Positions 1 to 64,000 of a stretch of DNA of 64,000 nt are shown here, one piece after another. The notes beneath the pieces were generated by a model that had not been told where the DNA came from, did no database searches, and was given only the letters and a program-made list of their open reading frames with translations. Position 1 is the first letter of the stretch. Each line of letters starts with the position of its first letter. Origin of the DNA: an uncultured Porphyromonadaceae bacterium (GTDB taxonomy: Bacteria > Bacteroidota > Bacteroidia > Bacteroidales > Muribaculaceae); assembly GCA_948467675.1 (NCBI GenBank), contig CAOKFI010000005.1, positions 1-64,000 of the forward strand. The letters are read 5' to 3'. Position numbers and translations under genes: made by a program.

Positions 1-297
1 GTATTTGTCCAGTGCATCGATGAGCAGCGTATAACTGCGGCCGTCCGCTTGTGATACCCATGGATTCCAGCCTTTGCGCAGTTTGGATAGCAGGTTCTCT
101 ATGAGTTCATGAGCTCGCTGCTGCCGTTCTGTTTTTCTGGAGATAGAATCGAGCATGTATTTTTTCCGTTTCATCTTTCCGGTTATCGGATCGAAGCAGG
201 AAAAATCTACATACCAGGATTTACCTTTATGTAGCTTTGGATAAGTAAATTCTAATACTTTCTGACGTGGGGTGGAACTGTCACTGTGAGAATACAT
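1..297 (-). CDS. Tyrosine-type site-specific integrase, N-terminal part (cut by window edge)
   Basis: Reading the minus strand from an ATG at 297 gives 99 open codons running off the left edge. The protein begins MYSHSDSSTPRQKVLEF and continues with a lysine-rich stretch around KLHKGKSWYVDFSCFDP and GKMKRKKYMLD. This is the arm-type DNA-binding N-terminus commonly seen in integrases of Bacteroidales integrative elements and prophages; the SAM-like core-binding domain would follow. The catalytic domain lies outside the window, so activity cannot be judged. The start faces the 3' end of the initiator tRNA at 422, the usual arrangement for an element inserted in a tRNA gene. Identification rests on recognition of the N-terminal pattern only. 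Confidence 0.72.
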   Translation of the reverse strand, partial: MYSHSDSSTPRQKVLEFTYPKLHKGKSWYVDFSCFDPITGKMKRKKYMLDSISRKTERQQRAHELIENLLSKLRKGWNPWVSQADGRSYTLLIDALDKY

Positions 298-305
298 TTT
301 TTTTA

Positions 306-363
306 CATTCTTGTCAGGCAAGAATGCAACACGGTTGATTATACTTGTCCGGAATTTGTCCGG
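306..363. repeat. Inverted and direct repeats upstream of the integrase
   Basis: A perfect 8-bp inverted repeat (CATTCTTG at 306-313, CAAGAATG at 319-326) is followed by two direct copies of TTGTCCGG at 345-352 and 356-363, 11 bp apart or about one helical turn. They sit between the integrase start and the tRNA. Possible roles are an operator for the integrase promoter or arm-type recombinase sites. The repeats are seen directly; the role is inferred. Confidence 0.4.
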
Positions 364-408
364 CTAAAATAGCCAAAATCCCTGTAACTTTGTGGGTTAC
401 AAGGATTT
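362..408 (-). terminator. Paired hairpins downstream of the initiator tRNA
   Basis: Just past the tRNA 3' end on its own strand, 396-408 pairs with 376-388 over 13 positions (one G-U in the minus-strand RNA; loop of 7). A second small hairpin, GGCTA-TTT-TAGCC in the minus strand, sits at 362-374. A run of T falls between and after the stems, consistent with intrinsic termination of the tRNA transcript. Confidence 0.5.
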
Positions 409-421
409 GCGACTGTTCTTG

Positions 422-493
<72 letters not shown>

Positions 494-507
494 ATGTTTT
501 GGTAGTG

Positions 508-538
508 CAAAGGTATGAACTTTGCTTGTCCCGTGCAA
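508..538 (-). promoter_or_regulatory. Promoter of the initiator tRNA
   Basis: On the minus strand CTTG (535-538 region) is followed after about 20 bp by TACCTTTG (508-515), matching the Bacteroidota -33/-7 consensus TTTG-N19-21-TAnnTTTG. The expected start of transcription lies a few bases before the tRNA 5' end at 493. Confidence 0.7.
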
Positions 539-569
539 GTGGTAGGGGTATAAAATTTGTTAAATGACG

Positions 570-1430
570 TTATGAGCCGAGATATGTCTTAAGCAGACGC
601 GACTTCTGACCTTTGAGGCGGCGTATGGCTTTCTCTTTGATCTGGCGTACGCGTTCGCGAGTCAGGTCGAATTTCGCTCCGATCTCTTCGAGGGTCATCT
701 CCTGGCAGCCTATTCCGAAGAACATTTTCAGGATTTCCCGCTCGCGTTCGTGAAGCTGACGCAGTGCGCGGTCAACCTCTTTCGACAGGGATTCCTGAGT
801 AAGTGTGGCGTCGGCCATAGGGGAGTCATCGTTGGTAAGTACGTCGAGCAGGCTGTTGTCTTCGCCTTCTACGAAAGGTGCGTCTACCGATATGTGGCGT
901 CCGGATACCTTGAGTGTATCCGCGATTTTTTCAACCGGAACATCAAGTGTCTCGGCCAGTTCTTCAGGGGAGGGGCGACGTTCGTTTTCCTGTTCAAACT
1001 TTGATAGCGCTTTACTGATTTTGTTGAGCGAGCCTACCTGGTTGAGCGGAAGACGCACGATACGTGACTGTTCTGCCAGTGCCTGAAGGATAGACTGGCG
1101 TATCCACCATACGGCGTATGATATGAATTTAAAACCTCGGGTTTCGTCGAATTTCTGTGCCGCTTTGATCAAGCCGAGATTGCCTTCATTGATAAGATCA
1201 GGAAGACTGAGGCCTTGGTTCTGATATTGTTTGGCTACGGATACTACGAAACGTAGGTTGGCGCGGGTCAGTTTTTCCAAGGCGGCCTGATCGCCCTGCT
1301 TGATACGCTGCGCCAGCTCGACTTCTTCCTCTACGGTGATAAGATCCTCACGGCCAATCTCCTGGAGGTATTTGTCCAGCGAGGCGCTCTCGCGGTTGGT
1401 TATCGATTTAGTTATCTTTAGTTGTCTCAT
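570..1430 (-). CDS. rpoD: Primary sigma factor RpoD (sigma-ABfr type)
   Basis: Encodes the housekeeping sigma-70 subunit that directs RNA polymerase to TTTG/TAnnTTTG promoters. At 286 residues it has the compact form of Bacteroidota primary sigma factors, with no long region 1.1. Region 1.2 lies about 16-45 ([17 protein letters not shown]). Region 2 lies about 52-122 and includes the -10-recognition helix ([19 protein letters not shown]). Region 3 follows, and region 4 carries the helix-turn-helix [20 protein letters not shown] near the C-terminus. The gene is monocistronic. The start is the ATG at 1430, with a -7-like TATCTTTG on the minus strand at 1458-1465. The identification is very secure. 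Confidence 0.96.
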
Positions 1431-1457
1431 CTGCTATTTACCGAAGTTTTGAACGTG

Positions 1458-1465
1458 CAAAGATA
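1458..1465 (-). promoter_or_regulatory. -7 element upstream of rpoD
   Basis: TATCTTTG on the minus strand fits TAnnTTTG and lies 28 bp upstream of the start codon. I see no good -33 TTG at the expected distance, so only the -7 element is supported. Confidence 0.45.
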
Positions 1466-1577
1466 GTGAAATTTATTAAATTAATGCTATTGCCTTGGCG
1501 AAAATCGGTATGTGCCGATGTTGCAAGGGAATCTTAATCTGTACTATAACGTTTAAATGCGGTATATATATGTATAT

Positions 1578-1611
1578 GTACGGGTGTTTAACATTTGGTA
1601 AACACCCGTAC
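1578..1611 (-). terminator. Hairpin downstream of the NatB-like permease
   Basis: A perfect 13-bp inverted repeat (1578-1590 with 1599-1611, loop of 8) lies just after the stop of the minus-strand permease gene at 1632 and before the rpoD promoter. It probably ends the ABC operon transcript and insulates rpoD. The downstream T content is modest. Confidence 0.5.
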
Positions 1612-1631
1612 ATGGTATTGTTGTTGCTGGC

Positions 1632-2945
1632 TTATTTGTATGATGCCCAGCGTATGAGTTCGCGGACAGTAGGTTTTTTGCCGTACATGAATATGCCTAC
1701 CCGATATATCTTGGCGGCGATCCATACCATAAATATGAATGAGATATACAGCAGAACAAGAGAGGTTATGATTTCCCATGACGGGATTCCGAATGGAATG
1801 CGTACCATCATGACCATGGGTGATGTAAAAGGTACGAGCGATAGCACCAGTGCCATAGTGGAGTTGGGATCGGAGGCTGCGGTCATTGCGAAAATCAGAC
1901 CTATGATGATAGGAAATACTACGACAGACTGGAGCTGGCCGGCATCCTGTATGTTGTCGACTGCCGAACCGATAGCGGCATATATCGACGAGTAGAATAG
2001 AAAACCTCCGATGAGGAACAGGAGCAGATAGCCGAAAATCTCAAGGATGTATCCGACATTGCCGAATATCGATATGGCATGAAGCAGGTCGGGATCGGCA
2101 TTGAGAGTGGAGGCGTCGATTGTTCCGGCGTTGAATGCGGAGGCCTGGCTCATCATGTCGGCAGGTACGAGTGCCGGAAGAACTATGCTTGAGATTACGG
2201 TCATCAGTATTACCCATATCAATATCTGTGTCACTGCCACCAGTCCGATACCGATGATTTTGCCCATCATCAGTTGCTGAGGTCTGACTGACGATACCAC
2301 GATCTCGAGCACGCGGTTGTTTTTCTCCTCGATGATGCTGGTCATTACCATCTGTCCGTAAAGCAGCAGGAACATATACAGCAGGAAGGTCATGGCCACA
2401 CCGATGGCATAGCTTATGGCTGATGACGATGATGAGCTTTCGTCTTTGCCTTGTTCGTTGCGGAATGTCTGAAGAGTGATCGGAGTGCGTACATCATCAA
2501 GTATCTGGTCGAGGTTCTCGATGTTGTAGGCTTTGAGTTTCTCCGTTTCGATGATGTTTTCGATCTGCGATTTGATATTCGACTCTATGGAAATCGATCC
2601 TGCGGCGTTTGTATACAGTTTGGCGGCTGAATTGCCGGTGAGTATGCCGCGTTCTATTACAAGCACGCCAAACAGGCTGTCGTCGGCCATCACAGAGTCG
2701 CGTGGCTGATCCGGTGTGATGAAATGTACCTCTTCGTTGCCTTCGAGATATTGCGCTATGGCTCCGGAGTCATCGATCACAGCTATGGTTTTCGTATCGG
2801 TGGTCGACATCATCATGATCAAGGCCGGAGCCAGCATGAGTGCCACCATAACGATAGGCATGAGGATTGTGGTTATTATAAAGCTCTTTTTGGATACGCG
2901 CTCCATGTATTCGCGGCGTATGACCAGTCCTATTTTTGATGCCAT
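1632..2945 (-). CDS. ABC-2 type transporter permease, NatB-like
   Basis: Membrane subunit of an ABC exporter. The N-terminal segment RREYMERVSKKSFIITTILMP leads into a first membrane helix at about 20-45. A large extracytoplasmic domain of roughly 130 residues follows, then five or six hydrophobic segments between about 178 and 410, the layout of the NatB family. Na+ export is known for the founding member; the substrate here cannot be read from sequence. It follows the ATPase gene by 21 bp on the same strand, so the pair forms one transporter. The start is the ATG at 2945. Confidence 0.85.
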   Translation of the reverse strand: MASKIGLVIRREYMERVSKKSFIITTILMPIVMVALMLAPALIMMMSTTDTKTIAVIDDSGAIAQYLEGNEEVHFITPDQPRDSVMADDSLFGVLVIERGILTGNSAAKLYTNAAGSISIESNIKSQIENIIETEKLKAYNIENLDQILDDVRTPITLQTFRNEQGKDESSSSSSAISYAIGVAMTFLLYMFLLLYGQMVMTSIIEEKNNRVLEIVVSSVRPQQLMMGKIIGIGLVAVTQILIWVILMTVISSIVLPALVPADMMSQASAFNAGTIDASTLNADPDLLHAISIFGNVGYILEIFGYLLLFLIGGFLFYSSIYAAIGSAVDNIQDAGQLQSVVVFPIIIGLIFAMTAASDPNSTMALVLSLVPFTSPMVMMVRIPFGIPSWEIITSLVLLYISFIFMVWIAAKIYRVGIFMYGKKPTVRELIRWASYK

Positions 2946-2966
2946 GTCAATAAGTGGGTATGTCTG

Positions 2967-3890
2967 TTATTGGTTGGATGCCTCTACGGCTTTGATGAAT
3001 ATGTCGTTGATCGAGGGTACGGACTCGGTTATTCCGCGCAGGTCGGCGTTTTTGTTTGCGATCTCTATCAGATCACGGAGCTGTGCGTCTGGGTTGAGTT
3101 TTACCGACATGCGTGTGCGGCCGTTTTCTCGCGGGAAAATGACGTGGTTCTGAACCATAGGAGTTATGGCCTCTGCAATGGCTGACGGATCATCGGCAAA
3201 TGTCAGGTCGTAGCGTCCTTCGGCGTATGATGCTTTTACGTCGGCAACACGGCCTGAAAGTATATTGCGTGACCGGTTGATAAGAGTCATATAGTCGCAT
3301 ATTTCTTCCACACTGCTCATGTTGTGTGTGGAAAATATGACGGTGGCTCCGTTGTCACGCAAACGGAGTATTTCGTCTTTGAGCAGAGCGGCATTTATCG
3401 GATCGAATCCTGAGAACGGTTCGTCGAATATGAGCAGTTTAGGCTCATGGAGCACTGTTATGATGAACTGTATTTTCTGAGCCATGCCTTTCGACAATTC
3501 CTCTACTTTTTTGTTCCACCAGTTGTTTATATCGAAACGGTCGAACCATTGACGCAGACGGTAATTCGCCTCGGATCGGGACAGGCCTTTCAGCTGGGCA
3601 AAGAAAAGAGCCTGTTCGCCTACTTTCATCTTTTTATACAAGCCGCGTTCCTCCGGCAGATAGCCTATCATGGCTACATCGTCGGCTGTCAGCTGATGGC
3701 CGTCGAGTATCACCTTTCCGGAATCCGGGGCTGTTATGTGGTTGATAATGCGGATAAGAGTCGTTTTACCGGCGCCGTTGGGGCCTAACAGGCCGTAGAT
3801 GGAGCCTTCAGGTACGGCTAACGAGACATCGTCGAGTGCTTTGTGTCCCGTATATTGCTTGGATACGTTTTCTACTGTAAGCAAGTCCAT
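2967..3890 (-). CDS. ABC transporter ATP-binding protein, NatA-like
   Basis: Nucleotide-binding subunit partnering the permease at 1632-2945. Visible motifs are Walker A GPNGAGKT at about 36-43, the signature LSKGM, Walker B LLIFDEPFSGFD and the switch STHNM. The signature has K where LSGGQ is usual, as is common in this family. The roughly 90 residues after the ATPase core form the NatA-type C-terminal extension (ATPases with a DUF4162-like tail). This gene is first in the two-gene operon. Confidence 0.87.
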   Translation of the reverse strand: MDLLTVENVSKQYTGHKALDDVSLAVPEGSIYGLLGPNGAGKTTLIRIINHITAPDSGKVILDGHQLTADDVAMIGYLPEERGLYKKMKVGEQALFFAQLKGLSRSEANYRLRQWFDRFDINNWWNKKVEELSKGMAQKIQFIITVLHEPKLLIFDEPFSGFDPINAALLKDEILRLRDNGATVIFSTHNMSSVEEICDYMTLINRSRNILSGRVADVKASYAEGRYDLTFADDPSAIAEAITPMVQNHVIFPRENGRTRMSVKLNPDAQLRDLIEIANKNADLRGITESVPSINDIFIKAVEASNQ

Positions 3891-3921
3891 GGATTGAAAT
3901 GATAACTGGTTTTAATTATTA

Positions 3922-3956
3922 GACGCCGGTTGCTGCTGATAGTTGCAACCGGCGTC
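3922..3956 (-). terminator. Strong hairpin between degP and the ABC operon
   Basis: A perfect 12-bp GC-rich stem (GACGCCGGTTGC at 3922-3933, complement at 3945-3956, loop of 11) lies downstream of the degP stop. On the minus strand it is followed by TAATAATT, not a pure T run, so termination is plausible but not ideal. Confidence 0.5.
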
Positions 3957-4009
3957 CAAAAAAAGTGAACCTTGTATATTGATTATGTATGAGTACTTGG
4001 TGATGGATA

Positions 4010-5458
4010 TCAGTCGGTGAGATCTACGGCGTAATATGATTTCTTGCCGGTGGGATAGAGGCCGGCTATGAACATCACCTTGTCGTGTTCCTGCGATGCC
4101 ATGATGTATTTGTATATTTTTTCGACATCATCGGCCGATTTGACTCTGGTGTTGTTGATCTCCACTATCACGAAACCTTCTTTGATTCCGGCATTGCGCA
4201 GACGTCCGTTACGCAGTTCGGCGACTTTGACACCTGACGAAAGTCCCAGCTGGCGGGCGGCATTGCCTTCGAGAGTCTGGAATGTAGCGCCGAGATCGTT
4301 GACGGATCCTGCGCGTTTGATGGTTGTGCTGCCTTCGTCGTTGCGCAGTGTCACGTCGGTTTCATGCTTTTTATTGTCACGTATGTAGGTTATGCGTATT
4401 TTGTCGCCGGGACTGTATTTGCTCATCTGCTCCTGCATCTGTGCTGATGTGTGCACCGGATGTCCGTTGACTTCTGTTATTACGTCGCCTTCCTGGATTC
4501 CACCTTCCAGAGCGGCGCTGCGGTCCATGACTTCACCTACATATATGCCGTCGGTTACGGCTGTGATATTTTTCTCTTTCGCCAGCTCGGAAGTGAGTTC
4601 TCCGTATGCTATGCCGAGAACTGCGCGCTGCACGGTTCCATACTGGCGTATGTCGTCGATGACTTTGCTTACTATCGAAGCCGGAATTGCGAACGAGTGG
4701 CCTGCATAGTTGCCCGTATTCGAGTATATGGCGGTATTGATGCCTACGAGTTCGCCTTTGGTATTTACGAGGGCTCCGCCGGAATTACCCGGATTTACAG
4801 CTGCGTCTGTCTGTATGAATGCCTCGATGCCCATCTGCCGGCCGCGCATGACCGACGATATGCTGCGGCCTTTGGCGCTGACGATGCCTGCGGTTACTGT
4901 CGATGTGAAGCCGAACGGATTGCCTACGGCCAGAACCCATTCGCCGACTTTCAGCGACTCGCTGTCGCCGACAGGTATTACCGGAAGATCGGTTGCCTCT
5001 ACCTTTATAAGTGCGAGATCTGTCGCGGGATCGGTACCGATTACTGTCGCATTGAACGAACGGTTGTCGTTGAGGGTGACCTCAAGGCGTTCGGCTCCGT
5101 CGATCACATGGTTGTTGGTCACGATATAACCGTCGGCGGTCAGGATCACACCTGAGCCGAGGCCGCTTTGCTGCTGTTGGGGTTGCTGTTGCTGCGGCTG
5201 CTGGCGACGGCCTTGTCCGGGACCGAAGAAAAATTCAAAGAAAGGATCGTAATATTGTTGCCCGCTTTGGTTGCCATAACCTCGGGGTGTGGCGTAGCTT
5301 TTTATGCTCACCACTCCGTTTATGGTCTGCTCGGCCGCTGTAGTGAACGAGGCCGGAGTCTTGAACTCTGAGGAAGAACCCGACTGGTCGGGCGACAGCA
5401 GTGACGACAATGTGACTATGCCGGCGAAGAGAGCCAGCGCAATGCCCATATTCTTCAT
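4010..5458 (-). CDS. degP: Periplasmic serine protease, DegP/HtrA (Do) family
   Basis: Periplasmic quality-control protease and chaperone that degrades misfolded envelope proteins. An N-terminal hydrophobic segment (GIALALFAGIVTLSSLL) acts as signal or anchor. The trypsin-like domain carries the triad His117 (TNNHVI), Asp147 (TDLALI) and Ser226 (NPGNSGGAL). Two PDZ regions follow, about 275-365 and a more divergent one to the C-terminus. A glutamine-rich run at about 86-97 lies in the LA-loop region that precedes the catalytic domain. At 482 residues its length is normal for the family. It is transcribed alone on the minus strand, with the start at the ATG at 5458 in front of the signal sequence. 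Confidence 0.93.
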   Translation of the reverse strand: MKNMGIALALFAGIVTLSSLLSPDQSGSSSEFKTPASFTTAAEQTINGVVSIKSYATPRGYGNQSGQQYYDPFFEFFFGPGQGRRQQPQQQQPQQQQSGLGSGVILTADGYIVTNNHVIDGAERLEVTLNDNRSFNATVIGTDPATDLALIKVEATDLPVIPVGDSESLKVGEWVLAVGNPFGFTSTVTAGIVSAKGRSISSVMRGRQMGIEAFIQTDAAVNPGNSGGALVNTKGELVGINTAIYSNTGNYAGHSFAIPASIVSKVIDDIRQYGTVQRAVLGIAYGELTSELAKEKNITAVTDGIYVGEVMDRSAALEGGIQEGDVITEVNGHPVHTSAQMQEQMSKYSPGDKIRITYIRDNKKHETDVTLRNDEGSTTIKRAGSVNDLGATFQTLEGNAARQLGLSSGVKVAELRNGRLRNAGIKEGFVIVEINNTRVKSADDVEKIYKYIMASQEHDKVMFIAGLYPTGKKSYYAVDLTD

Positions 5459-5683
5459 AATGGTGAATGTTAAAATTAAGTTTTGATACTGTTAAATTTA
5501 ACTTTTATATATTGACGGCAAAAATAGCGGAATATTTTATTCCCTGTTCACAATATCGCCATACTTAAACTTATTTAATACGTATGGCGCTGTCTTTAAT
5601 GGAATTTTATAGAATTATTGTGAAAAAGGGCTGAAAAAGTGACATTTCGCGTCCTGCCGACTCTCCGGATATGGATTATTACG

Positions 5684-5691
5684 TAAATTTG
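5684..5691 (+). promoter_or_regulatory. -7 element upstream of the NlpC/P60 gene
   Basis: TAAATTTG fits TAnnTTTG and ends 22 bp before the ATG at 5714. No convincing TTTG is seen 19-21 bp further upstream, so the promoter is only partly supported. Confidence 0.45.
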
Positions 5692-5713
5692 TAGTGGTGC
5701 AATCAGTGCATAT

Positions 5714-6478
5714 ATGTCAGCAATAAGAGAAAGGAACCGTATAATAAGATATGTCGCAGGCCTGGCGTTGGCTGTGCTTCTTGCCGGACTTCAGTCGTGT
5801 AAGGTGCAGACCGTATCCTCCCGGAAGAGCGCTGTCACATCGCCGGAGTGGACGTATGATGTCGGTAATCGTGCTGGTAAAGAATCTGTCCCGGCAAGGA
5901 CTGCGGAGCTGCTTGCCGAGGCGCGAAAGTGGCTCGGTACCAAATACCGCTATGGCGGACACTCGCGCAGCGGTACCGACTGTTCAGGTATGATCATGGA
6001 ACTTTTCCAGAAAGTCTATGGCCTGAAACTGCCGCGTTCGTCGGCGCAGCAGCGTGAATATTGCAGCAATATCGGCCGCGATGAATTACAGGCCGGCGAT
6101 CTCATGTTTTTCGATACGAGCAAAGGCCGGCGTGGAGTATCGCATGTCGGGCTGTATATGGGAAACGGTGAGATGATACATGCATCCTCGTCGCGCGGAG
6201 TCATTATCAGCCGGATCGACGAACGTTATTATACGGATAAATATCATTCGTCAGGGCGTGTGCTTGCTTCGTCGCCGAAAAAGACGGATACGGAAGGCGG
6301 TGGAAAGACTCGGGTCAAGAGTGCGGCTCCTGTTTCGACGATCACCATACAGCCTCCGGTTCGCTATACCGAGCCGGAAGTCCCGCTTCCATCGATAGAA
6401 GCGCCGGCCGAAATGCCTACACTTGACGATGTGATCAATTCCAAGATAGATTCGATATATTCAAGCATGATGGATTGA
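5714..6478 (+). CDS. NlpC/P60 family cell-wall hydrolase, lipoprotein
   Basis: Predicted outer-membrane-anchored peptidoglycan endopeptidase that cuts stem peptides. A lipobox (LQSC, Cys29) ends the signal sequence. The NlpC/P60 domain spans about 63-185, with the catalytic cysteine in GTDCSG (Cys90), the catalytic histidine in VSHVG (His144) and a third polar residue in MIHAS (His156). The C-terminal 60 residues are proline- and serine-rich and look disordered. The next gene begins one base after the stop, so the two are probably co-translated. Confidence 0.9.
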   Translation: MSAIRERNRIIRYVAGLALAVLLAGLQSCKVQTVSSRKSAVTSPEWTYDVGNRAGKESVPARTAELLAEARKWLGTKYRYGGHSRSGTDCSGMIMELFQKVYGLKLPRSSAQQREYCSNIGRDELQAGDLMFFDTSKGRRGVSHVGLYMGNGEMIHASSSRGVIISRIDERYYTDKYHSSGRVLASSPKKTDTEGGGKTRVKSAAPVSTITIQPPVRYTEPEVPLPSIEAPAEMPTLDDVINSKIDSIYSSMMD

Positions 6479-6479
6479 T

Positions 6480-8327
6480 ATGGAACGTCCCAGACCCATA
6501 GAACTTCTCGCACCGGCTCGAGACGCTGGTACGGCTGTCGAGGCAATACGGCATGGAGCCGATGCCGTATATATAGGTGCATCGAGCCATGGGGCACGTG
6601 CTGCAGCCGGCAATACATTGGCCGATATCGCCGGAGTGGTGGATTTCGCGCATAATTTCGGTGCCCGTGTTTACGTTACGCTCAATACTCTGGTATACGA
6701 CAGCGAGATTTCTCAGGTCGAGAATATGGTCTGCGGGCTTTACAGGATAGGAGTGGATGCTCTGATCGTGCAGGATCTCGGTATATTGCGTATGGATATT
6801 CCTCCGATCGCATTGCATGCAAGCACCCAGTGCGATATCCGCACCCCGGAAAAGGCCTTGTTCCTACAGGATCTCGGCTTCTCACAACTGGTATTGCCTC
6901 GGGAGTTGTCGCTTGAGGAAATAAAGGCTGTCAGAGCAAAGACTGCCGTTCCGCTTGAGGCGTTCGTGCATGGAGCCCTTTGTGTCAGTTATAGCGGAGA
7001 CTGTCAGGCGAGTTTCCTGGCAACAGGCCGTAGCGCCAACCGAGGCGAGTGCGCACAGATATGCCGGTTGCCTTACGATCTTTATGATGGGGCCGGAGAT
7101 CTTCTGGTCAAGGGCAAGCATCTTTTGTCATTGCGGGATATGAACCGAAGCGCCATGATAGCCTCGATGCTCGATGCCGGCATTTCGTCATTCAAGATTG
7201 AAGGACGTCTGAAAGACCGCTCGTATGTAAAGAATATCACGGCATTTTATAGCCGCACAATCGATAGTATAATAGAACAGTCCGGCGGCAGGTATGTGCG
7301 TTCGTCATCAGGCACCGTGGCTCATACATTCGTGCCGTCGCCTGAAAAGAGTTTCAACAGAGGGTTTACTGATTATTTCCTGTGTGGCGCATCCGCAAGG
7401 ACTGCATCGGTGGAAACACCTAAATGGATCGGCGAGAAAATAGGTTCTGTGGTATCGTGCACAGGCAATAGGACAGTTATCAGATCCGATAAAGCATTGA
7501 ATAACGGGGACGGTCTCGGATTTTTCAATGCCGACGGTGTGTTTGAAGGATTTAGAGTCAACCGGACAGACGGGCATGCGATTCATACTATGCGGCCTAT
7601 GGCTCTGGCTCGCGGTACTGTTTTGTATCGTAACCATGATCATGGTTACGAGGCGGCGATGGATGGCGATACTGCCAGCAGGGATATCGGTGTCGTATTT
7701 ACACTGCGTCCGGTTTCGTGGGGTGTGGCTCTGGATGCTGTTGATGTCCGGGGCAATTCCATAACGGTTACTGCGGAATGCGTGCTGTCGCCGGCAAAGA
7801 CACCGCAGTATGAGACACGGTCGCGCATCCTGAATAAACTGGGAGGAACCATATACCGCATGAAGTCGGTCGATGACCGTATGGGCGACTGTTTTATTGC
7901 GGCATCGTTGCTGACAGATCTGCGACGTCGTGCTGTGGCCATGCTCGACAGGGCGCAACGCATCTCATATATATATGATTATCGCAGAGCTGAGAATCAT
8001 GATAGTGAATGCCCGTCAAAGGAGCTGACTTATCACGACAATATAGCCAACCGGCTTGCTGCCGGCTTGTATGCTGAGCACGGAGCTTACGGCAACGCGA
8101 TGGCTCTTGAAACCGGCGATAATCTGTCAGGAGCAGGAATTGTAGTCATGACTACTCGGTATTGTGTGCGCAGAGAATTCGGACATTGTCTGAAAGAGAG
8201 TGACGGCCGGAGCTGGAAAGGCCCTTTGCGTTTGAGCTCAAAAGGGTTTGATCTGAAGCTTGAGTTCGATTGTGCCGATTGCCGTATGCGTGTCGTATAC
8301 TCAGGCAAAAAGCGTGATAACAGTTGA
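6480..8327 (+). CDS. U32 family protein (peptidase U32 / RlhA-TrhP-like)
   Basis: The 615-residue protein has the U32 core at about 8-270: ELLAPARDAGTAVEAIRHGA, DAVYIG, FVHGALCVSYSGDC and a cluster of cysteines through ANRGECAQICR that can ligate an Fe-S centre. Characterised relatives (RlhA, TrhP) hydroxylate rRNA or tRNA bases from prephenate-derived precursors; older family names call them collagenases. The C-terminus has another Cys pair (FDCADC), typical of the long Bacteroidota form. An RNA-modification role is inferred from the family. It starts one base after the NlpC/P60 stop. Confidence 0.85.
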   Translation: MERPRPIELLAPARDAGTAVEAIRHGADAVYIGASSHGARAAAGNTLADIAGVVDFAHNFGARVYVTLNTLVYDSEISQVENMVCGLYRIGVDALIVQDLGILRMDIPPIALHASTQCDIRTPEKALFLQDLGFSQLVLPRELSLEEIKAVRAKTAVPLEAFVHGALCVSYSGDCQASFLATGRSANRGECAQICRLPYDLYDGAGDLLVKGKHLLSLRDMNRSAMIASMLDAGISSFKIEGRLKDRSYVKNITAFYSRTIDSIIEQSGGRYVRSSSGTVAHTFVPSPEKSFNRGFTDYFLCGASARTASVETPKWIGEKIGSVVSCTGNRTVIRSDKALNNGDGLGFFNADGVFEGFRVNRTDGHAIHTMRPMALARGTVLYRNHDHGYEAAMDGDTASRDIGVVFTLRPVSWGVALDAVDVRGNSITVTAECVLSPAKTPQYETRSRILNKLGGTIYRMKSVDDRMGDCFIAASLLTDLRRRAVAMLDRAQRISYIYDYRRAENHDSECPSKELTYHDNIANRLAAGLYAEHGAYGNAMALETGDNLSGAGIVVMTTRYCVRREFGHCLKESDGRSWKGPLRLSSKGFDLKLEFDCADCRMRVVYSGKKRDNS

Positions 8328-8407
8328 ACCGGTTTCGGACTGCTCTGTTTGCAGACTGGTCGATATGTTTTTTGCTATATATTGATACATCCGGGTGGAT
8401 AATTTGT

Positions 8408-8415
8408 TAAATTTG
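8408..8415 (+). promoter_or_regulatory. -7 element upstream of galE
   Basis: TAAATTTG fits TAnnTTTG. A TTG at 8382-8384 lies 23 bp upstream, slightly longer than the usual 19-21. The position supports the galE start at 8449 over the longer reading frame beginning at 8395, which would fall upstream of this element. Confidence 0.5.
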
Positions 8416-8448
8416 CAATTCAAGACACTACAAACATACATCAAACCA

Positions 8449-9486
8449 ATGAAAAAAGACACGATTTTAGTTACAGGCGGTACCGGTTATATCGGATCGC
8501 ATACTGTGGTGGAGTTGCAACAGGCAGGATATCACGTGGTTATAATTGACGACCTGTCAAATTCCAATGTCGATGTGCTTGACGGCATAGAGCGTATTAC
8601 CGGAATACGTCCCGATTTCGTAGAGGGTGACTGCACCGATATGGCTGTAGTTAAAGATCTGTTTGCAAAGTATCCGGGGATCAAGGGCATCATAAACTTC
8701 GCAGCTAGCAAGGCTGTGGGTGAGTCTATGCAGAAACCGATACTGTATTATCGCAACAATCTGAACACGCTGATGAATCTGCTCGACATGATGGCAGAGC
8801 ATGGTGTAAAGGGAATTGTGTTCTCATCGTCGTGCACGGTTTACGGTGAGCCTGACGAAAATCCTGTGACAGAAGCGGCTCCGATCAAAAAGGCGACTTC
8901 GCCATACGGCAATACAAAGCAGATCTCAGAAGAGATAATAACCGATGTGATCAATGCCGGCGCACCGTTCAAGAGTGTGATTCTGCGCTATTTCAATCCG
9001 GTGGGAGCGCATCAGTCGGCCGAGATTGGCGAACTTCCCAATGGCGTTCCTCAGAATCTGATCCCGTATGTGACTCAGGCTGCAATGGGCATCCGCAAGG
9101 AACTGAGTGTATTCGGCGATGACTACGACACCCCCGATGGTTCTTGTATCCGCGACTATATCAATGTGGTCGATCTTGCCAAAGCACATGTGATAGCTGT
9201 GGAACGTATGCTGGAGGACAAGAGCGAGGCCAAGATCGAGATTTTCAATCTCGGAACGGGCGTGGGACTGTCGGTGCTCGAGCTTATATCAGCATTCGAG
9301 CGGGCTACAGGTGTGAAAGTCCCGCACAAGATCGTTGGCCGCCGTGCCGGCGATATCGAAAAAGTATGGGCTAATCCGGCGTATGCAAATGAGGTACTCG
9401 GCTGGAAGGCTGAGACTCCGATTGAAGATACTATGCGCTCGGCATGGAACTGGCAGTGCAGACTGCGCGAGCGAGGTATAATGTAA
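8449..9486 (+). CDS. galE: UDP-glucose 4-epimerase
   Basis: Interconverts UDP-glucose and UDP-galactose (and often the GlcNAc/GalNAc pair) for glycan synthesis and galactose use. The NAD-binding Rossmann motif GGTGYIGSH lies at the N-terminus. The catalytic YxxxK occurs in YGNTK, preceded by SSSCTVYG, and the C-terminal sugar-binding region includes GRRAGDIEKVWANP. I chose the ATG at 8449 (MKKDTILVTGG) because the 18 upstream codons lack homology-like content and overlap the promoter. Length is 345 residues, normal for GalE. Confidence 0.95.
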   Translation: MKKDTILVTGGTGYIGSHTVVELQQAGYHVVIIDDLSNSNVDVLDGIERITGIRPDFVEGDCTDMAVVKDLFAKYPGIKGIINFAASKAVGESMQKPILYYRNNLNTLMNLLDMMAEHGVKGIVFSSSCTVYGEPDENPVTEAAPIKKATSPYGNTKQISEEIITDVINAGAPFKSVILRYFNPVGAHQSAEIGELPNGVPQNLIPYVTQAAMGIRKELSVFGDDYDTPDGSCIRDYINVVDLAKAHVIAVERMLEDKSEAKIEIFNLGTGVGLSVLELISAFERATGVKVPHKIVGRRAGDIEKVWANPAYANEVLGWKAETPIEDTMRSAWNWQCRLRERGIM

Positions 9487-9488
9487 TT

Positions 9489-10034
9489 TTAAGGAATATC
9501 GATCAATTTATGAGTTTGGAGCGACATCCGCCAGTGCGGGTGTCGCTTTATGTATTCCACGACTTCGGATGTATTGGAACACGAACATGGTTGCAGCAAT
9601 AGATTGCGTGTGTTGAATAGTGCTGCGATGGCTTCTACGTCCTGTCCCTGATATACTACTTTAAGCTCGTCGACATCAGTCAGGGCATAAGGTCCCTCTT
9701 TAGGCGAACATGTGATCCAGTCGATACCTTTTGGCACAGGACGTGTGCCGTTTGTTTCGATCTGAACAAAGTGGCCGTTGCGGTGAAGAAGTTCGATGAG
9801 CCTGTCGTCGGCCTGCAGCGTAGGCTCTCCGCCGGTGATGACAACATGGCGTACTCCTGCGTAGCGCCCGACTTCTTCGACAATCTGCAGGTGGGTCATG
9901 TCAGTGCCTGATGCATGGGATGTGTCGCAGAACGGACATGCCAGATTGCATCCGGATAAGCGTATGAATACAGCGGGAGTCCCGGTATGGAAGCCTTCTC
10001 CCTGCAGGCTATAGAATATCTCGTTGACTCTCAT
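9489..10034 (-). CDS. queE: 7-carboxy-7-deazaguanine synthase
   Basis: Radical-SAM enzyme of the queuosine/7-deazaguanine pathway, converting carboxytetrahydropterin to 7-carboxy-7-deazaguanine. The cluster motif is Cys29-x3-Cys33-x2-Cys36 in GCNLACPFC, the atypical spacing-and-sequence context of QueE, preceded by MRVNEIFYSLQGEG. I prefer the ATG at 10034 over an upstream TTG at 10046, because MRVNEIFYSLQGEG is the usual family start. It lies 8 bp after queD, with which it forms a pair. The protein is 181 residues, on the short side. Confidence 0.93.
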   Translation of the reverse strand: MRVNEIFYSLQGEGFHTGTPAVFIRLSGCNLACPFCDTSHASGTDMTHLQIVEEVGRYAGVRHVVITGGEPTLQADDRLIELLHRNGHFVQIETNGTRPVPKGIDWITCSPKEGPYALTDVDELKVVYQGQDVEAIAALFNTRNLLLQPCSCSNTSEVVEYIKRHPHWRMSLQTHKLIDIP

Positions 10035-10042
10035 GGCTATGG

Positions 10043-10375
10043 TCAATCGATTTGGTATGCTGCGGTATTGCCTTCGCTCTCCTGCACTTCAACCCTGTAG
10101 CACACGTCGATCATGTCGCAGATGTGGCGCGCTATGTTCTCGGCGGTGGGGTTGAATGGCAGTACGTCGTTGAAGTTCTTGTGATCCAGCAGTCCATTTA
10201 TCTGTTCTTTGATACGCGTGAAATCTGCTACCATGCCGTTTCGGTCAAGTTCTTTTGCACGGCAGTATATGGTTATGATCCAGTTGTGGCCGTGTATCGA
10301 CGAACATTTGCTTTCATAGTCCAGTTCGAGTCTGTGGCATCCTGCTATTTCGAGTCGTTTGGTGACGTAATACAT
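10043..10375 (-). CDS. queD: 6-carboxy-5,6,7,8-tetrahydropterin synthase
   Basis: Makes carboxytetrahydropterin from dihydroneopterin triphosphate, the step before QueE in 7-deazaguanine synthesis. The zinc ligands are His14 (GCHRLE), His28 and His30 (IHGHNW), and Cys24 is the likely nucleophile. The length of 110 residues is typical. It is located 11 bp downstream of the CCA-adding enzyme gene and directly before queE, so the three are probably one transcript serving tRNA maturation. Confidence 0.93.
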   Translation of the reverse strand: MYYVTKRLEIAGCHRLELDYESKCSSIHGHNWIITIYCRAKELDRNGMVADFTRIKEQINGLLDHKNFNDVLPFNPTAENIARHICDMIDVCYRVEVQESEGNTAAYQID

Positions 10376-10386
10376 ACTTTCTGAAT

Positions 10387-11814
10387 TTATTTTACCGGTT
10401 TAAATCCCATTGCGTCGGCGGTTTTGAGCATATATGCATATGCAGCCTCGCGTTCATTGGGTATTATGCCGTCGAGTATCGCATTTTTTATTTTCTCTTT
10501 GATATCGCCGACCGGACGTGACGGTGGAAGTGCGAATAGTTCCATAATCTCTTCTCCTGAAACGGGAGGCTGAAAGTTGCGTATGCGGTCTTTTTCCTCA
10601 AGTTCGACGAGTTTCCGGCGTACGAGTGTGAAATTTTCGAGAAACCGCTGCACTTTCTCTCGGTTCTTGGAGGTGATGTCGGCTTCGCACAATGTCATCA
10701 GCAGATCTATGTCGTCGCCTGCGTCGAACAGAAGCCGTCGAACAGCAGAATCCGTCACTATTTCTTCGGCGAGTACGATCGGACGCATGTGCAGTTCGAC
10801 CATCTTTCTGACGAATTTCATTTTCTCGTTCATGGGCAGTCTTAGATCCCGGAATATGCGCGGAATCATTTTCGCTCCTATGAAATTATGGTTGTGGAAT
10901 GTCCACCCGGTCTTCTCGTCCCAGCGTTTGGTAGCCGGTTTGGCTATGTCGTGGAGAAGCGCGCTCCACCGTAGCCATACATCATCGCTTTTTTCCGCAA
11001 CATTGTCGAGAACGGCAAGCGTATGGTAGAAATTGTCTTTATGTCCGCGTCCGCGTACTACCTCTACGCCACGCATTGCCTCGAGTTCGGGAAGCACATA
11101 CTTCAGCAGGCCGGTTCCGGCCATCAGTTCCCATCCGATCGACGGGTGTTTAGAGGCCATGATTTTCATCAGTTCGTCGGCTATGCGCTCGCGTGAGATG
11201 ATCTCGAGCCGGGATGCGTTGCGGGCAATCGATGCCAGGGTCTCCGGATATATATCGAACTCGAGCTGGGTGGCGAACCTTACCGCACGCATCATGCGCA
11301 AGGGATCGTCGCTGAAAGTGACATCAGGATCGAGTGGCGTGCGGAGTATGCGTCGTTTCATGTCGCCGAGACCGTCGTACTTGTCTATGATCGTTCCGAA
11401 TCCGTCGGCATTTACTACCATGGCCAGTGCGTTTACCGTAAAGTCACGTCGTGCCAGATCGTCATCGAGTGTACCGTCCTCGACTATCGGTTTTCGACTG
11501 TCGCGCTGGTAGCTTTCGCGACGGGCTCCTACGAATTCCAGCTCGAGACCGTGGTATTTGACCTGAGCGGTGCCGAAATTCCGGAATATGCTCAGGTTGG
11601 CTTTCCTGCCCAGAGCCGAGGCTACATGACGAGCCGTCTCGATGCCGGAACCTACCGTTACGAAATCGATGTCTTTATTGTGACGCCCGAGAAACCGGTC
11701 GCGTACGAATCCTCCTACTGCATAGCATGGCCGTCCGATGTTGTCGGCAACGGTACCTACCATCCGCAATATTTCGGTCGTATCGTTTGATATATTTAGA
11801 GGTGCTGATGGCAT
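10387..11814 (-). CDS. cca: CCA tRNA nucleotidyltransferase with HD domain
   Basis: Adds or repairs the 3' CCA of tRNAs. The class II nucleotidyltransferase head has YAVGGFVRDRFLG and the metal-binding pair Asp48/Asp50 (KDIDFV). RRDFTVNAL and the RNA-binding neck DPLRMMRAVRFA follow. An HD phosphohydrolase domain (His288-Asp289, ALLHDIAKP) occupies the second half. The initiator tRNA in this window lacks an encoded CCA, so the enzyme is needed there for synthesis and not only repair. Start ATG at 11814; the next gene on the strand, the M24 peptidase, lies 10 bp upstream. Confidence 0.93.
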   Translation of the reverse strand: MPSAPLNISNDTTEILRMVGTVADNIGRPCYAVGGFVRDRFLGRHNKDIDFVTVGSGIETARHVASALGRKANLSIFRNFGTAQVKYHGLELEFVGARRESYQRDSRKPIVEDGTLDDDLARRDFTVNALAMVVNADGFGTIIDKYDGLGDMKRRILRTPLDPDVTFSDDPLRMMRAVRFATQLEFDIYPETLASIARNASRLEIISRERIADELMKIMASKHPSIGWELMAGTGLLKYVLPELEAMRGVEVVRGRGHKDNFYHTLAVLDNVAEKSDDVWLRWSALLHDIAKPATKRWDEKTGWTFHNHNFIGAKMIPRIFRDLRLPMNEKMKFVRKMVELHMRPIVLAEEIVTDSAVRRLLFDAGDDIDLLMTLCEADITSKNREKVQRFLENFTLVRRKLVELEEKDRIRNFQPPVSGEEIMELFALPPSRPVGDIKEKIKNAILDGIIPNEREAAYAYMLKTADAMGFKPVK

Positions 11815-11824
11815 TTCCTTCTGT

Positions 11825-13012
11825 TTATTCGAGACTGATTATTTCTTCAGGAGATGATGTCAGACAGCGTAGTCCTGAGTCTGTGACGACGTATGTGTTT
11901 TCGATGCCGACGGCTCCTGTTTTGGGAATCACGAATTTGGGTTCGAGTGCGATCACATTGTCGAGGTGCAGTATATCGCGGCTTCGCGGCGCAATGACCG
12001 GACCCTCGTTTATCTCGATGCCTACGCCGTGACCGATGAATCCTGCATGCTGGCGGTGTCCCATGAAGTACTCTTCCAGTCCGTCTGCTTTTGCTATTGA
12101 GACGGCCATCTCATACATGTCTCTTGCCGGTGTGCCTGGAACTGCTGCCGCGGCGATTTCACGGGTGATCCGGATAGAGCATTCGTGAGCCTTACGGGCT
12201 AAAGGGGCGATATCGCCAAGGGAGAATACTCGTGTCATATCGGTCATATATCCGTTGAAGTTGCCGTTCATGTCGACCATGACACTGTTTCCCGGACGTA
12301 TCTCGGTGCCATTGGCGCCTACCGGCAGCGATGGGTGCATTCCGGCTCCGCCCATGGCAAAGTCGTATGGTGATGGAGCGTCGGCATTTTCACCGACGAG
12401 TATATTGCCCATATACAGTTCCATGCTGTCGCCGCATATTCTGAATTCGCCGAGGCAGCCCTCGAGGCGCGATGTACGTTCGATCTCCACCTGAAGTTCA
12501 ATATCGGTCATGCCCTCCTGATAGAGATGGGGTATCCGTCGGTAGACACGCTCATGCTTCACACCGCATTCGGTTATGAGGCGGATCTCCATTTCTGTCT
12601 TTATGTCGCGGGCAGCGCGTATGGCTGCCGATCCGTTGGTCAGAACGGATGCGCCGAATGTGTTTCGTAGGCGTTCGGCCGCCGAGTACGAAAGCTGATC
12701 CAGCTCGAGAAACAGTGTGTCGGGCACCTCTATTCCGGCCTTGGCGAGAACTTCGGCAATCTGCTCGGGCTTGCGTATATATATCACATTGTCTCCGGCA
12801 AGTTCTACCGGACGCTTGACGAGATATACTGTTTCTGCTCCGGAACTTATATATACGTATCCGCTGAATACCCGTCCGGTGGTGTAGAACAGGTTGGCAT
12901 TGGATGTTACGAGCAAGCCGTAGCTTCCGGAAGCGGCTTTTGAGAGACCGCTTTTTATTTTGTCGATGCGCAGAGCCTGTTCGGCATCCGGCAATAGTAA
13001 TAGTTTCTGCAT
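11825..13012 (-). CDS. M24 family metallopeptidase (Xaa-Pro aminopeptidase-like)
   Basis: Creatinase/prolidase-type dimetal peptidase. The N-terminal creatinase-like domain covers about 15-145 and the pita-bread catalytic domain about 150-390. All five expected metal ligands are visible: Asp247 (VMVDMNG), Asp258 (MTDMTR), His328 (IGHGVG), Glu357 (ALEPKF) and Glu371 (GIENTY). It likely trims Xaa-Pro dipeptides or proline-containing peptides in the cytoplasm; no signal peptide is seen. At 395 residues it is normal length. Confidence 0.88.
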   Translation of the reverse strand: MQKLLLLPDAEQALRIDKIKSGLSKAASGSYGLLVTSNANLFYTTGRVFSGYVYISSGAETVYLVKRPVELAGDNVIYIRKPEQIAEVLAKAGIEVPDTLFLELDQLSYSAAERLRNTFGASVLTNGSAAIRAARDIKTEMEIRLITECGVKHERVYRRIPHLYQEGMTDIELQVEIERTSRLEGCLGEFRICGDSMELYMGNILVGENADAPSPYDFAMGGAGMHPSLPVGANGTEIRPGNSVMVDMNGNFNGYMTDMTRVFSLGDIAPLARKAHECSIRITREIAAAAVPGTPARDMYEMAVSIAKADGLEEYFMGHRQHAGFIGHGVGIEINEGPVIAPRSRDILHLDNVIALEPKFVIPKTGAVGIENTYVVTDSGLRCLTSSPEEIISLE

Positions 13013-13070
13013 CTTTCTTGATTATTAACAATATTATAATCAACAATCGGCAGCATCACTTTTCTGTCTG

Positions 13071-13538
13071 TTATCGATTATCGTCAGAGATGAACGCGAT
13101 TCCGACTTGTTCGATTGCCGGAAGCGTATCGGCTCTCATTATGTGGCGTATCTTGAGTCCGGAATCCCGGAATATGCGGAATTCACGGCTGACCGTGTCG
13201 GAATACTGGAAACTTGTGCCAAGACCGGATCCATACCAGCGTCCGTATATATCGGACAGTTCGATATTGACAGTATCGCGACGTACCATGCCGTCGGTGC
13301 CAGAATGGCTGATCTCTATCCATAGATTGCGGTACGGATATGCGTTCCCATGTCGTACGGACAGGATCAAGGTACCGGAGCATGTAGAGTCAGCTACTGT
13401 CGGTATGAATGTCAGAGGATGACTGTAGGCCCATCCCGACGATGTAATATCGGCATATTCGCTATAGTCATTGTGCCCGGGCACACAAGCACCCAAGCAC
13501 AATGCAAATAGTATGGACAATACCGTGGATTTACGCAT
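13071..13538 (-). CDS. gldH: Gliding motility lipoprotein GldH
   Basis: A 155-residue lipoprotein with lipobox LGAC (Cys18) and a C-terminal beta-rich domain (LILSVRHGNAYPYRNLWIEI, then the IYGRWYGSGLG segment), the pattern of GldH. GldH is a Bacteroidota envelope protein named from gliding motility but present in non-motile gut species. I start at the ATG at 13538, because translation from the longer frame at 13766 gives a basic, low-complexity extension that overlaps ricT. The start overlaps the ricT stop (ATGCGTAA), implying translational coupling. Confidence 0.87.
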   Translation of the reverse strand: MRKSTVLSILFALCLGACVPGHNDYSEYADITSSGWAYSHPLTFIPTVADSTCSGTLILSVRHGNAYPYRNLWIEISHSGTDGMVRRDTVNIELSDIYGRWYGSGLGTSFQYSDTVSREFRIFRDSGLKIRHIMRADTLPAIEQVGIAFISDDNR

Positions 13539-14793
13539 CGGCTGGTGTTTCCGTTTTTCGATCGCCATTTCCGGAATTGTTGCGGTTGTCGCGGTTGCCG
13601 CGTCGCCGGTTGTTTCCGTTACTTCCGTCGGAACCGTTTTTCGGACGGTGCTGACGGTTGTTGTCACTCCCACGGCTTTTTTGCTCGTCGTTGTTCTTAG
13701 ACCTGCCATTGTCGGCTCCGCCTCCGTTTCCTTTGGACTTGCGTTTTTTCTTTTTCGCTTTGTCAAAACGCGTCAGACTGTTTTCCGACAATACGTCGGC
13801 CGACGGTTTGCGCTCTTTGTCGTGCGCGTCGCTTTCGCGCTGAAGTTGCAAAGGCTTTTCTCCCTGCTTGTTCATAGCTATTATCTCGAACGCGCGCTCG
13901 GCATCGATCGTAACCAGATTAGCGGCGATGTTCTTGTCGGTGGAGTAGGTGATTTCGCGTTTGAATATGTCGGTCTTGAAATGGAAATAGGTAGCGTCGG
14001 CTGTCTCAAGACGAATTTCGCGTTGCGGCAGTTTCTTCACACTTTCCAGATATGTGTCGACTTCGAAGTTCAGACAGCATTTCAGCTTGGCACATTGCCC
14101 GGCGAGCTTCTGAGGATTGAGCGATATGTCCTGATATCGTGCCGCGCTTGTAGCTACGGATACGAAATTGGTCATCCAGCTGGAGCAGCACAACGGTCGT
14201 CCGCACGGGCCTATGCCGCCTATGCGTCCGGCTTCCTGACGGGCTCCGATCTGCTTCATCTCGATGCGTACCTTGAATGTCTCGGCGAGCACCTTGATGA
14301 GCTGACGGAAGTCGACGCGTTCATCGGCTATATAGTAGAATATGGCCTTGTTGCCGTCTCCCTGATACTCCACGTCGCCTATCTTCATATTTAGAAGCAG
14401 GCTTTCCGCGATCTTGCGTGCGCGGATCATTGTGTCGTTCTCGCGGGATTTAGCTTCCTCGTACTTTTCGAGATCGGCCGGTTTGGCTTTGCGGAACACC
14501 CTTTTGATCTCTGCATCGGATTTGATTCCGGCACGTTTCATCTGGAGGGCGACCAGCCGTCCTGTAAGTGTGACTTTGCCTATGTCGTGTCCCGGAGATG
14601 CCTCCACGGCCACCATGTCGCCGGTTTCGAGCGGAAGGTTCAGGCTGTTGCGGTAGAATCCTTTGCGGGTATTCTTGAACTGCACCTCTACTATGTCGAA
14701 GTCGGCATAGCCTCCGGGTACGTCACTCAGGTAATTGAAGCAGTGTAGCTTGCCGCGCGGACACTTTTTGTCGGATTGTGTATCCATCGGCAT
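13531..14793 (-). CDS. ricT: RicT (PSP1/YaaT) family regulator
   Basis: Member of the PSP1 family, whose Bacillus member RicT/YaaT forms with RicA and RicF a complex that works with RNase Y in mRNA processing. Cysteine-rich motifs GPCGRPLCC and QCAKLKCCLNF sit in the middle of the protein and match the Fe-S-binding family pattern. The last 75 residues are a lysine-, asparagine- and glycine-rich disordered tail, which I take as a possible RNA-binding extension. The gene begins 3 bp after the stop of the RNase Y gene, and the end overlaps gldH. Confidence 0.9.
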   Translation of the reverse strand: MPMDTQSDKKCPRGKLHCFNYLSDVPGGYADFDIVEVQFKNTRKGFYRNSLNLPLETGDMVAVEASPGHDIGKVTLTGRLVALQMKRAGIKSDAEIKRVFRKAKPADLEKYEEAKSRENDTMIRARKIAESLLLNMKIGDVEYQGDGNKAIFYYIADERVDFRQLIKVLAETFKVRIEMKQIGARQEAGRIGGIGPCGRPLCCSSWMTNFVSVATSAARYQDISLNPQKLAGQCAKLKCCLNFEVDTYLESVKKLPQREIRLETADATYFHFKTDIFKREITYSTDKNIAANLVTIDAERAFEIIAMNKQGEKPLQLQRESDAHDKERKPSADVLSENSLTRFDKAKKKKRKSKGNGGGADNGRSKNNDEQKSRGSDNNRQHRPKNGSDGSNGNNRRRGNRDNRNNSGNGDRKTETPADA

Positions 14794-14796
14794 GTG

Positions 14797-16338
14797 TTAT
14801 TTTGCGAAGCTGACCGATCGGGTTTCGCGTATTACAGTGATCTTTACCTGTCCGGGATAAGTCATTTCGTCCTGGATCTTCTTGGCTATTTCTGCCGACA
14901 GCTTTTCGGTTTCGGCATCGTCGATCTTGTCGGCGCCGACTATCACGCGCAATTCGCGTCCCGCCTGGATGGCGTATGTCTTCAGTACTCCGGGGTAGGA
15001 TAGGGCAAGTTGCTCGAGGTCGTTGAGACGTTTGATATATGCCTCGACGATTTCGCGGCGTGCGCCTGGACGCGCTCCTGATATGGCGTCGCATACCTGT
15101 ACGATAGGCGCCAGCAGTGAGGTCTGCTCCACCTCATCGTGGTGTGCGCCGATCGCATTGCAAATTTCGGGCTTCTCCTTGTATTTCTCGGCAAGTTTCA
15201 TACCCAGAAGTGCGTGCGGCAGTTCCGGTTCTTCGTCGGGCACTTTGCCTATGTCGTGAAGCAGTCCGGCACGGCGTGCTTTTTTCGGATTGAGTCCGAG
15301 TTCGGAGGCCATGACTGCGCAGAGATTGGCTGTTTCGCGCGAGTGCTGGAGCAGATTCTGTCCGTAGCTCGAACGATATTTCATTTTTCCCACCAGACGT
15401 ATCAGCTCGGGATTCAGTCCGTGTATGCCGAGGTCTATGGCTGTGCGTTTGCCGGTTTCGATGATTTCCTCCTCGACCTGTTTGCGCACTTTGGCTACTA
15501 CCTCCTCGATGCGTGCGGGATGTATACGTCCGTCGGCTACGAGCTGATGCAGCGCCAGACGGGCTATCTCGCGGCGTACAGGATCGAAGCCTGACAATAC
15601 GATTGCTTCAGGAGTATCATCGACGATGATCTCGATGCCTGTTGCGGCCTCGAGAGCGCGTATATTGCGCCCTTCGCGTCCTATGATGCGTCCTTTGATT
15701 TCGTCTGAATCGATATGGAATACTGTCACCGAGTTCTCGATCGCGGTTTCGGTGGCCACACGCTGGATGGATTGCACTACGATGCGTTTGGCTTCCTTGT
15801 TGGCTGTCAGCTTGGCCTCATCCATTATGTCGTTGATATATGATGCCGCAGCAGTCTTGGCTTCGTCTTTCAGCGATTCTATGAGTTTTTCTTTGGCTTC
15901 CTCGGCCGACAATCCGGATATGTGTTCGAGGGTGTCCTGCGCTTTTAGCTGGAGCTTGTCGAGTTCTGCTTTTTTCTCTTCTACGACAGCAAGCTGAGCC
16001 TCCAGATGAGTGCGTGTATTCTCGTTTTCGTTGCGTGCCCGCTGATTTTCGCTTTGCTGCTGGTTGAGTTGCAGTTCGCGCTGCTTCATTTTCGCTTCTA
16101 CCGACTGTACCTTCGACATGCGCTGGTTTGCCTGTTTCTCGGCATCGGCAATGATTTTGAGCTCTTCTTCACGGGCTTCGAGAAGTTTTGTCTTTTTCAT
16201 GGATTCGGCCTCTCGCTCGGCCTCTTCGATAAGAACTTTGGCACGGGTTCTGGCCATCGATTTCTGTATGGCCATTGTCGCCACAATACCTACGGCAAGG
16301 GCTACTATGCCAACAACGATTGGAATTATTATTATCAT
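14797..16338 (-). CDS. rny: Ribonuclease Y
   Basis: Membrane-anchored endoribonuclease that starts bulk mRNA decay. The N-terminal helix ([20 protein letters not shown]) is followed by a long coiled coil to about residue 190, a KH domain ([19 protein letters not shown]) and an HD domain with HSRETANL and [12 protein letters not shown] as catalytic metal residues. The length of 513 is normal. It is the first gene of a likely rny-ricT-gldH transcript, separated from zapA by a 138-bp region holding a candidate small RNA. Confidence 0.95.
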
Positions 16339-16384
16339 AACTATATTACTGTATGTGAGATAAATATTATAATTAAGTCAATAA

Positions 16385-16475
16385 AAAACGCACTGTCGGC
16401 CTATATTCCCGCAAAGGGAATGCAGCAGTCAGCGCGGTGATATATGTATCCGGAAAAGCAGGTGCTTAGTGTCCG
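16385..16475 (-). ncRNA. Candidate structured small RNA (6S-like) with terminator between zapA and rny
   Basis: After the zapA stop the minus strand holds about 90 nt with nested helices. An outer 7-bp stem pairs 16430-16436 with 16389-16395 (one G-U). An inner ATTCCC/GGGAAT hairpin has loop TTTGC, with unpaired flanks between them. An upstream CCGGA/TCCGG stem lies nearer the zapA end. The outer stem is followed by TTTTTT, which works as a terminator. A 6S RNA beside zapA is a recurring arrangement in bacteria, including as I recall in Bacteroidota; that is the only basis for the 6S label. A plain zapA terminator is the main alternative. Confidence 0.45.
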
Positions 16476-16476
16476 G

Positions 16477-16794
16477 TCATTTGGATGCATTATCTTCCGA
16501 TGTGCGTTCAGGCAGTGTCATGCGATGTATCACGCTGTCGAACGAACTTTCGAGTTCTTTCAGCATCTCTTCGCTTTTTTCGATTCTGAGATACCTGGTA
16601 GCGAATTCATACGCTACCATAGCAAACAGTTCCTCTGAACTTTTTTTGCCGAAAAGTTGTCGCAACTCCCACCAGAGGTCATTGACTTTGACTTCGGCCT
16701 GACGGTATATCTCTTCCTCCTCACGGTCAATCCTCAGTCCCAATGGTTCTTTCAGATTGACTAAGCGAATGGTTATTTTCAGTTTATCATTCAT
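16477..16794 (-). CDS. zapA: Cell division protein ZapA
   Basis: Small FtsZ-ring-associated protein of 105 residues. The N-terminal part KITIRLVNLKEPLGLRIDREEEE matches the ZapA strand-helix start, and a helical C-terminal half (SSEELFAMVAYEFATRYLRI) would form the tetramer coiled coil. The start is 4 bp downstream of the coiled-coil gene at 16799, so the two are co-expressed. Confidence 0.86.
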   Translation of the reverse strand: MNDKLKITIRLVNLKEPLGLRIDREEEEIYRQAEVKVNDLWWELRQLFGKKSSEELFAMVAYEFATRYLRIEKSEEMLKELESSFDSVIHRMTLPERTSEDNASK

Positions 16795-16798
16795 TGCA

Positions 16799-17092
16799 TC
16801 ATTCGTTTAATTCGGTGATGCATTTGTCGATCTCCCGCACTAACTCGGATAAGACAGCCCGGCTTCGTTCAATGTCCGCTGTCGTAGGAGCGACAGTGGT
16901 GGCTATTCTCAGGTATTCTGTTTCGAGAGTGAGCCTCTCCACCTCTTTGCGGAGCGTCAGAACCGTAGATTCCAGTTCCTGAATACGCTCGCAGGCAGCA
17001 TGATACTCCTTTGTCAGCAAGGCATGACGATCGAGTATGATTCCCGCTTTGGCCTTGAGGTTTTGAATTGTCTCCTGAAGTGAACCGGCCAT
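16799..17092 (-). CDS. Coiled-coil protein upstream of zapA, ZapB-like in shape
   Basis: Ninety-seven residues, almost wholly helical. Heptad-like hydrophobics run through QELESTVLTLRKEVERLTLE, and there is no signal or membrane segment. I do not recognise a named family. Placement directly before zapA and its size suggest a partner in divisome assembly, similar in shape to ZapB. That role is inferred from neighbourhood only. A -7-like TACTTTTG (minus strand, 17111-17118) lies 18 bp upstream of the ATG. Confidence 0.7.
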   Translation of the reverse strand: MAGSLQETIQNLKAKAGIILDRHALLTKEYHAACERIQELESTVLTLRKEVERLTLETEYLRIATTVAPTTADIERSRAVLSELVREIDKCITELNE

Positions 17093-17110
17093 TCTTATTC
17101 CAAATTTTCA

Positions 17111-17118
17111 CAAAAGTA
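17111..17118 (-). promoter_or_regulatory. -7 element upstream of the coiled-coil/zapA pair
   Basis: TACTTTTG on the minus strand fits TAnnTTTG. No clear -33 TTG is present at 19-21 bp. Confidence 0.4.
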
Positions 17119-17210
17119 ATGATTATTTTTGGGTATATTGGCCTACATGAAACTTTTTTTGCTAAAAATTGCGTGTTGCATGGTTGCATAAGCCCTGAAA
17201 GGCTGCGCCG

Positions 17211-18653
17211 TCAGAGTATAGGGCTGAGGAGCCGGATCACAGACTCTTTCATTTTTTCAAATCTTGGGCGGTTATACCAGTCTGTCTTGCGTATTCGGGT
17301 ACACTGTTTCAGATCCTCGGTAAATATGGCACGCATGCGCTCATTGACATTCTTTGAATATATGAACAGATTGCTTTCGAAATTGTGTTCGAATGAACGG
17401 AAATCGAAATTCGTGGATCCTGCGCTTGAGAATTCATCGTCGACTATCATGGTCTTGCTGTGGAGCATCCCCGGCTCATAGAAATAGAATTTTATGCCGG
17501 CCTGCAGGCATTCGAGTATGTAGCTGTATGATGCGTAACGAAGCAATACGGAGTCGCTGCGCCGGGGTATCATGATGCGTACATCTACGTTGGACAGAGC
17601 TGCTCCCTGCAGAGCCTTGAGCAGATTTTCCGTTGGCAGGAAATAGGGGGTCTGTATATATACGAGTTTTTTTGCATTGTTTATTGCTTTGGAAAAGAGA
17701 TGGGCTATGTTGCTCCATTGGCTCATCGGTCCGCTTGGAACATTCTGTACCAGTGCTGCATCGGGATTCTCGGCAACGGTGTATGCGGCCGATTCCTCGA
17801 GTAGTGGATGTCCCATGAATGTCCAGTCCACGGCAAAGGAGTATTGCAGCGATGCCACTGCCGGACCTGTCAGTCTTATATGGGTGTCGCGCCATACCGC
17901 GAATTTGCCTCCGTCGATATAGCGGTCGGCGATGTTCATGCCTCCGATATAGCCTGTCTTGCCGTCGATGATCACTATTTTGCGGTGGTTACGCCAGTTT
18001 ATGCGTGAACCGAAAGGCGGGAATGCAACTCTGAAAAACGGATAAACCTGTACACCGGCATCGGCCATTTCGCGAAAAAACCGCTTTTTCACGCTTATAG
18101 ACCCCACATGGTCGTAGATGACCCTTACTTTGACGCCGGCACGGGCACGTTCGGTAAGTATCTCCCGGACTTCGCAGCCTATTTTGTCATCCTCGAATAT
18201 ATAGTATTGTAGATGTATGTATTCCTTGGCACCGCGCAGATCGTTCAGCAGTGATTCGAATTTGTCTTTGCCGTTGGTGAATATCTCTACTTCATTGCCG
18301 GGATACAGCATGGCGCCGCATAGCGACCGGGCCAGAAGTATCTGTTGCCGGCTTTCGGCCGACAATGACGAAATGTTGGCGCCGCCGTTTCTTATCGACG
18401 GTTCGCGTTTTTTCAGGCGGCGTTTGTTTCGCCGCGAGATCATGCGCTTGTTCTTGAAACTGCGTCCGAAAAAGATATATATGATCAGTCCGGCGAGAGG
18501 GAAAAGTACCAGAACAGTAACCCATGCGAGCGATTTTACCGGATTGCGGTTCTCTGACAATATGACACCGATCACGCTGATGATGGAAAACGTATATATC
18601 ACCATCAGCGTCCAGTATAGCCATGACATAGAGAAATATCCGGACCAGTCCAT
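17211..18653 (-). CDS. cls: Cardiolipin synthase
   Basis: Phospholipase D-type enzyme that condenses two phosphatidylglycerols into cardiolipin. Two N-terminal membrane helices (LYWTLMVIYTFSIISVIGVI and a second ending in IYIFFGRSF) precede two HKD catalytic domains, HRKIVIIDGKTGYIGG and HSKTMIVDDEFSSAGS. The length of 480 is typical. It stands alone on the minus strand, 77 bp downstream of cysK. Confidence 0.93.
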   Translation of the reverse strand: MDWSGYFSMSWLYWTLMVIYTFSIISVIGVILSENRNPVKSLAWVTVLVLFPLAGLIIYIFFGRSFKNKRMISRRNKRRLKKREPSIRNGGANISSLSAESRQQILLARSLCGAMLYPGNEVEIFTNGKDKFESLLNDLRGAKEYIHLQYYIFEDDKIGCEVREILTERARAGVKVRVIYDHVGSISVKKRFFREMADAGVQVYPFFRVAFPPFGSRINWRNHRKIVIIDGKTGYIGGMNIADRYIDGGKFAVWRDTHIRLTGPAVASLQYSFAVDWTFMGHPLLEESAAYTVAENPDAALVQNVPSGPMSQWSNIAHLFSKAINNAKKLVYIQTPYFLPTENLLKALQGAALSNVDVRIMIPRRSDSVLLRYASYSYILECLQAGIKFYFYEPGMLHSKTMIVDDEFSSAGSTNFDFRSFEHNFESNLFIYSKNVNERMRAIFTEDLKQCTRIRKTDWYNRPRFEKMKESVIRLLSPIL

Positions 18654-18730
18654 GATTCAGCGTAATGTGATTGTCAGTGCGCTAAATTACAAAATTAAAA
18701 CATAACTGTCAAGTGTATGATTCGTATGGC

Positions 18731-19660
18731 CTATTCGAATAGATCGGTCGACAGATAACGTTCGCCTGTGTCGGGGAAAATCACTGCTATGCGTTTGCCG
18801 TTGTTTTCTGGACGGCGAGCCAGTTCGGTGGCGGCATATAATGCAGCTCCCGACGATATGCCGGCCAGCAGGCCTTCGGTCTTTGCAAGCTCGCGGGTTG
18901 CGGCATAGGCGTTGTCGCTGCTTACTTTTATGATCTCGTCCACGACATGGCTGTTATATGTCTTCGGGATGAAGCCGGCACCGATCCCTTGTATCCTGTG
19001 TGGGCCTGGCGTGCCTCCCGACAGTACTGCCGATTCTTCCGGCTCTACCGCTACTATCCGGATCGACGGATTCTTTGATTTCAGGTAATGCCCGGTACCG
19101 CTGACGGTGCCGCCGGTGCCGGCTGCCGACACGAATATGTCGATTTCTCCGTCGGTGTCTTGCCATATTTCCGGTCCTGTGGTCGCTACATGGGCGGCTG
19201 GATTGGCCGGATTCTCGAACTGTCCCAGAATCACGGAGCCTTTGCATGTTTTTTGTAGTCTTTCAGCTTCGGCTATGGCTCCCTTCATACCGCGCTCTCC
19301 TGGAGTCAGCACTATTTCGGCTCCGAGCGCATGCAGCAGTTTCCTGCGTTCCACGCTCATCGTCTCAGGCATGGTAAGTATCAGTTTGTATCCTTTGACT
19401 GCCGACACCAGCGCAAGTCCTATTCCGGTGTTGCCGCTTGTAGGCTCGATTATTGTGCCTCCGGGATTAAGACGCCCATGGCGTTCGGCATCGTCGATCA
19501 TGGCGTACGCCACACGGTCTTTTACGCTGCCGCCGGGATTGAAACATTCCAGTTTGGCAAGGATGGTCGCGTCGAGACCGTGATGCTGTCCGTAAGCATT
19601 CAGTTCCAGTAATGGAGTCTTGCCGATAAGATCCGTAAGTGATTTGGCAATCGTTGACAT
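18731..19660 (-). CDS. cysK: Cysteine synthase A (O-acetylserine sulfhydrylase)
   Basis: PLP enzyme forming cysteine from O-acetylserine and sulfide. The PLP lysine is Lys47 in NPGGSVKDR. The substrate loop is EPTSGNTGIGLA and the phosphate-binding loop is GTGGTVSGTG. I place the start at the ATG at 19660 (MSTIAKSLTDLIGKTPLLEL), the normal CysK start. The frame continues upstream to 19951, but that extension is arginine- and histidine-rich and overlaps a different reading frame. Length is 309 residues. Confidence 0.94.
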   Translation of the reverse strand: MSTIAKSLTDLIGKTPLLELNAYGQHHGLDATILAKLECFNPGGSVKDRVAYAMIDDAERHGRLNPGGTIIEPTSGNTGIGLALVSAVKGYKLILTMPETMSVERRKLLHALGAEIVLTPGERGMKGAIAEAERLQKTCKGSVILGQFENPANPAAHVATTGPEIWQDTDGEIDIFVSAAGTGGTVSGTGHYLKSKNPSIRIVAVEPEESAVLSGGTPGPHRIQGIGAGFIPKTYNSHVVDEIIKVSSDNAYAATRELAKTEGLLAGISSGAALYAATELARRPENNGKRIAVIFPDTGERYLSTDLFE

Positions 19661-19701
19661 AATTGATAGCTGTTTAGTTAATATTATAATACTCCGTAGT
19701 C

Positions 19702-19908
19702 TTAATCGTGTGTGCTTATTGTGATTGTCCGTGTTGAATCCGTTGTTAATCCGTATTCTGCAGGCAGGTCTGAATCGATGCCGGCATCTGTCGGCACCGG
19801 TGGCGCAGATCCGCCGTTGGTGTCGTTGCGGGCGGTAAGGTGGTTGAGCAATTGGCCTATGCCTATGATTGCGGCCAGAAGCACAATACTTAATATGAAA
19901 CGTCGCAT
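19702..19908 (-). CDS. Small single-pass membrane protein, unknown
   Basis: Sixty-eight residues: a hydrophobic segment near the N-terminus (FILSIVLLAAIIGIGQLLNH) and a short polar, proline-rich tail. It may be a membrane anchor or a cleaved secreted peptide. It lies 41 bp upstream of cysK on the same strand, with a -7 box TATCTTTG at 19949-19956 at a suitable distance, which supports it as the first gene of the cysK transcript. No family is recognised. The frame is open further upstream, but only this start gives a sensible protein. Confidence 0.55.
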   Translation of the reverse strand: MRRFILSIVLLAAIIGIGQLLNHLTARNDTNGGSAPPVPTDAGIDSDLPAEYGLTTDSTRTITISTHD

Positions 19909-19948
19909 AATGAAAACAACCTGTTGGAAACAATAATCTATATAACAA

Positions 19949-19956
19949 CAAAGATA
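19949..19956 (-). promoter_or_regulatory. -7 element for the small membrane protein/cysK transcript
   Basis: TATCTTTG on the minus strand fits TAnnTTTG and lies about 40 bp upstream of the ATG at 19908. No TTG is seen at the ideal -33 spacing. Confidence 0.45.
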
Positions 19957-20080
19957 GCGTAATTTGTGATTGCAGCGTTGGATTTGTGGAATCAAAATGA
20001 TCCAGACGTTAAAATAAATTAATGGATATCTTCCGGACATCTGTCTATGCGTGATCCGCCGACCGTATCCTGGAGAATGT

Positions 20081-20111
20081 TTTGCCGTTATAAAACTTAA
20101 TCGTATATTTG
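20081..20111 (+). promoter_or_regulatory. Promoter of the agmatine operon
   Basis: TTTG at 20081-20084 and TATATTTG at 20104-20111 are separated by 19 bp, an exact match to the Bacteroidota primary-sigma consensus. The transcript would begin near 20118, leaving an 80-nt leader. That leader contains a 13-codon frame beginning at the ATG at 20148 and ending before the first gene; whether it is translated is unknown. Confidence 0.75.
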
Positions 20112-20200
20112 TCTCTGAACTAACATAGGGATTTTGAGGTTTAGTCAATGAACACAAACCTATTTAGTCTGGTGGAGATCCACTTGTGAATTAAATCTAT

Positions 20201-20440
20201 ATGACTATGGATGATATAACGCAGCTGTTTGACGCTCTGTTGAAAAATTGCGGGAGTGTCGACATCGCTGAGGCTGAATTTAAACGGATGATACACGAAG
20301 ATCAGGCGTTGCGCGACCGGTATCGCCATTGGTGCGACGATTCGGGTTGCAGCGAGAAACGCGGCTTCTTGGATTATGCCGACGAATATCTTGATTCTCA
20401 AGCCTCTATATGGGATAATTTGAATGATTATGACGAATAG
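20201..20440 (+). CDS. Small acidic protein upstream of aguA, unknown
   Basis: Seventy-nine residues, acidic, predicted helical (ITQLFDALLKNCGSVDIAEA and EFKRMIHEDQALRDRYRHWC), no signal peptide. It has a strong promoter and its end overlaps the aguA start by 17 bp, so it is very likely a real translated gene of the operon. I do not recognise a family. Two ATG codons (20201 and 20207) are possible starts. A regulatory or stabilising partner for AguA is a guess from position only. Confidence 0.7.
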   Translation: MTMDDITQLFDALLKNCGSVDIAEAEFKRMIHEDQALRDRYRHWCDDSGCSEKRGFLDYADEYLDSQASIWDNLNDYDE

Positions 20441-21470
20441 ATACACGCATGTGCGCCGACTCCCGGCTGAGTGGGAGCCGCATGGAGCAGTGCTTATGGC
20501 ATGGCCGCATGCCGATACCGATTGGGCATATATGCTTGATGAGGTGATTGACTGTTATGTACGTATTGCCGATGCGATTGTGCGTGAAGCTCGCCTTGTC
20601 ATGGTAGGGCCTGATCTTGAAGATGCACGCCGGAGGCTCGCTCATATTCCTGAGGACAGAATTCTTTTTGCCGATGTACGGACCAACGATACATGGGCAC
20701 GTGATTTCGGTCCTGTCACTCTTTTTGTCGATGGGAAACCTGTCATAGCTGACTTTCAGTTCAACGGATGGGGGTTGAAATTCGCCTCATGCTTCGACAA
20801 CCTCGTGACTTCTGCTTTGATAGAGCAGGGAATCCTGACAGGCGGATATGAAAATCGTCGCGGGTTTGTGCTTGAAGGTGGATCTATAGAAAGCGATGGT
20901 GAAGGCACCATGCTTACCACGGCAGAGTGTCTGCTGTCGCCTAACCGCAATGCCGGAATGGATGCCGGCCAGATCGAATCGTATCTTAAAGAAACATTCG
21001 GGTTGAACCGGATATTGTGGCTTCATAACGGCGCGCTTGCCGGTGACGATACTGATAGCCACACCGATACTCTGGCTCGGCTGGCGCCGGATCATACAAT
21101 CGTGTATACTGCCACAGACCGGCGCGATGATCCGCACTATGAGCCGTTGCAGGCTATGAAACAGGAGATATCCCGGTTTACGGCTTCTGACGGAAAGCCA
21201 TACCGCATGGTGGAGCTGCCTTTGCCGGAGGCCGTATACGACGAGGACGGCCTGCGCTTGCCGGCCACATACGTTAATTATCTGATAATAGGGAATTCGG
21301 TGCTTATGCCGGTGTATGCTCAACCTCAATACGATGAGGCTGCAATTGCATCCCTGCAGACCGCGTTTCCTAACCATAATATAGTGCCGGTAGACTGCCG
21401 TGCGCTTATACGTCAGCATGGATCGCTGCATTGCGTTACCATGCAGTTACCAAACGAAATATTAGCATGA
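20424..21470 (+). CDS. aguA: Agmatine deiminase
   Basis: Peptidyl-arginine-deiminase-fold enzyme that hydrolyses agmatine to N-carbamoylputrescine and ammonia, the first of two steps to putrescine. Recognisable segments are PAEWEPHGAVLMAWPH at the start, NDTWARDFGPV, EGGSIESDGEGT, GDDTDSHTDTLARL and the nucleophile near the end in HGSLHCVTMQ (Cys337). The start could be 20424 or the ATG two codons on at 20430. The stop overlaps the aguB start (ATGA). Confidence 0.93.
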   Translation: MIMTNRYTHVRRLPAEWEPHGAVLMAWPHADTDWAYMLDEVIDCYVRIADAIVREARLVMVGPDLEDARRRLAHIPEDRILFADVRTNDTWARDFGPVTLFVDGKPVIADFQFNGWGLKFASCFDNLVTSALIEQGILTGGYENRRGFVLEGGSIESDGEGTMLTTAECLLSPNRNAGMDAGQIESYLKETFGLNRILWLHNGALAGDDTDSHTDTLARLAPDHTIVYTATDRRDDPHYEPLQAMKQEISRFTASDGKPYRMVELPLPEAVYDEDGLRLPATYVNYLIIGNSVLMPVYAQPQYDEAAIASLQTAFPNHNIVPVDCRALIRQHGSLHCVTMQLPNEILA

Positions 21471-22342
21471 AGATAGGAATTATACAACAGCACAATACAG
21501 CCGATATAGAAAATAACCGCCTGCGGATTGCCGGCAAGATACGCAATCTGGCTGCAGGAGGTGCCGAACTGATCGTAAATCAGGAACTTCACGACTCTCT
21601 GTATTTCTGTCAGACAGAATCGGTCGATGAATGCTCATTGGCCAGACCTATACCATCTGAAGTCACTGATTTTTATGCAGCATTGGCTGTAGAGTGCTCG
21701 GTGGTGATTGTCGCCTCCCTTTTTGAGAAGCGCGCACCGGGATTGTATCATAATACTGCCGTTGTTTTCGAACGTGACGGTTCCATAGCCGGACGTTATC
21801 GTAAGATGCATATTCCGGATGATCCGGCATATTATGAGAAATTCTACTTCACTCCGGGCGATCTCGGATTCGAGCCGATCGACACTTCTGTAGGGAGGCT
21901 CGGCGTTCTCGTGTGTTGGGATCAATGGTATCCTGAAGCCGCACGCCTTATGGCATTGCGAGGTGCCGAAGTGCTGATATATCCTACAGCCATAGGCTGG
22001 GCCGACGGCGATACGCCCGACGAACAGGCTCGCCAGCGTGAGGCATGGATCACCATACAGCGTGCCCATGCTGTCGCCAACGGATTGCCGGTGGTGTCTG
22101 TAAACAGAGTAGGGCATGAACCTGATCCGTCGGGTGTGACTGCCGGCATTCAGTTCTGGGGAAGTAGTTTTGTAGCAGGTCCGCAGGGTGAATTTCTCTT
22201 CAATGCGCCTGCCGATGCGGAGATAGAACGGATCGTGGAAGTCGACATGAACCGCTCCGAGCAGGTGCGACGTTGGTGGCCGTTCCTCCGTGACCGTCGT
22301 ATCGATGCCTATTCAGGACTGGTAAAGCGTTATCTCGACTGA
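21467..22342 (+). CDS. aguB: N-carbamoylputrescine amidase
   Basis: Nitrilase-superfamily amidase that releases putrescine from N-carbamoylputrescine. The catalytic triad is Glu40 (NQELHD), Lys113 (YRKMHIPDDP) and Cys150 (VLVCWDQWYPEAA). I start at the ATG at 21467 because it overlaps the aguA stop and gives the standard N-terminus MKIGIIQQHN. The 291-residue length is normal. The stop region overlaps the convergent mlaF end by 13 bp. Confidence 0.94.
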   Translation: MKIGIIQQHNTADIENNRLRIAGKIRNLAAGGAELIVNQELHDSLYFCQTESVDECSLARPIPSEVTDFYAALAVECSVVIVASLFEKRAPGLYHNTAVVFERDGSIAGRYRKMHIPDDPAYYEKFYFTPGDLGFEPIDTSVGRLGVLVCWDQWYPEAARLMALRGAEVLIYPTAIGWADGDTPDEQARQREAWITIQRAHAVANGLPVVSVNRVGHEPDPSGVTAGIQFWGSSFVAGPQGEFLFNAPADAEIERIVEVDMNRSEQVRRWWPFLRDRRIDAYSGLVKRYLD

Positions 22343-23124
22343 CCAGATGGCGGTGTGCGGCGCTCGTTGTCGACCACATACTCCCTGACTTTCTGAAACA
22401 GATCAGTGGCGAATACGAAGTGATTGAGCGCTTCGTTGTCTGTGTTGTATATCTGCGACATGTCTCCGACCCATTCGCGGTATCCTTTGTTGATGAACAC
22501 TATGTTCTCGCCGATTCCGAGCACTGAGTTCATATCGTGGGTATTGATCACAGTCGTGATATTGTACTCATGGGTGATGTCGCTCAGAAGCTCGTCTATC
22601 AGTATCGATGTCTTCGGATCGAGACCGGAGTTCGGTTCGTCGCAGAACAGGTATTTAGGATTCAGGGCTATGGCACGGGCTATAGCCACGCGTTTCTGCA
22701 TACCTCCGGATATCTCTGACGGATATTTGTTGTCGGCTCCTTTCAGATTGACGCGTTCCAGACAGAAGTGCGCTCTGTCAAGCATCTCGCTGTATGTCAT
22801 TCTGGAGAACATGATCAGCGGAAACATGACATTGCCGAGCACAGTCTCGCTGTCGAACAGCGCTGAACCCTGAAACAGCATGCCGATTTCCTCGCGCAGT
22901 TGCTTGACCTGATCCCCGTTCATCGCCATGACATCGCGCCCGTCGAAAAGTATCTGCCCCTTCTCCGGCTTCAGCAGTCCTACGAGCGATTTCATCAGCA
23001 CGGTCTTTCCTGATCCGCTCTGTCCGATGATAAGGTTTGTCTTGCCGGTCTGGAACGTAGCGTCTACGTCATGCAATATAGTCTTGCCGTCAAACGATTT
23101 GGTCACTCCCTTTACTTCGATCAT
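22330..23124 (-). CDS. mlaF: ABC transporter ATP-binding protein, MlaF-like
   Basis: ATPase of a phospholipid-trafficking MCE-type transporter. It carries Walker A GQSGSGKT (34-41), signature ISGGMQKRVAIARAIAL and Walker B YLFCDEPNSGLDP, the MlaF-type form. I start at the ATG at 23124 (MIEVKGVTKSF). The open frame continues to 23313, but that part overlaps mlaE and looks non-coding. The start overlaps the mlaE stop. An MlaD-type MCE protein is not in the window. Confidence 0.9.
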   Translation of the reverse strand: MIEVKGVTKSFDGKTILHDVDATFQTGKTNLIIGQSGSGKTVLMKSLVGLLKPEKGQILFDGRDVMAMNGDQVKQLREEIGMLFQGSALFDSETVLGNVMFPLIMFSRMTYSEMLDRAHFCLERVNLKGADNKYPSEISGGMQKRVAIARAIALNPKYLFCDEPNSGLDPKTSILIDELLSDITHEYNITTVINTHDMNSVLGIGENIVFINKGYREWVGDMSQIYNTDNEALNHFVFATDLFQKVREYVVDNERRTPPSGQSR

Positions 23125-23870
23125 TGCAGCAATATTTTGGTTAGGATTACATCGAACAGTAGTATCAGTATGCTTGAGGCCACGACAGCGTTTGTACTCG
23201 CTTTGCCAACCTCGAGCGCGCCACCTTTTACGTAATAGCCGAAGAATGATGCTACAGAACTGATAATGAATGAGAAGAACAGACATTTTATCAGTGCGTA
23301 CCATACATACCATTCATTGAACATGGCCTGCAGGCCGTAAGTGTAGCGCGATACGGAAATGATATCGGTGACTATAGCCACTATCAGACCGCCGATAAGT
23401 GATGTCCCCATACACAATATGACGAGGATAGGCATGAAAAACAAAAAAGCGACTACTTTCGGAAGCACAAGGAAGCATGACGAGTTGACACCCATTATCT
23501 CGAGGGCATCGATTTGTTCGGTCACGCGCATGGTTCCGATTTCGGATGCTATGTTCGAGCCTACCTTGCCGGCGAGTATCAGGCAGAGGATGCTCGATGA
23601 GAATTCGAGCAGCACTATGTCGCGGGTAGCCAGACCTACGGAATAGGCAGGAATAAGCGGCGACGATATGTTGAGCTGCATCTGGATGGCGATTACGGCT
23701 CCGATAAACAGTGATATGATTATTACCAGAGGGATGGAGTCGACTCCTAATTTCGAGATTTCGGCGATGGTGCGTTTGAAGAATACTTTCCATTTGTCAG
23801 GTATGGAGAACACCCGGCTTATGAACAGGCAGTATCGACCGAAAGTCGTCAGTGATGACGTTAGTATCAT
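23121..23870 (-). CDS. mlaE: MlaE-type lipid transporter permease
   Basis: Permease of the same transporter, with five or six hydrophobic helices and the family segments SIPLVIIISLFIGAVIAIQM and the EIGTMRVTEQIDALEIMG coupling helix. I start at the ATG at 23870 (MILTSSLTTFGRYC), which is downstream of an excellent promoter, in place of the longer frame from 23933, which would begin upstream of it. Length is 249 residues. It probably maintains outer-membrane lipid asymmetry with an MCE partner encoded elsewhere. Confidence 0.9.
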   Translation of the reverse strand: MILTSSLTTFGRYCLFISRVFSIPDKWKVFFKRTIAEISKLGVDSIPLVIIISLFIGAVIAIQMQLNISSPLIPAYSVGLATRDIVLLEFSSSILCLILAGKVGSNIASEIGTMRVTEQIDALEIMGVNSSCFLVLPKVVAFLFFMPILVILCMGTSLIGGLIVAIVTDIISVSRYTYGLQAMFNEWYVWYALIKCLFFSFIISSVASFFGYYVKGGALEVGKASTNAVVASSILILLFDVILTKILLQ

Positions 23871-23903
23871 GTTGCGTTGTAAGCGTTTTTTACAGAATGA
23901 CGG

Positions 23904-23934
23904 CAAAGTTAGCCATTTTGCCGCGACTTCCAAA
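23904..23934 (-). promoter_or_regulatory. Promoter of mlaEF
   Basis: Minus strand TTTG (23931-23934) and TAACTTTG (23904-23911) are separated by 19 bp, an exact consensus match. The transcript would start about 27 bp before the chosen mlaE ATG. Confidence 0.75.
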
Positions 23935-23996
23935 GTTTGAAACCATTTGGCGGAATTAAATGTTATAATGTCACAATAATATAATAATATGGGTTT

Positions 23997-24611
23997 ATGA
24001 AAAAATGTTTATCCCTTCTTGCTTTTGCAGTGTTGTTGCTGACGGGATGCAGCCCTTATACACTGGTCAATAACGAGGTATACAACAATGCGGATCTGGC
24101 CGGTTACCATACATTCCGAATCGTTACTCCCGATGACGGATCTCTGCCTCCGGGCATGCAGATGGTCACATACTACAATATCGCTGCAGCTATACGCGAG
24201 CAATTGGTGGAGCGTGGCTATACCGAAGATCCGGAGTCTCCGCTTCTGGTGAATATCGGACTGACTGTACACCGCGAGATCTCGACGGAACCGGCTTTGC
24301 CTCCGGGATATTTTCCTTATAGCGGACCGTATTATAACGGGTACTATCCGTACTTCATGTATCCGCGAGGCTATTATTACAACTATTATTCCAATGCCCA
24401 GGTAATAACCGGCATATACAAGGAAGGTGTATTGACTATGGATATGATCAACCTGTCTGAGAAACTTCCTCTGTATTCGGCTTCTGTCGCGACTATTATT
24501 GAAAACGGGCAGGCTCGGTTCAGAAACCTTTCGGGTATAGCTCAGGCTGTCGATGTGTTGTTCTCGAAATTTCCTGTACCGCTGCTGCCGCAGTACAGAC
24601 ACTCTAAATAG
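23997..24611 (+). CDS. DUF4136-type lipoprotein
   Basis: Lipoprotein of 204 residues with lipobox LTGC (Cys18). The body resembles the DUF4136 family: a strand-rich start around YHTFRIVTPDD, IAAAIREQLVERGYTEDPES and then NIGLTVHREIS. A tyrosine-, glycine- and proline-rich insert lies at about 103-130 (YSGPYYNGYYPYFMYPRGYY). Function of the family is unknown. It is divergent from mlaE and its 3' end overlaps the convergent WecA-like gene by 8 bp. Confidence 0.8.
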   Translation: MKKCLSLLAFAVLLLTGCSPYTLVNNEVYNNADLAGYHTFRIVTPDDGSLPPGMQMVTYYNIAAAIREQLVERGYTEDPESPLLVNIGLTVHREISTEPALPPGYFPYSGPYYNGYYPYFMYPRGYYYNYYSNAQVITGIYKEGVLTMDMINLSEKLPLYSASVATIIENGQARFRNLSGIAQAVDVLFSKFPVPLLPQYRHSK

Positions 24612-25575
24612 CCGTGTGGCTGATACGGTAGCGCACTGTGCTGTATAGCGCCATAAGCAGGACGAAAGATCCGGCTGCGTACCACGCGCGATAAGGCGAC
24701 GGTGTCAGGATAAGTCCGATGTCGATTACTGCCTGCACTATTGCATAGGCTGTCGAGATATATAGATGGGGCACATGCTTCCTGCTGTCAAGCAATTGAT
24801 AGAGATGGAGCTTGTGCCCTTTCAATATGTTTTCGCCATGCAGCAGCCTGTATAGAGCCGTATAGCCGGTATCGACTCCGTACACAAATATCAGCGCGAT
24901 ATAGCTCCAGTCGTCAGTGGCATATATCAGCGATGATATCAGATAAAGGATGAGAAATCCCATTACTATAGAGCCGGCATCGCCGCAATGTACTATCTCG
25001 TGCCGTCTGAAGTTCAAGAATCCGATGGCTGCAGTTGTCGAAAGCAGTATCATGGACAGGCTGGTGACGACATTGGGAAGTGGGAACACTATTTCGCTGC
25101 AATATCCGATAGCAAGCAGTGTTACAACAGAATATGCTACAGTCATACCGTTGATTCCATCCATGAAATTGTAGGCGTTGATAAAAGCCACGCCTAAGAA
25201 TATCAATAAGATATATGCAATCCACGACATCGTCATGTCCGGAACCATGATCAACGGAACAGTTATGGTAACTATCTGTATGCCAAGACGCAGCAGTGGA
25301 GACAGCGGCCGCATGTCGTCGATGAAACTGACAATGGCAAGTACAGTGGCGCATCCTGTGATATAACCGAACCGCTCAGGAAAAATGTCGGAGGGTTCTG
25401 AGAGCGCGAACAGCCATACGGCGATGATGAAAATTATGCCGCCACCTGTCACCGGACGGTTTCTGTCGTTATGGTCTGACCGCAGGTGCCGGGCAATGAG
25501 TACATATAATCCTTCAAGCACCAGCATGACAGGGAATGTCAGAGACGGTTCTATGTCAAAACGGCATAGTGTCAT
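24604..25575 (-). CDS. WecA/MraY-type glycosyl-1-phosphate transferase
   Basis: Polytopic membrane enzyme that transfers a sugar phosphate to undecaprenyl phosphate to start glycan assembly. About ten membrane segments are seen. Family motifs are SFIDDMRPLSPLLRLG, INAYNFMDGINGMT and HCGDAGSIVMGFLILY, and the sugar-recognition loop HGENILKGHKLHLYQLL is the WecA-like histidine loop. The substrate (UDP-GlcNAc or another UDP-HexNAc) is inferred. It is the last gene of the 30002-24604 glycan operon and directly abuts fcl. Confidence 0.85.
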   Translation of the reverse strand: MTLCRFDIEPSLTFPVMLVLEGLYVLIARHLRSDHNDRNRPVTGGGIIFIIAVWLFALSEPSDIFPERFGYITGCATVLAIVSFIDDMRPLSPLLRLGIQIVTITVPLIMVPDMTMSWIAYILLIFLGVAFINAYNFMDGINGMTVAYSVVTLLAIGYCSEIVFPLPNVVTSLSMILLSTTAAIGFLNFRRHEIVHCGDAGSIVMGFLILYLISSLIYATDDWSYIALIFVYGVDTGYTALYRLLHGENILKGHKLHLYQLLDSRKHVPHLYISTAYAIVQAVIDIGLILTPSPYRAWYAAGSFVLLMALYSTVRYRISHTAI

Positions 25576-26649
25576 TTACAATCCCGCCAGATACCATTTA
25601 TACAGGCGACCTATGCCCTCGTCGATCTCGACGGTATGATGCCAGCCGAGTTTGTGCAGGCGGCTCACATCGCAGAGTTTGCGCATGGTTCCGTCTGGTT
25701 TGGTCGAGTCCCACTCGATAGTCCCGGTGTAGCCTACAGCGGCGGCTATCTTATCGGCCAGTTCTTTTATGGTGAGTTCTAGGCCTGTGCCTATGTTTAT
25801 ATGGCAGTTGCGGATATCGCGTTCGTTGCCATGCAGATCCGCAAACGATACATTCTCGAGAATGTGTACTGATGCATCGGCCATATCCTCGCTCCATAGA
25901 AATTCGCGTAACGGTTGTCCGCTCCCCCAGAGGGTGAGTTTGCCGGGCGTTATGCCGTAGCGTTGCAGCAGCCCGAGTATCTGTTCGTCAGATCCTGTAC
26001 CGTCTTCGCCTTCGACCGGGCGTTTGGCGAGGTCTGACCGTACAGCATCCATGTCGCCATCGGTAAGCATACGTGTAAGATGCATTTTGCGGATCATGGC
26101 CGGAAGTACATGGCTGCGCTCCAGATCGAAATTGTCGTTTGGTCCGTATAGGTTGGTAGGCATTACGGCTATATAGTCGGTGCCGTATTGCAGGTTGAAG
26201 CTCTCGATCATTTTCAACCCGGCTATTTTCGCTATGGCGTATGGTTCGTTGGTGTATTCGAGAGGACTTGTCAGAAGCTGGTCTTCTGTAATAGGCTGAC
26301 GTGCATCTCGAGGATATATGCATGTGCTGCCGAGAAACAGAAGTTTCTTTACTCCATGGCGCCAGCTTTCGCCGATTACGTTCTGCTGGATCTGAAGATT
26401 CCGATATATGAAATCGGCCCGGTACAGACTGTTGGCCATGATGCCTCCTACATGGGCGGCTGCCAGGATTACGTATTCAGGACGTTCAGTATCGAAAAAC
26501 TCACGTACGGCTGTCGCGTCGGTCAGATCGAGTTCGGCATGAGTCCGGCCTATTATATTGGTGTAGCCGCGTTGTTGTAGATTGCGCAAGATCGCTGATC
26601 CTACAAGACCGCGGTGGCCGGCTACATATATTTTGGCATCCTTTTCCAT
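25576..26649 (-). CDS. fcl: GDP-L-fucose synthase
   Basis: Epimerase-reductase making GDP-L-fucose from the Gmd product. The NADP motif GHRGLVGSAI is at the N-terminus, and catalytic YxxxK is in YAIAKIAG after LGSTCIYP. The 357-residue length is slightly above the E. coli enzyme, owing to an insert around RSDLAKRPVEGEDGTGSDEQ. It follows gmd by 7 bp. Confidence 0.94.
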   Translation of the reverse strand: MEKDAKIYVAGHRGLVGSAILRNLQQRGYTNIIGRTHAELDLTDATAVREFFDTERPEYVILAAAHVGGIMANSLYRADFIYRNLQIQQNVIGESWRHGVKKLLFLGSTCIYPRDARQPITEDQLLTSPLEYTNEPYAIAKIAGLKMIESFNLQYGTDYIAVMPTNLYGPNDNFDLERSHVLPAMIRKMHLTRMLTDGDMDAVRSDLAKRPVEGEDGTGSDEQILGLLQRYGITPGKLTLWGSGQPLREFLWSEDMADASVHILENVSFADLHGNERDIRNCHINIGTGLELTIKELADKIAAAVGYTGTIEWDSTKPDGTMRKLCDVSRLHKLGWHHTVEIDEGIGRLYKWYLAGL

Positions 26650-26656
26650 CGTCGTA

Positions 26657-27742
26657 TCAGAGTTTACCGTTGCTGACAGCTTTCATATCGTGATCCACCA
26701 TTATGTTTACGAGCTCCTCGAATGATGTCTTGCGTGGATTCCATCCGAGTTCCCGGCGTGCTTTCGACGGATCGCCGAGCAGTTGTTCCACTTCGCAAGG
26801 ACGGAAGAAGCGTTCGTCCACTTCCACGAGTGTCCGTCCTGTAGCTGTATCGATTCCCTTCTCTTCAAGACCTTTGCCTTCCCACCGGAGTTCTATTCCG
26901 GCACGGGCGAATGCCAGTTGTGTGAATTCCCTTACCGAATGGAACTCTCCGGTCGCGATGACGAAGTCGCTTGGTTCCGGTTGCTGGAGTATGAGCCACA
27001 TGCATTCTACGTAATCTGGTGCATATCCCCAGTCGCGCATTGCGTTCATGTTGCCTAAATACAGTTTGTCCTGCATTCCGGCTTTGATCCTGGCTACCGC
27101 CATGGTGATCTTGCGGGTTACGAAGTTCTCACCGCGGCGTTCGCTTTCATGATTGAAAAGGATGCCGTTGACGGCAAACATGCCGTAGCTCTCACGGTAA
27201 TTTTTGGTTATCCAGAAGCCATAGAGTTTGGCGCAGGCGTATGGACTGCGCGGATAGAACGGAGTAGTTTCCGACTGTGGTACTTCCTGTACTTTGCCGT
27301 ATAGTTCCGATGTGCTGGCCTGATATATGCGTGTCTGTTTCTCCCTGCCCAGAATTCTTACGGCCTCGAGCAGACGCAGTGTGCCTATGGCATCGGTGTC
27401 GGCTGTATATTCCGGTACATCGAACGATACCTTGACATGGCTCTGGGCTGCCAGATTGTATATTTCTGTAGGCTGTACTTCCTGGATGATACGTATCAGC
27501 GAACTGGAATCGGTCATGTCGCCGTAATGAAGATTGAGCAGACGCTTGCGCTTCATGTCTCGCACCCATTCGTCGAGATAAAGATGCTCTATACGTCCGG
27601 TGTTGAACGATGAGCTGCGGCGGATTATACCATGTACCTCGTAGCCTTTCTCGAGGAGAAATTCGGCCAGAAACGAGCCGTCCTGTCCGGTTATGCCTGT
27701 TATCAGCGCTACATTGCGCTTTGTTTCTGTATCGTGGGTCAT
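26657..27742 (-). CDS. gmd: GDP-mannose 4,6-dehydratase
   Basis: First committed step to GDP-L-fucose. It has NADP motif [15 protein letters not shown], catalytic segment [15 protein letters not shown], and [15 protein letters not shown] binding the GDP sugar. Length is 361 residues. With fcl it gives fucose for surface glycans or O-linked protein glycans; fucosylation is known in related gut Bacteroidales. Confidence 0.95.
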
Positions 27743-27763
27743 AGTTTTCTGAATAGTGGATAT

Positions 27764-28891
27764 TTACTTGATTTGTGCTTTGATTATGGATATCACTCGC
27801 TTTATCTGTTCATCGGTCAGGCTTGAGCCGCTCGGGAGGCACAGCCCTCGTTCGAAAAGAGAGTCCGATACTCCGGTACCGTAATACGGAGCGTCTGCAA
27901 ATACCGGCTGTAGGTGCATCGGGCGCCATAACAGGCGGCTTTCTATGTTTTCCCGGTTTAGACACATACGCAATTCGTCGGGAGTAGAGCCTGATGCCGG
28001 ATCGATGAGGATGGTCGTGAGCCAGAAATTGGAATCGTATTCGGATGACGGATTGTCTTGTACGGTTATTCCCGGAACTATGCCGAGTTCTCGTTTATAT
28101 AAATCATGTATTTCACGACGGCGTTTCACCCTGTCAGGCAATACTGTCATCTGTCCGCATCCTATGCCGGCGCTGATATTGCTCAGCCGGTAATTGTAGC
28201 CTATGGTTTCGTGATAGTAGTAGGGGCGGTTCTCCCGGGCCTGTGTCGCATAGAATTTTACACGGACTGCAGATTCTGCATCGGGACATATCAGTGCTCC
28301 TCCTCCTGAGGTGGTTATTATTTTGTTGCCGTTGAAACTCAGTGCTCCGTAGCGTCCTATGGTACCGCATTTATGCCCCTGGTATTCCGAGCCGAGAGCC
28401 TCGGCTGCATCTTCGAGTACGGGAATACCGTAACGGTCGGCAATGGCGTTGATCCCGCTCATGTCTGACGGCATACCGTACAGATGAACCGGTATTATGG
28501 CCTTCGGATAGCGTCCTGTCTGTTTCCTGCGGTCTATGATTGCTTCTTCGAGCAACTGCGGATCCATGTTCCAGCTGTGGGATTCGCTGTCTACGAAAAC
28601 TGGTCTGGCTCCCTGATAGCATATAGGATTGCAGCTTGCGGCGAATGTGAATGACTGGCATATCACTTCGTCGCCGGGATTGATGTCGAGCATTACCAGA
28701 CCGAGATGTATCGCAGCCGTACCGGAACTCAGGGCAACAACGTTAGGGACTCCGAGATAATGACTGAGCATAGATTCGAATTCATCTACGTTTGGGCCTA
28801 ACGGAAGCACCCAGTCCTCGGCGAAGGCTTTGTCGATCCATTCGCGTTCACGTCCTCCCAGGTGTACGCGCGACAGCAGTATGCGTTCCAT
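27764..28891 (-). CDS. DegT/DnrJ/EryC1-type sugar aminotransferase
   Basis: PLP-dependent transaminase acting on nucleotide-bound keto sugars. Visible are VVALSSGTAAIHLGLVMLDI, EVICQSFTFAASCNPICYQG, EDAAEALGSEYQGHKCGTIG and the PLP lysine in SFNGNKIITTSGGG. The sequence is closest in feel to PglE-like (UDP-4-amino-sugar) transaminases, but the exact sugar is uncertain. The gene lies between the acyltransferase and gmd in the same operon. Confidence 0.88.
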   Translation of the reverse strand: MERILLSRVHLGGREREWIDKAFAEDWVLPLGPNVDEFESMLSHYLGVPNVVALSSGTAAIHLGLVMLDINPGDEVICQSFTFAASCNPICYQGARPVFVDSESHSWNMDPQLLEEAIIDRRKQTGRYPKAIIPVHLYGMPSDMSGINAIADRYGIPVLEDAAEALGSEYQGHKCGTIGRYGALSFNGNKIITTSGGGALICPDAESAVRVKFYATQARENRPYYYHETIGYNYRLSNISAGIGCGQMTVLPDRVKRRREIHDLYKRELGIVPGITVQDNPSSEYDSNFWLTTILIDPASGSTPDELRMCLNRENIESRLLWRPMHLQPVFADAPYYGTGVSDSLFERGLCLPSGSSLTDEQIKRVISIIKAQIK

Positions 28892-28895
28892 GATT

Positions 28896-30002
28896 CTATA
28901 TATTGTTTAGCGTTGTAAATTTTAGTCTTGTACTCTTTGAGGCGCGTTGTGTCTTGCCGGTGAGCAGCATGGCAAGCAACGGGCTGCGGCTGATTATAGC
29001 GTTTGCAGCAAGCACGCATCCTATGATCGCTGCTGCAGCGATACCTGCCGTAACGGCGGCAGGTACGAATCCTAACCCCATGTCTCTCAGAGGAGCCCGC
29101 AGCCATTCCATGGGAAACAGGAACAGATAGTGGAGAAGATATATCGCCAGACTTTCACGTCCGAGATATGTCCAGAATCTGACAGTGCGGGACAGACCCG
29201 CATCTGTGCGCGATGTCTGTCCGCAGGCAATAGGTATCGCGGCCGTTGCAAGCGTTATGTGGAATATGATGCGGACTATATCCAGCCACTCGTCGCTGAT
29301 TCCGAATTTCCGGAAATAGCATATCATATACAGCAGAAATCCGCTTGCAGCCAAAGCCGCCGTGTAGACACGCGGACGATGTACATACGCCAAAAAGCGT
29401 TTTTCATACATACGTGCTATAGCTCCGGCCATGAATACAGGATAAAACCGGGTTACAAGTTCCAGCTCGGCTGCGTTGCATATAGTAGTGCCGGCCAGTT
29501 TCTGGGACACTGTCATGAGCAGTGCCCATACTGTAAATACAAGACCGATGCTGGTCATAGCCGGAATCCGGCGGAACAGATATGAAGTGGCGGCATATAT
29601 CAGCATTAGTTCGAACAGGCAGAGAGGAAACCAGTATCCGTTTTTGTAGGTCGCGGTCCATAAGCCTCTCCACGTTGAGTCGAATTGGCATTGCAGCCCG
29701 CTGTGGCGGAACACGAATATCCAGATGCTGCTTACAATGACCATAGGCACAAGCAGCTGCAAGGTGCGCTGCCATAGATCCGGAGTCCGGAACGGAGTGC
29801 CGTCGCTGTGCCGTTTGAAAGTGAACCAGCCGCTTATGAAGAAAAACAGAGGCATGTGGATCTCTCCGATAATCCGGTACAGGAATGTATCGTTGATTTC
29901 CCCGATGCACAGAGTGAGTACATGTCCCATCACCACCATGTAGATAGCTGCGCCTTTCAGCATATCCATGTAGTATTGACGTGGAGTACCTGGTATTGAC
30001 AT
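28896..30002 (-). CDS. Acyltransferase family 3 membrane protein
   Basis: About ten membrane helices and the family start YYMDMLKGAAIYMVVMGHVL with the conserved histidine (MGHVLT). FFFISGWFTF follows. Such OafA/NodX-like proteins O-acetylate sugars on the membrane. It is the first gene of the glycan operon, with 4 bp to the aminotransferase gene. A C-terminal basic tail (TGKTQRASKSTRLKF) is cytoplasmic by prediction. Confidence 0.86.
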   Translation of the reverse strand: MSIPGTPRQYYMDMLKGAAIYMVVMGHVLTLCIGEINDTFLYRIIGEIHMPLFFFISGWFTFKRHSDGTPFRTPDLWQRTLQLLVPMVIVSSIWIFVFRHSGLQCQFDSTWRGLWTATYKNGYWFPLCLFELMLIYAATSYLFRRIPAMTSIGLVFTVWALLMTVSQKLAGTTICNAAELELVTRFYPVFMAGAIARMYEKRFLAYVHRPRVYTAALAASGFLLYMICYFRKFGISDEWLDIVRIIFHITLATAAIPIACGQTSRTDAGLSRTVRFWTYLGRESLAIYLLHYLFLFPMEWLRAPLRDMGLGFVPAAVTAGIAAAAIIGCVLAANAIISRSPLLAMLLTGKTQRASKSTRLKFTTLNNI

Positions 30003-30027
30003 TCTGTTTGCGTTTATATTTTGTACG

Positions 30028-30056
30028 CAAAGTTAATCAAACTTTACATAACTTTG
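30028..30056. promoter_or_regulatory. Back-to-back -7 boxes between the glycan operon and menD
   Basis: The minus strand has TAACTTTG (plus CAAAGTTA at 30028-30035) and the plus strand has TAACTTTG at 30049-30056, an inverted pair 13 bp apart that points outward. The plus box would start transcription only about 5 nt before the menD ATG, the minus box about 20 nt before the acyltransferase ATG. -33 elements are weak on both strands. Confidence 0.5.
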
Positions 30057-30066
30057 CGGATGGATT

Positions 30067-31758
30067 ATGGAAACGACTGATAAGAATGTTTGCCGCATGC
30101 TTGCGGTTCTGTTTGCCGCCCACGGAGTAGAACGTGTCGTGCTGTCGCCTGGTTCACGCAATGTCCCGTTGATGATAGCCATGACACATGAGCCGTCGGT
30201 ACGGACGGATGTGGTGGTCGACGAGCGGTCGGCCGCATTCATGGCGCTTGGAATCGCTACGGCATCAGGACGTCCTGTCGCTCTGGTATGTACATCAGGG
30301 ACGGCTCTGCTCAATTACGCTCCTGCCGTTGCCGAGGCATATTACCGCCAGATACCTCTTATCGTGGTATCGGCCGACCGTCCGCGTCGGTGGATCGATC
30401 AGGACGACAGTCAGACGATCCGTCAGCCTGGAGCTCTGGCCTCTGTGGTCAAAGCCTCCTGCGATATATGTGCCGAATCAGTTACCTCCGATGACGAGTG
30501 GTATGCGAATCGTGTGATAAACGATGCGCTGATAAATGCCACGACCGGATGTAAGGGGCCGGTGCATATCAATATCCAGATCGACGAGCCGCTCGGCGGC
30601 AGAACCGAATCGCAATTGCCGCGTCAGCGTGTAGTCTCTATGACAGGCACGCAGGCTGTTCCGGATGACAGATGCATGGCAGAGCTACGCGATATAGTGG
30701 CTGCTACACCCAGAGTCATGGTAATAGCCGGCTTTGCGGCTCCGGATGCACTGCTCGGCTCCGCGCTGTCGCGCATGGCCGCCTGGCCAAATACGGTCGT
30801 CATGACTGAAAGCATAGCCAATATACGAGACAGCCGTTTTATAGGCCGTATCGATACCGCTATCGGTGGGATGTCGGATGACCGGCTGAGGTGTCTGGCT
30901 CCGGATCTGGTGATTACCATCGGCGGAGCCTTGGTCTCGCGGTTTGTCAAGCAGTTCATACGCCGCTATTCTCCGGCCGGGCATTGGCATGTGGGATTTA
31001 CGCGCAATACGGTCGATTGCTTCAAGGCATTGACACGTCGTGTAGAGGCCGATCCCGGACTGTTTTTCGACAGGCTGATTCCTGCTGACCGGATACTGGA
31101 GTCCATGTCGGACTACAATCGGGAATGGCATGACATGTATGCCGGTGCTGTGAAACGACGCGATGCCTTTGCTTGCACTGCTCCCTGGAGCGATCTGAGA
31201 GCATTCTCGATAATAATGAGGAATTTGCCTGAGCGTTGCGCATTGCAGTTGTCAAACGGAACACCGGTGAGGTATGCCCAGCTGTTTGCCGGAGCGTCGG
31301 CCGTGACACGTACCGACTGCAACCGAGGGGTGAGCGGGATCGATGGCTCGACATCGACGGCTGTCGGCGCGTCGTTGGCCTATGTCGATGGCCCGACAGT
31401 ATTCATTTCCGGCGATATGAGCGCTCAGTACGATATTGGAGCGCTGGCTTTCAGGGGGATCCCTGCGCGTTTCAAGATGATTGTGATGTGCAACGGTGGC
31501 GGCGGCATATTCCGTTTCATCGGTTCCACTTCAGAATTGCCTGAACGCGAGGCCTTGTTTGCCGATCCGGTGAATTTCCCCTTGCGGGATATCGCGGCAG
31601 CCTACGGCTTCAGACTGTTTTCTGCATCTTCTCCGGAAGAACTCGAGAGGCTGTTGCCGGAATTCATGGCGCCCGGAGACCGGCCATATATTCTTGCTGT
31701 CGAGGGTTTGCCACGGCAGATTAGCGCCGGATTGCTGAAAGAATATTTCTCAGTATAG
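30067..31758 (+). CDS. menD: SEPHCHC synthase (menaquinone synthesis)
   Basis: ThDP enzyme joining isochorismate and 2-oxoglutarate in menaquinone synthesis. The ThDP-activating glutamate is Glu53 (VVDERSAAF). The metal/ThDP motif runs from SGDMSAQYD to CNGGGGIF. Middle-domain and C-terminal domains are complete (563 residues). It is the first of four men genes on the strand (menD-menB-menC-menE); menF, menA and menH are not in the window. Confidence 0.94.
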   Translation: METTDKNVCRMLAVLFAAHGVERVVLSPGSRNVPLMIAMTHEPSVRTDVVVDERSAAFMALGIATASGRPVALVCTSGTALLNYAPAVAEAYYRQIPLIVVSADRPRRWIDQDDSQTIRQPGALASVVKASCDICAESVTSDDEWYANRVINDALINATTGCKGPVHINIQIDEPLGGRTESQLPRQRVVSMTGTQAVPDDRCMAELRDIVAATPRVMVIAGFAAPDALLGSALSRMAAWPNTVVMTESIANIRDSRFIGRIDTAIGGMSDDRLRCLAPDLVITIGGALVSRFVKQFIRRYSPAGHWHVGFTRNTVDCFKALTRRVEADPGLFFDRLIPADRILESMSDYNREWHDMYAGAVKRRDAFACTAPWSDLRAFSIIMRNLPERCALQLSNGTPVRYAQLFAGASAVTRTDCNRGVSGIDGSTSTAVGASLAYVDGPTVFISGDMSAQYDIGALAFRGIPARFKMIVMCNGGGGIFRFIGSTSELPEREALFADPVNFPLRDIAAAYGFRLFSASSPEELERLLPEFMAPGDRPYILAVEGLPRQISAGLLKEYFSV

Positions 31759-31781
31759 ATCAATTGGTAATATAAGTAGAT

Positions 31782-32606
31782 ATGAGTACACGTCAGTGGA
31801 CACCGATCAAAGAGTATACCGACATACTTTTTGAGAAATTCGAAGGGATCGCAAAAATCACGATCAATCGTCCTGAAGTTTATAATGCATTCCGTCCCCA
31901 GACCAATGAGGAAATGCTCGATGCGATGGCATATTGCCGCGAGTCTCCCGAGATCGGAGTGGTCGTTCTGACCGGTATAGGCGATAAAGCATTCTGTTCC
32001 GGCGGTGACCAGAAAGTGAAAGGAGTAGGAGGTTACATCGACCGTAACGGTGTGCCGCGCCTGAATGTGCTTGATCTTCATAAGGCTATCCGTTCTATTC
32101 CAAAGCCGGTGATAGCCATGGTCAACGGCTATGCCATAGGGGGAGGCAATGTACTTCAGGTAGTATGTGATCTGACTATCGCGTCGGAAAACGCGCGTTT
32201 CGGTCAGACAGGGCCGAAAGTAGGCAGTTTCGATGCCGGATTTGGTTCGTCGTATCTTGCCCGTTGCGTTGGCCAGAAAAAGGCACGCGAGATTTGGTTC
32301 CTTTGCCGGCAGTATACGGCGGCCGAAGCCGAGGCCATGGGCATGGTCAATAAAGTGGTGCCGTTCGATAGGCTTGAGGATGAGACCGTCGAGTGGTGCC
32401 GGACCATATTGAAACGCAGCCCTATGGCTGTTCGCATGATCAAACGCGCCCTTAATGCCGAGCTCGACGGACAGCGCGGCATGATGGAATTTGCCGGCGA
32501 TGCCACTCTGATGTACTATCTGATGGAGGAAGCTCAGGAAGGAAAAAATGCTTTCCTTGAGAAACGTGATCCAGATTTCGGCAAGTTCCAGAAATTTCCC
32601 GGATGA
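31782..32606 (+). CDS. menB: 1,4-dihydroxy-2-naphthoyl-CoA synthase
   Basis: Crotonase-fold enzyme that closes the second ring of menaquinone. Conserved parts are [47 protein letters not shown] and the C-terminal [14 protein letters not shown]. The [10 protein letters not shown] loop is the bicarbonate-dependent type I form as far as can be judged. It starts 23 bp after menD and its stop overlaps the menC start by 4 bp. Confidence 0.95.
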
Positions 32607-33661
32607 TCCGAGCCGCATACGCTCCATATAAACTCCGGTTTATATCTCCGGCTGTGACCTCGCGCAGCGTAATGCTGCACAAGGATGCTTTCTTTCTGAA
32701 AGTCTGGGACGATGAATGCCCGGATTGTTTCGGAGTGGGCGAGTGTGCGCTTTTCCGCGGTCTCGGTGCTGATGACCGGCCGGGTTATGAAGAACGGGTG
32801 GCTCTATTGTGCCGTGAAGTGAATGCCGGTGTGCCGGTGTCAGATCTGTCGGCATGGGGATCTGTGCTTTTCGGATGGGAGACAGCGGTCAGCGATTTTG
32901 CCAACGGCGGCCGACGCATACCGTTTCCGTCAGCATTTTCAGCCGGCGAGGAAGAGATACCCATAAACGGGCTTGTGTGGATGGGGACCGGACAGGAGAT
33001 GGCCGGCCGGATACGTGACAAACTTGATGCCGGATTCCGTTGTGTAAAGCTCAAGATCGGAGGTATCGGTTTCGATAGTGAGCTGGAATTGCTGAGAGAT
33101 ATACGTAAGCGGTTCAGTGCGGAGAGCCTTGAGCTTAGACTCGATGCCAATGGCGCTTTTTCTCCCGCCGAGGCTCTGACACGGATCGATGCGCTGTCCA
33201 GGTTCGGAATCCACTCTATAGAGCAGCCCATACGCCGGGGGCAGTATGCCGAGATGGCACGTATATGCCGCGAGTCGCCTGTTGATATCGCACTTGACGA
33301 GGAACTTATCGGTCTTACATCCACAGCCGATAAAGAGCGTATGCTTGACGCGATAAGACCCCGTTATGTGATACTGAAGCCATCGTTGTGCGGAGGCTTC
33401 GCATCGGCCGACGAGTGGATCCGGCTGGCTCGGGATCGCGGAATAGGATGGTGGGCCACATCTGCGCTCGAGTCTAATATCGGCCTTAATGCCATAGCCC
33501 AGTGGGTGTCGTCATACCGTCCCGATATCCCGCAGGGGCTCGGCACAGGAATGTTGTATTCCAACAACGTGGAGTCGCCTTTGCGGCAGGAGCGGGATGT
33601 CCTGCTGTCCGATACCTCGGGACGATGGAGCATGCCGCAACTTGAATGGATAGAGCCGTGA
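32603..33661 (+). CDS. menC: o-Succinylbenzoate synthase
   Basis: Enolase-superfamily dehydratase producing o-succinylbenzoate. The catalytic acid/base lysines and metal ligands are visible: Lys149/Lys151 (CVKLKIGG), Asp181 (RLDANGAF), Glu207 (SIEQPI), Asp232 (LDEEL) and Lys259 (VILKPS). The length of 352 residues is normal. The start overlaps the menB stop (ATGA) and the stop overlaps the menE start (TGATG), so translation is coupled across the operon. Confidence 0.93.
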
Positions 33662-34623
33662 TGCGAATCTACGATGCTACAGGACAGACCGGAAAGTTTC
33701 TGCAGGAGTGGCGCGATCACTCGGTGCCGTATGTCGTGGCCTGTACATCAGGATCGACAGGCGCTCCGAAACGCATCGAACTGCTCAAGACCGACATGCT
33801 GGCTTCGGCATCGGCCACATGCCGTTATTTCGGACTTGGAAAGGAATCACGGTTGCTGCTCCCTCTGTCTGTGGGCTATATAGCCGGCAAGATGATGGTG
33901 GTCAGGGCTGATGTTGCCGGTGCTGAGCTGATTGTCGAGAACCCCTCCAATGCTCCGTTGCTATGCGATTACGGAGTGGTCGATCTTATGGCTGTGGTGC
34001 CGTCGCAACTCCCGTCGCTGATAGATAATCCGCTGTTTGGCAGGATACGGAATGTAATTGTCGGAGGAGCGCCGGTGTCTCCCGCGATGGAAGCCAGGTT
34101 GCATGGACTGCCGGCAAGAATATTCGCGACCTACGGCATGACCGAGACTTGCAGTCATGTGGCTTTGCGCGACATAAGCCGTGGCGACGACTGTTATCAG
34201 GCATTGCCCGGGATCCGGTTTTCGACCGACGACCGCGGATGTCTTGTCATCGACGCTCCGGCATTCAGTTTCCGCCGGCTTGTGACAAACGATGTGGTCA
34301 TGTTGCGTGATGACATCTCCTTCCGTTGGCTCGGACGGGCCGACAATGTCGTCAACAGCGGCGGTGTGAAACTGCATCCTGAACTGATCGAACGCAAGAT
34401 AAGCCATGTTGTATACATGCCGTTCTATCTTATAGGACGTCCGTCAGAGCGTTGGGGGGAGGAACTTGTGATGTGTGTGGAGGGTGACGGTACCGGTATT
34501 GATGCTGTGGCCGCACGCATATCGGTTCTGCTTGACCGCTTCGAGATGCCGAAAAAAATTATGGCGGTACGTCAGTTTGAGCGTACCGCCAGCGGTAAGG
34601 TGATCCGTCGGCTCCCTGATTAG
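33661..34623 (+). CDS. menE: o-Succinylbenzoate-CoA ligase, compact form
   Basis: ANL-superfamily enzyme that adenylates o-succinylbenzoate and transfers it to CoA. Motifs A3 CTSGSTGAPKRIEL, A5 TYGMTETCSH, A7 LGRADNVVNSGGVKL and A10 RTASGKVIR are intact. At 320 residues it is much shorter than the roughly 450-residue E. coli form and lacks most of the N-terminal subdomain before A3, as in other Bacteroidota MenE. I prefer the ATG at 33661, overlapping the menC stop, to 33646. Its end overlaps the convergent regulator by 4 bp. Confidence 0.9.
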   Translation: MRIYDATGQTGKFLQEWRDHSVPYVVACTSGSTGAPKRIELLKTDMLASASATCRYFGLGKESRLLLPLSVGYIAGKMMVVRADVAGAELIVENPSNAPLLCDYGVVDLMAVVPSQLPSLIDNPLFGRIRNVIVGGAPVSPAMEARLHGLPARIFATYGMTETCSHVALRDISRGDDCYQALPGIRFSTDDRGCLVIDAPAFSFRRLVTNDVVMLRDDISFRWLGRADNVVNSGGVKLHPELIERKISHVVYMPFYLIGRPSERWGEELVMCVEGDGTGIDAVAARISVLLDRFEMPKKIMAVRQFERTASGKVIRRLPD

Positions 34624-35336
34624 CCGAATTTGCTTATCTTGCGGAGCATCGGTTCGTTTATGATCTTGATTTTGCGACCGTCCACGATTATTATCTTCTC
34701 ATTGACGAAGCCGGAGAGAGTGCGTATTGCATTGGAGGTAGTCATGTTCGACAGGTTCGCCAGATCCTCGCGGGCCATATAGATGCGCAGGGTGGAATTG
34801 TCATCCTCGTATCCGTAATTGTCCTTGAGCACTATCAGCGCTTCGGCAAGACGACCGCGGATATGTTTCTGGGTTAGGTTCACGACTTTAGTGTCTGAAC
34901 CGCCGAGATTGCGCGACAGTTCGCGTATGAAGAACCAGGCTATGCCGTTGTTGCTTCTGATAAGCTCGCATACTACAGTCATCGGTATCGATCCTAATGT
35001 CGAAGGTTCGAATGCCGCCACGCTCGATACGTAGGGCTCGCCGGCGAAATATGCGCGGTAACCGAAGTATTGTACCGGCCGGTATAGGCGCAGTATCTGC
35101 GCGCGACCGCCGACACCGTCCTTATACATCTTTACTTTACCTTTAAGAAGACACCACAGAAACTCAGGTTCCTCCTTCTCGGCATAGATAATCTGGTTTT
35201 TCTTGAAAGTATGTATTACGAAATTGTCAGTAATCAAGCGTTTTTCGTCGGGGCTTAGAAGCGACCAAATCTCGGCTAAATCTTCGCTGATGACTTTCTC
35301 AAGAGCCTCTCTGATCATGATTTGTCGTATAGTCAT
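34620..35336 (-). CDS. Crp/Fnr family transcriptional regulator
   Basis: Cyclic-nucleotide-binding-fold domain at about 35-145 (YAEKEEPEFLWCLLKGKVKM, YFGYRAYFAGEPYVSSVAAF) and a winged helix at about 165-225 (MAREDLANLSNMTTSNAIRTLSGF). FNR-type iron-sulfur cysteines are absent, so an FNR oxygen-sensor role is not supported. The effector is unknown. It is transcribed towards menE, with a -7 box TATATTTG on the minus strand at 35350-35357 just 13 bp upstream of the ATG. Confidence 0.87.
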   Translation of the reverse strand: MTIRQIMIREALEKVISEDLAEIWSLLSPDEKRLITDNFVIHTFKKNQIIYAEKEEPEFLWCLLKGKVKMYKDGVGGRAQILRLYRPVQYFGYRAYFAGEPYVSSVAAFEPSTLGSIPMTVVCELIRSNNGIAWFFIRELSRNLGGSDTKVVNLTQKHIRGRLAEALIVLKDNYGYEDDNSTLRIYMAREDLANLSNMTTSNAIRTLSGFVNEKIIIVDGRKIKIINEPMLRKISKFG

Positions 35337-35349
35337 GTTTTATAACATG

Positions 35350-35357
35350 CAAATATA
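35350..35357 (-). promoter_or_regulatory. -7 element of the Crp-type regulator
   Basis: TATATTTG on the minus strand, very close to the ATG at 35336, implying a leader of only about 7 nt. No clear TTG at -33. Confidence 0.45.
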
Positions 35358-35463
35358 CTGTCTTTTTACGATAAAATATTCATTTATGCCGAAAAAATCA
35401 AAAAAATCTGCTTTTGAGACTGTAATTTATATGTTTTGTAACGGAATTTTTATATCCGCATCA

Positions 35464-36756
35464 TCAATGTCGGTTGTAAAAGTCGAGTATACGGGTGCGG
35501 AGCATGTATTCGTATTTGGCCTGGACACGTTCGGAGACAGCGCGGAGATGGTTGGTCTTGGCGGTTTCGTAATCGGTCGGTGTCGCCCGGCCGAGATTGT
35601 ATTTCTCTTTTGTGGCGAGAAAGGTCTGTTCCGTGGCATGTTCGGCCACGATGCCGGTCTCCAGACGCTTCTGTGCTCCAGTCGCCTCATAATAGGCCTG
35701 CTGGATCGCTTTGAAAAGGTCGGTTCTGGTCGATTCGTATTGGAGCTGGGCCGACAGTTTCTGAACCTTGGCCTTGCGCACTGCGTTCCTGGTCGAGAAT
35801 GCATCGAAGATCGGTATGTTCAGACTCAGTCCGAGATAAGTGTTGAAATTGTCTTTCATCTGGCCGCCGAAACTCTGGCTGTCGAAACCGCTTACAGTAT
35901 AGTAGCTGCTGCCCACGCCGGCATTGAACGACAGACGTGGAATCATGCCGGTTCGGGCTAAACTTATGTATTTGTCGGCGGCATTGATACGTTCGCGCTG
36001 GGCTATTACACCGTGGTTATGAGCCAGAGCGTTGGCATATACCTGATCCGGCGACAATAGGAAGCCGCTCTCGTCAGCCAGTGGTGCGACTGAAAATCCC
36101 TCTACATCCTCCAGCTGCAACAGCTGGGCGAGATCTACGAGCGCCATGACATAATTGTTGTTGGTCGTTACCACCGACAATTCGTCCTGCGCCAGTTGCG
36201 ATTCGGCATTGAGCATATCTATTTCAGGGATTTTGCCTGCCTCGAGCAACCCTTGCTGGCGTTCCAGCTCGGTTTTCGACAATTCCGCCTGGTTAATGGC
36301 CACTTCATGTAGCTCACGGCAGTAAAGCACCTGCAGATACTGGGCTATGACGTTCAGGGTCACATTCTCCTTTGCTGCCTCGTATTCTTCCACTATGGCG
36401 CGGAGTGAGGCTTTGGCATAGTCTGTCTGACGTATTGCCGACAGTCCCTGGAATATCGGCAGACTGAGCTGGGCGCCCCACTGGAAGTTGCTTGTGTTGC
36501 GGTTGGCATAAGTGTTTTGCGAGGTAAGGCCGCGGCCGAAATTGAACGACTGGCTTGCCGATGCCGCCAGTTGGGGCAGAAATCCGTCCTTGGCTTCGGT
36601 CACATTGTATTCTCCGGTCATTTTGTCGATCGCACGGGATCTCACGGTGATATTGTTGTCGACAGCGTATGTTATACAGCTGTCGAGTGTCCATTCCGAG
36701 GCAGTTGCACTGATTGAGGCCGCTAATGCTATTGCGGTCAATATAGGATATTTCAT
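35464..36756 (-). CDS. TolC-type outer membrane efflux protein
   Basis: Outer-membrane channel of a tripartite efflux system. A signal peptide (YPILTAIALAASISATASE) is followed by two OEP repeats of helices and strands, with segments WTLDSCITYAVDNNITVRSR and NFGRGLTSQNTYANRNTSNF. The length of 430 residues is usual for Bacteroidota TolC. It is last in the operon that begins at 41075. The export substrate is unknown. Confidence 0.9.
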   Translation of the reverse strand: MKYPILTAIALAASISATASEWTLDSCITYAVDNNITVRSRAIDKMTGEYNVTEAKDGFLPQLAASASQSFNFGRGLTSQNTYANRNTSNFQWGAQLSLPIFQGLSAIRQTDYAKASLRAIVEEYEAAKENVTLNVIAQYLQVLYCRELHEVAINQAELSKTELERQQGLLEAGKIPEIDMLNAESQLAQDELSVVTTNNNYVMALVDLAQLLQLEDVEGFSVAPLADESGFLLSPDQVYANALAHNHGVIAQRERINAADKYISLARTGMIPRLSFNAGVGSSYYTVSGFDSQSFGGQMKDNFNTYLGLSLNIPIFDAFSTRNAVRKAKVQKLSAQLQYESTRTDLFKAIQQAYYEATGAQKRLETGIVAEHATEQTFLATKEKYNLGRATPTDYETAKTNHLRAVSERVQAKYEYMLRTRILDFYNRH

Positions 36757-36788
36757 AACGGTATGTGCTGTTGGATAGAGTGTCTCTG

Positions 36789-37883
36789 TTATTTTATTTC
36801 GGCACCGCGCAGACTGGATATGCTGTCGATCCCTGCGGTGACCTGCATGGAGATACCGTCGCTGATGCCTGTTTCGATATGGCGGCGTTCGAATTTCTGC
36901 GACGGTACGGAATCGGTGAGCACATACACGAATGCGCTGTCACCGGCGAATTCTATCACGCTTTCAGGTACGGTCATCACCTCTTTGGCCGAGTTCAGGA
37001 TGACAGCGGCATTGGCGCTGTAGCCGGCGCGTAGTGTCACCGAATCTGGCATTGTCACTGCGGCCTTCAGCTCGAACGTGTTGGCTCCGTTCTCTTCCGA
37101 CGCTTTGGGCGATATGTATTCTATTGTTGCTTCAGGGCTTACACCCGGCAGCGCGCCTATGGTGATGGTCATCGGCATGCCAGTGGAGAGAAGACCTACC
37201 TCGGTCTCATCGATCTTGCCTTTGAATATGAGATCGCTCATATCGGCTACGGTGGCGATTGTAGTTCCGTCGTTGAATGTGTTGGCCTGGATTACCGATG
37301 TTCCCACCTTGACCGGGACGTCGAGTATCAGGCCGTCTATAGTGGAGCGTACGAGAGTGTTGCTCTGCTGGGCATTGGTGGCCGATACGCCGTCGCGCAC
37401 GATGGATAGGGCATCGATCGCTGAATTTACCTCTATCTCTGCATTGAGGCAAGCATTTTCCGCTTCTTCGTATTCTTCCCGGCTTACGAATTTCTTTTCG
37501 TACAGGCTCTTGGTGCGCTCGAATTTGCTTTCCTGGAGCTCAAGGTTCTTGCGGGCTACTTCCACGCGGTTTTCTGCCGACGAGAGCTGGCTTTCGTCAG
37601 GGATCACCTTGATGCGGGCTATGACATCGCCGGTACGTACCATATCGCCGGGATCGACATTGATTTCTGCTATGATACCGGAGATCTGCGGTTTGATCTC
37701 GATCTCGTCGCGGGGCTCGATCTTTCCGGTAAGCAGGGTCGTACGTTCGATGCTGCCTGTCGACGGAGATACAAGGGCATAGACCGGATCATGTTTCTTT
37801 GAATTATTGTAGAGGTACACGAAGGTGCCTATGAATACGACTGCGACGATTACCCATAGCAGTATGCGGAAAATCTTTTTCAT
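36789..37883 (-). CDS. Periplasmic adaptor (MacA/HlyD family)
   Basis: Membrane-fusion protein linking the inner-membrane ABC complex to TolC. One N-terminal membrane helix (FRILLWVIVAVVFIGTFVYL), a split lipoyl domain (EIKPQISGIIAEINVDPGDMV and the second half near GLILDVPVKVGT), an intervening alpha hairpin at about 110-170, then beta-barrel and membrane-proximal domains. It lies 32 bp upstream of the tolC-like gene. Confidence 0.9.
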   Translation of the reverse strand: MKKIFRILLWVIVAVVFIGTFVYLYNNSKKHDPVYALVSPSTGSIERTTLLTGKIEPRDEIEIKPQISGIIAEINVDPGDMVRTGDVIARIKVIPDESQLSSAENRVEVARKNLELQESKFERTKSLYEKKFVSREEYEEAENACLNAEIEVNSAIDALSIVRDGVSATNAQQSNTLVRSTIDGLILDVPVKVGTSVIQANTFNDGTTIATVADMSDLIFKGKIDETEVGLLSTGMPMTITIGALPGVSPEATIEYISPKASEENGANTFELKAAVTMPDSVTLRAGYSANAAVILNSAKEVMTVPESVIEFAGDSAFVYVLTDSVPSQKFERRHIETGISDGISMQVTAGIDSISSLRGAEIK

Positions 37884-37931
37884 AATGCGTTTTGGTGTGA
37901 TATGGAATTTTGAGTTTGATATTGATTCTGT

Positions 37932-39167
37932 TTATTTGTCGTTCAATGCCTCGATCGGTTTTATGCGCATGGCTTTGATTGAGGGGATTATGCCTGCGGC
38001 AGTACCGAGTATCGCGAATGCGGCGGTTATGCCTGTGGCCTGGGTAAATGATAGCTGGAACATATCCGGATTATCTGTAGTCATGCCGGCTATGTAAAGC
38101 ACGAGCACCGAGAAGCAGATGCCGGCCATTCCGGCTATAAGTGTCAGTACAACGCTTTCCGACAGGATCTGTGCTATTATGTCGCGGGGCTTGGCGCCGA
38201 TGGCCCGGCGTATGCCTATCTCCTGGGTACGTTCCTTGACTATGACCCACATGATGTTGCCTACTCCTATTATACCGGCAAGCAGGGTACCGGCTCCCAC
38301 AAATCCGGCGAGAAGACTCAGGCCGATGAAAAGGTTGTCGACCATCTCGAACTGTTCTGATATGTCGATAAACCAGATCGCTTTCTTGTCTTCGGGATGG
38401 ATAGGGTGGTTCTGACGTATAGTATGTTCTATTCTCGGGCGAAGATTCGCAAAACGGGTTCCGTCTTCGGCAAGCATCATCAGCAGTTCTACGCGGTCGC
38501 CCATATTGTAGGCCTGCTGCATGGTTTTTAGAGGTATGCAGATACCTTCGTCGAGATTGCCGTTTATGTTGATATCCGAACGGCTGCCGCATACTCCCAC
38601 GACTTTATAGTAAATGCCGTTGACAGCTATGTTTTTGCCGAGAGGGGAGTCCGTACCGAACAGATCCGACGCCACACGTTTGCCGATCACGCATACCTTG
38701 CGCGAGGTGGCTTCGTCGGCTTCGTTTATGAACCGTCCGCTGTATATGATAGGCTCGTTGATGTGGACATAGGCCGGTTCCACGCCCTGTATCTGGGTCG
38801 AGGTGTGTTTCTGTTCATATACCGCCTGTACTCCCCAGCGGCTGTTGTTGGCCGATACGGTCTTGATGCCCGGGATCCGGCGGATATTGTTGACATCGGT
38901 CCATGTCATATCCCACGAATTCCCTTTCTTGAAACCCTTGTACGGCATACTGGTGCGGTTCGATATCACAAAAGCCGTATTTGTGGCGAAGCCCTCGAAC
39001 TGCGCGCGCATAATGTTCTCCATCCCTTTTGCGCCTCCCAGCAGCATCCCGAGCATGGCGGTGCCCCAGAAGATTCCGAACGCAGTGAGAAACGTACGGG
39101 TTTTGTTGCGCGAAAGAGTGGTGAATATCTCCTTCCAGTTCTCTATGTCGAATATTGGATTTTTCAT
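37932..39167 (-). CDS. MacB-like ABC permease (first permease)
   Basis: FtsX/MacB-type permease without its own ATPase domain. One N-terminal helix (NKTRTFLTAFGIFWGTAMLG), a large periplasmic MacB-PCD domain at about 45-265, then three C-terminal helices with VKERTQEIGIRRAIGAKPRD between them. An ATG at 39167 (MKNPIFDIENW) is preferred over an in-frame TTG at 39176. It is paired with a second, similar permease gene. Confidence 0.9.
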   Translation of the reverse strand: MKNPIFDIENWKEIFTTLSRNKTRTFLTAFGIFWGTAMLGMLLGGAKGMENIMRAQFEGFATNTAFVISNRTSMPYKGFKKGNSWDMTWTDVNNIRRIPGIKTVSANNSRWGVQAVYEQKHTSTQIQGVEPAYVHINEPIIYSGRFINEADEATSRKVCVIGKRVASDLFGTDSPLGKNIAVNGIYYKVVGVCGSRSDININGNLDEGICIPLKTMQQAYNMGDRVELLMMLAEDGTRFANLRPRIEHTIRQNHPIHPEDKKAIWFIDISEQFEMVDNLFIGLSLLAGFVGAGTLLAGIIGVGNIMWVIVKERTQEIGIRRAIGAKPRDIIAQILSESVVLTLIAGMAGICFSVLVLYIAGMTTDNPDMFQLSFTQATGITAAFAILGTAAGIIPSIKAMRIKPIEALNDK

Positions 39168-39183
39168 TTCTTTCAACAGCTGG

Positions 39184-40404
39184 TTATTCGTCGCGGAGAG
39201 CTTCGACCGGTTTTATTTTCAAGGCTCGTAAAGCAGGAAACAGACCGGCCAGAGCGCCTGCGATTATGAGCACTATGTTGACATATATGGCCAGTCTGAT
39301 ATCCACGGTGGGATTCTTCAGAAAGTCAGAGTTGCCGAACATGCTGTCGATGATCTCGGTGGCTCCGATGCCGAGCAGTATGCCTATATAGCCGAACAGT
39401 GCCGTTATTGCCACGCTCTCGAATATGATCTGGATCAGTATGTTGTGAGGTTTGGCTCCGATAGCGCGGCGTATGCCTATCTCGTGTGTCCGTTCGCGTA
39501 CCGATACGAACATTATATTGCTTACACCTATTATGCCCGAAAGCATCGTGAACAGGCCTATCACCCATATTGCTATGTTGAGGATATTGAGAGCCCCGCC
39601 CATGGTCAGGAACTGTACGAACTGGTTCCATATCCATACTGCCGACTGGTCTTCCGGATCGAACTGGTGCACACGCCCCAGTGTGGCGCGCACCTCGTTC
39701 TCGAGTGCCTCGCCGTCTGCGATGTTTTCCAGACCCTGCACTTCCAGACGTATGTTGCCGACATAGCCAGTATTGCCGGCGAGATTCTCGACTGTGCTGA
39801 ATGGAGCGTAGCTCTCGGAGCGTCCGCCGTCATCATATACACCGGCTATGCTGAATGCGAGATTCATGCATTTGACCGTGCTGCCTACAGCCTTTGATGC
39901 ATCATTGAACAGCACTTCGGCATTGTCTTTGGATATGACCAGGACTTTTCTGCGTTCGTCCAGATCCCGTTGATTTATGAACCGTCCGTATATGATCTTT
40001 ATGCCGCGCGATCTGGCTACCATCGGATATACTCCGGTTATGCCGCCGGTCACATAATCCCGCGGAGTGGAGATCTCGGCGGTATCGATGCTTACCATAG
40101 ATGTGGCCGTAGCTATGCGCGACGGATATTCCGATTCAAGAGTCCCCATATCGTTTTCGCGCAACCGGATCCGGCGGTTCTCTTTGTAGCCTTTGAACGC
40201 CTTTGATGTATTGCCGCCCCATATTGTGATCTGGTTGTTGCCCTGTTCCGATGCATGGGAATTGAATGAGTTGAACACCCCGCGCGACATGCCGAGCAAT
40301 ACTATGAGCATGAAAATGCCCCAGGCCACGGCAAATCCGGTAAGTGATGTGCGCAGTTTGTTGTTGCGCAGCGTCTGAAGTATTTCGTTTATCAGGTCGA
40401 TCAT
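39184..40404 (-). CDS. MacB-like ABC permease (second permease)
   Basis: Same architecture as the gene at 37932: an N-terminal helix (NNKLRTSLTGFAVAWGIFML), a periplasmic PCD domain at about 50-270 and three C-terminal helices, with VRERTHEIGIRRAIGAKPHN. The two permeases probably form a heterodimer served by the shared ATPase. The start overlaps the ATPase stop (ATGA) and its end is 16 bp before the first-permease ATG. Confidence 0.9.
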   Translation of the reverse strand: MIDLINEILQTLRNNKLRTSLTGFAVAWGIFMLIVLLGMSRGVFNSFNSHASEQGNNQITIWGGNTSKAFKGYKENRRIRLRENDMGTLESEYPSRIATATSMVSIDTAEISTPRDYVTGGITGVYPMVARSRGIKIIYGRFINQRDLDERRKVLVISKDNAEVLFNDASKAVGSTVKCMNLAFSIAGVYDDGGRSESYAPFSTVENLAGNTGYVGNIRLEVQGLENIADGEALENEVRATLGRVHQFDPEDQSAVWIWNQFVQFLTMGGALNILNIAIWVIGLFTMLSGIIGVSNIMFVSVRERTHEIGIRRAIGAKPHNILIQIIFESVAITALFGYIGILLGIGATEIIDSMFGNSDFLKNPTVDIRLAIYVNIVLIIAGALAGLFPALRALKIKPVEALRDE

Positions 40405-41075
40405 GACTGCGAGGGTAATATGATACCGTCCGATATGCGGATTACACGGTTGGTCTGTTCGCCGACTCCGGGATCATGTGTGACTATGACTATAGTCATC
40501 CCCTCGCTGTTCAGTTGGCGGAATATCTGCATCACATCGCGCGATGTCTTGCTGTCGAGCGCTCCAGTTGGTTCATCGGCAAGTATTATGGACGGATTGG
40601 TGATAAGCGACCGGGCTATGGCGACACGTTGCTTCTGTCCGCCCGACAGCTCGCCTGGAAGATGATGGGCGCGGTCGGCGAGGCCGAGACGCTCCAACTG
40701 CTCCATGGCGGCCTTGTTGCGTTTGCGGCGCGATACGCCCTGGTAAAACAGAGGCAGTGCCACATTCTCGATAGCGTTTTTGTAGCTGATGAGGTTGAAC
40801 GACTGGAATACGAATCCTATCATACGGTTGCGCAGCTCGGCGGCGCGGTTTTCGCTTAGATTCTTTATCAGCACTCCGTCGAGGTGATATTCTCCGGTAT
40901 CGTATGTATCGAGTATTCCGAGTATGTTGAGAAGTGTTGACTTTCCTGAGCCGGATGCTCCCATTATAGATACCAGCTCACCTCGTTCTATCTGGAGGTT
41001 TATCCCTTTGAGCACGTGGAGCGGAACTGCGCCGTCGTATGTCTTGTTTATATCCTTTAGGTCGATTATTGCCAT
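40401..41075 (-). CDS. ABC transporter ATP-binding protein (LolD/MacB type)
   Basis: Nucleotide-binding subunit for the two permeases. Walker A GASGSGKST, signature LSGGQKQRVAIARSLI, Walker B IILADEPTGALD and the H-loop THDPG are intact. I start at the ATG at 41075 (MAIIDLKDINKTYDG); the upstream extension to 41126 has no family match. It is the first gene of the five-gene efflux operon, and the promoter is not obvious. Confidence 0.92.
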   Translation of the reverse strand: MAIIDLKDINKTYDGAVPLHVLKGINLQIERGELVSIMGASGSGKSTLLNILGILDTYDTGEYHLDGVLIKNLSENRAAELRNRMIGFVFQSFNLISYKNAIENVALPLFYQGVSRRKRNKAAMEQLERLGLADRAHHLPGELSGGQKQRVAIARSLITNPSIILADEPTGALDSKTSRDVMQIFRQLNSEGMTIVIVTHDPGVGEQTNRVIRISDGIILPSQS

Positions 41076-41186
41076 AAAAGTGATGTATTGCTGCCGTATT
41101 TCGGAGTGTTTACCTTTAGACGGCATGAGGGGTTAAAAAGTTGCAGACACCCGAAGAAAGTTATGTAAAATTTTTTGCATGAGGTG

Positions 41187-41217
41187 TTGCGTGAATAAAC
41201 CTTTGTCGTTATCTTTG
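41187..41217 (+). promoter_or_regulatory. Plus-strand promoter in the gene-poor region
   Basis: GTTG near 41186-41189 and TATCTTTG at 41210-41217 are separated by 20 bp, a good consensus match. No annotated gene follows, which points to a non-coding or small-peptide transcript starting near 41224. Confidence 0.6.
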
Positions 41218-41223
41218 CGTTGT

Positions 41224-41515
41224 AATGATGCAGCAAGAGCGCTGCCTTCCGGCAATATTCTGCGGAATCTGCCGGATGCAGGAGTCACCACATCAAAGTT
41301 GATTGGGAAACTCATCAATTAATAATGAAATACCGAGACAAGCTTAGCCGGCCGATGGCGGGCCCCGACTCCTCAGGGAGTGGCTTTGATGCCCAGGCGG
41401 ATTACAAAGGACGGCGAGCGCTCAAATCCTGTCATTCGGAGTTTCATCGCATCCTTTGGTGTGGCATATACGGAGCGGAGAGTCGGTTAGCGGCTCTCCG
41501 CTCTCGGTTTTGTTT
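41224..41515 (+). ncRNA. Candidate structured transcript with strong terminator
   Basis: The segment begins at a good promoter and ends with a 10-bp perfect stem (GAGCGGAGAG ... CTCTCCGCTC, about 41471-41502) followed by a T-rich run. Inside are further helices, including CCGGCA ... TGCCGG with an inner ATTC/GAAT pair (about 41248-41277), and CTCC-TCA-GGGAG (about 41371-41382). None of the signatures I know for RNase P, tmRNA, SRP RNA or common riboswitches is present. A 26-codon frame begins at 41225 and a 90-codon frame at 41325, but neither looks like a known protein. The role is unknown. Confidence 0.5.
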
Positions 41516-41596
41516 ACATACTTTAACATTCGCATTTCGGAAAAATCGCAGTCCGGCGTGGTTATGGTGCCGTAACTTTGCATCGGATTCCAACTG

Positions 41597-41863
41597 AGAC
41601 ACGCATGTCGGTATAGTTGAGGAGCCGGTGTCTGTATCGGGAGGCAAGGATGTCATCGCACATGAACTGGAAGTGGTACCGTCAGCAAGTGTGCACCGGC
41701 GATAGCTCCCGCAGAGTCAAAGTACAGATATCGTCCTTGATCCGGTCTATGACAGCGATGGCTCCCCGCTTGGATTCCACACGGCAGATCCGCACACGGC
41801 GGCTGCGGTGATCATGGCTGATGCCGTCTCTCATCGTCCTGTATGGACGCGTACATAACTGGA
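41597..41863 (+). pseudogene. Possible decayed coding trace
   Basis: One plus-strand frame reads with codon use like the neighbours (VSVSGGKDVIAHELEVV, then after a stop TDIVLDPVYDSDGSPLGF and HTADPHTAAAVIMADAVS), but it has no plausible start and an internal TAG. It may be a remnant of a gene with nonsense or frameshift mutations. The family is unknown. It could equally be chance. Confidence 0.3.
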
Positions 41864-41952
41864 TACGATGAGCCGACCTCTACTGAAGCTGCGATGCACC
41901 GCGAGGCCTCGGCCGCCGGCAGGATCCGTCCCGATAATACGGTTACGACCCT

Positions 41953-41985
41953 GGATAAAAAGCAGGGGCGGCATTTCTGCCGCCC
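41953..41985 (-). terminator. Intrinsic terminator of the protease/HmuY operon
   Basis: Perfect 8-bp hairpin GGGCGGCA-GAAA-TGCCGCCC (41966-41985) followed on the minus strand by CCTGCTTTTTATCC. It lies about 35 bp after the stop of the HmuY-like gene. Confidence 0.85.
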
Positions 41986-42018
41986 GTATGCGTATTGTCT
42001 ATTGGTCTTTGATGCGGT

Positions 42019-42426
42019 TTATTGCCGTGGTTCGTCAGGAGTCTGCGGACGGTCGGGATCTACAGAAACCGCATCTGATGCTGTAATATCGTCGTATCGT
42101 TTGTTGTCAAGGCGTCTGATGCCGCCCTCGCCGTTGCCCGAAGTTCCGGAATTGGTGCGCAGCATGTCGCCGCATATCGCTATGTCCCAGTCTGTCCGTT
42201 TTGCCCATTGGGCATCGGCTTCGGTATCATCTTTGGCCGAAGATCCAACCACAGTATTGTTCTCGAGAGATATATACGTCCATTCCGTATCGGATATCCC
42301 CGAAACGGTCAGTTCGGTATCGGTTGCAGGCGCGTCTGATCCATTGTTTTCATCGCTGCTGCAGGAGGCCAGGACTATTATGCCTGCCAGGGCGAAGACT
42401 GTCGGTATGAAGTGCTTTAGTCTCAT
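42019..42426 (-). CDS. HmuY-like lipoprotein, short form
   Basis: Predicted lipoprotein (lipobox LASC, Cys22) with the HmuY signature: EWTYISLENNTVVG, then KRTDWDIAICGDMLRTNSG and TSGNGEGG. HmuY of Porphyromonas gingivalis is a secreted haem-binding lipoprotein of about 216 residues; this one has 135 and ends soon after the RTNSG motif. It has no histidine in the mature part, so His-His haem ligation is not possible; one methionine is in the motif. It may bind another ligand or be a truncated form. It is the last gene of the operon and its start overlaps the protease stop. Confidence 0.75.
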   Translation of the reverse strand: MRLKHFIPTVFALAGIIVLASCSSDENNGSDAPATDTELTVSGISDTEWTYISLENNTVVGSSAKDDTEADAQWAKRTDWDIAICGDMLRTNSGTSGNGEGGIRRLDNKRYDDITASDAVSVDPDRPQTPDEPRQ

Positions 42427-43991
42427 AATCGGCTGTGTTTGATGGTTAGTTTTCCTGATGATGGATCATATCCGTTGATCATCATTTTCACCGGCTTGCC
42501 TGTAGCTGTTTTCACTACGAAAGGCGATGACACTGGAGCCGGTGTACCGGTAAGGAGCCAGCGCCACTTGCTGCATGAGGTATATATGGATATCGGTTCG
42601 CCGGTGGTCATGACGACTTGTCCTCCTTTGAGTTCTAAATCATGCTGGGGCGACAGATATTGTATGCCGCTGACGAGATCTATTACGGAAAATTCTATCA
42701 CTTTGCCGGTTCCTGAGGCAGCCGTACGGCGTACCGTAAGGAAAAATTTTGGATCCTTAAACCGGCTGACATTATCGTAGAACCGGCTGAAGTTGAATGC
42801 TACTTCCATCTCGGTCGGAGCATTGTAACCCTGCATCGGTTCAGCTCCTCCCTGACGGTTCATGATAGGCGATGTCAGTTCCACTGTCGGTATTTTTGCA
42901 TCTGCTCCGTCGGCAGCACCGAGCATGAACGACAGCTCATTGCGCTTGTTGTAGTCCACTTTCACCTTGAAGGCCAGTTTGGGTTCTCCGATCACAGGCT
43001 TTACCATATAGGCATCGGCATCGCCTTCTGTCAGACCTCCTATTGACGGATCGGCAAGCATCAGACTGTAGGGTATATAGCATTTTCCGCTCGAAGCCCA
43101 GTCCTCGCCCCAGCTGTTGGTGAATATGAATGCCCCGCGCTCGGTATCGCTTATATTGCCGTCGCCATCGAAGTCGTATTCTATCGTATCGTCATAGCCT
43201 GTCAGGGTTATTGCATGAGGCCCGTCGTTACCTTCCTTAGTCACGATATGGCGAAGACCGGTTGAGTTCGGACCGGTATAGCTTTTGAGTCCCCAGTCAT
43301 CGGTCTTGTACGATATTACGGCTATGCCGCCTGTAGCGCTCCCGTCTCCGTGATCATACAGATAACGGCGCATCAGATCGATACCGTCACGTGACTTCAG
43401 GTTGATCTTGGTATAGCTCTCGACTCTGTATTTCATCGCATCGATGTAGGTCTGGTAACCGGATACCCATTGGGTCTGTTGAGGATAGGAATAGGCCTTG
43501 TCCTCCATCTGCACCATATTCAGGGCTCCGCAGTCTTTCATCAGATCATAGCCGAGAAACGCGTGCGAACCCTGGTTGCTGCCCTCATTGAGGAAGTTCC
43601 AGGTGAAATGATAGCAGAATACATTGGCAGGATCCGAAGCGTCACGGTCGAGCAGACGGTTTACTTCGTATGTAAACGTATATCGCACACCCGATGCCTG
43701 TGAGCATGAGTTGTTGGAGCCTTGATTGAATACAGCAGGGAAGTATTTGGATTTTGTATTATCGACAGAGCCGGGAAGTGTCTCCGACGATCTGCGTACC
43801 TGGGGACGCCATGACGGTATGGCATCCTTCTCTGCTTGCTGCTGCGGAGTCAGAGGCAGACGGCTGAACTTATAATCCTGAGCCGAGATGTATTCCGGCA
43901 CTGATACAGAAGCGCCGAAAGCGAGAATGCACATGAGTCTGTGCAATCCCGCTTTAGTGGATAGTGAAAATTGAATTTTGGACTTTATCAT
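42423..43991 (-). CDS. C1 family (papain-like) cysteine protease with EF-hand loop
   Basis: Secreted protease of 522 residues. The signal region is hydrophobic at about 15-37 (RLMCILAFGASVSVPEYISA). The papain triad is intact: oxyanion Gln90 and Cys96 (NQGSNNSCSQASG), His259 (GPHAITLTGYDD) and Asn292 (FTNSWGEDW). Between His and Asn there is a perfect EF-hand calcium loop at 273-284 (DFDGDGNISDTE). About 190 C-terminal residues are beta-rich and of unknown fold. It lies between a C25-like protease gene and a HmuY-like gene. Confidence 0.87.
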   Translation of the reverse strand: MIKSKIQFSLSTKAGLHRLMCILAFGASVSVPEYISAQDYKFSRLPLTPQQQAEKDAIPSWRPQVRRSSETLPGSVDNTKSKYFPAVFNQGSNNSCSQASGVRYTFTYEVNRLLDRDASDPANVFCYHFTWNFLNEGSNQGSHAFLGYDLMKDCGALNMVQMEDKAYSYPQQTQWVSGYQTYIDAMKYRVESYTKINLKSRDGIDLMRRYLYDHGDGSATGGIAVISYKTDDWGLKSYTGPNSTGLRHIVTKEGNDGPHAITLTGYDDTIEYDFDGDGNISDTERGAFIFTNSWGEDWASSGKCYIPYSLMLADPSIGGLTEGDADAYMVKPVIGEPKLAFKVKVDYNKRNELSFMLGAADGADAKIPTVELTSPIMNRQGGAEPMQGYNAPTEMEVAFNFSRFYDNVSRFKDPKFFLTVRRTAASGTGKVIEFSVIDLVSGIQYLSPQHDLELKGGQVVMTTGEPISIYTSCSKWRWLLTGTPAPVSSPFVVKTATGKPVKMMINGYDPSSGKLTIKHSRL

Positions 43992-44007
43992 ATCTCGTTG
44001 TCTTCGT

Positions 44008-46209
44008 TTAACGCTTCTGGACTGCGCTCTTGCGGTTGTCCTCTATGCGGTTGTAAGTCTTCAGAGCTGTGTTGCGGACGCGTTCCGATCTCGATTTGTC
44101 CTTGCTCATATTCAGGGCGACAGCGCTGATATCCTTGTGACGGAATGACTGCCGGAACCATCCGAGAGCCTCGAGAAGGTCTACGCACACATCCTCGTCA
44201 GGGCAAGTCTGCACATACTCCAGCAGATCATCCACCTTGTAGTGCATGTGCGAGTTGCGCAGAGTGCGTATATTCTGCAACTTTGATTTCTTGGGTAAGG
44301 AATCGTTGTTGCACAGATTCTCCACATCCTTCAGCCGGTAGGAATCGGCATATTTGCGCAATGCGTGAGCCACATAACCGCGCACGGCGTCGCCCTCGGC
44401 ATAATCCAGCGGATCGAACGAGCGGTCTAGTTCGGCCACAAGCGAGTCGGCAGGATAGAGCGCGGCTGTCTGGCTTATGCCGAATTCTATGCGCTTGCCG
44501 GTATTGTTGCGTTTGGCGACACGTATTATTGCGGGTACGAGTTTCTGATCGCCGCGTTTGGCTATGAAATTTAGGCCATAGCGCTGGATCATCTCGTAGC
44601 TGTCGTCGACGGCCATGTCAAGACATGCCACGAAGTTGTCGTCGTCGTAGAGCGAGAGCAGTGTCATGGCCTCCATCCGCACTACTTCCGACGGATCGTT
44701 GGTATATATGGCCAGCAACTCGTCGGAACTGATCATATCGGCATCTGCGAGCTGTCGCATAGCCATTGCACGTACTGCCGGATATTTGTTGTCGAGCTGT
44801 CCTTTCCACCACGATGCAGGCTGCTGCAGCATATCGTTGGCATCGAGATCCTCTACTGCGGAGGTGAAATGAAATGCGGGATCGCCTATGAAGTGGCTCT
44901 CGAGATATGTGTTGTATTTTACAAGATTGCCGAGACGCATGCCGAGACCGGCGAGACCGAGATAACGGTCGGACCATTTGTCCTGAAGTACGTTGACACT
45001 GTTGCCTATAGTGGCGGCAGTCTCGCCCTCGTCGAAGATATAGGCGCCTGCTATATATTTGTCGCGATGGAACGAGCCGTTGAAACAGGCATCGAGTATG
45101 ACGAGCCGGCAGTTAGGAGTAAAGTCTGCGAAATCCTCTACGTAAAGGTTGAGTTTACGGTTCTCGATAGAATCGTGTATACGGTGTTCGGCGCTTTCCT
45201 CATCCTCGAACCATTCGACAGGAAGACCGCCCAGATTCCGGGCTATGTTGGTGCGCACACTGTCGTCCGGCTGGCCTTTGCCACGGTGGCGGCGATATAC
45301 ATAGTTGGCGTAATCCTTGATGGTGTGTACCATTTCGAGAGGAGTCTCGGGATCCGGCTCGTTGTTGAGGTATTCGATCTCGACATCGCCGTGATGGTGC
45401 AGGAGCGCTACATCGAGATTGCGGCGCTGGAGTTCCGACATCAGGCGTCCTTTGACCGAACGGTCGCGTTTGTGGTCGATATAGTCTATTCCCTGACGGC
45501 GGGTGTGCATCCAGGGGAAGTTCTGCAAGTGCGCACCTTTCTCATCGATACGTGCCATGATCGACTCCGACACATAGCCGTGTCCGCTGAAAAACAGCAG
45601 CTGGTCTATGATATTGTTTTCCTGACGCAGGCGTACGATTTTCGCAAGATAACGTTTCAGAAGATCGTATTTGTTGCCGGATCCGTCGTCGATCGGCTTT
45701 ATACGGCCTGAGTATATTTCAGGCGACAGATACTGCGGAGAGTCGGCGCGAAGTGAGTAGTAGTGATACAGAGCATTGGCCGAATCCTGTTTCAGATAAT
45801 CGAACTTGAGATCGAAATCATCGTAGAAACGGTCGGACGGAACCGATGATTCATCCCAGGGATAGAGCTCCTGGTTCATCTTGAATGCTGAGGTGAGGTG
45901 CTGCGCGTCGCGTATCATTGGGATAGGTATGTCGCCTATGAACACAGCTCCCTCGATCGGATTTTTCTTGTCTTTGTAGAGTTTGACAAGCTGTTTGCGT
46001 ATATTGTCGGGATTCCCCGAAGTGTCTTTGATGATGATCGGTTTGAGTCCGTCCTGCTCGATGGATCTGGCGTATGCGTCTACTTCCTTTGCGGCATGGC
46101 TGTAGCTATCGGCATCGATTACGATAGCGAATCCGCGGTTAGCGGCGAATGAGGGAGCTGCGGCTCCGGCAATCAATGCGGCGATCAGGCCGTATTTCTT
46201 TAAATTCAT
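44008..46209 (-). CDS. Gingipain-like (C25) protease with HEAT-like repeats
   Basis: Secreted protein of 733 residues with a cleavable signal (YGLIAALIAGAAAPSFA). The caspase-fold part shows C25 signatures: VFIGDIPIPM, SDRFYDDFD, SPEIYSGRI, then a histidine in LLHHHGD (271-275) and the likely nucleophile Cys375 in VILDACFNGSF, followed by GETAATIGNS. The C-terminal half (about 460-733) is a series of helical pairs resembling HEAT repeats (YPAVRAMAMRQLADADMIS). A type IX secretion C-terminal domain is not obvious. It is 16 bp upstream of the C1 protease gene. Confidence 0.82.
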   Translation of the reverse strand: MNLKKYGLIAALIAGAAAPSFAANRGFAIVIDADSYSHAAKEVDAYARSIEQDGLKPIIIKDTSGNPDNIRKQLVKLYKDKKNPIEGAVFIGDIPIPMIRDAQHLTSAFKMNQELYPWDESSVPSDRFYDDFDLKFDYLKQDSANALYHYYSLRADSPQYLSPEIYSGRIKPIDDGSGNKYDLLKRYLAKIVRLRQENNIIDQLLFFSGHGYVSESIMARIDEKGAHLQNFPWMHTRRQGIDYIDHKRDRSVKGRLMSELQRRNLDVALLHHHGDVEIEYLNNEPDPETPLEMVHTIKDYANYVYRRHRGKGQPDDSVRTNIARNLGGLPVEWFEDEESAEHRIHDSIENRKLNLYVEDFADFTPNCRLVILDACFNGSFHRDKYIAGAYIFDEGETAATIGNSVNVLQDKWSDRYLGLAGLGMRLGNLVKYNTYLESHFIGDPAFHFTSAVEDLDANDMLQQPASWWKGQLDNKYPAVRAMAMRQLADADMISSDELLAIYTNDPSEVVRMEAMTLLSLYDDDNFVACLDMAVDDSYEMIQRYGLNFIAKRGDQKLVPAIIRVAKRNNTGKRIEFGISQTAALYPADSLVAELDRSFDPLDYAEGDAVRGYVAHALRKYADSYRLKDVENLCNNDSLPKKSKLQNIRTLRNSHMHYKVDDLLEYVQTCPDEDVCVDLLEALGWFRQSFRHKDISAVALNMSKDKSRSERVRNTALKTYNRIEDNRKSAVQKR

Positions 46210-46261
46210 GATTTAGGATGATTGTTGATTCGTTTGGGATTATGCAGATATGATGATGTCG

Positions 46262-47830
46262 TTAGAATATGAATCCGGCCGAGACACCGAGATAGAATCT
46301 GTCGGCATCTTTCATCGTGGTCGTCTTATCGGTCTGGCTGCGGTAGTCGGCCGACAGTTTTATGTCAAGGACTGATCCGTAGTGCATGATACTGAGCGGC
46401 AGGGAATACGACAGTTCGAGTCCGCCTTCCCAGTAACCGGCAGTCATTGCGTCGAAAGCCGGACGGGTATATTTGTTCATGATTATAGAGTAGGTCGATG
46501 GCATGTCGTCGATCTTGATGGAGCTGTCGATCGACATGCGGTATCCGCCGCGTACAGTAGCGCCCAGCCATGACTTTCTGATGGCAAACCGTTTTGTCGC
46601 GTTTGCCGATATATATGCGTTTGTATAGTCCTCTTTTGCTCCGTAAATGCGGTTTTTGATCTCAGTGCGTTCGATGTCGGCGCTTACATTGACCGAGACC
46701 GTCGGGAGGTGTGAGGCGTTTGTGCGGTCGAAACGGTATGCCACACCTGCTCTGGTGTCATGTCCTTCGAGATTGTCTGATTCGTTGACGACTTCATATA
46801 TGAGATTGCCGTCGGCATCGGTCGACTGTTTCTGGGTATACCATGTTCCGGTAGAGTTGTGGGTGGCGGCGGAGACCGTCACGTTGTGTACCGCATTTAG
46901 GCCATGCCGGAACTGAAGCCTGTTGCCCAGGGATATGCCGTTGCCTGAATAACGGCCGCCTTTGTATTTGGTGACTGATGATCCGTCTGTGGCATTCTCA
47001 TACTCGCTGTAATATCCGATGTCGATAAAATCGGATATAGCAGACATTTCGGCCTTATTGATTGAATATTGCAGATGTGCGCCGTACCGCATTCCGTCAT
47101 ATTTGCGGCGATAGCCTACTGCATCTTTGGATTCGAAGACTCCAAGACCTTGAAAAAGAAATACATATTGCCGTGTGGTGGTGCGGACTACCGTATGGGT
47201 GACTTCTTCCGACAGCCAGCCTACATTTGCCGATAAGCCGACAGTATGCCGTCCTATGCGGTATTCGGCTCCGGGAGTGAGACTGAATCTCATCCCTTTG
47301 ATTTCAGGGCGCGGGTCTTTTTGAGTTGCGGAACTTCCTACGTCGTAGGTGGCTTTGATTCCGATTTTTAGATTGTCTGTCGGAGAGTATGCCGCGATGC
47401 CGTCAAGTGCGAATGTCTCGTTGTTGAACTTGCTTATAATCGAGTCGCCTATTATGAACGGATTGTGACCTGATACGAACAGGGTGTTGTTCCATCTACG
47501 GTCTCCGAGCGACTGGTTGTTGTAGACCAGACCACCGCTGAAAATGACTTTGCCGACTTTTTTCATACCGGTGAATGATGCCGACCACGCGTTTATCTTG
47601 CCGGCATCGTCGATGGCATGGAGCTTGCCTCCGGTATGGCCATATTCGACCTTAATATCGGCTATGTCGCTGATCGGCATGTAGTATATTGATACGGGAT
47701 TGTCGCTTCCGTAGGAGATGTTGCCGAGATATTGCCGGTCCTGATATGCGACTTTGCTGTCAGACTGAGCCTGTGATGCCAGTGTCGCTGAGGCAATCAT
47801 CACGGATATGCTGTATAGGCGGAATCTCAT
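46262..47830 (-). CDS. Predicted outer-membrane beta-barrel (DUF6850-like)
   Basis: A 522-residue protein with a signal peptide (YSISVMIASATLASQAQ) and alternating strands throughout, such as IKVEYGHTGGKLHAIDDAG and SFTGMKKVGKVIFSGGL, ending in an aromatic FIF as barrel proteins do (YLGVSAGFIF). The layout resembles DUF6850 proteins found beside TonB-dependent receptors, whose function is unknown. It is 52 bp upstream of the C25-like protease gene. The DUF assignment is from memory and is moderate. Confidence 0.68.
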   Translation of the reverse strand: MRFRLYSISVMIASATLASQAQSDSKVAYQDRQYLGNISYGSDNPVSIYYMPISDIADIKVEYGHTGGKLHAIDDAGKINAWSASFTGMKKVGKVIFSGGLVYNNQSLGDRRWNNTLFVSGHNPFIIGDSIISKFNNETFALDGIAAYSPTDNLKIGIKATYDVGSSATQKDPRPEIKGMRFSLTPGAEYRIGRHTVGLSANVGWLSEEVTHTVVRTTTRQYVFLFQGLGVFESKDAVGYRRKYDGMRYGAHLQYSINKAEMSAISDFIDIGYYSEYENATDGSSVTKYKGGRYSGNGISLGNRLQFRHGLNAVHNVTVSAATHNSTGTWYTQKQSTDADGNLIYEVVNESDNLEGHDTRAGVAYRFDRTNASHLPTVSVNVSADIERTEIKNRIYGAKEDYTNAYISANATKRFAIRKSWLGATVRGGYRMSIDSSIKIDDMPSTYSIIMNKYTRPAFDAMTAGYWEGGLELSYSLPLSIMHYGSVLDIKLSADYRSQTDKTTTMKDADRFYLGVSAGFIF

Positions 47831-47896
47831 AATATGGGTTTTCTGTTCGGTTTCGATCCTTTCGGGGATCTATGAGGCAGGGGAGAGGGTGAAAAT

Positions 47897-47930
47897 GTAT
47901 GGAGATCCGGAGACTTCCGGATCTCCATAC
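47897..47930 (-). terminator. Intra-operon hairpin between the DUF4876 gene and the barrel gene
   Basis: A perfect 14-bp stem (47897-47910 with 47917-47930, loop of 6) lies in the 137-bp gap, followed on the minus strand by ATTTTC. It looks like a leaky terminator or an RNA-stabilising stem that lowers expression of the protease genes relative to the receptor genes. Confidence 0.6.
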
Positions 47931-47967
47931 TTATAAACTTATAAAGTTGTCTGGCGCAGACTGTTGA

Positions 47968-49209
47968 TCAGTCAGCATTAGTGGGGAGGGTTCCCGGTGT
48001 TGGTGTGCCTCCGCCGATGATGAAGTCGTTGGAAGAGTTGTTTGTATCTTTCAGGATCACTTTTCCTTCGGCGGTGACTCCGGCCACTTTGCGTCGGAGG
48101 CTTTTTCCTGAATATTCGCCGTTTGATACTCCGTCAGCGCCTGTGTACCATGCCATGCCGGCATCGTCCTTTGCCTCGATACGTTTGATATGGCATGCAG
48201 GATCTGCCGATACGATATCGATAGCGTCGAGGATGCAGTCGGCCGGAATGACGAGGCTGGTGCTGCTCCCGCCGGGGATTGTAGCTATACTCGAAGCGTC
48301 GGCAACGTAATCGATAGGAGACATTCCGTTTTTGAGGCGGGCCATGATGATCGGCTGGCCTTCGGTGGCGGGCATCATCTCGCGTCCCCATGTCTTCCAC
48401 AGGAATGTCATGGCGGGAATACCGTCTATGCGGGTGTCGGCAGGCATGGCGTTGTCGGTGTACAACTGCCAGTCGGCGCCTGACAGGTTTACAGGAGAGG
48501 CTTTGTCGCCTTCAGCAAGAGTGCGGGCGCTGTGATCTATCGGGTTGGCTGCTACGATCACGCTCGTACGGGGCTGTATCGGGAAATCGGTGCCATTGCC
48601 GGGGAAGCACTGTACATGCGATGTCAAAGGATATTTGCCATCAGTGTAAGTATCGCCTGTCATCCATACCGATGGCTGGTCTTTATTCCATGTGGAAGGA
48701 GCAAGGCCAAAATCTACAACACCAAGAATAATGCCGTCGAGATACTGTACTTCGTCGGTATTGTTGTATATTTCATAGAATGCGTCCTGGAAATAGAAAT
48801 CGGGAACTCCGGAGAAGTAAACTTCCTTGAATATAATAGAGCTTCCTACAGAGGCGATCAGTTCGATAGATACAGTCTTGTCGGCGAATACCTCGACACC
48901 GGTCATTACACCATTGAGGTTGAGATCGTCGGTTTTGCCGGAGGCGGTGAAGTTGTATGTGCCGGGTACCAGGCTTAACGAGGCCGTTCCGGTAGCAAGG
49001 TCGATCTGTGCTACCGATTCCTCGGCAGTAGCGGTGTTGAATACGGTCACTGCCATAGCCTGTACGTCGGAGAGGCTGTTTACATCGGATGGAAGAGTGA
49101 CGCTTACCTTAACCGTGTGACGGATCACTTCTTCGTCGTCTTTATCGGAACACGATGTGAATCCGATAAGGATTGCCATGATAGGCAACAGGTAAAAGAA
49201 TCTTTTCAT
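47968..49209 (-). CDS. DUF4876-type lipoprotein partner of the receptor
   Basis: Lipoprotein of 413 residues with lipobox FTSC (Cys20). An N-terminal Ig-like domain at about 30-120 (VRHTVKVSVTLPSDVNSLSD-type) is followed by a lamin-tail-like domain: IIFKEVYFSGVPDFYFQDAF, EIYNNTDEVQYLDGIILG. The arrangement matches DUF4876 proteins beside TonB-dependent receptors in Bacteroidota. It probably sits on the cell surface and captures the ligand. It is 48 bp downstream of the receptor gene. Confidence 0.75.
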   Translation of the reverse strand: MKRFFYLLPIMAILIGFTSCSDKDDEEVIRHTVKVSVTLPSDVNSLSDVQAMAVTVFNTATAEESVAQIDLATGTASLSLVPGTYNFTASGKTDDLNLNGVMTGVEVFADKTVSIELIASVGSSIIFKEVYFSGVPDFYFQDAFYEIYNNTDEVQYLDGIILGVVDFGLAPSTWNKDQPSVWMTGDTYTDGKYPLTSHVQCFPGNGTDFPIQPRTSVIVAANPIDHSARTLAEGDKASPVNLSGADWQLYTDNAMPADTRIDGIPAMTFLWKTWGREMMPATEGQPIIMARLKNGMSPIDYVADASSIATIPGGSSTSLVIPADCILDAIDIVSADPACHIKRIEAKDDAGMAWYTGADGVSNGEYSGKSLRRKVAGVTAEGKVILKDTNNSSNDFIIGGGTPTPGTLPTNAD

Positions 49210-49257
49210 TACTTAAAAATTGATTGAAAAATATTGAATGCTATTGCAGGTAATCTG

Positions 49258-52149
49258 TCAGAACTTGAGTTTGACTTCAGCACCGAAATACATAGGTATG
49301 GTGATATCGCGCCAACCTATGGCTGTCTGCAGTTTATATGATTTCGTTATTTTCAGGAAGTTGTTGGCCATAAATGCGATCTCGAGCACTTTGCCGAATT
49401 CCTTGCTGAGCCGGAAATTAAGTATCGCCGATATCGGCAGACGCTCGGTGTCGAATGCTTTGTCGTGGGAATACGACGACAGCATGTAGCGATAACGGGA
49501 ATCGGTCTCGAATCCGGACTGCCAGGGTGTGAATGTTCCGTCCGTATTCATGAAGCCTACCGGATTTATATAGTAGTTGTAACGTCCCGGCGAGAACGGA
49601 TCTTCCATGCGGTAATAAAGATCGTTGCCTGCTTCATCTTCATATATAGTCCGGTATGATTCCGCCCATATCACCTGCAGAGTCGTAGTAAATATCATCT
49701 GCAGTGCGGGTATATGTGTTATGAAACGGAAGTTGGTGTTGAACCGCGACGATATCTTTCCGCTTCCACCCGGCATGAGCGGCAGCCATGGATATGTGTC
49801 GCCGTTGTATGATGCCGATACGGGAGAGTAATGATCCTGTGTCGAGCGGCGTTTGATATGTATGTAAGCGCCATCGATCGACACGGCAGTTCTGATAGCC
49901 GGAATGGATGCGAGCGAGAACTGATATTCCACGCCCCATTTGTCGGTCTTGATGCTGTTGGACGGCGTCACGTACGTATAATAATATGTGTGCGGAGTTA
50001 CCGCAGCATCGTTCCATACACCGTCCTGCTGATACTGAACGTGGCCGTCCTGATAGCGTACGGCATCGATGCCGTCAGGTGTGCTGTATCTGTTGGCATT
50101 CATGACCACCGGCTGGGCCACGTAGCCGAACTCGTTCTTGTGCCGCTCGTAAAAGAAGTTGAGCATGCCTTTCACTTTGCGGATCTGGAATGTCAGACCG
50201 GCTTCGGACTTGTAGCTGTAGGCCGGTTTCAGATCCGGGTTGGTGGTATCGTCAATGACTTTGGTGGTCATTACGGCTATCGATTTTCCTTTTTCTCCCG
50301 ATACATCGTCACGGAACAGCATCGAGTACGATGATACGTCGAAATAGGCCTTGTCGGGATAGAATTGCAGCAGAGTAGGGGTTTTCATTCCGACACCGTA
50401 TCCGCCTACAAGACTCAGATCGTCGAACAGCCGGTTGTTAGACCGATTCAATATATTGTAGTTGATGTTGATACGCGGTTCGACTGTGGTCATGTTGCCG
50501 CGTCGTGCCTGAGTCCGGTCGATGAATATTGTGGACAGGCGCGCTCCGGCCTGTGCTGTCAGCGATGTGGATCCGATAGGGGTAGTATATTTGTCTTCTG
50601 CGAACCATGAAAGCACATTCATGGCCGGGATCGAGCTGTACGGGCGCGGACGTATGGATTGGTTGTTGGTTACCTGTGGCGGATTCAGTTCGTCGAATGT
50701 CATGCCTTGTCCGTAGTTTTTGTTGAATCTCCATTCGGCGCCGATCTTAAAGTTCATGAATGCGCCACCGCTCATCAGCATGAGTTTGTTGGCTTTGATC
50801 TGTGCGTACAGGTCAAGCGGTTTGCCTACTATCTTGCTCCATGAATAATATGTCGATGACATATAGAATGTCTGATATTCTTTGTCGGTAGTGGCATTTC
50901 CTACCGGTGTGATGCCGGACTGCAATATTACCTGGCGGCGAGAGTAGTCCGATTCGTAAAGATAGTTGGCAGAGGCTGTATATGACAGTCCTGATATCCA
51001 CGGGAGGTTGAGGTTCCAGTTACCATCGATGCTGAAACGTCCGCCTATAGTTTTGTTGTTGATGCGTTCGTCGTACATCAGTTCAGGATCAGTTTTTTCG
51101 TCATTGAGGCTGCTGAAGAATGAGAATCTAACGTTGACCGACAATGGCTTTGACGCTTTCATGAATACATTGCTGTAGCCGGTAGAGAATGTTACGCGGT
51201 CGTAGCCGATATATTTTTTGCGTATATCGGCGTATGACTGGGAATAGTCGGCGGAAAAGTTTAGCGAGCTGCCGTTGCTGAATCCGAAACCTTTGCCAGC
51301 ATATACCATTTTGGAATATGGGTCGGCCTTGAGTTTTACTTCAAGCGGAGTGGCTCCGGCTCTTGATTTGACAATTACCGCACCAGAGGTGAGGTTGCCG
51401 TATTCGACAGAGGGAATGCCGCGTATCACTTCGACGGATTCGATGTTGTCTGGTGAGATAAGACGCAGATCCACGCCTTTTCCTGCGGTGGAGTGTGATG
51501 GTGTGGTTCCGGCTTTGCTGACACTGAGAGACTGCATGTTGGCATCGTTGGACATCGGAGCGCCGTCGACTACCACCAGTGTGCCCATGGCGTTGTTGGA
51601 ATTTTCGTCGAGTTCGCGTATGTATGCCTGACCGACGTTGTTGAGATCGGGATTTTTTGTGACGTTGCCCGGGACGAGCTGCATCATGTCTTCCAGGCTT
51701 TTGGGTTGTATGTGCTGTACTGCAGACCGGTCGATGCGTGATGCCGATCCCAGTTTCTGTACGTTTGAAGTCACCACGACTTCATTGAGCGCCAGACTCA
51801 ATTGCTGCAGCTTGATTTTCAGCGGCTGTGTCTTCGACGAGAGTTTTACCGTCTCGCTATACGGCTTATAGCCGGTAGACTTTACTTCTATAGTATATGA
51901 TCCTGGACGAAGGCCGGCAATACTGAACGCACCTTTTATATCGGTCTCGGCCCAAAGGTTCTGATCGGGAAGTGTGACGAGGACGAACTCAAGAGGTTCG
52001 CCGGTCTCGGCATCAGTTATGTGGCCGGAAATGGTCAGCCCCGACGGGGCTGAAGCCAGACATGTCTGGCTTCCGAATACTAAGCACAGAATCGATATTA
52101 TCGATGGCAGGAGCTTTTTGCAAATGCGGTTAATGATCAGTATTGACAT
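49258..52149 (-). CDS. TonB-dependent outer-membrane receptor with carboxypeptidase-like N-terminal domain
   Basis: A 963-residue receptor. A signal peptide ends near SQTCLASAPSG. A carboxypeptidase-regulatory-like domain at about 40-115 (ISGHITDAETGEPLEFVLVT) precedes the plug (NEVVVTSNVQKLG, MGTLVVVDGAPMSND) and a 22-strand barrel ending in AEVKLKF. Its ligand is unknown. It is first in the six-gene operon, with two proteases and a HmuY-like protein downstream, pointing to uptake of a protein-derived ligand. Confidence 0.9.
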   Translation of the reverse strand: MSILIINRICKKLLPSIISILCLVFGSQTCLASAPSGLTISGHITDAETGEPLEFVLVTLPDQNLWAETDIKGAFSIAGLRPGSYTIEVKSTGYKPYSETVKLSSKTQPLKIKLQQLSLALNEVVVTSNVQKLGSASRIDRSAVQHIQPKSLEDMMQLVPGNVTKNPDLNNVGQAYIRELDENSNNAMGTLVVVDGAPMSNDANMQSLSVSKAGTTPSHSTAGKGVDLRLISPDNIESVEVIRGIPSVEYGNLTSGAVIVKSRAGATPLEVKLKADPYSKMVYAGKGFGFSNGSSLNFSADYSQSYADIRKKYIGYDRVTFSTGYSNVFMKASKPLSVNVRFSFFSSLNDEKTDPELMYDERINNKTIGGRFSIDGNWNLNLPWISGLSYTASANYLYESDYSRRQVILQSGITPVGNATTDKEYQTFYMSSTYYSWSKIVGKPLDLYAQIKANKLMLMSGGAFMNFKIGAEWRFNKNYGQGMTFDELNPPQVTNNQSIRPRPYSSIPAMNVLSWFAEDKYTTPIGSTSLTAQAGARLSTIFIDRTQARRGNMTTVEPRININYNILNRSNNRLFDDLSLVGGYGVGMKTPTLLQFYPDKAYFDVSSYSMLFRDDVSGEKGKSIAVMTTKVIDDTTNPDLKPAYSYKSEAGLTFQIRKVKGMLNFFYERHKNEFGYVAQPVVMNANRYSTPDGIDAVRYQDGHVQYQQDGVWNDAAVTPHTYYYTYVTPSNSIKTDKWGVEYQFSLASIPAIRTAVSIDGAYIHIKRRSTQDHYSPVSASYNGDTYPWLPLMPGGSGKISSRFNTNFRFITHIPALQMIFTTTLQVIWAESYRTIYEDEAGNDLYYRMEDPFSPGRYNYYINPVGFMNTDGTFTPWQSGFETDSRYRYMLSSYSHDKAFDTERLPISAILNFRLSKEFGKVLEIAFMANNFLKITKSYKLQTAIGWRDITIPMYFGAEVKLKF

Positions 52150-52204
52150 GTGTCAGCAATAGTTAAATGCCGAAATATTGATTGGCTGTTATGATTTGGT
52201 TTGG

Positions 52205-52236
52205 CAAAGGTGTGAAAAAAATGGGTAATACGCAAC
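52205..52236 (-). promoter_or_regulatory. Promoter of the receptor/protease operon
   Basis: Minus strand GTTG (52233-52236) and CACCTTTG (52205-52212) lie 20 bp apart, a near-consensus match (first base of the -7 box differs). The predicted start is about 50 bp before the receptor ATG. No Fur-box-like palindrome was seen. Confidence 0.5.
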
Positions 52237-52393
52237 AAACGGGTTATAAATAACGCTTAGAAACTATCAAATACTTAAAAGTAGGTATGCCGGAGTTGCA
52301 AAATGATATCATAGACGTTTCTTGTCGGTGTCGGAACTGCTATTGGTATCATGTGAAGGAGTAGCAGGCTGGAAATAAAAAATTAAAGAATTA

Positions 52394-52426
52394 TTTCCGC
52401 AATATAGCAGGTTATGCTTAACTTTG
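52394..52426 (+). promoter_or_regulatory. Promoter of the biotin-dependent decarboxylase gene
   Basis: TTTC at 52394-52397 and TAACTTTG at 52419-52426, 21 bp apart, fit the consensus with one mismatch in the -33 element. The leader to the ATG at 52501 is about 65 nt. Confidence 0.55.
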
Positions 52427-52500
52427 TCGAAATTATTTAACGTTTTTTTGCCGGAACCGCATGCCGGATACCGGTGCCGTTAACTTAAAATCTCCGAAAG

Positions 52501-54384
52501 ATGGAACAACGTAAATTGAAAATCAGAGATCTGACTCTTCGTGATGGACAGCAGTCGCTGTTTGCCACCCGTCTTGACCAGCAGAACATAGACAATCTAT
52601 TGCCGTTTTATGAGGATGCCGGCTTTTATGCCATGGAGGTATGGGGCGGCGCAGTGCCTGACTCGGTAATGCGTTATCTCGACGAGTCTCCATGGGTTCG
52701 TTTGCGCACTATAAGCCACGCTATGAAAGGCAAATCGCTGCTTACCGCGCTGTCTCGCGGCCGTAACCTGTTCGGTTATGTCCCTTATCCGGACAGTGTG
52801 TTGCGCGGTTTCTACAAGGAAGCCATAGACAATGGCCTGAATGTGATGCGTATTTTCGATGCGTTGAACGATATAGACAATGTCAAGGAGTCGATCCGTA
52901 TGATCAATGAACTTGGCGGTATTCCTGACGGTGCGGTATGTTATACCGTAGATCCGAAAGAGGAGGAGGTGACAGGTTTCGGTGCCCAACTCAAATCTCT
53001 GCTCGGCATGGGCAAGAAGCAGGAGAAGATTTTCACAGATGAGTATTTTGTGGAAAAGGCGAAGCAGATGGAGGCTCTCGGTGCCAAAATAATTACTCTT
53101 AAGGATATGGCCGGTCTGGTAAATCCTCTGCGTGCGGCTTCTATTATTTCCAAACTCAAGGCAGTTCTTAAGGTGCCGGTAGATTTCCATACCCATTGTA
53201 CCCCTGGCTACGGTCTGGCGTCGGCTGTCATGGCTATTATAAACGGTGTCGACATACTCGATACCAATATATGGTACTTCGGCGGCGGTTCTGCAGCTCC
53301 GGCAATAGAGCTTATATATATATTCGGAAAGAAGCTCGGGGTGGAACTCGAAGTAAACATGGAGGCAGTAGGCGAAATCCGCAGCCGTCTTCTTGATGTA
53401 CGCCGTCAACTTGCGGCATTCGATCTCCAGAAAGATCATTTCCCCCGTGAATTCGATCCGCTGAACGACACCGTACCTGCCGATATCGACGCTTTGTTCG
53501 ACAAGGCTGTAGCTGCCGCTCGTGCCGGCAACGAGGCCGAGCTACTTGAGGCCTGTCATGCGATCGAGGCGTATTTCGGTTTCCCGAAACCTAATGAGCT
53601 CGTGAAAGAAGCCGAGGTTCCCGGCGGCATGTATTCAAATATGGTTGCCCAGCTCAAGGCCCTTCATGCCGACGATCTGCTCGACGATGCCATGAAGCTG
53701 ATACCAAAGGTACGGCGCGATGCCGGTCTTGTGCCATTGGTGACACCAACCAGCCAGATCGTAGGCAGCCAGGCTGTGAGTCTCGCTCTCGACAGAAAGA
53801 AGGGGAATCCCGACTACAGTAATCCGAGCAATCAGTTCATCTCGCTTGTCAAGGGAGAGTACGGCCACACTCCGGTTCCGGTAGATCCGGAATTCCGGGC
53901 GAAAATCACAGGATCTCCGGAAGAAAAGCCGTATGATACATCAAAATACCGTAAGCCGGAGAATCCGGTAGTGGAAGACCTCGGCGGTGTAAATCTGGCA
54001 TCGAACGATGAGGAGTATCTGTTGCTCGAACTTCTGCCTACTGTGGCCACCGGTTTCCTGCGTAACCGTCGTACTGAGGAGTACAACGCGCGTCAGGCCG
54101 AGGTTGCGGCCGCACAGGCTGCGGAACGTGCCGCTGCCGAGGCTGCCAAGGAGCCGGAAGAACCGATTACAGGCGAGGTGCTTCAGGCGCCCATGGGCGG
54201 TACAGTGATCTCGATAAATGTAAAGCCCGGCGACAAGGTGGCTCCAGGACAGTTGCTTCTCGTGTACGAAGCCATGAAGATGGAAAATGAGGTCGTAGCC
54301 GAGAAGGCCGAGACGGTAAAACGTATTTTCGTGCAGCCTGGTCAGGTGGTAGGCCTGGAGGCCAATCTCATAGAATTCGAATAA
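52501..54384 (+). CDS. oadA: Biotin-dependent oxaloacetate decarboxylase alpha / pyruvate carboxylase subunit B
   Basis: Carboxyltransferase with C-terminal biotin domain. The HMGL-like TIM barrel occupies about 1-290 (IRDLTLRDGQQSLFATR, the metal site in VDFHTHCTPGYG), the PYC_OADA domain about 310-500, an alanine-rich linker at about 530-550 (AAQAAERAAAEAAKE), and a biotinyl domain to 627 with Lys593 in EAMKMENEV. It works with membrane beta and gamma subunits or with a separate biotin carboxylase; neither is in the window, so the exact reaction is open. Confidence 0.9.
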   Translation: MEQRKLKIRDLTLRDGQQSLFATRLDQQNIDNLLPFYEDAGFYAMEVWGGAVPDSVMRYLDESPWVRLRTISHAMKGKSLLTALSRGRNLFGYVPYPDSVLRGFYKEAIDNGLNVMRIFDALNDIDNVKESIRMINELGGIPDGAVCYTVDPKEEEVTGFGAQLKSLLGMGKKQEKIFTDEYFVEKAKQMEALGAKIITLKDMAGLVNPLRAASIISKLKAVLKVPVDFHTHCTPGYGLASAVMAIINGVDILDTNIWYFGGGSAAPAIELIYIFGKKLGVELEVNMEAVGEIRSRLLDVRRQLAAFDLQKDHFPREFDPLNDTVPADIDALFDKAVAAARAGNEAELLEACHAIEAYFGFPKPNELVKEAEVPGGMYSNMVAQLKALHADDLLDDAMKLIPKVRRDAGLVPLVTPTSQIVGSQAVSLALDRKKGNPDYSNPSNQFISLVKGEYGHTPVPVDPEFRAKITGSPEEKPYDTSKYRKPENPVVEDLGGVNLASNDEEYLLLELLPTVATGFLRNRRTEEYNARQAEVAAAQAAERAAAEAAKEPEEPITGEVLQAPMGGTVISINVKPGDKVAPGQLLLVYEAMKMENEVVAEKAETVKRIFVQPGQVVGLEANLIEFE

Positions 54385-54399
54385 AAAATGCCGGTAAAT

Positions 54400-54430
54400 T
54401 TTGCCGATAGGAGATAAATGCCTAAATTTG
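54400..54430 (+). promoter_or_regulatory. Promoter of rpmE2
   Basis: TTTG at 54400-54403 and TAAATTTG at 54423-54430, 19 bp apart, an exact consensus match. The leader to the ATG is about 70 nt. Confidence 0.78.
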
Positions 54431-54504
54431 CAGGCCATTACGAATGATCGCCCTACCAGCGAAAATTTATCACTTTGATTAACAAATAATAAACTATCAA
54501 TAAA

Positions 54505-54759
54505 ATGAAAAAAGATATCCATCCTTCTACCTATCGTGAGGTCGTGTTCAAGGATATGTCTAACGACGAGATCTTCATTACCCGCTCTACTGTAGCCGCA
54601 AAGGAGACAATCGAAGTGGATGGCGTGACTTATCCTTTGGTTAAGCTCGAAATCACCAGTTCCTCTCACCCGTTCTTCACCGGCAAGCAGAAACTTGTCG
54701 ATACCGCAGGTCGCGTAGACAAGTTCATGAGCCGTTACGGAAACCGCAAGAAGAAGTAA
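54505..54759 (+). CDS. rpmE2: 50S ribosomal protein L31 type B
   Basis: Ribosomal protein of 84 residues, beginning [19 protein letters not shown] and containing [20 protein letters not shown]. The four zinc-binding cysteines of the type A form are absent, so this is the zinc-independent type B. It has its own promoter and terminator and so is expressed apart from oadA. Confidence 0.95.
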
Positions 54760-54784
54760 CCCGGAACATAAGATAAACATAAAG

Positions 54785-54820
54785 CACGGAGGCTATAACA
54801 GTCTCCGTGTTTTGTGTTTT
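54785..54820 (+). terminator. Intrinsic terminator after rpmE2
   Basis: Stem CACGGAG (54785-54791) with CTCCGTG (54803-54809), loop of 11, followed by TTTTGTGTTTT. Confidence 0.8.
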
Positions 54821-54851
54821 ATTGTGTCGTTGTTTTTTCTTCTAAAATGAG

Positions 54852-54882
54852 TTGTGTAATAGACGGTTATTTGCTACTTTTG
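54852..54882 (+). promoter_or_regulatory. Promoter of the SLBB export gene
   Basis: TTG at 54852-54854 and TACTTTTG at 54875-54882 are 20 bp apart, close to the consensus. The position supports the start at 54972 over the frame that begins at 54852. Confidence 0.62.
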
Positions 54883-54971
54883 CGCTATTGTTTTGTAAAA
54901 TGTTTAATAAGGTGCAGTTCAGGCAATCAAAAAGGTCTGGCTGCGAGGATAACCAATCAGAGAATCCTACT

Positions 54972-57380
54972 ATGACGGTACGTAAATTATTGACATGTTT
55001 TTTGCTTGCCGCTGTATCTTCGGTGGCTTATTCCATGACTGACGATGAGGTAGTATCATACGTCAAAAATGGTCTGGCATCTGGTAAGTCAGAACAGCAG
55101 ATAGGCAAAGAACTGTTGGCGAAGGGTGTGACTCAGCAACAGATAGAAAGGCTGAAAACCAAATACGAGGAGTCGCAGGGAGAAGAAATTAAAGTGGAAT
55201 CGATGTCAGTCGCAGGCCAGAGAGCCGAGCGCATGCATGTTTCCGGCGAGGATATCACGGCCGGCCGTCTCGATGATTTGAGCCGTGCCGCATCCGAGCC
55301 TCAGGCCAAGGTGTCGAACGGAGTATTCGGTCACGATGTGTTTTCAAGCCGGGCTCTTACATTCGAGCCGAATGAAAATCTGCCGACTCCCCAGAACTAC
55401 CGCCTCGGTCCGGGCGACGAGGTGATCATCGATATCTGGGGCACCAACGAAGCGCAGGTGCGAGAGGTGATAAGTCCGGAAGGAGTCATCATGGTTTCGC
55501 AGATCGGTCCGGTTTATCTCAATGGGCTGACCATAAAGGAGGCCGATTCCAAGATGCGTCAGGTGTTCGCTTCGAAGTATGCCGGTGTGATGGGCGACAA
55601 TCCGGAGTCGGATATAAATGTGACACTTGGCCGTATACGCACTATTCAGGTCGATATACTCGGCGAGGTGTCTGTACCGGGCACCTATCGTCTGTCTCCG
55701 TTCTCAAGTGTGTTTCACGCACTATACAAGGCCGGAGGCATAACAGACATAGGTTCGCTGCGTGACATCACAGTGATGCGCAACGGCCGCAAGCTCCGCG
55801 AGATCGATGTGTACGATTATCTGTTCAACGGAAACCAGGAGTCCAATATCCGTCTGGAAGAGGGGGATCTCATCCTGGTGTCGCCATACGAGGAGCTTGT
55901 GAAGATAGACGGCAATGTCAAGCGTCCGATGCGCTATGAGCTCCGTAACAACGAGACTCTGGCCGATCTTCTGGAGTATGCCGGCGGTTTTACCGGCGGA
56001 GCATACGGAGATCAGGTGCGTATATCACGTCAGACCGGTCTGGAGAATGAGATATTCATAGTCCCGAGCGAGGAGTTTGCCACCTACCGTATGGCCGATG
56101 GCGATATCGTGACTATCGGTGCTGTGCTCGACCGTTATTCCAACCGAGTAGAGATACGCGGTTCGGTATTGCGCCCGGGAATGTTTGCCATTGACAATGA
56201 CACACGCACTGTCAAGAACCTTGTGGAGAAGGCGGCCGGTCCGACCGAGGATGCGTTTCTCGACCGTGTTCAACTGTTCCGCGAGGGTCCCGGCAAGAAT
56301 CTGGAAGTCATAGCCCTGAACCTCGGAGCTATCCTTGACGGCACAGCTCCGGATATCGAGTTGCAGCGCAATGATGTGCTGGTCGTGACCAGCGAGCATG
56401 AGATATGGGATCGCGGACACATCTCCGTAGACGGTCAGGTAGGCCGTCCGGGCTGGTATCCTTATGCCGCCAATACCACAATAGAAGATATAATCATACA
56501 GGCCGGAGGTCTGCTCGACGGAGCCTCGACCGCCCGTATCGACGTATCGCGCCGCATCTCGGATCCGTCGGCACTTACACCAACCAATGAGCTGGCACAA
56601 ACCTATACGTTCGCATTGAAGGACGGTTTTGTGATAGACGGCGAGCCTGGATTCGTGCTTAAGCCATACGATATAGTCAATGTGCGCAAATCGCCCGGCT
56701 ACCGTAACCAGCGGGAGGTATGGATCGATGGCGAAGTGGTGTTTGAAGGCAAATATTCGCTGCGCAAGAAAAACGAGCGTCTGTCGGATCTTGTACGCTA
56801 CGCCGGCGGTATTACTTCAGACGCGTATCTGAAGGGCGCGCATCTGCTCCGTCAGATGAATGAAGACGAGGTTTATGCCCGCGACCAGACCATACGCCTT
56901 GCTACCGCCAACCAGGAAGGGGGCGATTCGATCTCTATGGATAAACTGCAGCTTTCAAATGTATATTCCGTAGGTATCGACCTTGAGAAGGCGCTTGCAA
57001 ATCCGGGATCGGATTTCGATATGGTTCTGCGTGAAGGAGACCGTCTGGTTGTACCACAATATGTGAGTACGGTCAAGATCAGCGGCGATGTGATGTATCC
57101 CAATACGGCACTCTATCAGAAGGACAAGAAGCTGAAATATTACATAGAGCAGGCAGGCGGCTACGGAGAGCGTGCCAAGAAGAGCAAAGCGTTTGTCGTG
57201 TATATGAACGGTACCGTGGCGCGAGCAAAGGGCAATGTCAAGATCGAGCCGGGATGCGAGATCATAGTGCCGTCCAAACCTAATAAGAAAGGTGTCACCT
57301 TCGCCGAGATCATGGGTATCCTGACATCGACCGCATCGATCGGCACAATGGCCGCAAGTATAGCCAACCTGGTTAAGTAA
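54972..57380 (+). CDS. Polysaccharide export protein with SLBB repeats
   Basis: An 802-residue secreted/outer-membrane export protein. The signal peptide is MTVRKLLTCFLLAAVSSVAYS, with no lipobox. A helical segment follows, then the poly-export domain at about 140-230 (YRLGPGDEVIIDIWGTNEAQ) and several SLBB domains (VDILGEVSVPGTYRLSPFSS; VEIRGSVLRPGMF; ISVDGQVGRPGWYPYA; VWIDGEVVFEGKYSL; VKISGDVMYPNTALY). The start at 54972 puts the signal peptide at the N-terminus. Probably forms the outer-membrane exit for a surface polysaccharide, with the next gene as partner. Confidence 0.88.
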   Translation: MTVRKLLTCFLLAAVSSVAYSMTDDEVVSYVKNGLASGKSEQQIGKELLAKGVTQQQIERLKTKYEESQGEEIKVESMSVAGQRAERMHVSGEDITAGRLDDLSRAASEPQAKVSNGVFGHDVFSSRALTFEPNENLPTPQNYRLGPGDEVIIDIWGTNEAQVREVISPEGVIMVSQIGPVYLNGLTIKEADSKMRQVFASKYAGVMGDNPESDINVTLGRIRTIQVDILGEVSVPGTYRLSPFSSVFHALYKAGGITDIGSLRDITVMRNGRKLREIDVYDYLFNGNQESNIRLEEGDLILVSPYEELVKIDGNVKRPMRYELRNNETLADLLEYAGGFTGGAYGDQVRISRQTGLENEIFIVPSEEFATYRMADGDIVTIGAVLDRYSNRVEIRGSVLRPGMFAIDNDTRTVKNLVEKAAGPTEDAFLDRVQLFREGPGKNLEVIALNLGAILDGTAPDIELQRNDVLVVTSEHEIWDRGHISVDGQVGRPGWYPYAANTTIEDIIIQAGGLLDGASTARIDVSRRISDPSALTPTNELAQTYTFALKDGFVIDGEPGFVLKPYDIVNVRKSPGYRNQREVWIDGEVVFEGKYSLRKKNERLSDLVRYAGGITSDAYLKGAHLLRQMNEDEVYARDQTIRLATANQEGGDSISMDKLQLSNVYSVGIDLEKALANPGSDFDMVLREGDRLVVPQYVSTVKISGDVMYPNTALYQKDKKLKYYIEQAGGYGERAKKSKAFVVYMNGTVARAKGNVKIEPGCEIIVPSKPNKKGVTFAEIMGILTSTASIGTMAASIANLVK

Positions 57381-57393
57381 GCGTTTGTATAAT

Positions 57394-58542
57394 ATGAAAA
57401 GTAACTTAACAGAGAAAATGGATATGACTGACCGCAATTATGACATGAATGATACCGAAGACGAGGGCATAGACATTGTGGATATGGCCAAACGTCTTTG
57501 GGCGGAGCGCCGGATGATATTCAAATGGGCCGGAATCGCTGTTGTCGTGGCGTTGGTGGTCGGTTTCAGTATCCCGAAAGAATATACCGTGACAGTGAAA
57601 CTCGCACCGGAGAGTTCGGAGGGCGGTTCGAAAATGGGCGGTCTCGGAGGTCTTGCCTCTATGGCCGGAATCAATCTCGGCAATGGCGGAGGCGCGGATG
57701 CCGTGTATCCGGATCTGTATCCGGATATCGTAAGTTCGGTGCCTTTTGCCGTGAAACTTTTCGATGTCCATGTGACAGACAAGGCCGGCAAGATGGATAT
57801 GCGTCTATACGATTATGTAGACGAGGAGATAAAATCGCCGTGGTGGAGCAGTGTGACAGCGCTTCCCGGTGCCGCAATAGGCGGACTGATGAGTCTGATC
57901 CGTTCTGACGAGGAATCCGTCGGCAGCGAAGGTGTGGATCCGTTCCGTCTATCGAAGGACGAGAACAATATCGTCATGGCGCTTAATGACCGTATAGGCG
58001 TGAATGTAGACTCCAAAACATCGGTGATAACGATATCCGCGACTATGCAGGATCCGGTAGTGGCTGCTATGGTTGCTGATTCGGTCGCAGCCAATCTGCG
58101 GGAGTTTATTACGGAATACCGTACGAACAAGGCCCGTCAGGATCTGGCATATACCCAGACTCTGTTCGATGAGGCTCAGGCTGATTATTTCTCGGCACAG
58201 GCACGCTATGCCAAGTATCTCGATGCGAACCATGGCATAGTGCTTCGTTCGGTACGCACCGAGGAGGAGCGTCTGCAGAATGAGATGAATCTCGCTTATT
58301 CCCTATACAGCCAGGTGGCGCAGCAGTTGCAGTTGGCAAAGGCTAAAATCCAGGAGAACACACCGGTCTATGCGGTGTTGCAGCCTGCCACCGTGCCGTT
58401 GAGAGCTTCCAAGCCGTCGAAAGTGATGATCCTTATAGGATTCGTTTTCCTTGCCGTAGCGGGATGTTCGGCGTGGATACTGTTCGGCCGTGATATGTTG
58501 GCACAATTCCGTAGCGGGATAACAGAAACATCCGGGAACTAA
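57394..58542 (+). CDS. Wzz-type polysaccharide chain-length protein
   Basis: Inner-membrane co-polymerase with two membrane helices, FKWAGIAVVVALVVGFSIP near 50 and VMILIGFVFLAVAGCSAWIL near the C-terminus, flanking a periplasmic domain with a coiled region (LAYTQTLFDEAQADYFSAQA). A glycine-rich segment (GGSKMGGLGGLASMAGINLG) follows the first helix. No tyrosine-kinase domain is fused. I choose the ATG at 57394; an upstream TTG at 57385 is in frame. It lies 13 bp after the SLBB gene. Confidence 0.88.
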   Translation: MKSNLTEKMDMTDRNYDMNDTEDEGIDIVDMAKRLWAERRMIFKWAGIAVVVALVVGFSIPKEYTVTVKLAPESSEGGSKMGGLGGLASMAGINLGNGGGADAVYPDLYPDIVSSVPFAVKLFDVHVTDKAGKMDMRLYDYVDEEIKSPWWSSVTALPGAAIGGLMSLIRSDEESVGSEGVDPFRLSKDENNIVMALNDRIGVNVDSKTSVITISATMQDPVVAAMVADSVAANLREFITEYRTNKARQDLAYTQTLFDEAQADYFSAQARYAKYLDANHGIVLRSVRTEEERLQNEMNLAYSLYSQVAQQLQLAKAKIQENTPVYAVLQPATVPLRASKPSKVMILIGFVFLAVAGCSAWILFGRDMLAQFRSGITETSGN

Positions 58543-58555
58543 GACATAACCTGCA

Positions 58556-58605
58556 AATACGATAACAGCCCTGAGGCAAATTCTCCTCAGGGCTGTTATC
58601 GTATT
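58556..58605 (+). terminator. Long perfect hairpin terminator
   Basis: A 21-bp perfect inverted repeat (58556-58576 with 58585-58605, loop of 8) lies directly after the Wzz-type gene, followed by a T-containing tract near 58607-58615. It closes the SLBB-Wzz transcript. Confidence 0.8.
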
Positions 58606-58612
58606 ATATAAT

Positions 58613-58642
58613 TTTGCCATAAATGTTTTTGTAGTAAATTTG
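58613..58642 (+). promoter_or_regulatory. Promoter of the DUF5106 lipoprotein gene
   Basis: TTTG at 58613-58616 and TAAATTTG at 58635-58642 lie 18 bp apart. The -7 box ends only 4 bp before the ATG at 58647, so the transcript is nearly or fully leaderless. Confidence 0.6.
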
Positions 58643-58646
58643 CGTT

Positions 58647-59621
58647 ATGAACAGATTGGTTATCATACTTGCAACGACACTTCTCGCATGCGGCGATGCC
58701 GGTACCAGCCGTGCCGGTTCGGCAGTTTCACATACAGAATCGACAGAGGCTGCGGTAATGGTGGCGGCCAAGGCTCAAGCCGATGAACTGCCTCTGCCGG
58801 ATGTGCCGTCGTCGTTAAGAAGTCCGGAGGAGCGTGCGGCTTATATACTCGGACATTTCTGGGACGGTATGGTATGGAGCGACACGCTGCGCAGTCACGA
58901 TACCGACTTCATGGAGCAGAATATGGTCAATTTCATCAATCTGTTCCAATACACTGATACGGCATCGATAAATGCAGCTGTGGCGACGATGATGAATGGC
59001 GCGGCCGCGGTTCCGTCGTCGTATATGAAGGTGATGGATGTTGCGGAGAAATATCTGTATGATCCGAACTCACCCATGCTCGACGAGGAGTATTACAGAC
59101 TGTTTCTCGCTCAGGCTCTCGGAGGATCCGTACTCTCCGATGTGGAGAAGACGCGATACCGTTTTCAAGAGTCGGAACTGTCGAAAAACAGGCGTGGCAG
59201 CAAGGGTGCCGATTTCAGTTATATCGATGTGTCAGGACACCGGGGAACGCTCTACGGATTCGGCGATAAAGGAGCTATGAAACTGGTGATATTCTATGAT
59301 CCGGAATGTGAGAACTGTGCCGAGATCATAGCCTGGCTGAGCCATGATCCCCGTGTGCGCGACATGGTAGACGGAGGGCGTCTGAGCATACTCGGCATAT
59401 ATCCCGACGGCGATATGGACGAGTGGGAAAAGGGGAAATCCAAACTTCCGAAGGATTGGACAAACGGGTATTCTCCTGACGGAGATGTAGTGGAACGTGA
59501 GATCTATTATCTGCGAGCCACCCCTACGATATATCTCTTTACACCTGAGAATGTGGTTGCGGGTAAGGATCTTACGGCACCACAGCTTGATGCGTGGCTG
59601 TCGTCGGCTGCTGTCCGGTAA
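58647..59621 (+). CDS. DUF5106-type lipoprotein with thioredoxin-like fold
   Basis: Lipoprotein of 324 residues, lipobox LLAC (Cys15). The N-terminal domain at about 55-195 (SSLRSPEERAAYILGHFWDG) is followed by a thioredoxin-like domain with a CxxC-like pair in YDPECENCAEIIAW. It is likely periplasmic and linked to thiol-disulfide balance, a role inferred from fold. Transcribed alone between the glycan-export terminator and the fimbrial operon. Confidence 0.75.
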   Translation: MNRLVIILATTLLACGDAGTSRAGSAVSHTESTEAAVMVAAKAQADELPLPDVPSSLRSPEERAAYILGHFWDGMVWSDTLRSHDTDFMEQNMVNFINLFQYTDTASINAAVATMMNGAAAVPSSYMKVMDVAEKYLYDPNSPMLDEEYYRLFLAQALGGSVLSDVEKTRYRFQESELSKNRRGSKGADFSYIDVSGHRGTLYGFGDKGAMKLVIFYDPECENCAEIIAWLSHDPRVRDMVDGGRLSILGIYPDGDMDEWEKGKSKLPKDWTNGYSPDGDVVEREIYYLRATPTIYLFTPENVVAGKDLTAPQLDAWLSSAAVR

Positions 59622-59851
59622 GTGTTGCCGGATGATTAAACGGACACAAGCTGGTGTGAACACATAGCACGAGAACCATCGTATTGTACTGCGACATGGC
59701 GGGCGTGGCGGGTTTCGCCCCCCCCTCAAAGAGCCGCAGAAAAACGCCGCCTATCGGTTGAGCTATTGGCGGATGCACCCCGGTGTATCCCTGCAAATCA
59801 GCATGTCCGGGAATTCACGAAACGAGTTAAATGTGTTAAAGTAGGTTAAAC

Positions 59852-59862
59852 GGGGGGGGGGG
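59852..59862 (+). repeat. Homopolymer tract of 11 G
   Basis: Eleven consecutive G at 59852-59862, just upstream of the TTTG at 59866-59869 and the tandem repeats. Tracts of this length are prone to slippage and often underlie phase variation. Confidence 0.85.
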
Positions 59863-59877
59863 TAATTTGTAGATCTA

Positions 59878-59907
59878 ACTATATATTACTATATATTACT
59901 ATATATT
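59878..59907 (+). repeat. Three tandem 10-bp repeats overlapping a promoter
   Basis: ACTATATATT occurs three times without interruption. The last unit supplies most of the -7 box TATATTTG (59902-59909). TTTG at 59866-59869 is 32 bp upstream; loss of one unit would make the gap 22 bp, close to the functional 19-21. Confidence 0.85.
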
Positions 59908-59909
59908 TG
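59902..59909 (+). promoter_or_regulatory. Probable -7 element of the fimbrial operon
   Basis: TATATTTG fits TAnnTTTG. A TTTG exists upstream but at 32 bp, so the promoter may be weak or off in the sequenced state. A palindrome, TAGCATC-T-GATGCTA (59918-59932), lies at about +10 and could be an operator. Confidence 0.55.
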
Positions 59910-60060
59910 CGTCCTAATAGCATCTGATGCTAAGTGGGCGTATTGAAATAACAGTGAAAAACACAGAATAATCTGTTGCTGATTTATTACGGTACGGCTA
60001 TAAAACCAATAGGAATAACAATAAACTGATCTAAACACATTTAATATTCACTTTATAGTA

Positions 60061-60648
60061 ATGAAATCAAAGCCGATCATCGCCGGTCTACTTTTGATTG
60101 TGTTTTTGGGACTGCATACGTCAGCTCGTGATGTCGCTATAAAAACCAATCTTCTATATGATGCCACACTGACCGCCAATCTCGGAGCCGAGTTTGCGGT
60201 AGCACCCCGATGGTCTGTCGACATATCGGGCAACTACAACGGCTGGAGCTTTTCTGACGGCAAGAGGTGGAAGCACTGGTTTGTGCAGCCCGAGGGCCGC
60301 TATTGGTTCTGTGAGGCTATAGGTGGACATTTTGCGGGTTTTCATCTGCTTGGCGGACAGTATAATATAGGTCATGTCGATCTGCCTTTCAGTTTTCTCG
60401 GGACACACTTTTCCAAGCTGGAGCACAACCGTTATCAGGGCTGGTTTGCAGGTGCTGGCATAGCCTACGGTTATTCATGGATACTCGGACGCCACTGGAA
60501 TATCGAAGCTGAGATCGGTATAGGATGGACCCATACGCGCTATGATGTGTTCGAATGCGCCGGATGCGGTCGCAAGACTGAGGAAGGGCGTCATCACAAT
60601 TATGTAGGGCCGACCAAGGCGGCAGTCAATCTTGTATATGTGTTCTAA
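60061..60648 (+). CDS. DUF3575 protein of the fimbrial operon
   Basis: A 195-residue protein with a signal peptide (PIIAGLLLIVFLGLHTSAR) and a beta-barrel-like body: AIKTNLLYDATLTANLGAEF, WSVDISGNYNGWSF, AGAGIAYGYSWILGRHWNIE. This is the DUF3575 family, often first in Mfa1/FimA-type fimbrial operons. It probably sits in the outer membrane. It lies 12 bp upstream of the DUF3868 gene. Confidence 0.85.
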   Translation: MKSKPIIAGLLLIVFLGLHTSARDVAIKTNLLYDATLTANLGAEFAVAPRWSVDISGNYNGWSFSDGKRWKHWFVQPEGRYWFCEAIGGHFAGFHLLGGQYNIGHVDLPFSFLGTHFSKLEHNRYQGWFAGAGIAYGYSWILGRHWNIEAEIGIGWTHTRYDVFECAGCGRKTEEGRHHNYVGPTKAAVNLVYVF

Positions 60649-60660
60649 GCCGGTGCAAAA

Positions 60661-62079
60661 ATGAGAAAAATACTATCAACAGCAATGATATCGGCGTTGG
60701 CTCTGAACGGCAGCGCCTACAGTGAGGTCGATCTTGCAGGCGGCGGGATCCGTATGGAGAACATCTCTGTGGAAAAGTCGGAACGCACACTTTTCGTGAA
60801 GATGGATATAGATGTGTCGGGACTTAAAGTCAAGTCCAACCAGGAGGTATGGATGCGTCCGTCGCTCACGTCGGTGGACGATACTCTCCGTCTTCCGTCG
60901 GTGATGCTCGCTGGGCGTAACCGATATTTCCAGGCCGGCCGTCATGGAGTGGCGTCGGATTCGATACTGCTTTACCGTGCCGGAAATCAGACGGTGATCC
61001 CTTATAATGCAGTAGTGTCTTACGAGGAATGGATGGAGAGCGCTACGCTTTCCGTAGACCGTGAACTTCGCGGCTGCTGCTCAAGCGGTATTGACCGTTC
61101 GTCGGATCTGCTCGCCACACTCGACTTCCGCCCAAGAGTCTATGAGACAGCGATGGTCTATGCCACACCTGCTGTCGAGACCGTCAAGACCCGCGAGGTC
61201 AGCGGTCAGGCCTATATCGACTTTCCTGTGAACCGGACTGAAATATATCCCGACTACAGGCGCAATCCTGTAGAGCTTGACAAGATACGCCGTACCATCG
61301 ATGTGATACGCAATGACAGCGATACACGTATCACATCGCTGTCGATCAAAGGCTATGCCTCGCCCGAAGGATCTTATGCCAACAACGAGCGCCTGGCCAA
61401 GGGGCGTACAGACGCGCTGGCCGGATATGTAGACGGGCTCTATGAGTTTCCGTCAGGGCTGATCTCGACTTCATGGGAGGCCGAGGACTGGGACGGCCTG
61501 CGCAAGTATGTCGAGGGTTCCGGTCTCGAGGGGCGTGACGGTATTCTTGCAATAATAGACAGCAGTCTTGCTCCCGATGCCCGAGAGCGGAAACTGAAGA
61601 CTTCGTATCCCGGACAGTATAAATTTCTGCTCGAGAATGTATATTCCGGACTGCGCCACTCGGACTATCGGGTAGAATATGTGATCCGCTCATATACCGA
61701 TGTTGACGAGATCGCATCGGTAATGCGCACTTCTCCGCAGAAACTGAGTCTGCACGAACTGTTCGTGCTCGCGCAGAGCCTCGAACCCGGGTCAGACGCT
61801 TACAATGAAGTGTTTGAAGTGGCCGTGAGAATGTATCCCGATTCGGAACTGGCCAATCTGAATGCCGCCAGTACCGCATTGCTGCGGCGTGATACCGCAG
61901 CAGCGGCACGCTATCTGTCCAGAGCCGGGGACTCTCCGCAGGCCACATATACCCGCGGCGTATGTGCGGCTATCGACGGCGATCACGATACGGCTCAGCG
62001 CCTTCTGACCAGCGCACAGGCAGCCGGGGTGGCCGAGGCAGCTGCGGCTCTCGCCGAACTGGAACGTGTGAGCCGGTAA
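60661..62079 (+). CDS. DUF3868 protein with OmpA-like domain, fimbrial operon
   Basis: Protein of 472 residues with signal peptide near KILSTAMISALALNGSAYS. The N-terminal DUF3868 region at about 20-160 is followed by an OmpA-like segment (SLSIKGYASPEGSYANNERL) that may bind peptidoglycan, and a C-terminal helical repeat region (about 360-472) resembling TPR units. Likely a periplasmic anchor for fimbriae. Confidence 0.82.
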   Translation: MRKILSTAMISALALNGSAYSEVDLAGGGIRMENISVEKSERTLFVKMDIDVSGLKVKSNQEVWMRPSLTSVDDTLRLPSVMLAGRNRYFQAGRHGVASDSILLYRAGNQTVIPYNAVVSYEEWMESATLSVDRELRGCCSSGIDRSSDLLATLDFRPRVYETAMVYATPAVETVKTREVSGQAYIDFPVNRTEIYPDYRRNPVELDKIRRTIDVIRNDSDTRITSLSIKGYASPEGSYANNERLAKGRTDALAGYVDGLYEFPSGLISTSWEAEDWDGLRKYVEGSGLEGRDGILAIIDSSLAPDARERKLKTSYPGQYKFLLENVYSGLRHSDYRVEYVIRSYTDVDEIASVMRTSPQKLSLHELFVLAQSLEPGSDAYNEVFEVAVRMYPDSELANLNAASTALLRRDTAAAARYLSRAGDSPQATYTRGVCAAIDGDHDTAQRLLTSAQAAGVAEAAAALAELERVSR

Positions 62080-62137
62080 ACTCAGCGACAACAAAACAAC
62101 AAAATACAAACCAATCAATTCACTAAAAAACATCATC

Positions 62138-63883
62138 ATGATGAAACATTCCAAACTGTACATCGGCCTCGCCGCATGCTCAGCTCTCACTATGGGGCTG
62201 ACAGGATGCTCGCAGGACGAAATCTCCATGGAGAACACGCAACCGATTGTCACCGAGGAGACATCCAAGTCGTATGTGACGGTAAATATCGCATCGCCTA
62301 AAGGCGGTTTCAACGGCCGCGCGATGGGTGATAACGGCGATAACTTCGATAACGGTTATGCCTCCGAGGGTGCTATCAGCAATGTTCTTCTGGTATTTTA
62401 CGATGCATCCGGCAGGGCTGTCATATCCTCGCCCCTTACACTTGGCGACAAAACAGATCAGACAGGAGATCCGTCGGTAGAGACAATCTATTCCGCCAAA
62501 GTGGAACTGTCGTTGGCTGTAGGCACGAATATGCCGACCCAGGTAGTGGCTTTTGTCAATCCGCAGAAGGAAAGCGACCAGCTGGTATCATTGTCGGAAC
62601 TCGAGGGTCTGTTCCGCAAGGACTGGGTGAAATCCGTAACCTCCGGCGGAGTGATAACGAAATACTTTACAATGAATAACTCCGTGTACTACAAGAATGG
62701 GGTAAAGACTTATGCGTCGCCACTCGAAAGCAACGTCTCCGGCGAGAAAAACCAGTTCGAGGCTACTATTTATGTAGAGCGTCTTGCTGCCAAAGTAGAG
62801 GTGGCGAAAGCCGCTACGGAAAATTTCGTGCAACCGGTAGAAGTAGGTACACAGAAACTTACGTTCGTGCCTGAGAAATGGGCTCTTACAGCTACTGAGA
62901 ACGAGACATATCTTATCAAGAATATGCCTGCTGCCGCTCCAGATGCGAGCACTCTGCCTTGGACATACAATGATGACGTGAACTTCCGTTCGTACTGGGC
63001 TGTGTCGAAGCATTACGACGAGGCTTCGAACTTCCCGATGTCGGGCTGCGATGTTGAGGATCCCGCCAATGAATATCATCTTCATTACCTGAGCTATAAT
63101 GAAGTGAACAGCCTTGGCATACAGTTCGGCAATACCGGCGAAGGAAACCAGATGTATTGTATGGAAAATACAGGCCGCGGTTCAAAGTGGAACAATGCCG
63201 GCAGCAGCTACAACCAGTATGCGACTGCAACTTCGGTTCTTATCACAGGCCACTATGAGGTGACTGATGCCGACGGCACTACAGCCGATTTCGGTACCGA
63301 CGGATTCTACATCTACAACAACCGCGCCAGCAACAAGGCCGATCTTATCGCAGCTATGGCCGGTGGTCAGGATCGTGTGACTGATGCTGACGGCAATGCC
63401 ATCACGGACTATTCGAAATTTACAGTAGCGCATATTCACAAGTACAGCCGTCTGGGCGACACCAAGGTTCCGTCCGACCGCGTAGCGCTCCAGTTGGGCT
63501 CGGATCTGAGCGGACTCTATTACAAGAAGGATGCCGACAGCGATCCTGTGGCTATAGCAGATGCCAACAAGGACGAAGTAAATACATGGCTTGCGGAATA
63601 TGCCAACTCACTGGCCACTCATTTCGTAGGCAGCAAAGGATTTTTCTATGTGCCTATCGAGCATGTAGGACTGCAGAACAACGAGGTCATAACCGGTACC
63701 TACGGTGTGGTCCGCAACCATTTCTACCGTATGACGATCAACAAGATCTCGACACTTGCAAACGGTATCCATGAACTTACCGATCCGCTGCTCCCCAACC
63801 CGATACCCTCCGAGACCAAGTCGGTGGATATCACATTCAATGTAAATGCCTGGCATATAATGAGCCAGGGCGTAGATTTGTAA
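62138..63883 (+). CDS. Mfa1-type fimbrillin (major fimbrial subunit)
   Basis: Fimbrial subunit of 581 residues, lipobox LTGC (Cys24). The start is followed by a DxE segment, then the pilin strands EGAISNVLLVFYDASGRAVI and KVELSLAVGTNMPTQVVAFV. The C-terminal domain ends VDITFNVNAWHIMSQGVDL, the usual end of Mfa1 subunits. In the type V (lipoprotein-polymerised) mechanism a gingipain-like protease trims the N-terminus; which protease would do so here is unknown. Two adjacent ATGs (62138 and 62141) are possible starts. Confidence 0.87.
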   Translation: MMKHSKLYIGLAACSALTMGLTGCSQDEISMENTQPIVTEETSKSYVTVNIASPKGGFNGRAMGDNGDNFDNGYASEGAISNVLLVFYDASGRAVISSPLTLGDKTDQTGDPSVETIYSAKVELSLAVGTNMPTQVVAFVNPQKESDQLVSLSELEGLFRKDWVKSVTSGGVITKYFTMNNSVYYKNGVKTYASPLESNVSGEKNQFEATIYVERLAAKVEVAKAATENFVQPVEVGTQKLTFVPEKWALTATENETYLIKNMPAAAPDASTLPWTYNDDVNFRSYWAVSKHYDEASNFPMSGCDVEDPANEYHLHYLSYNEVNSLGIQFGNTGEGNQMYCMENTGRGSKWNNAGSSYNQYATATSVLITGHYEVTDADGTTADFGTDGFYIYNNRASNKADLIAAMAGGQDRVTDADGNAITDYSKFTVAHIHKYSRLGDTKVPSDRVALQLGSDLSGLYYKKDADSDPVAIADANKDEVNTWLAEYANSLATHFVGSKGFFYVPIEHVGLQNNEVITGTYGVVRNHFYRMTINKISTLANGIHELTDPLLPNPIPSETKSVDITFNVNAWHIMSQGVDL

Positions 63884-63935
63884 ATCCCGACTCTGTGGGA
63901 CAGTTGAGCAACAGTATCACTCTCCCATACCGGAA

Positions 63936-63976
63936 AGAACGATGTGGTGTTCCCGCCACGGCGGGGCGCCGCATCG
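63936..63976 (+). terminator. Imperfect hairpin downstream of the fimbrillin gene
   Basis: The segment GATGTGGTG-TTCCCGCC and its partner GGCGGGGCGCCGCATC pair with several G-U pairs and one bulge around a short loop. It lies 55 bp after the stop. No T run follows within the window, so it could be an attenuator before the next fimbrial gene. Confidence 0.4.
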
Positions 63977-64000
63977 TCCGATACCGGTTCTGAAACCGAC

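Follow-up and report, generated by a model that had tools for sequence, protein, structure and literature searches.

A TonB-receptor operon of Bacteroidales with an exchangeable protease slot and an apparently divided HmuY fold

Why would two proteases of different clans be encoded in a row with a TonB-dependent receptor and a lipoprotein that resembles HmuY? The question is raised by six open reading frames that span positions 52149 to 42019 of the window, the whole 64,000-nucleotide stretch of DNA analysed here, all of them on the minus strand. The first gene encodes the TonB-dependent receptor (TBDR; 49258..52149, 963 aa), in which Pfam recognizes a CarbopepD_reg N-domain, a plug, and a barrel. 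The second encodes a DUF4876 lipoprotein (47968..49209, 413 aa; Pfam 4e-28) whose lipobox is followed by an acid-rich stretch (CSDKDDEE), a type of signal associated with surface lipoproteins in Bacteroidota. The third encodes a DUF6850 protein (46262..47830, 522 aa; Pfam 7.5e-87) resembling an outer-membrane barrel. Next come a 733-aa protein predicted to be a C25-fold, gingipain-like protease with C-terminal HEAT repeats (44008..46209) and a 522-aa papain-like (C1) protease (42423..43991). The last gene (42019..42426) encodes the HmuY-like lipoprotein of 135 aa.

The genes are separated by gaps of 48, 137, 52, and 16 bp, and the stop codon of the C1 gene overlaps the start of the lipoprotein gene in a 4-bp ATGA (42423-42426, minus strand). 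The order, single strand, short gaps, and one overlap described in an earlier sequence-only reading were thus all recovered. The strong terminator placed at the end by that reading was found as well: a GC-rich hairpin of eight pairs followed by a T tract (41985-41966, minus strand), 33 bp past the last stop codon. Such stems are not rare in the region (28 found versus 12.6 expected), although this one is rightly placed. These observations, together with the recurrence of the gene order described below, support a single conserved operon-like unit in which two proteases from separate clans are predicted to be coupled with a TonB receptor.

The complete six-gene set was found in the window and in loci L022 (identical to L036), L023, L024, L037, and L100. 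A further contig, L028, starts within the C25 gene, leaving just the final three genes visible. In other words, the order recurs in six genomes besides the window, one of them partial, and is therefore not a product of chance. These seven genomes belong to two families, L100 coming from a different family than the window. To judge from its named relatives L024, L028, and L029, the window itself comes from a member of Muribaculaceae. Another locus, L025, has the C25-like gene and lacks both the C1 and the HmuY-like genes. The co-occurrence in other Bacteroidales that had been proposed as a check is borne out by the six genomes, and a core of the operon is conserved more widely.

How far does this core extend, and what varies around it? 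DUF6850 was used as an anchor, and its neighbourhoods were read both in relatives and across 393 sampled Bacteroidales genomes. This gave 110 loci, excluding the window and one duplicate genome. A TonB receptor lies upstream of DUF6850 in 104 of the 110, and a DUF4876 protein is present in 107. The position after DUF6850 is far less constant across the 110 loci. Of these, 21 have one to three copies of the C25-like protease there, 15 have an M16 protease (~940 aa in most cases), 32 have a set comprising an ABC transporter, DUF4857, a 205-aa lipoprotein, and PepSY, 11 have other genes, and 28 have nothing. The C25-like, M16, and ABC/PepSY modules are mutually exclusive, never occurring together at one locus in the survey. 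The ~940-aa genes were expected to encode M16 proteases because their length equals that of FusC/PqqL, and Pfam confirmed this prediction, which had been made before scanning. Individual loci carry yet other peptidases in the slot: an S46 peptidase with a DUF4953 met-zincin in L126 (4265-9671), an S46 peptidase in L136 (1369-7687), and a C1_2 peptidase together with M16 in L150 (6288-10372). On a FastTree receptor tree with a weak backbone, slot content changes at least 23 times (C25-like 3, M16 9). By sequence comparison, the survey shows a core of TonB receptor, DUF4876 lipoprotein, and predicted DUF6850 barrel, with an exchangeable slot behind it. The six-gene form is one variant, and the most elaborate, of this wider operon type.

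The ABC transporter set occupies the slot at, for example, L039 (9548-13324), L046 (4115-7603), and L050 (669-4471), and at about 30 more loci. This module resembles ferric-reductase modules. A Cys/His-rich motif in its 205-aa lipoprotein (CSHLCAHGGRK, CTHTCQHGATK) has the look of a metal-binding site.

The slot also bears on the possibility that the proteases process the outer-membrane proteins or lipoproteins of their own operon and not a nutrient. Such a role would fit the joint encoding of proteases and membrane proteins. However, since the core occurs in 28 loci with an empty slot and in 32 with the ABC set, processing cannot be generally needed, and we consider this explanation very unlikely.

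What kind of protease is the 733-aa protein? Residues ~26-450 form the C25 domain, and HEAT repeats make up the C-terminus. In Pfam the window's own protein matches HEAT only, with no C25 match, and 4 of 33 relatives match C25 (best 1.2e-4). Searched by sequence against the PDB, the family profile likewise found HEAT proteins only, and a fold search was needed to reach C25: the AF2 model (pLDDT 89) has gingipain RgpB as its best PDB match in Foldseek (E 1e-6). His273 and Cys375 are invariant in the family alignment (A1) and are the candidate catalytic pair. The C25 assignment of the sequence-only reading therefore holds at the level of fold and in some relatives, but not as a Pfam match of the window's own protein. 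The family is nearly limited to DUF6850 operons, which account for 20 of its 22 strong matches; the remaining two belong to a separate locus in one genus. A search of one family added a further C25-like locus with the same layout. In one genus the C25-like protease is followed by conserved genes of ~480 and 392 aa (L236, 87-5031; L237, 10008-14964; L107, 10269-15184), and two of these three cases lie away from any DUF6850 core. Behind DUF6850, the C25-like/HEAT proteases stand three in tandem in L027, L029, and L084, and two or more copies are present in L030, L086, L088, and L107. Such rows of up to three copies suggest several specificities.

The 522-aa protein consists of a papain domain (~70-331), a middle beta domain (~332-455), and a C-terminal tail (~456-522). 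Its identification as a C1 protease by the earlier reading is well founded: although its Pfam papain match is weak (0.053), Gln90, Cys96, His259, and Asn292, the papain active-site set, are invariant in alignment A2, and Foldseek matches the model to cathepsin-like folds. Proteolytic activity is predicted. The papain and middle domains are widespread, with a match in 119 of the 393 genomes, and almost all of these matches end near model position 460, before the tail. The papain-like proteins exported by the type IX secretion system (T9SS) in Bacteroidales share the papain and middle domains (model positions ~15-460) but end in a T9SS sorting domain, as found in all four complete relatives tested outside Muribaculaceae (L218, L219, L221, and L223), whereas the operon form ends in the tail described below. 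Because the matches stop near position 460 and complete relatives end in a sorting domain, the tail is, judged from these alignments, a separate domain that stands in these operons where relatives bear a T9SS tail. Two relatives from Muribaculaceae, L204 (4787-9469) and L205 (239-4792), are proteins of 1518-1561 aa in which the papain and middle domains come first and long repeat regions follow. Their C-terminal ends resemble T9SS tails, yet neither matches TIGR04183 at E 0.01.

Where would the two proteases act? Both carry a Sec-type signal, by inspection, but neither has a lipobox or a T9SS tail (TIGR04183). The M16 proteins of sister loci likewise have a plain Sec-type signal without lipobox or T9SS tail. 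The 733-aa protein ends in HEAT repeats, unlike gingipain with its T9SS sorting domain, and the window's genome does encode T9SS (SprA) and proteins with sorting tails. Secretion of the two proteases by T9SS was rejected, as neither showed a sorting domain. The earlier description of the two as secreted proteases is thus not sustained, and from the signals present, a periplasmic or outer-membrane-tethered location is likelier than release into the medium.

The last gene and the C1 tail are best considered together. The 135-aa lipoprotein, with a LASC lipobox and a Cys22 that is invariant in alignment A3, matches Pfam HmuY at 6e-11, covering only positions 2-62 of 157. The short form, 124-135 aa, is kept in relatives (alignment A3, and in L028), and it is therefore not a broken gene. 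The missing part of HmuY seems to lie in the neighbouring protein. The first clue came from the PDB, where the papain profile weakly matched the C-terminal portion of a HmuY structure. Two C1 tails were then recognized by Pfam: the match in L100 spans HmuY positions 110-157 (E 1.4e-4), and the one in L028 spans 66-152 (E 0.18). Coverage of the HmuY model is thus complementary: 2-72 in the lipoproteins and 66-157 in the C1 tails. In hhalign, the half-HmuY lipoprotein aligned to the N-half of full-length HmuY with a probability of 99, and the C1 tail aligned to full-length HmuY with a probability of 93.7 (E 1.9e-7, from one pairwise comparison), while the papain and middle domains, as controls, reached 0.1-0.2. 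An HMM of the C-half built from five canonical HmuY proteins only was run on 12,002 ORFs. At E < 1 it retrieved HmuY proteins and the C1 proteins, plus two weak fragmentary matches (L158 and L086), and each of the seven C1 proteins had its best match at the extreme C-terminus. Only the L100 tail matches strongly; taken singly, the window's tail scores weakly (E 0.055) and depends on the family profile. The best 50 Foldseek matches of the complete C1 model were papains, none of them a HmuY. The modelled tail has strands at 490-494, 500-509, and 514-518, of moderate confidence (pLDDT ~70-74). A division of the HmuY fold, with the N-half (~strands 1-6; 42019..42426) on the small lipoprotein and the C-half (~strands 13-15; 42426..42626, minus strand) on the papain tail, is thus well supported by these profile comparisons. 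A literature search of openly accessible journal papers found no split HmuY.

What has been lost at the split? The palm of HmuY is a sandwich in which sheet I is built from strands 1, 6, and 13-15 and sheet II from strands 2-5; the haem ligands, His134 on strand 8 and His166 on strand 11, sit on the thumb and fingers (PMC2671838). With the lipoprotein accounting for roughly strands 1-6 and the C1 tail for roughly strands 13-15, the split point is, as mapped by alignment, the haem-binding insertion, which is missing. The ligand-bearing thumb and finger strands have no counterpart in either half, the half-HmuY lipoproteins have no invariant His in alignment A3, and the C1 tails have no conserved His or Met in the part matching HmuY. 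As a member of the HmuY family, then, the lipoprotein has the lipoprotein signal and lacks both the full-length domain in one chain and the axial His pair. Together, the two chains might re-form the palm, though not the haem site. The capture of a released ligand that had been ascribed to the HmuY-like lipoprotein finds no footing here, and for want of the ligand strands haem capture was given up as the leading interpretation.

The two halves may instead have a mechanical role. We tentatively propose, with a little less than even confidence, that the HmuY C-half replaces the T9SS tail and that the N-half lipoprotein encoded by the overlapping gene completes the fold, giving a docking clip that holds the protease at the TonB receptor without a type IX system. 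The alternative is that the two halves do not bind each other and are independently folding remnants, for example of a fusion and a duplication. The divergence of the C1 tails in most family members and the moderate confidence of the tail model would suit this explanation. However, the tail and the half-HmuY lipoprotein are paired in all seven loci, across two families and with a tight or overlapping junction, and the short form of the lipoprotein is conserved. A half-HmuY alone would also be an incomplete sandwich, as sheet I draws on strands from both halves (PMC2671838). We regard independent remnants as unlikely. Cys85 (DIAICGD) is invariant among the half-HmuY lipoproteins, and a Cys (SCS) near residue 475 occurs in five of the seven C1 tails; an interchain disulfide is possible, though it is not consistent over all pairs.

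What might such an operon take up? The link to iron gained support from annotated relatives: BT1933-39, with a HEAT-repeat protein, DUF4876, and a TBDR, is induced 3.5-7.4-fold by iron depletion (PMC10434189). In the same study, BT3625-33 (ABC, PepSY, DUF4857, DUF4876, and TBDR) was induced 38-128-fold and PG1019-22 21-215-fold (PMC10434189), all three being equated with the variants described here by annotation and not by sequence comparison. One reading of this link is haem piracy of the gingipain/HmuY type in one operon, with secreted proteases degrading host haemoproteins, the lipoprotein catching haem, and the TBDR importing it. The gingipain-like C25 fold, the HmuY homology, and the iron-responsive relatives, again by annotation, speak for it. 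Against it are the half-HmuY without ligand strands or invariant His, the proteases without a T9SS tail, and the absence of both HmuY and C25 from most core loci, and we hold it to be improbable. Of the degrade-and-capture unit related to haem that was first envisaged, the conserved operon-like unit, the two proteases, and the iron link stand, but capture by HmuY and secretion do not.

Another possibility is that the operon imports or removes a peptide unrelated to iron, for instance a bacteriocin, a chelator of peptide nature, or a small cofactor synthesized as a peptide, and that the proteases degrade or mature it. Unrelated protease clans swapping in one slot would fit any peptide substrate, but the alternative ABC/PepSY module points, through its likeness to ferric-reductase modules, to iron. 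A precedent exists in YddB, which is encoded next to the protease PqqL and imports PQQ (PMC12124388), yet the iron induction of annotated relatives (PMC10434189) argues the other way. We rate this explanation as rather unlikely.

The reading that we prefer, with about an even chance of being right, is a protease-coupled outer-membrane uptake operon, probably for iron bound to protein or peptide, in which a two-chain HmuY palm docks the papain. The receptor and the DUF4876 protein would bind an iron-bearing protein or peptide. The two HmuY halves would associate into a palm lacking the haem-binding thumb and fingers, and this palm would keep the papain next to the receptor, attached to an outer-membrane lipoprotein. 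Cleavage of the bound protein or peptide by the proteases, at the outer membrane or just beneath it, would then free iron or a cofactor for uptake. If this is true, protease-coupled nutrient import extends to the dominant Gram-negative gut bacteria, and one functional slot can be filled by unrelated proteases. Two genes each making half a beta-sandwich would constitute a protein-anchoring device and a new way to hold a protease at a nutrient receptor, and the DUF4876/DUF6850 operons left unexplained in published iron stimulons would become directly testable.

How does the operon compare with known systems? The earlier statement that no named system has this set needs revision, as protease-associated import systems follow the same logic (PMC6793856) and the core operon type, though unnamed, is already represented in published iron stimulons. 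The iron-induced DUF4876 operons (PMC10434189) have the TBDR and DUF4876 in common with the window, and BT1933-39 also has the HEAT-repeat protein. BT3625-33 has ABC, PepSY, and DUF4857 as in the ABC variant of our survey. No function is described in PMC10434189 for these two operons or for PG1019-22. The gingipains and HmuY/HmuR of Porphyromonas gingivalis share the C25 fold, a HmuY-related lipoprotein, a TonB receptor, and the iron link. The window differs in that its genes form one operon, its C25 domain is fused to HEAT repeats and lacks a T9SS tail, and its HmuY is halved, without the haem-ligand strands.

The closest logic is found in the Fus systems of protease-associated import, FusA-FusC of Pectobacterium and YddB-PqqL of E. 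coli, in which, as predicted here, a TonB receptor stands beside an exported protease (PMC6793856). Other proteases or cytochrome c peroxidases also occur in place of FusC (PMC6793856). The likeness extends to iron-linked expression in relatives and to the M16 proteases of sister loci, which match FusC/PqqL in size. As a FusA, however, the receptor was rejected: no PDB chain matched it by sequence at E 1e-10. Because the receptor is no recognizable FusA and YddB is the PQQ importer PqqU (PMC12124388), we put import of a protein forward as a proposal. The same search of openly accessible journal papers found no protease-associated import system in Bacteroidota. Whereas the Fus systems belong to Proteobacteria, the window operon belongs to Bacteroidota and adds the DUF4876 and DUF6850 proteins and the split HmuY. 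It also has predicted cysteine proteases (C25 and papain) and not M16 as in Fus, while M16 fills the same slot in 15 sister loci.
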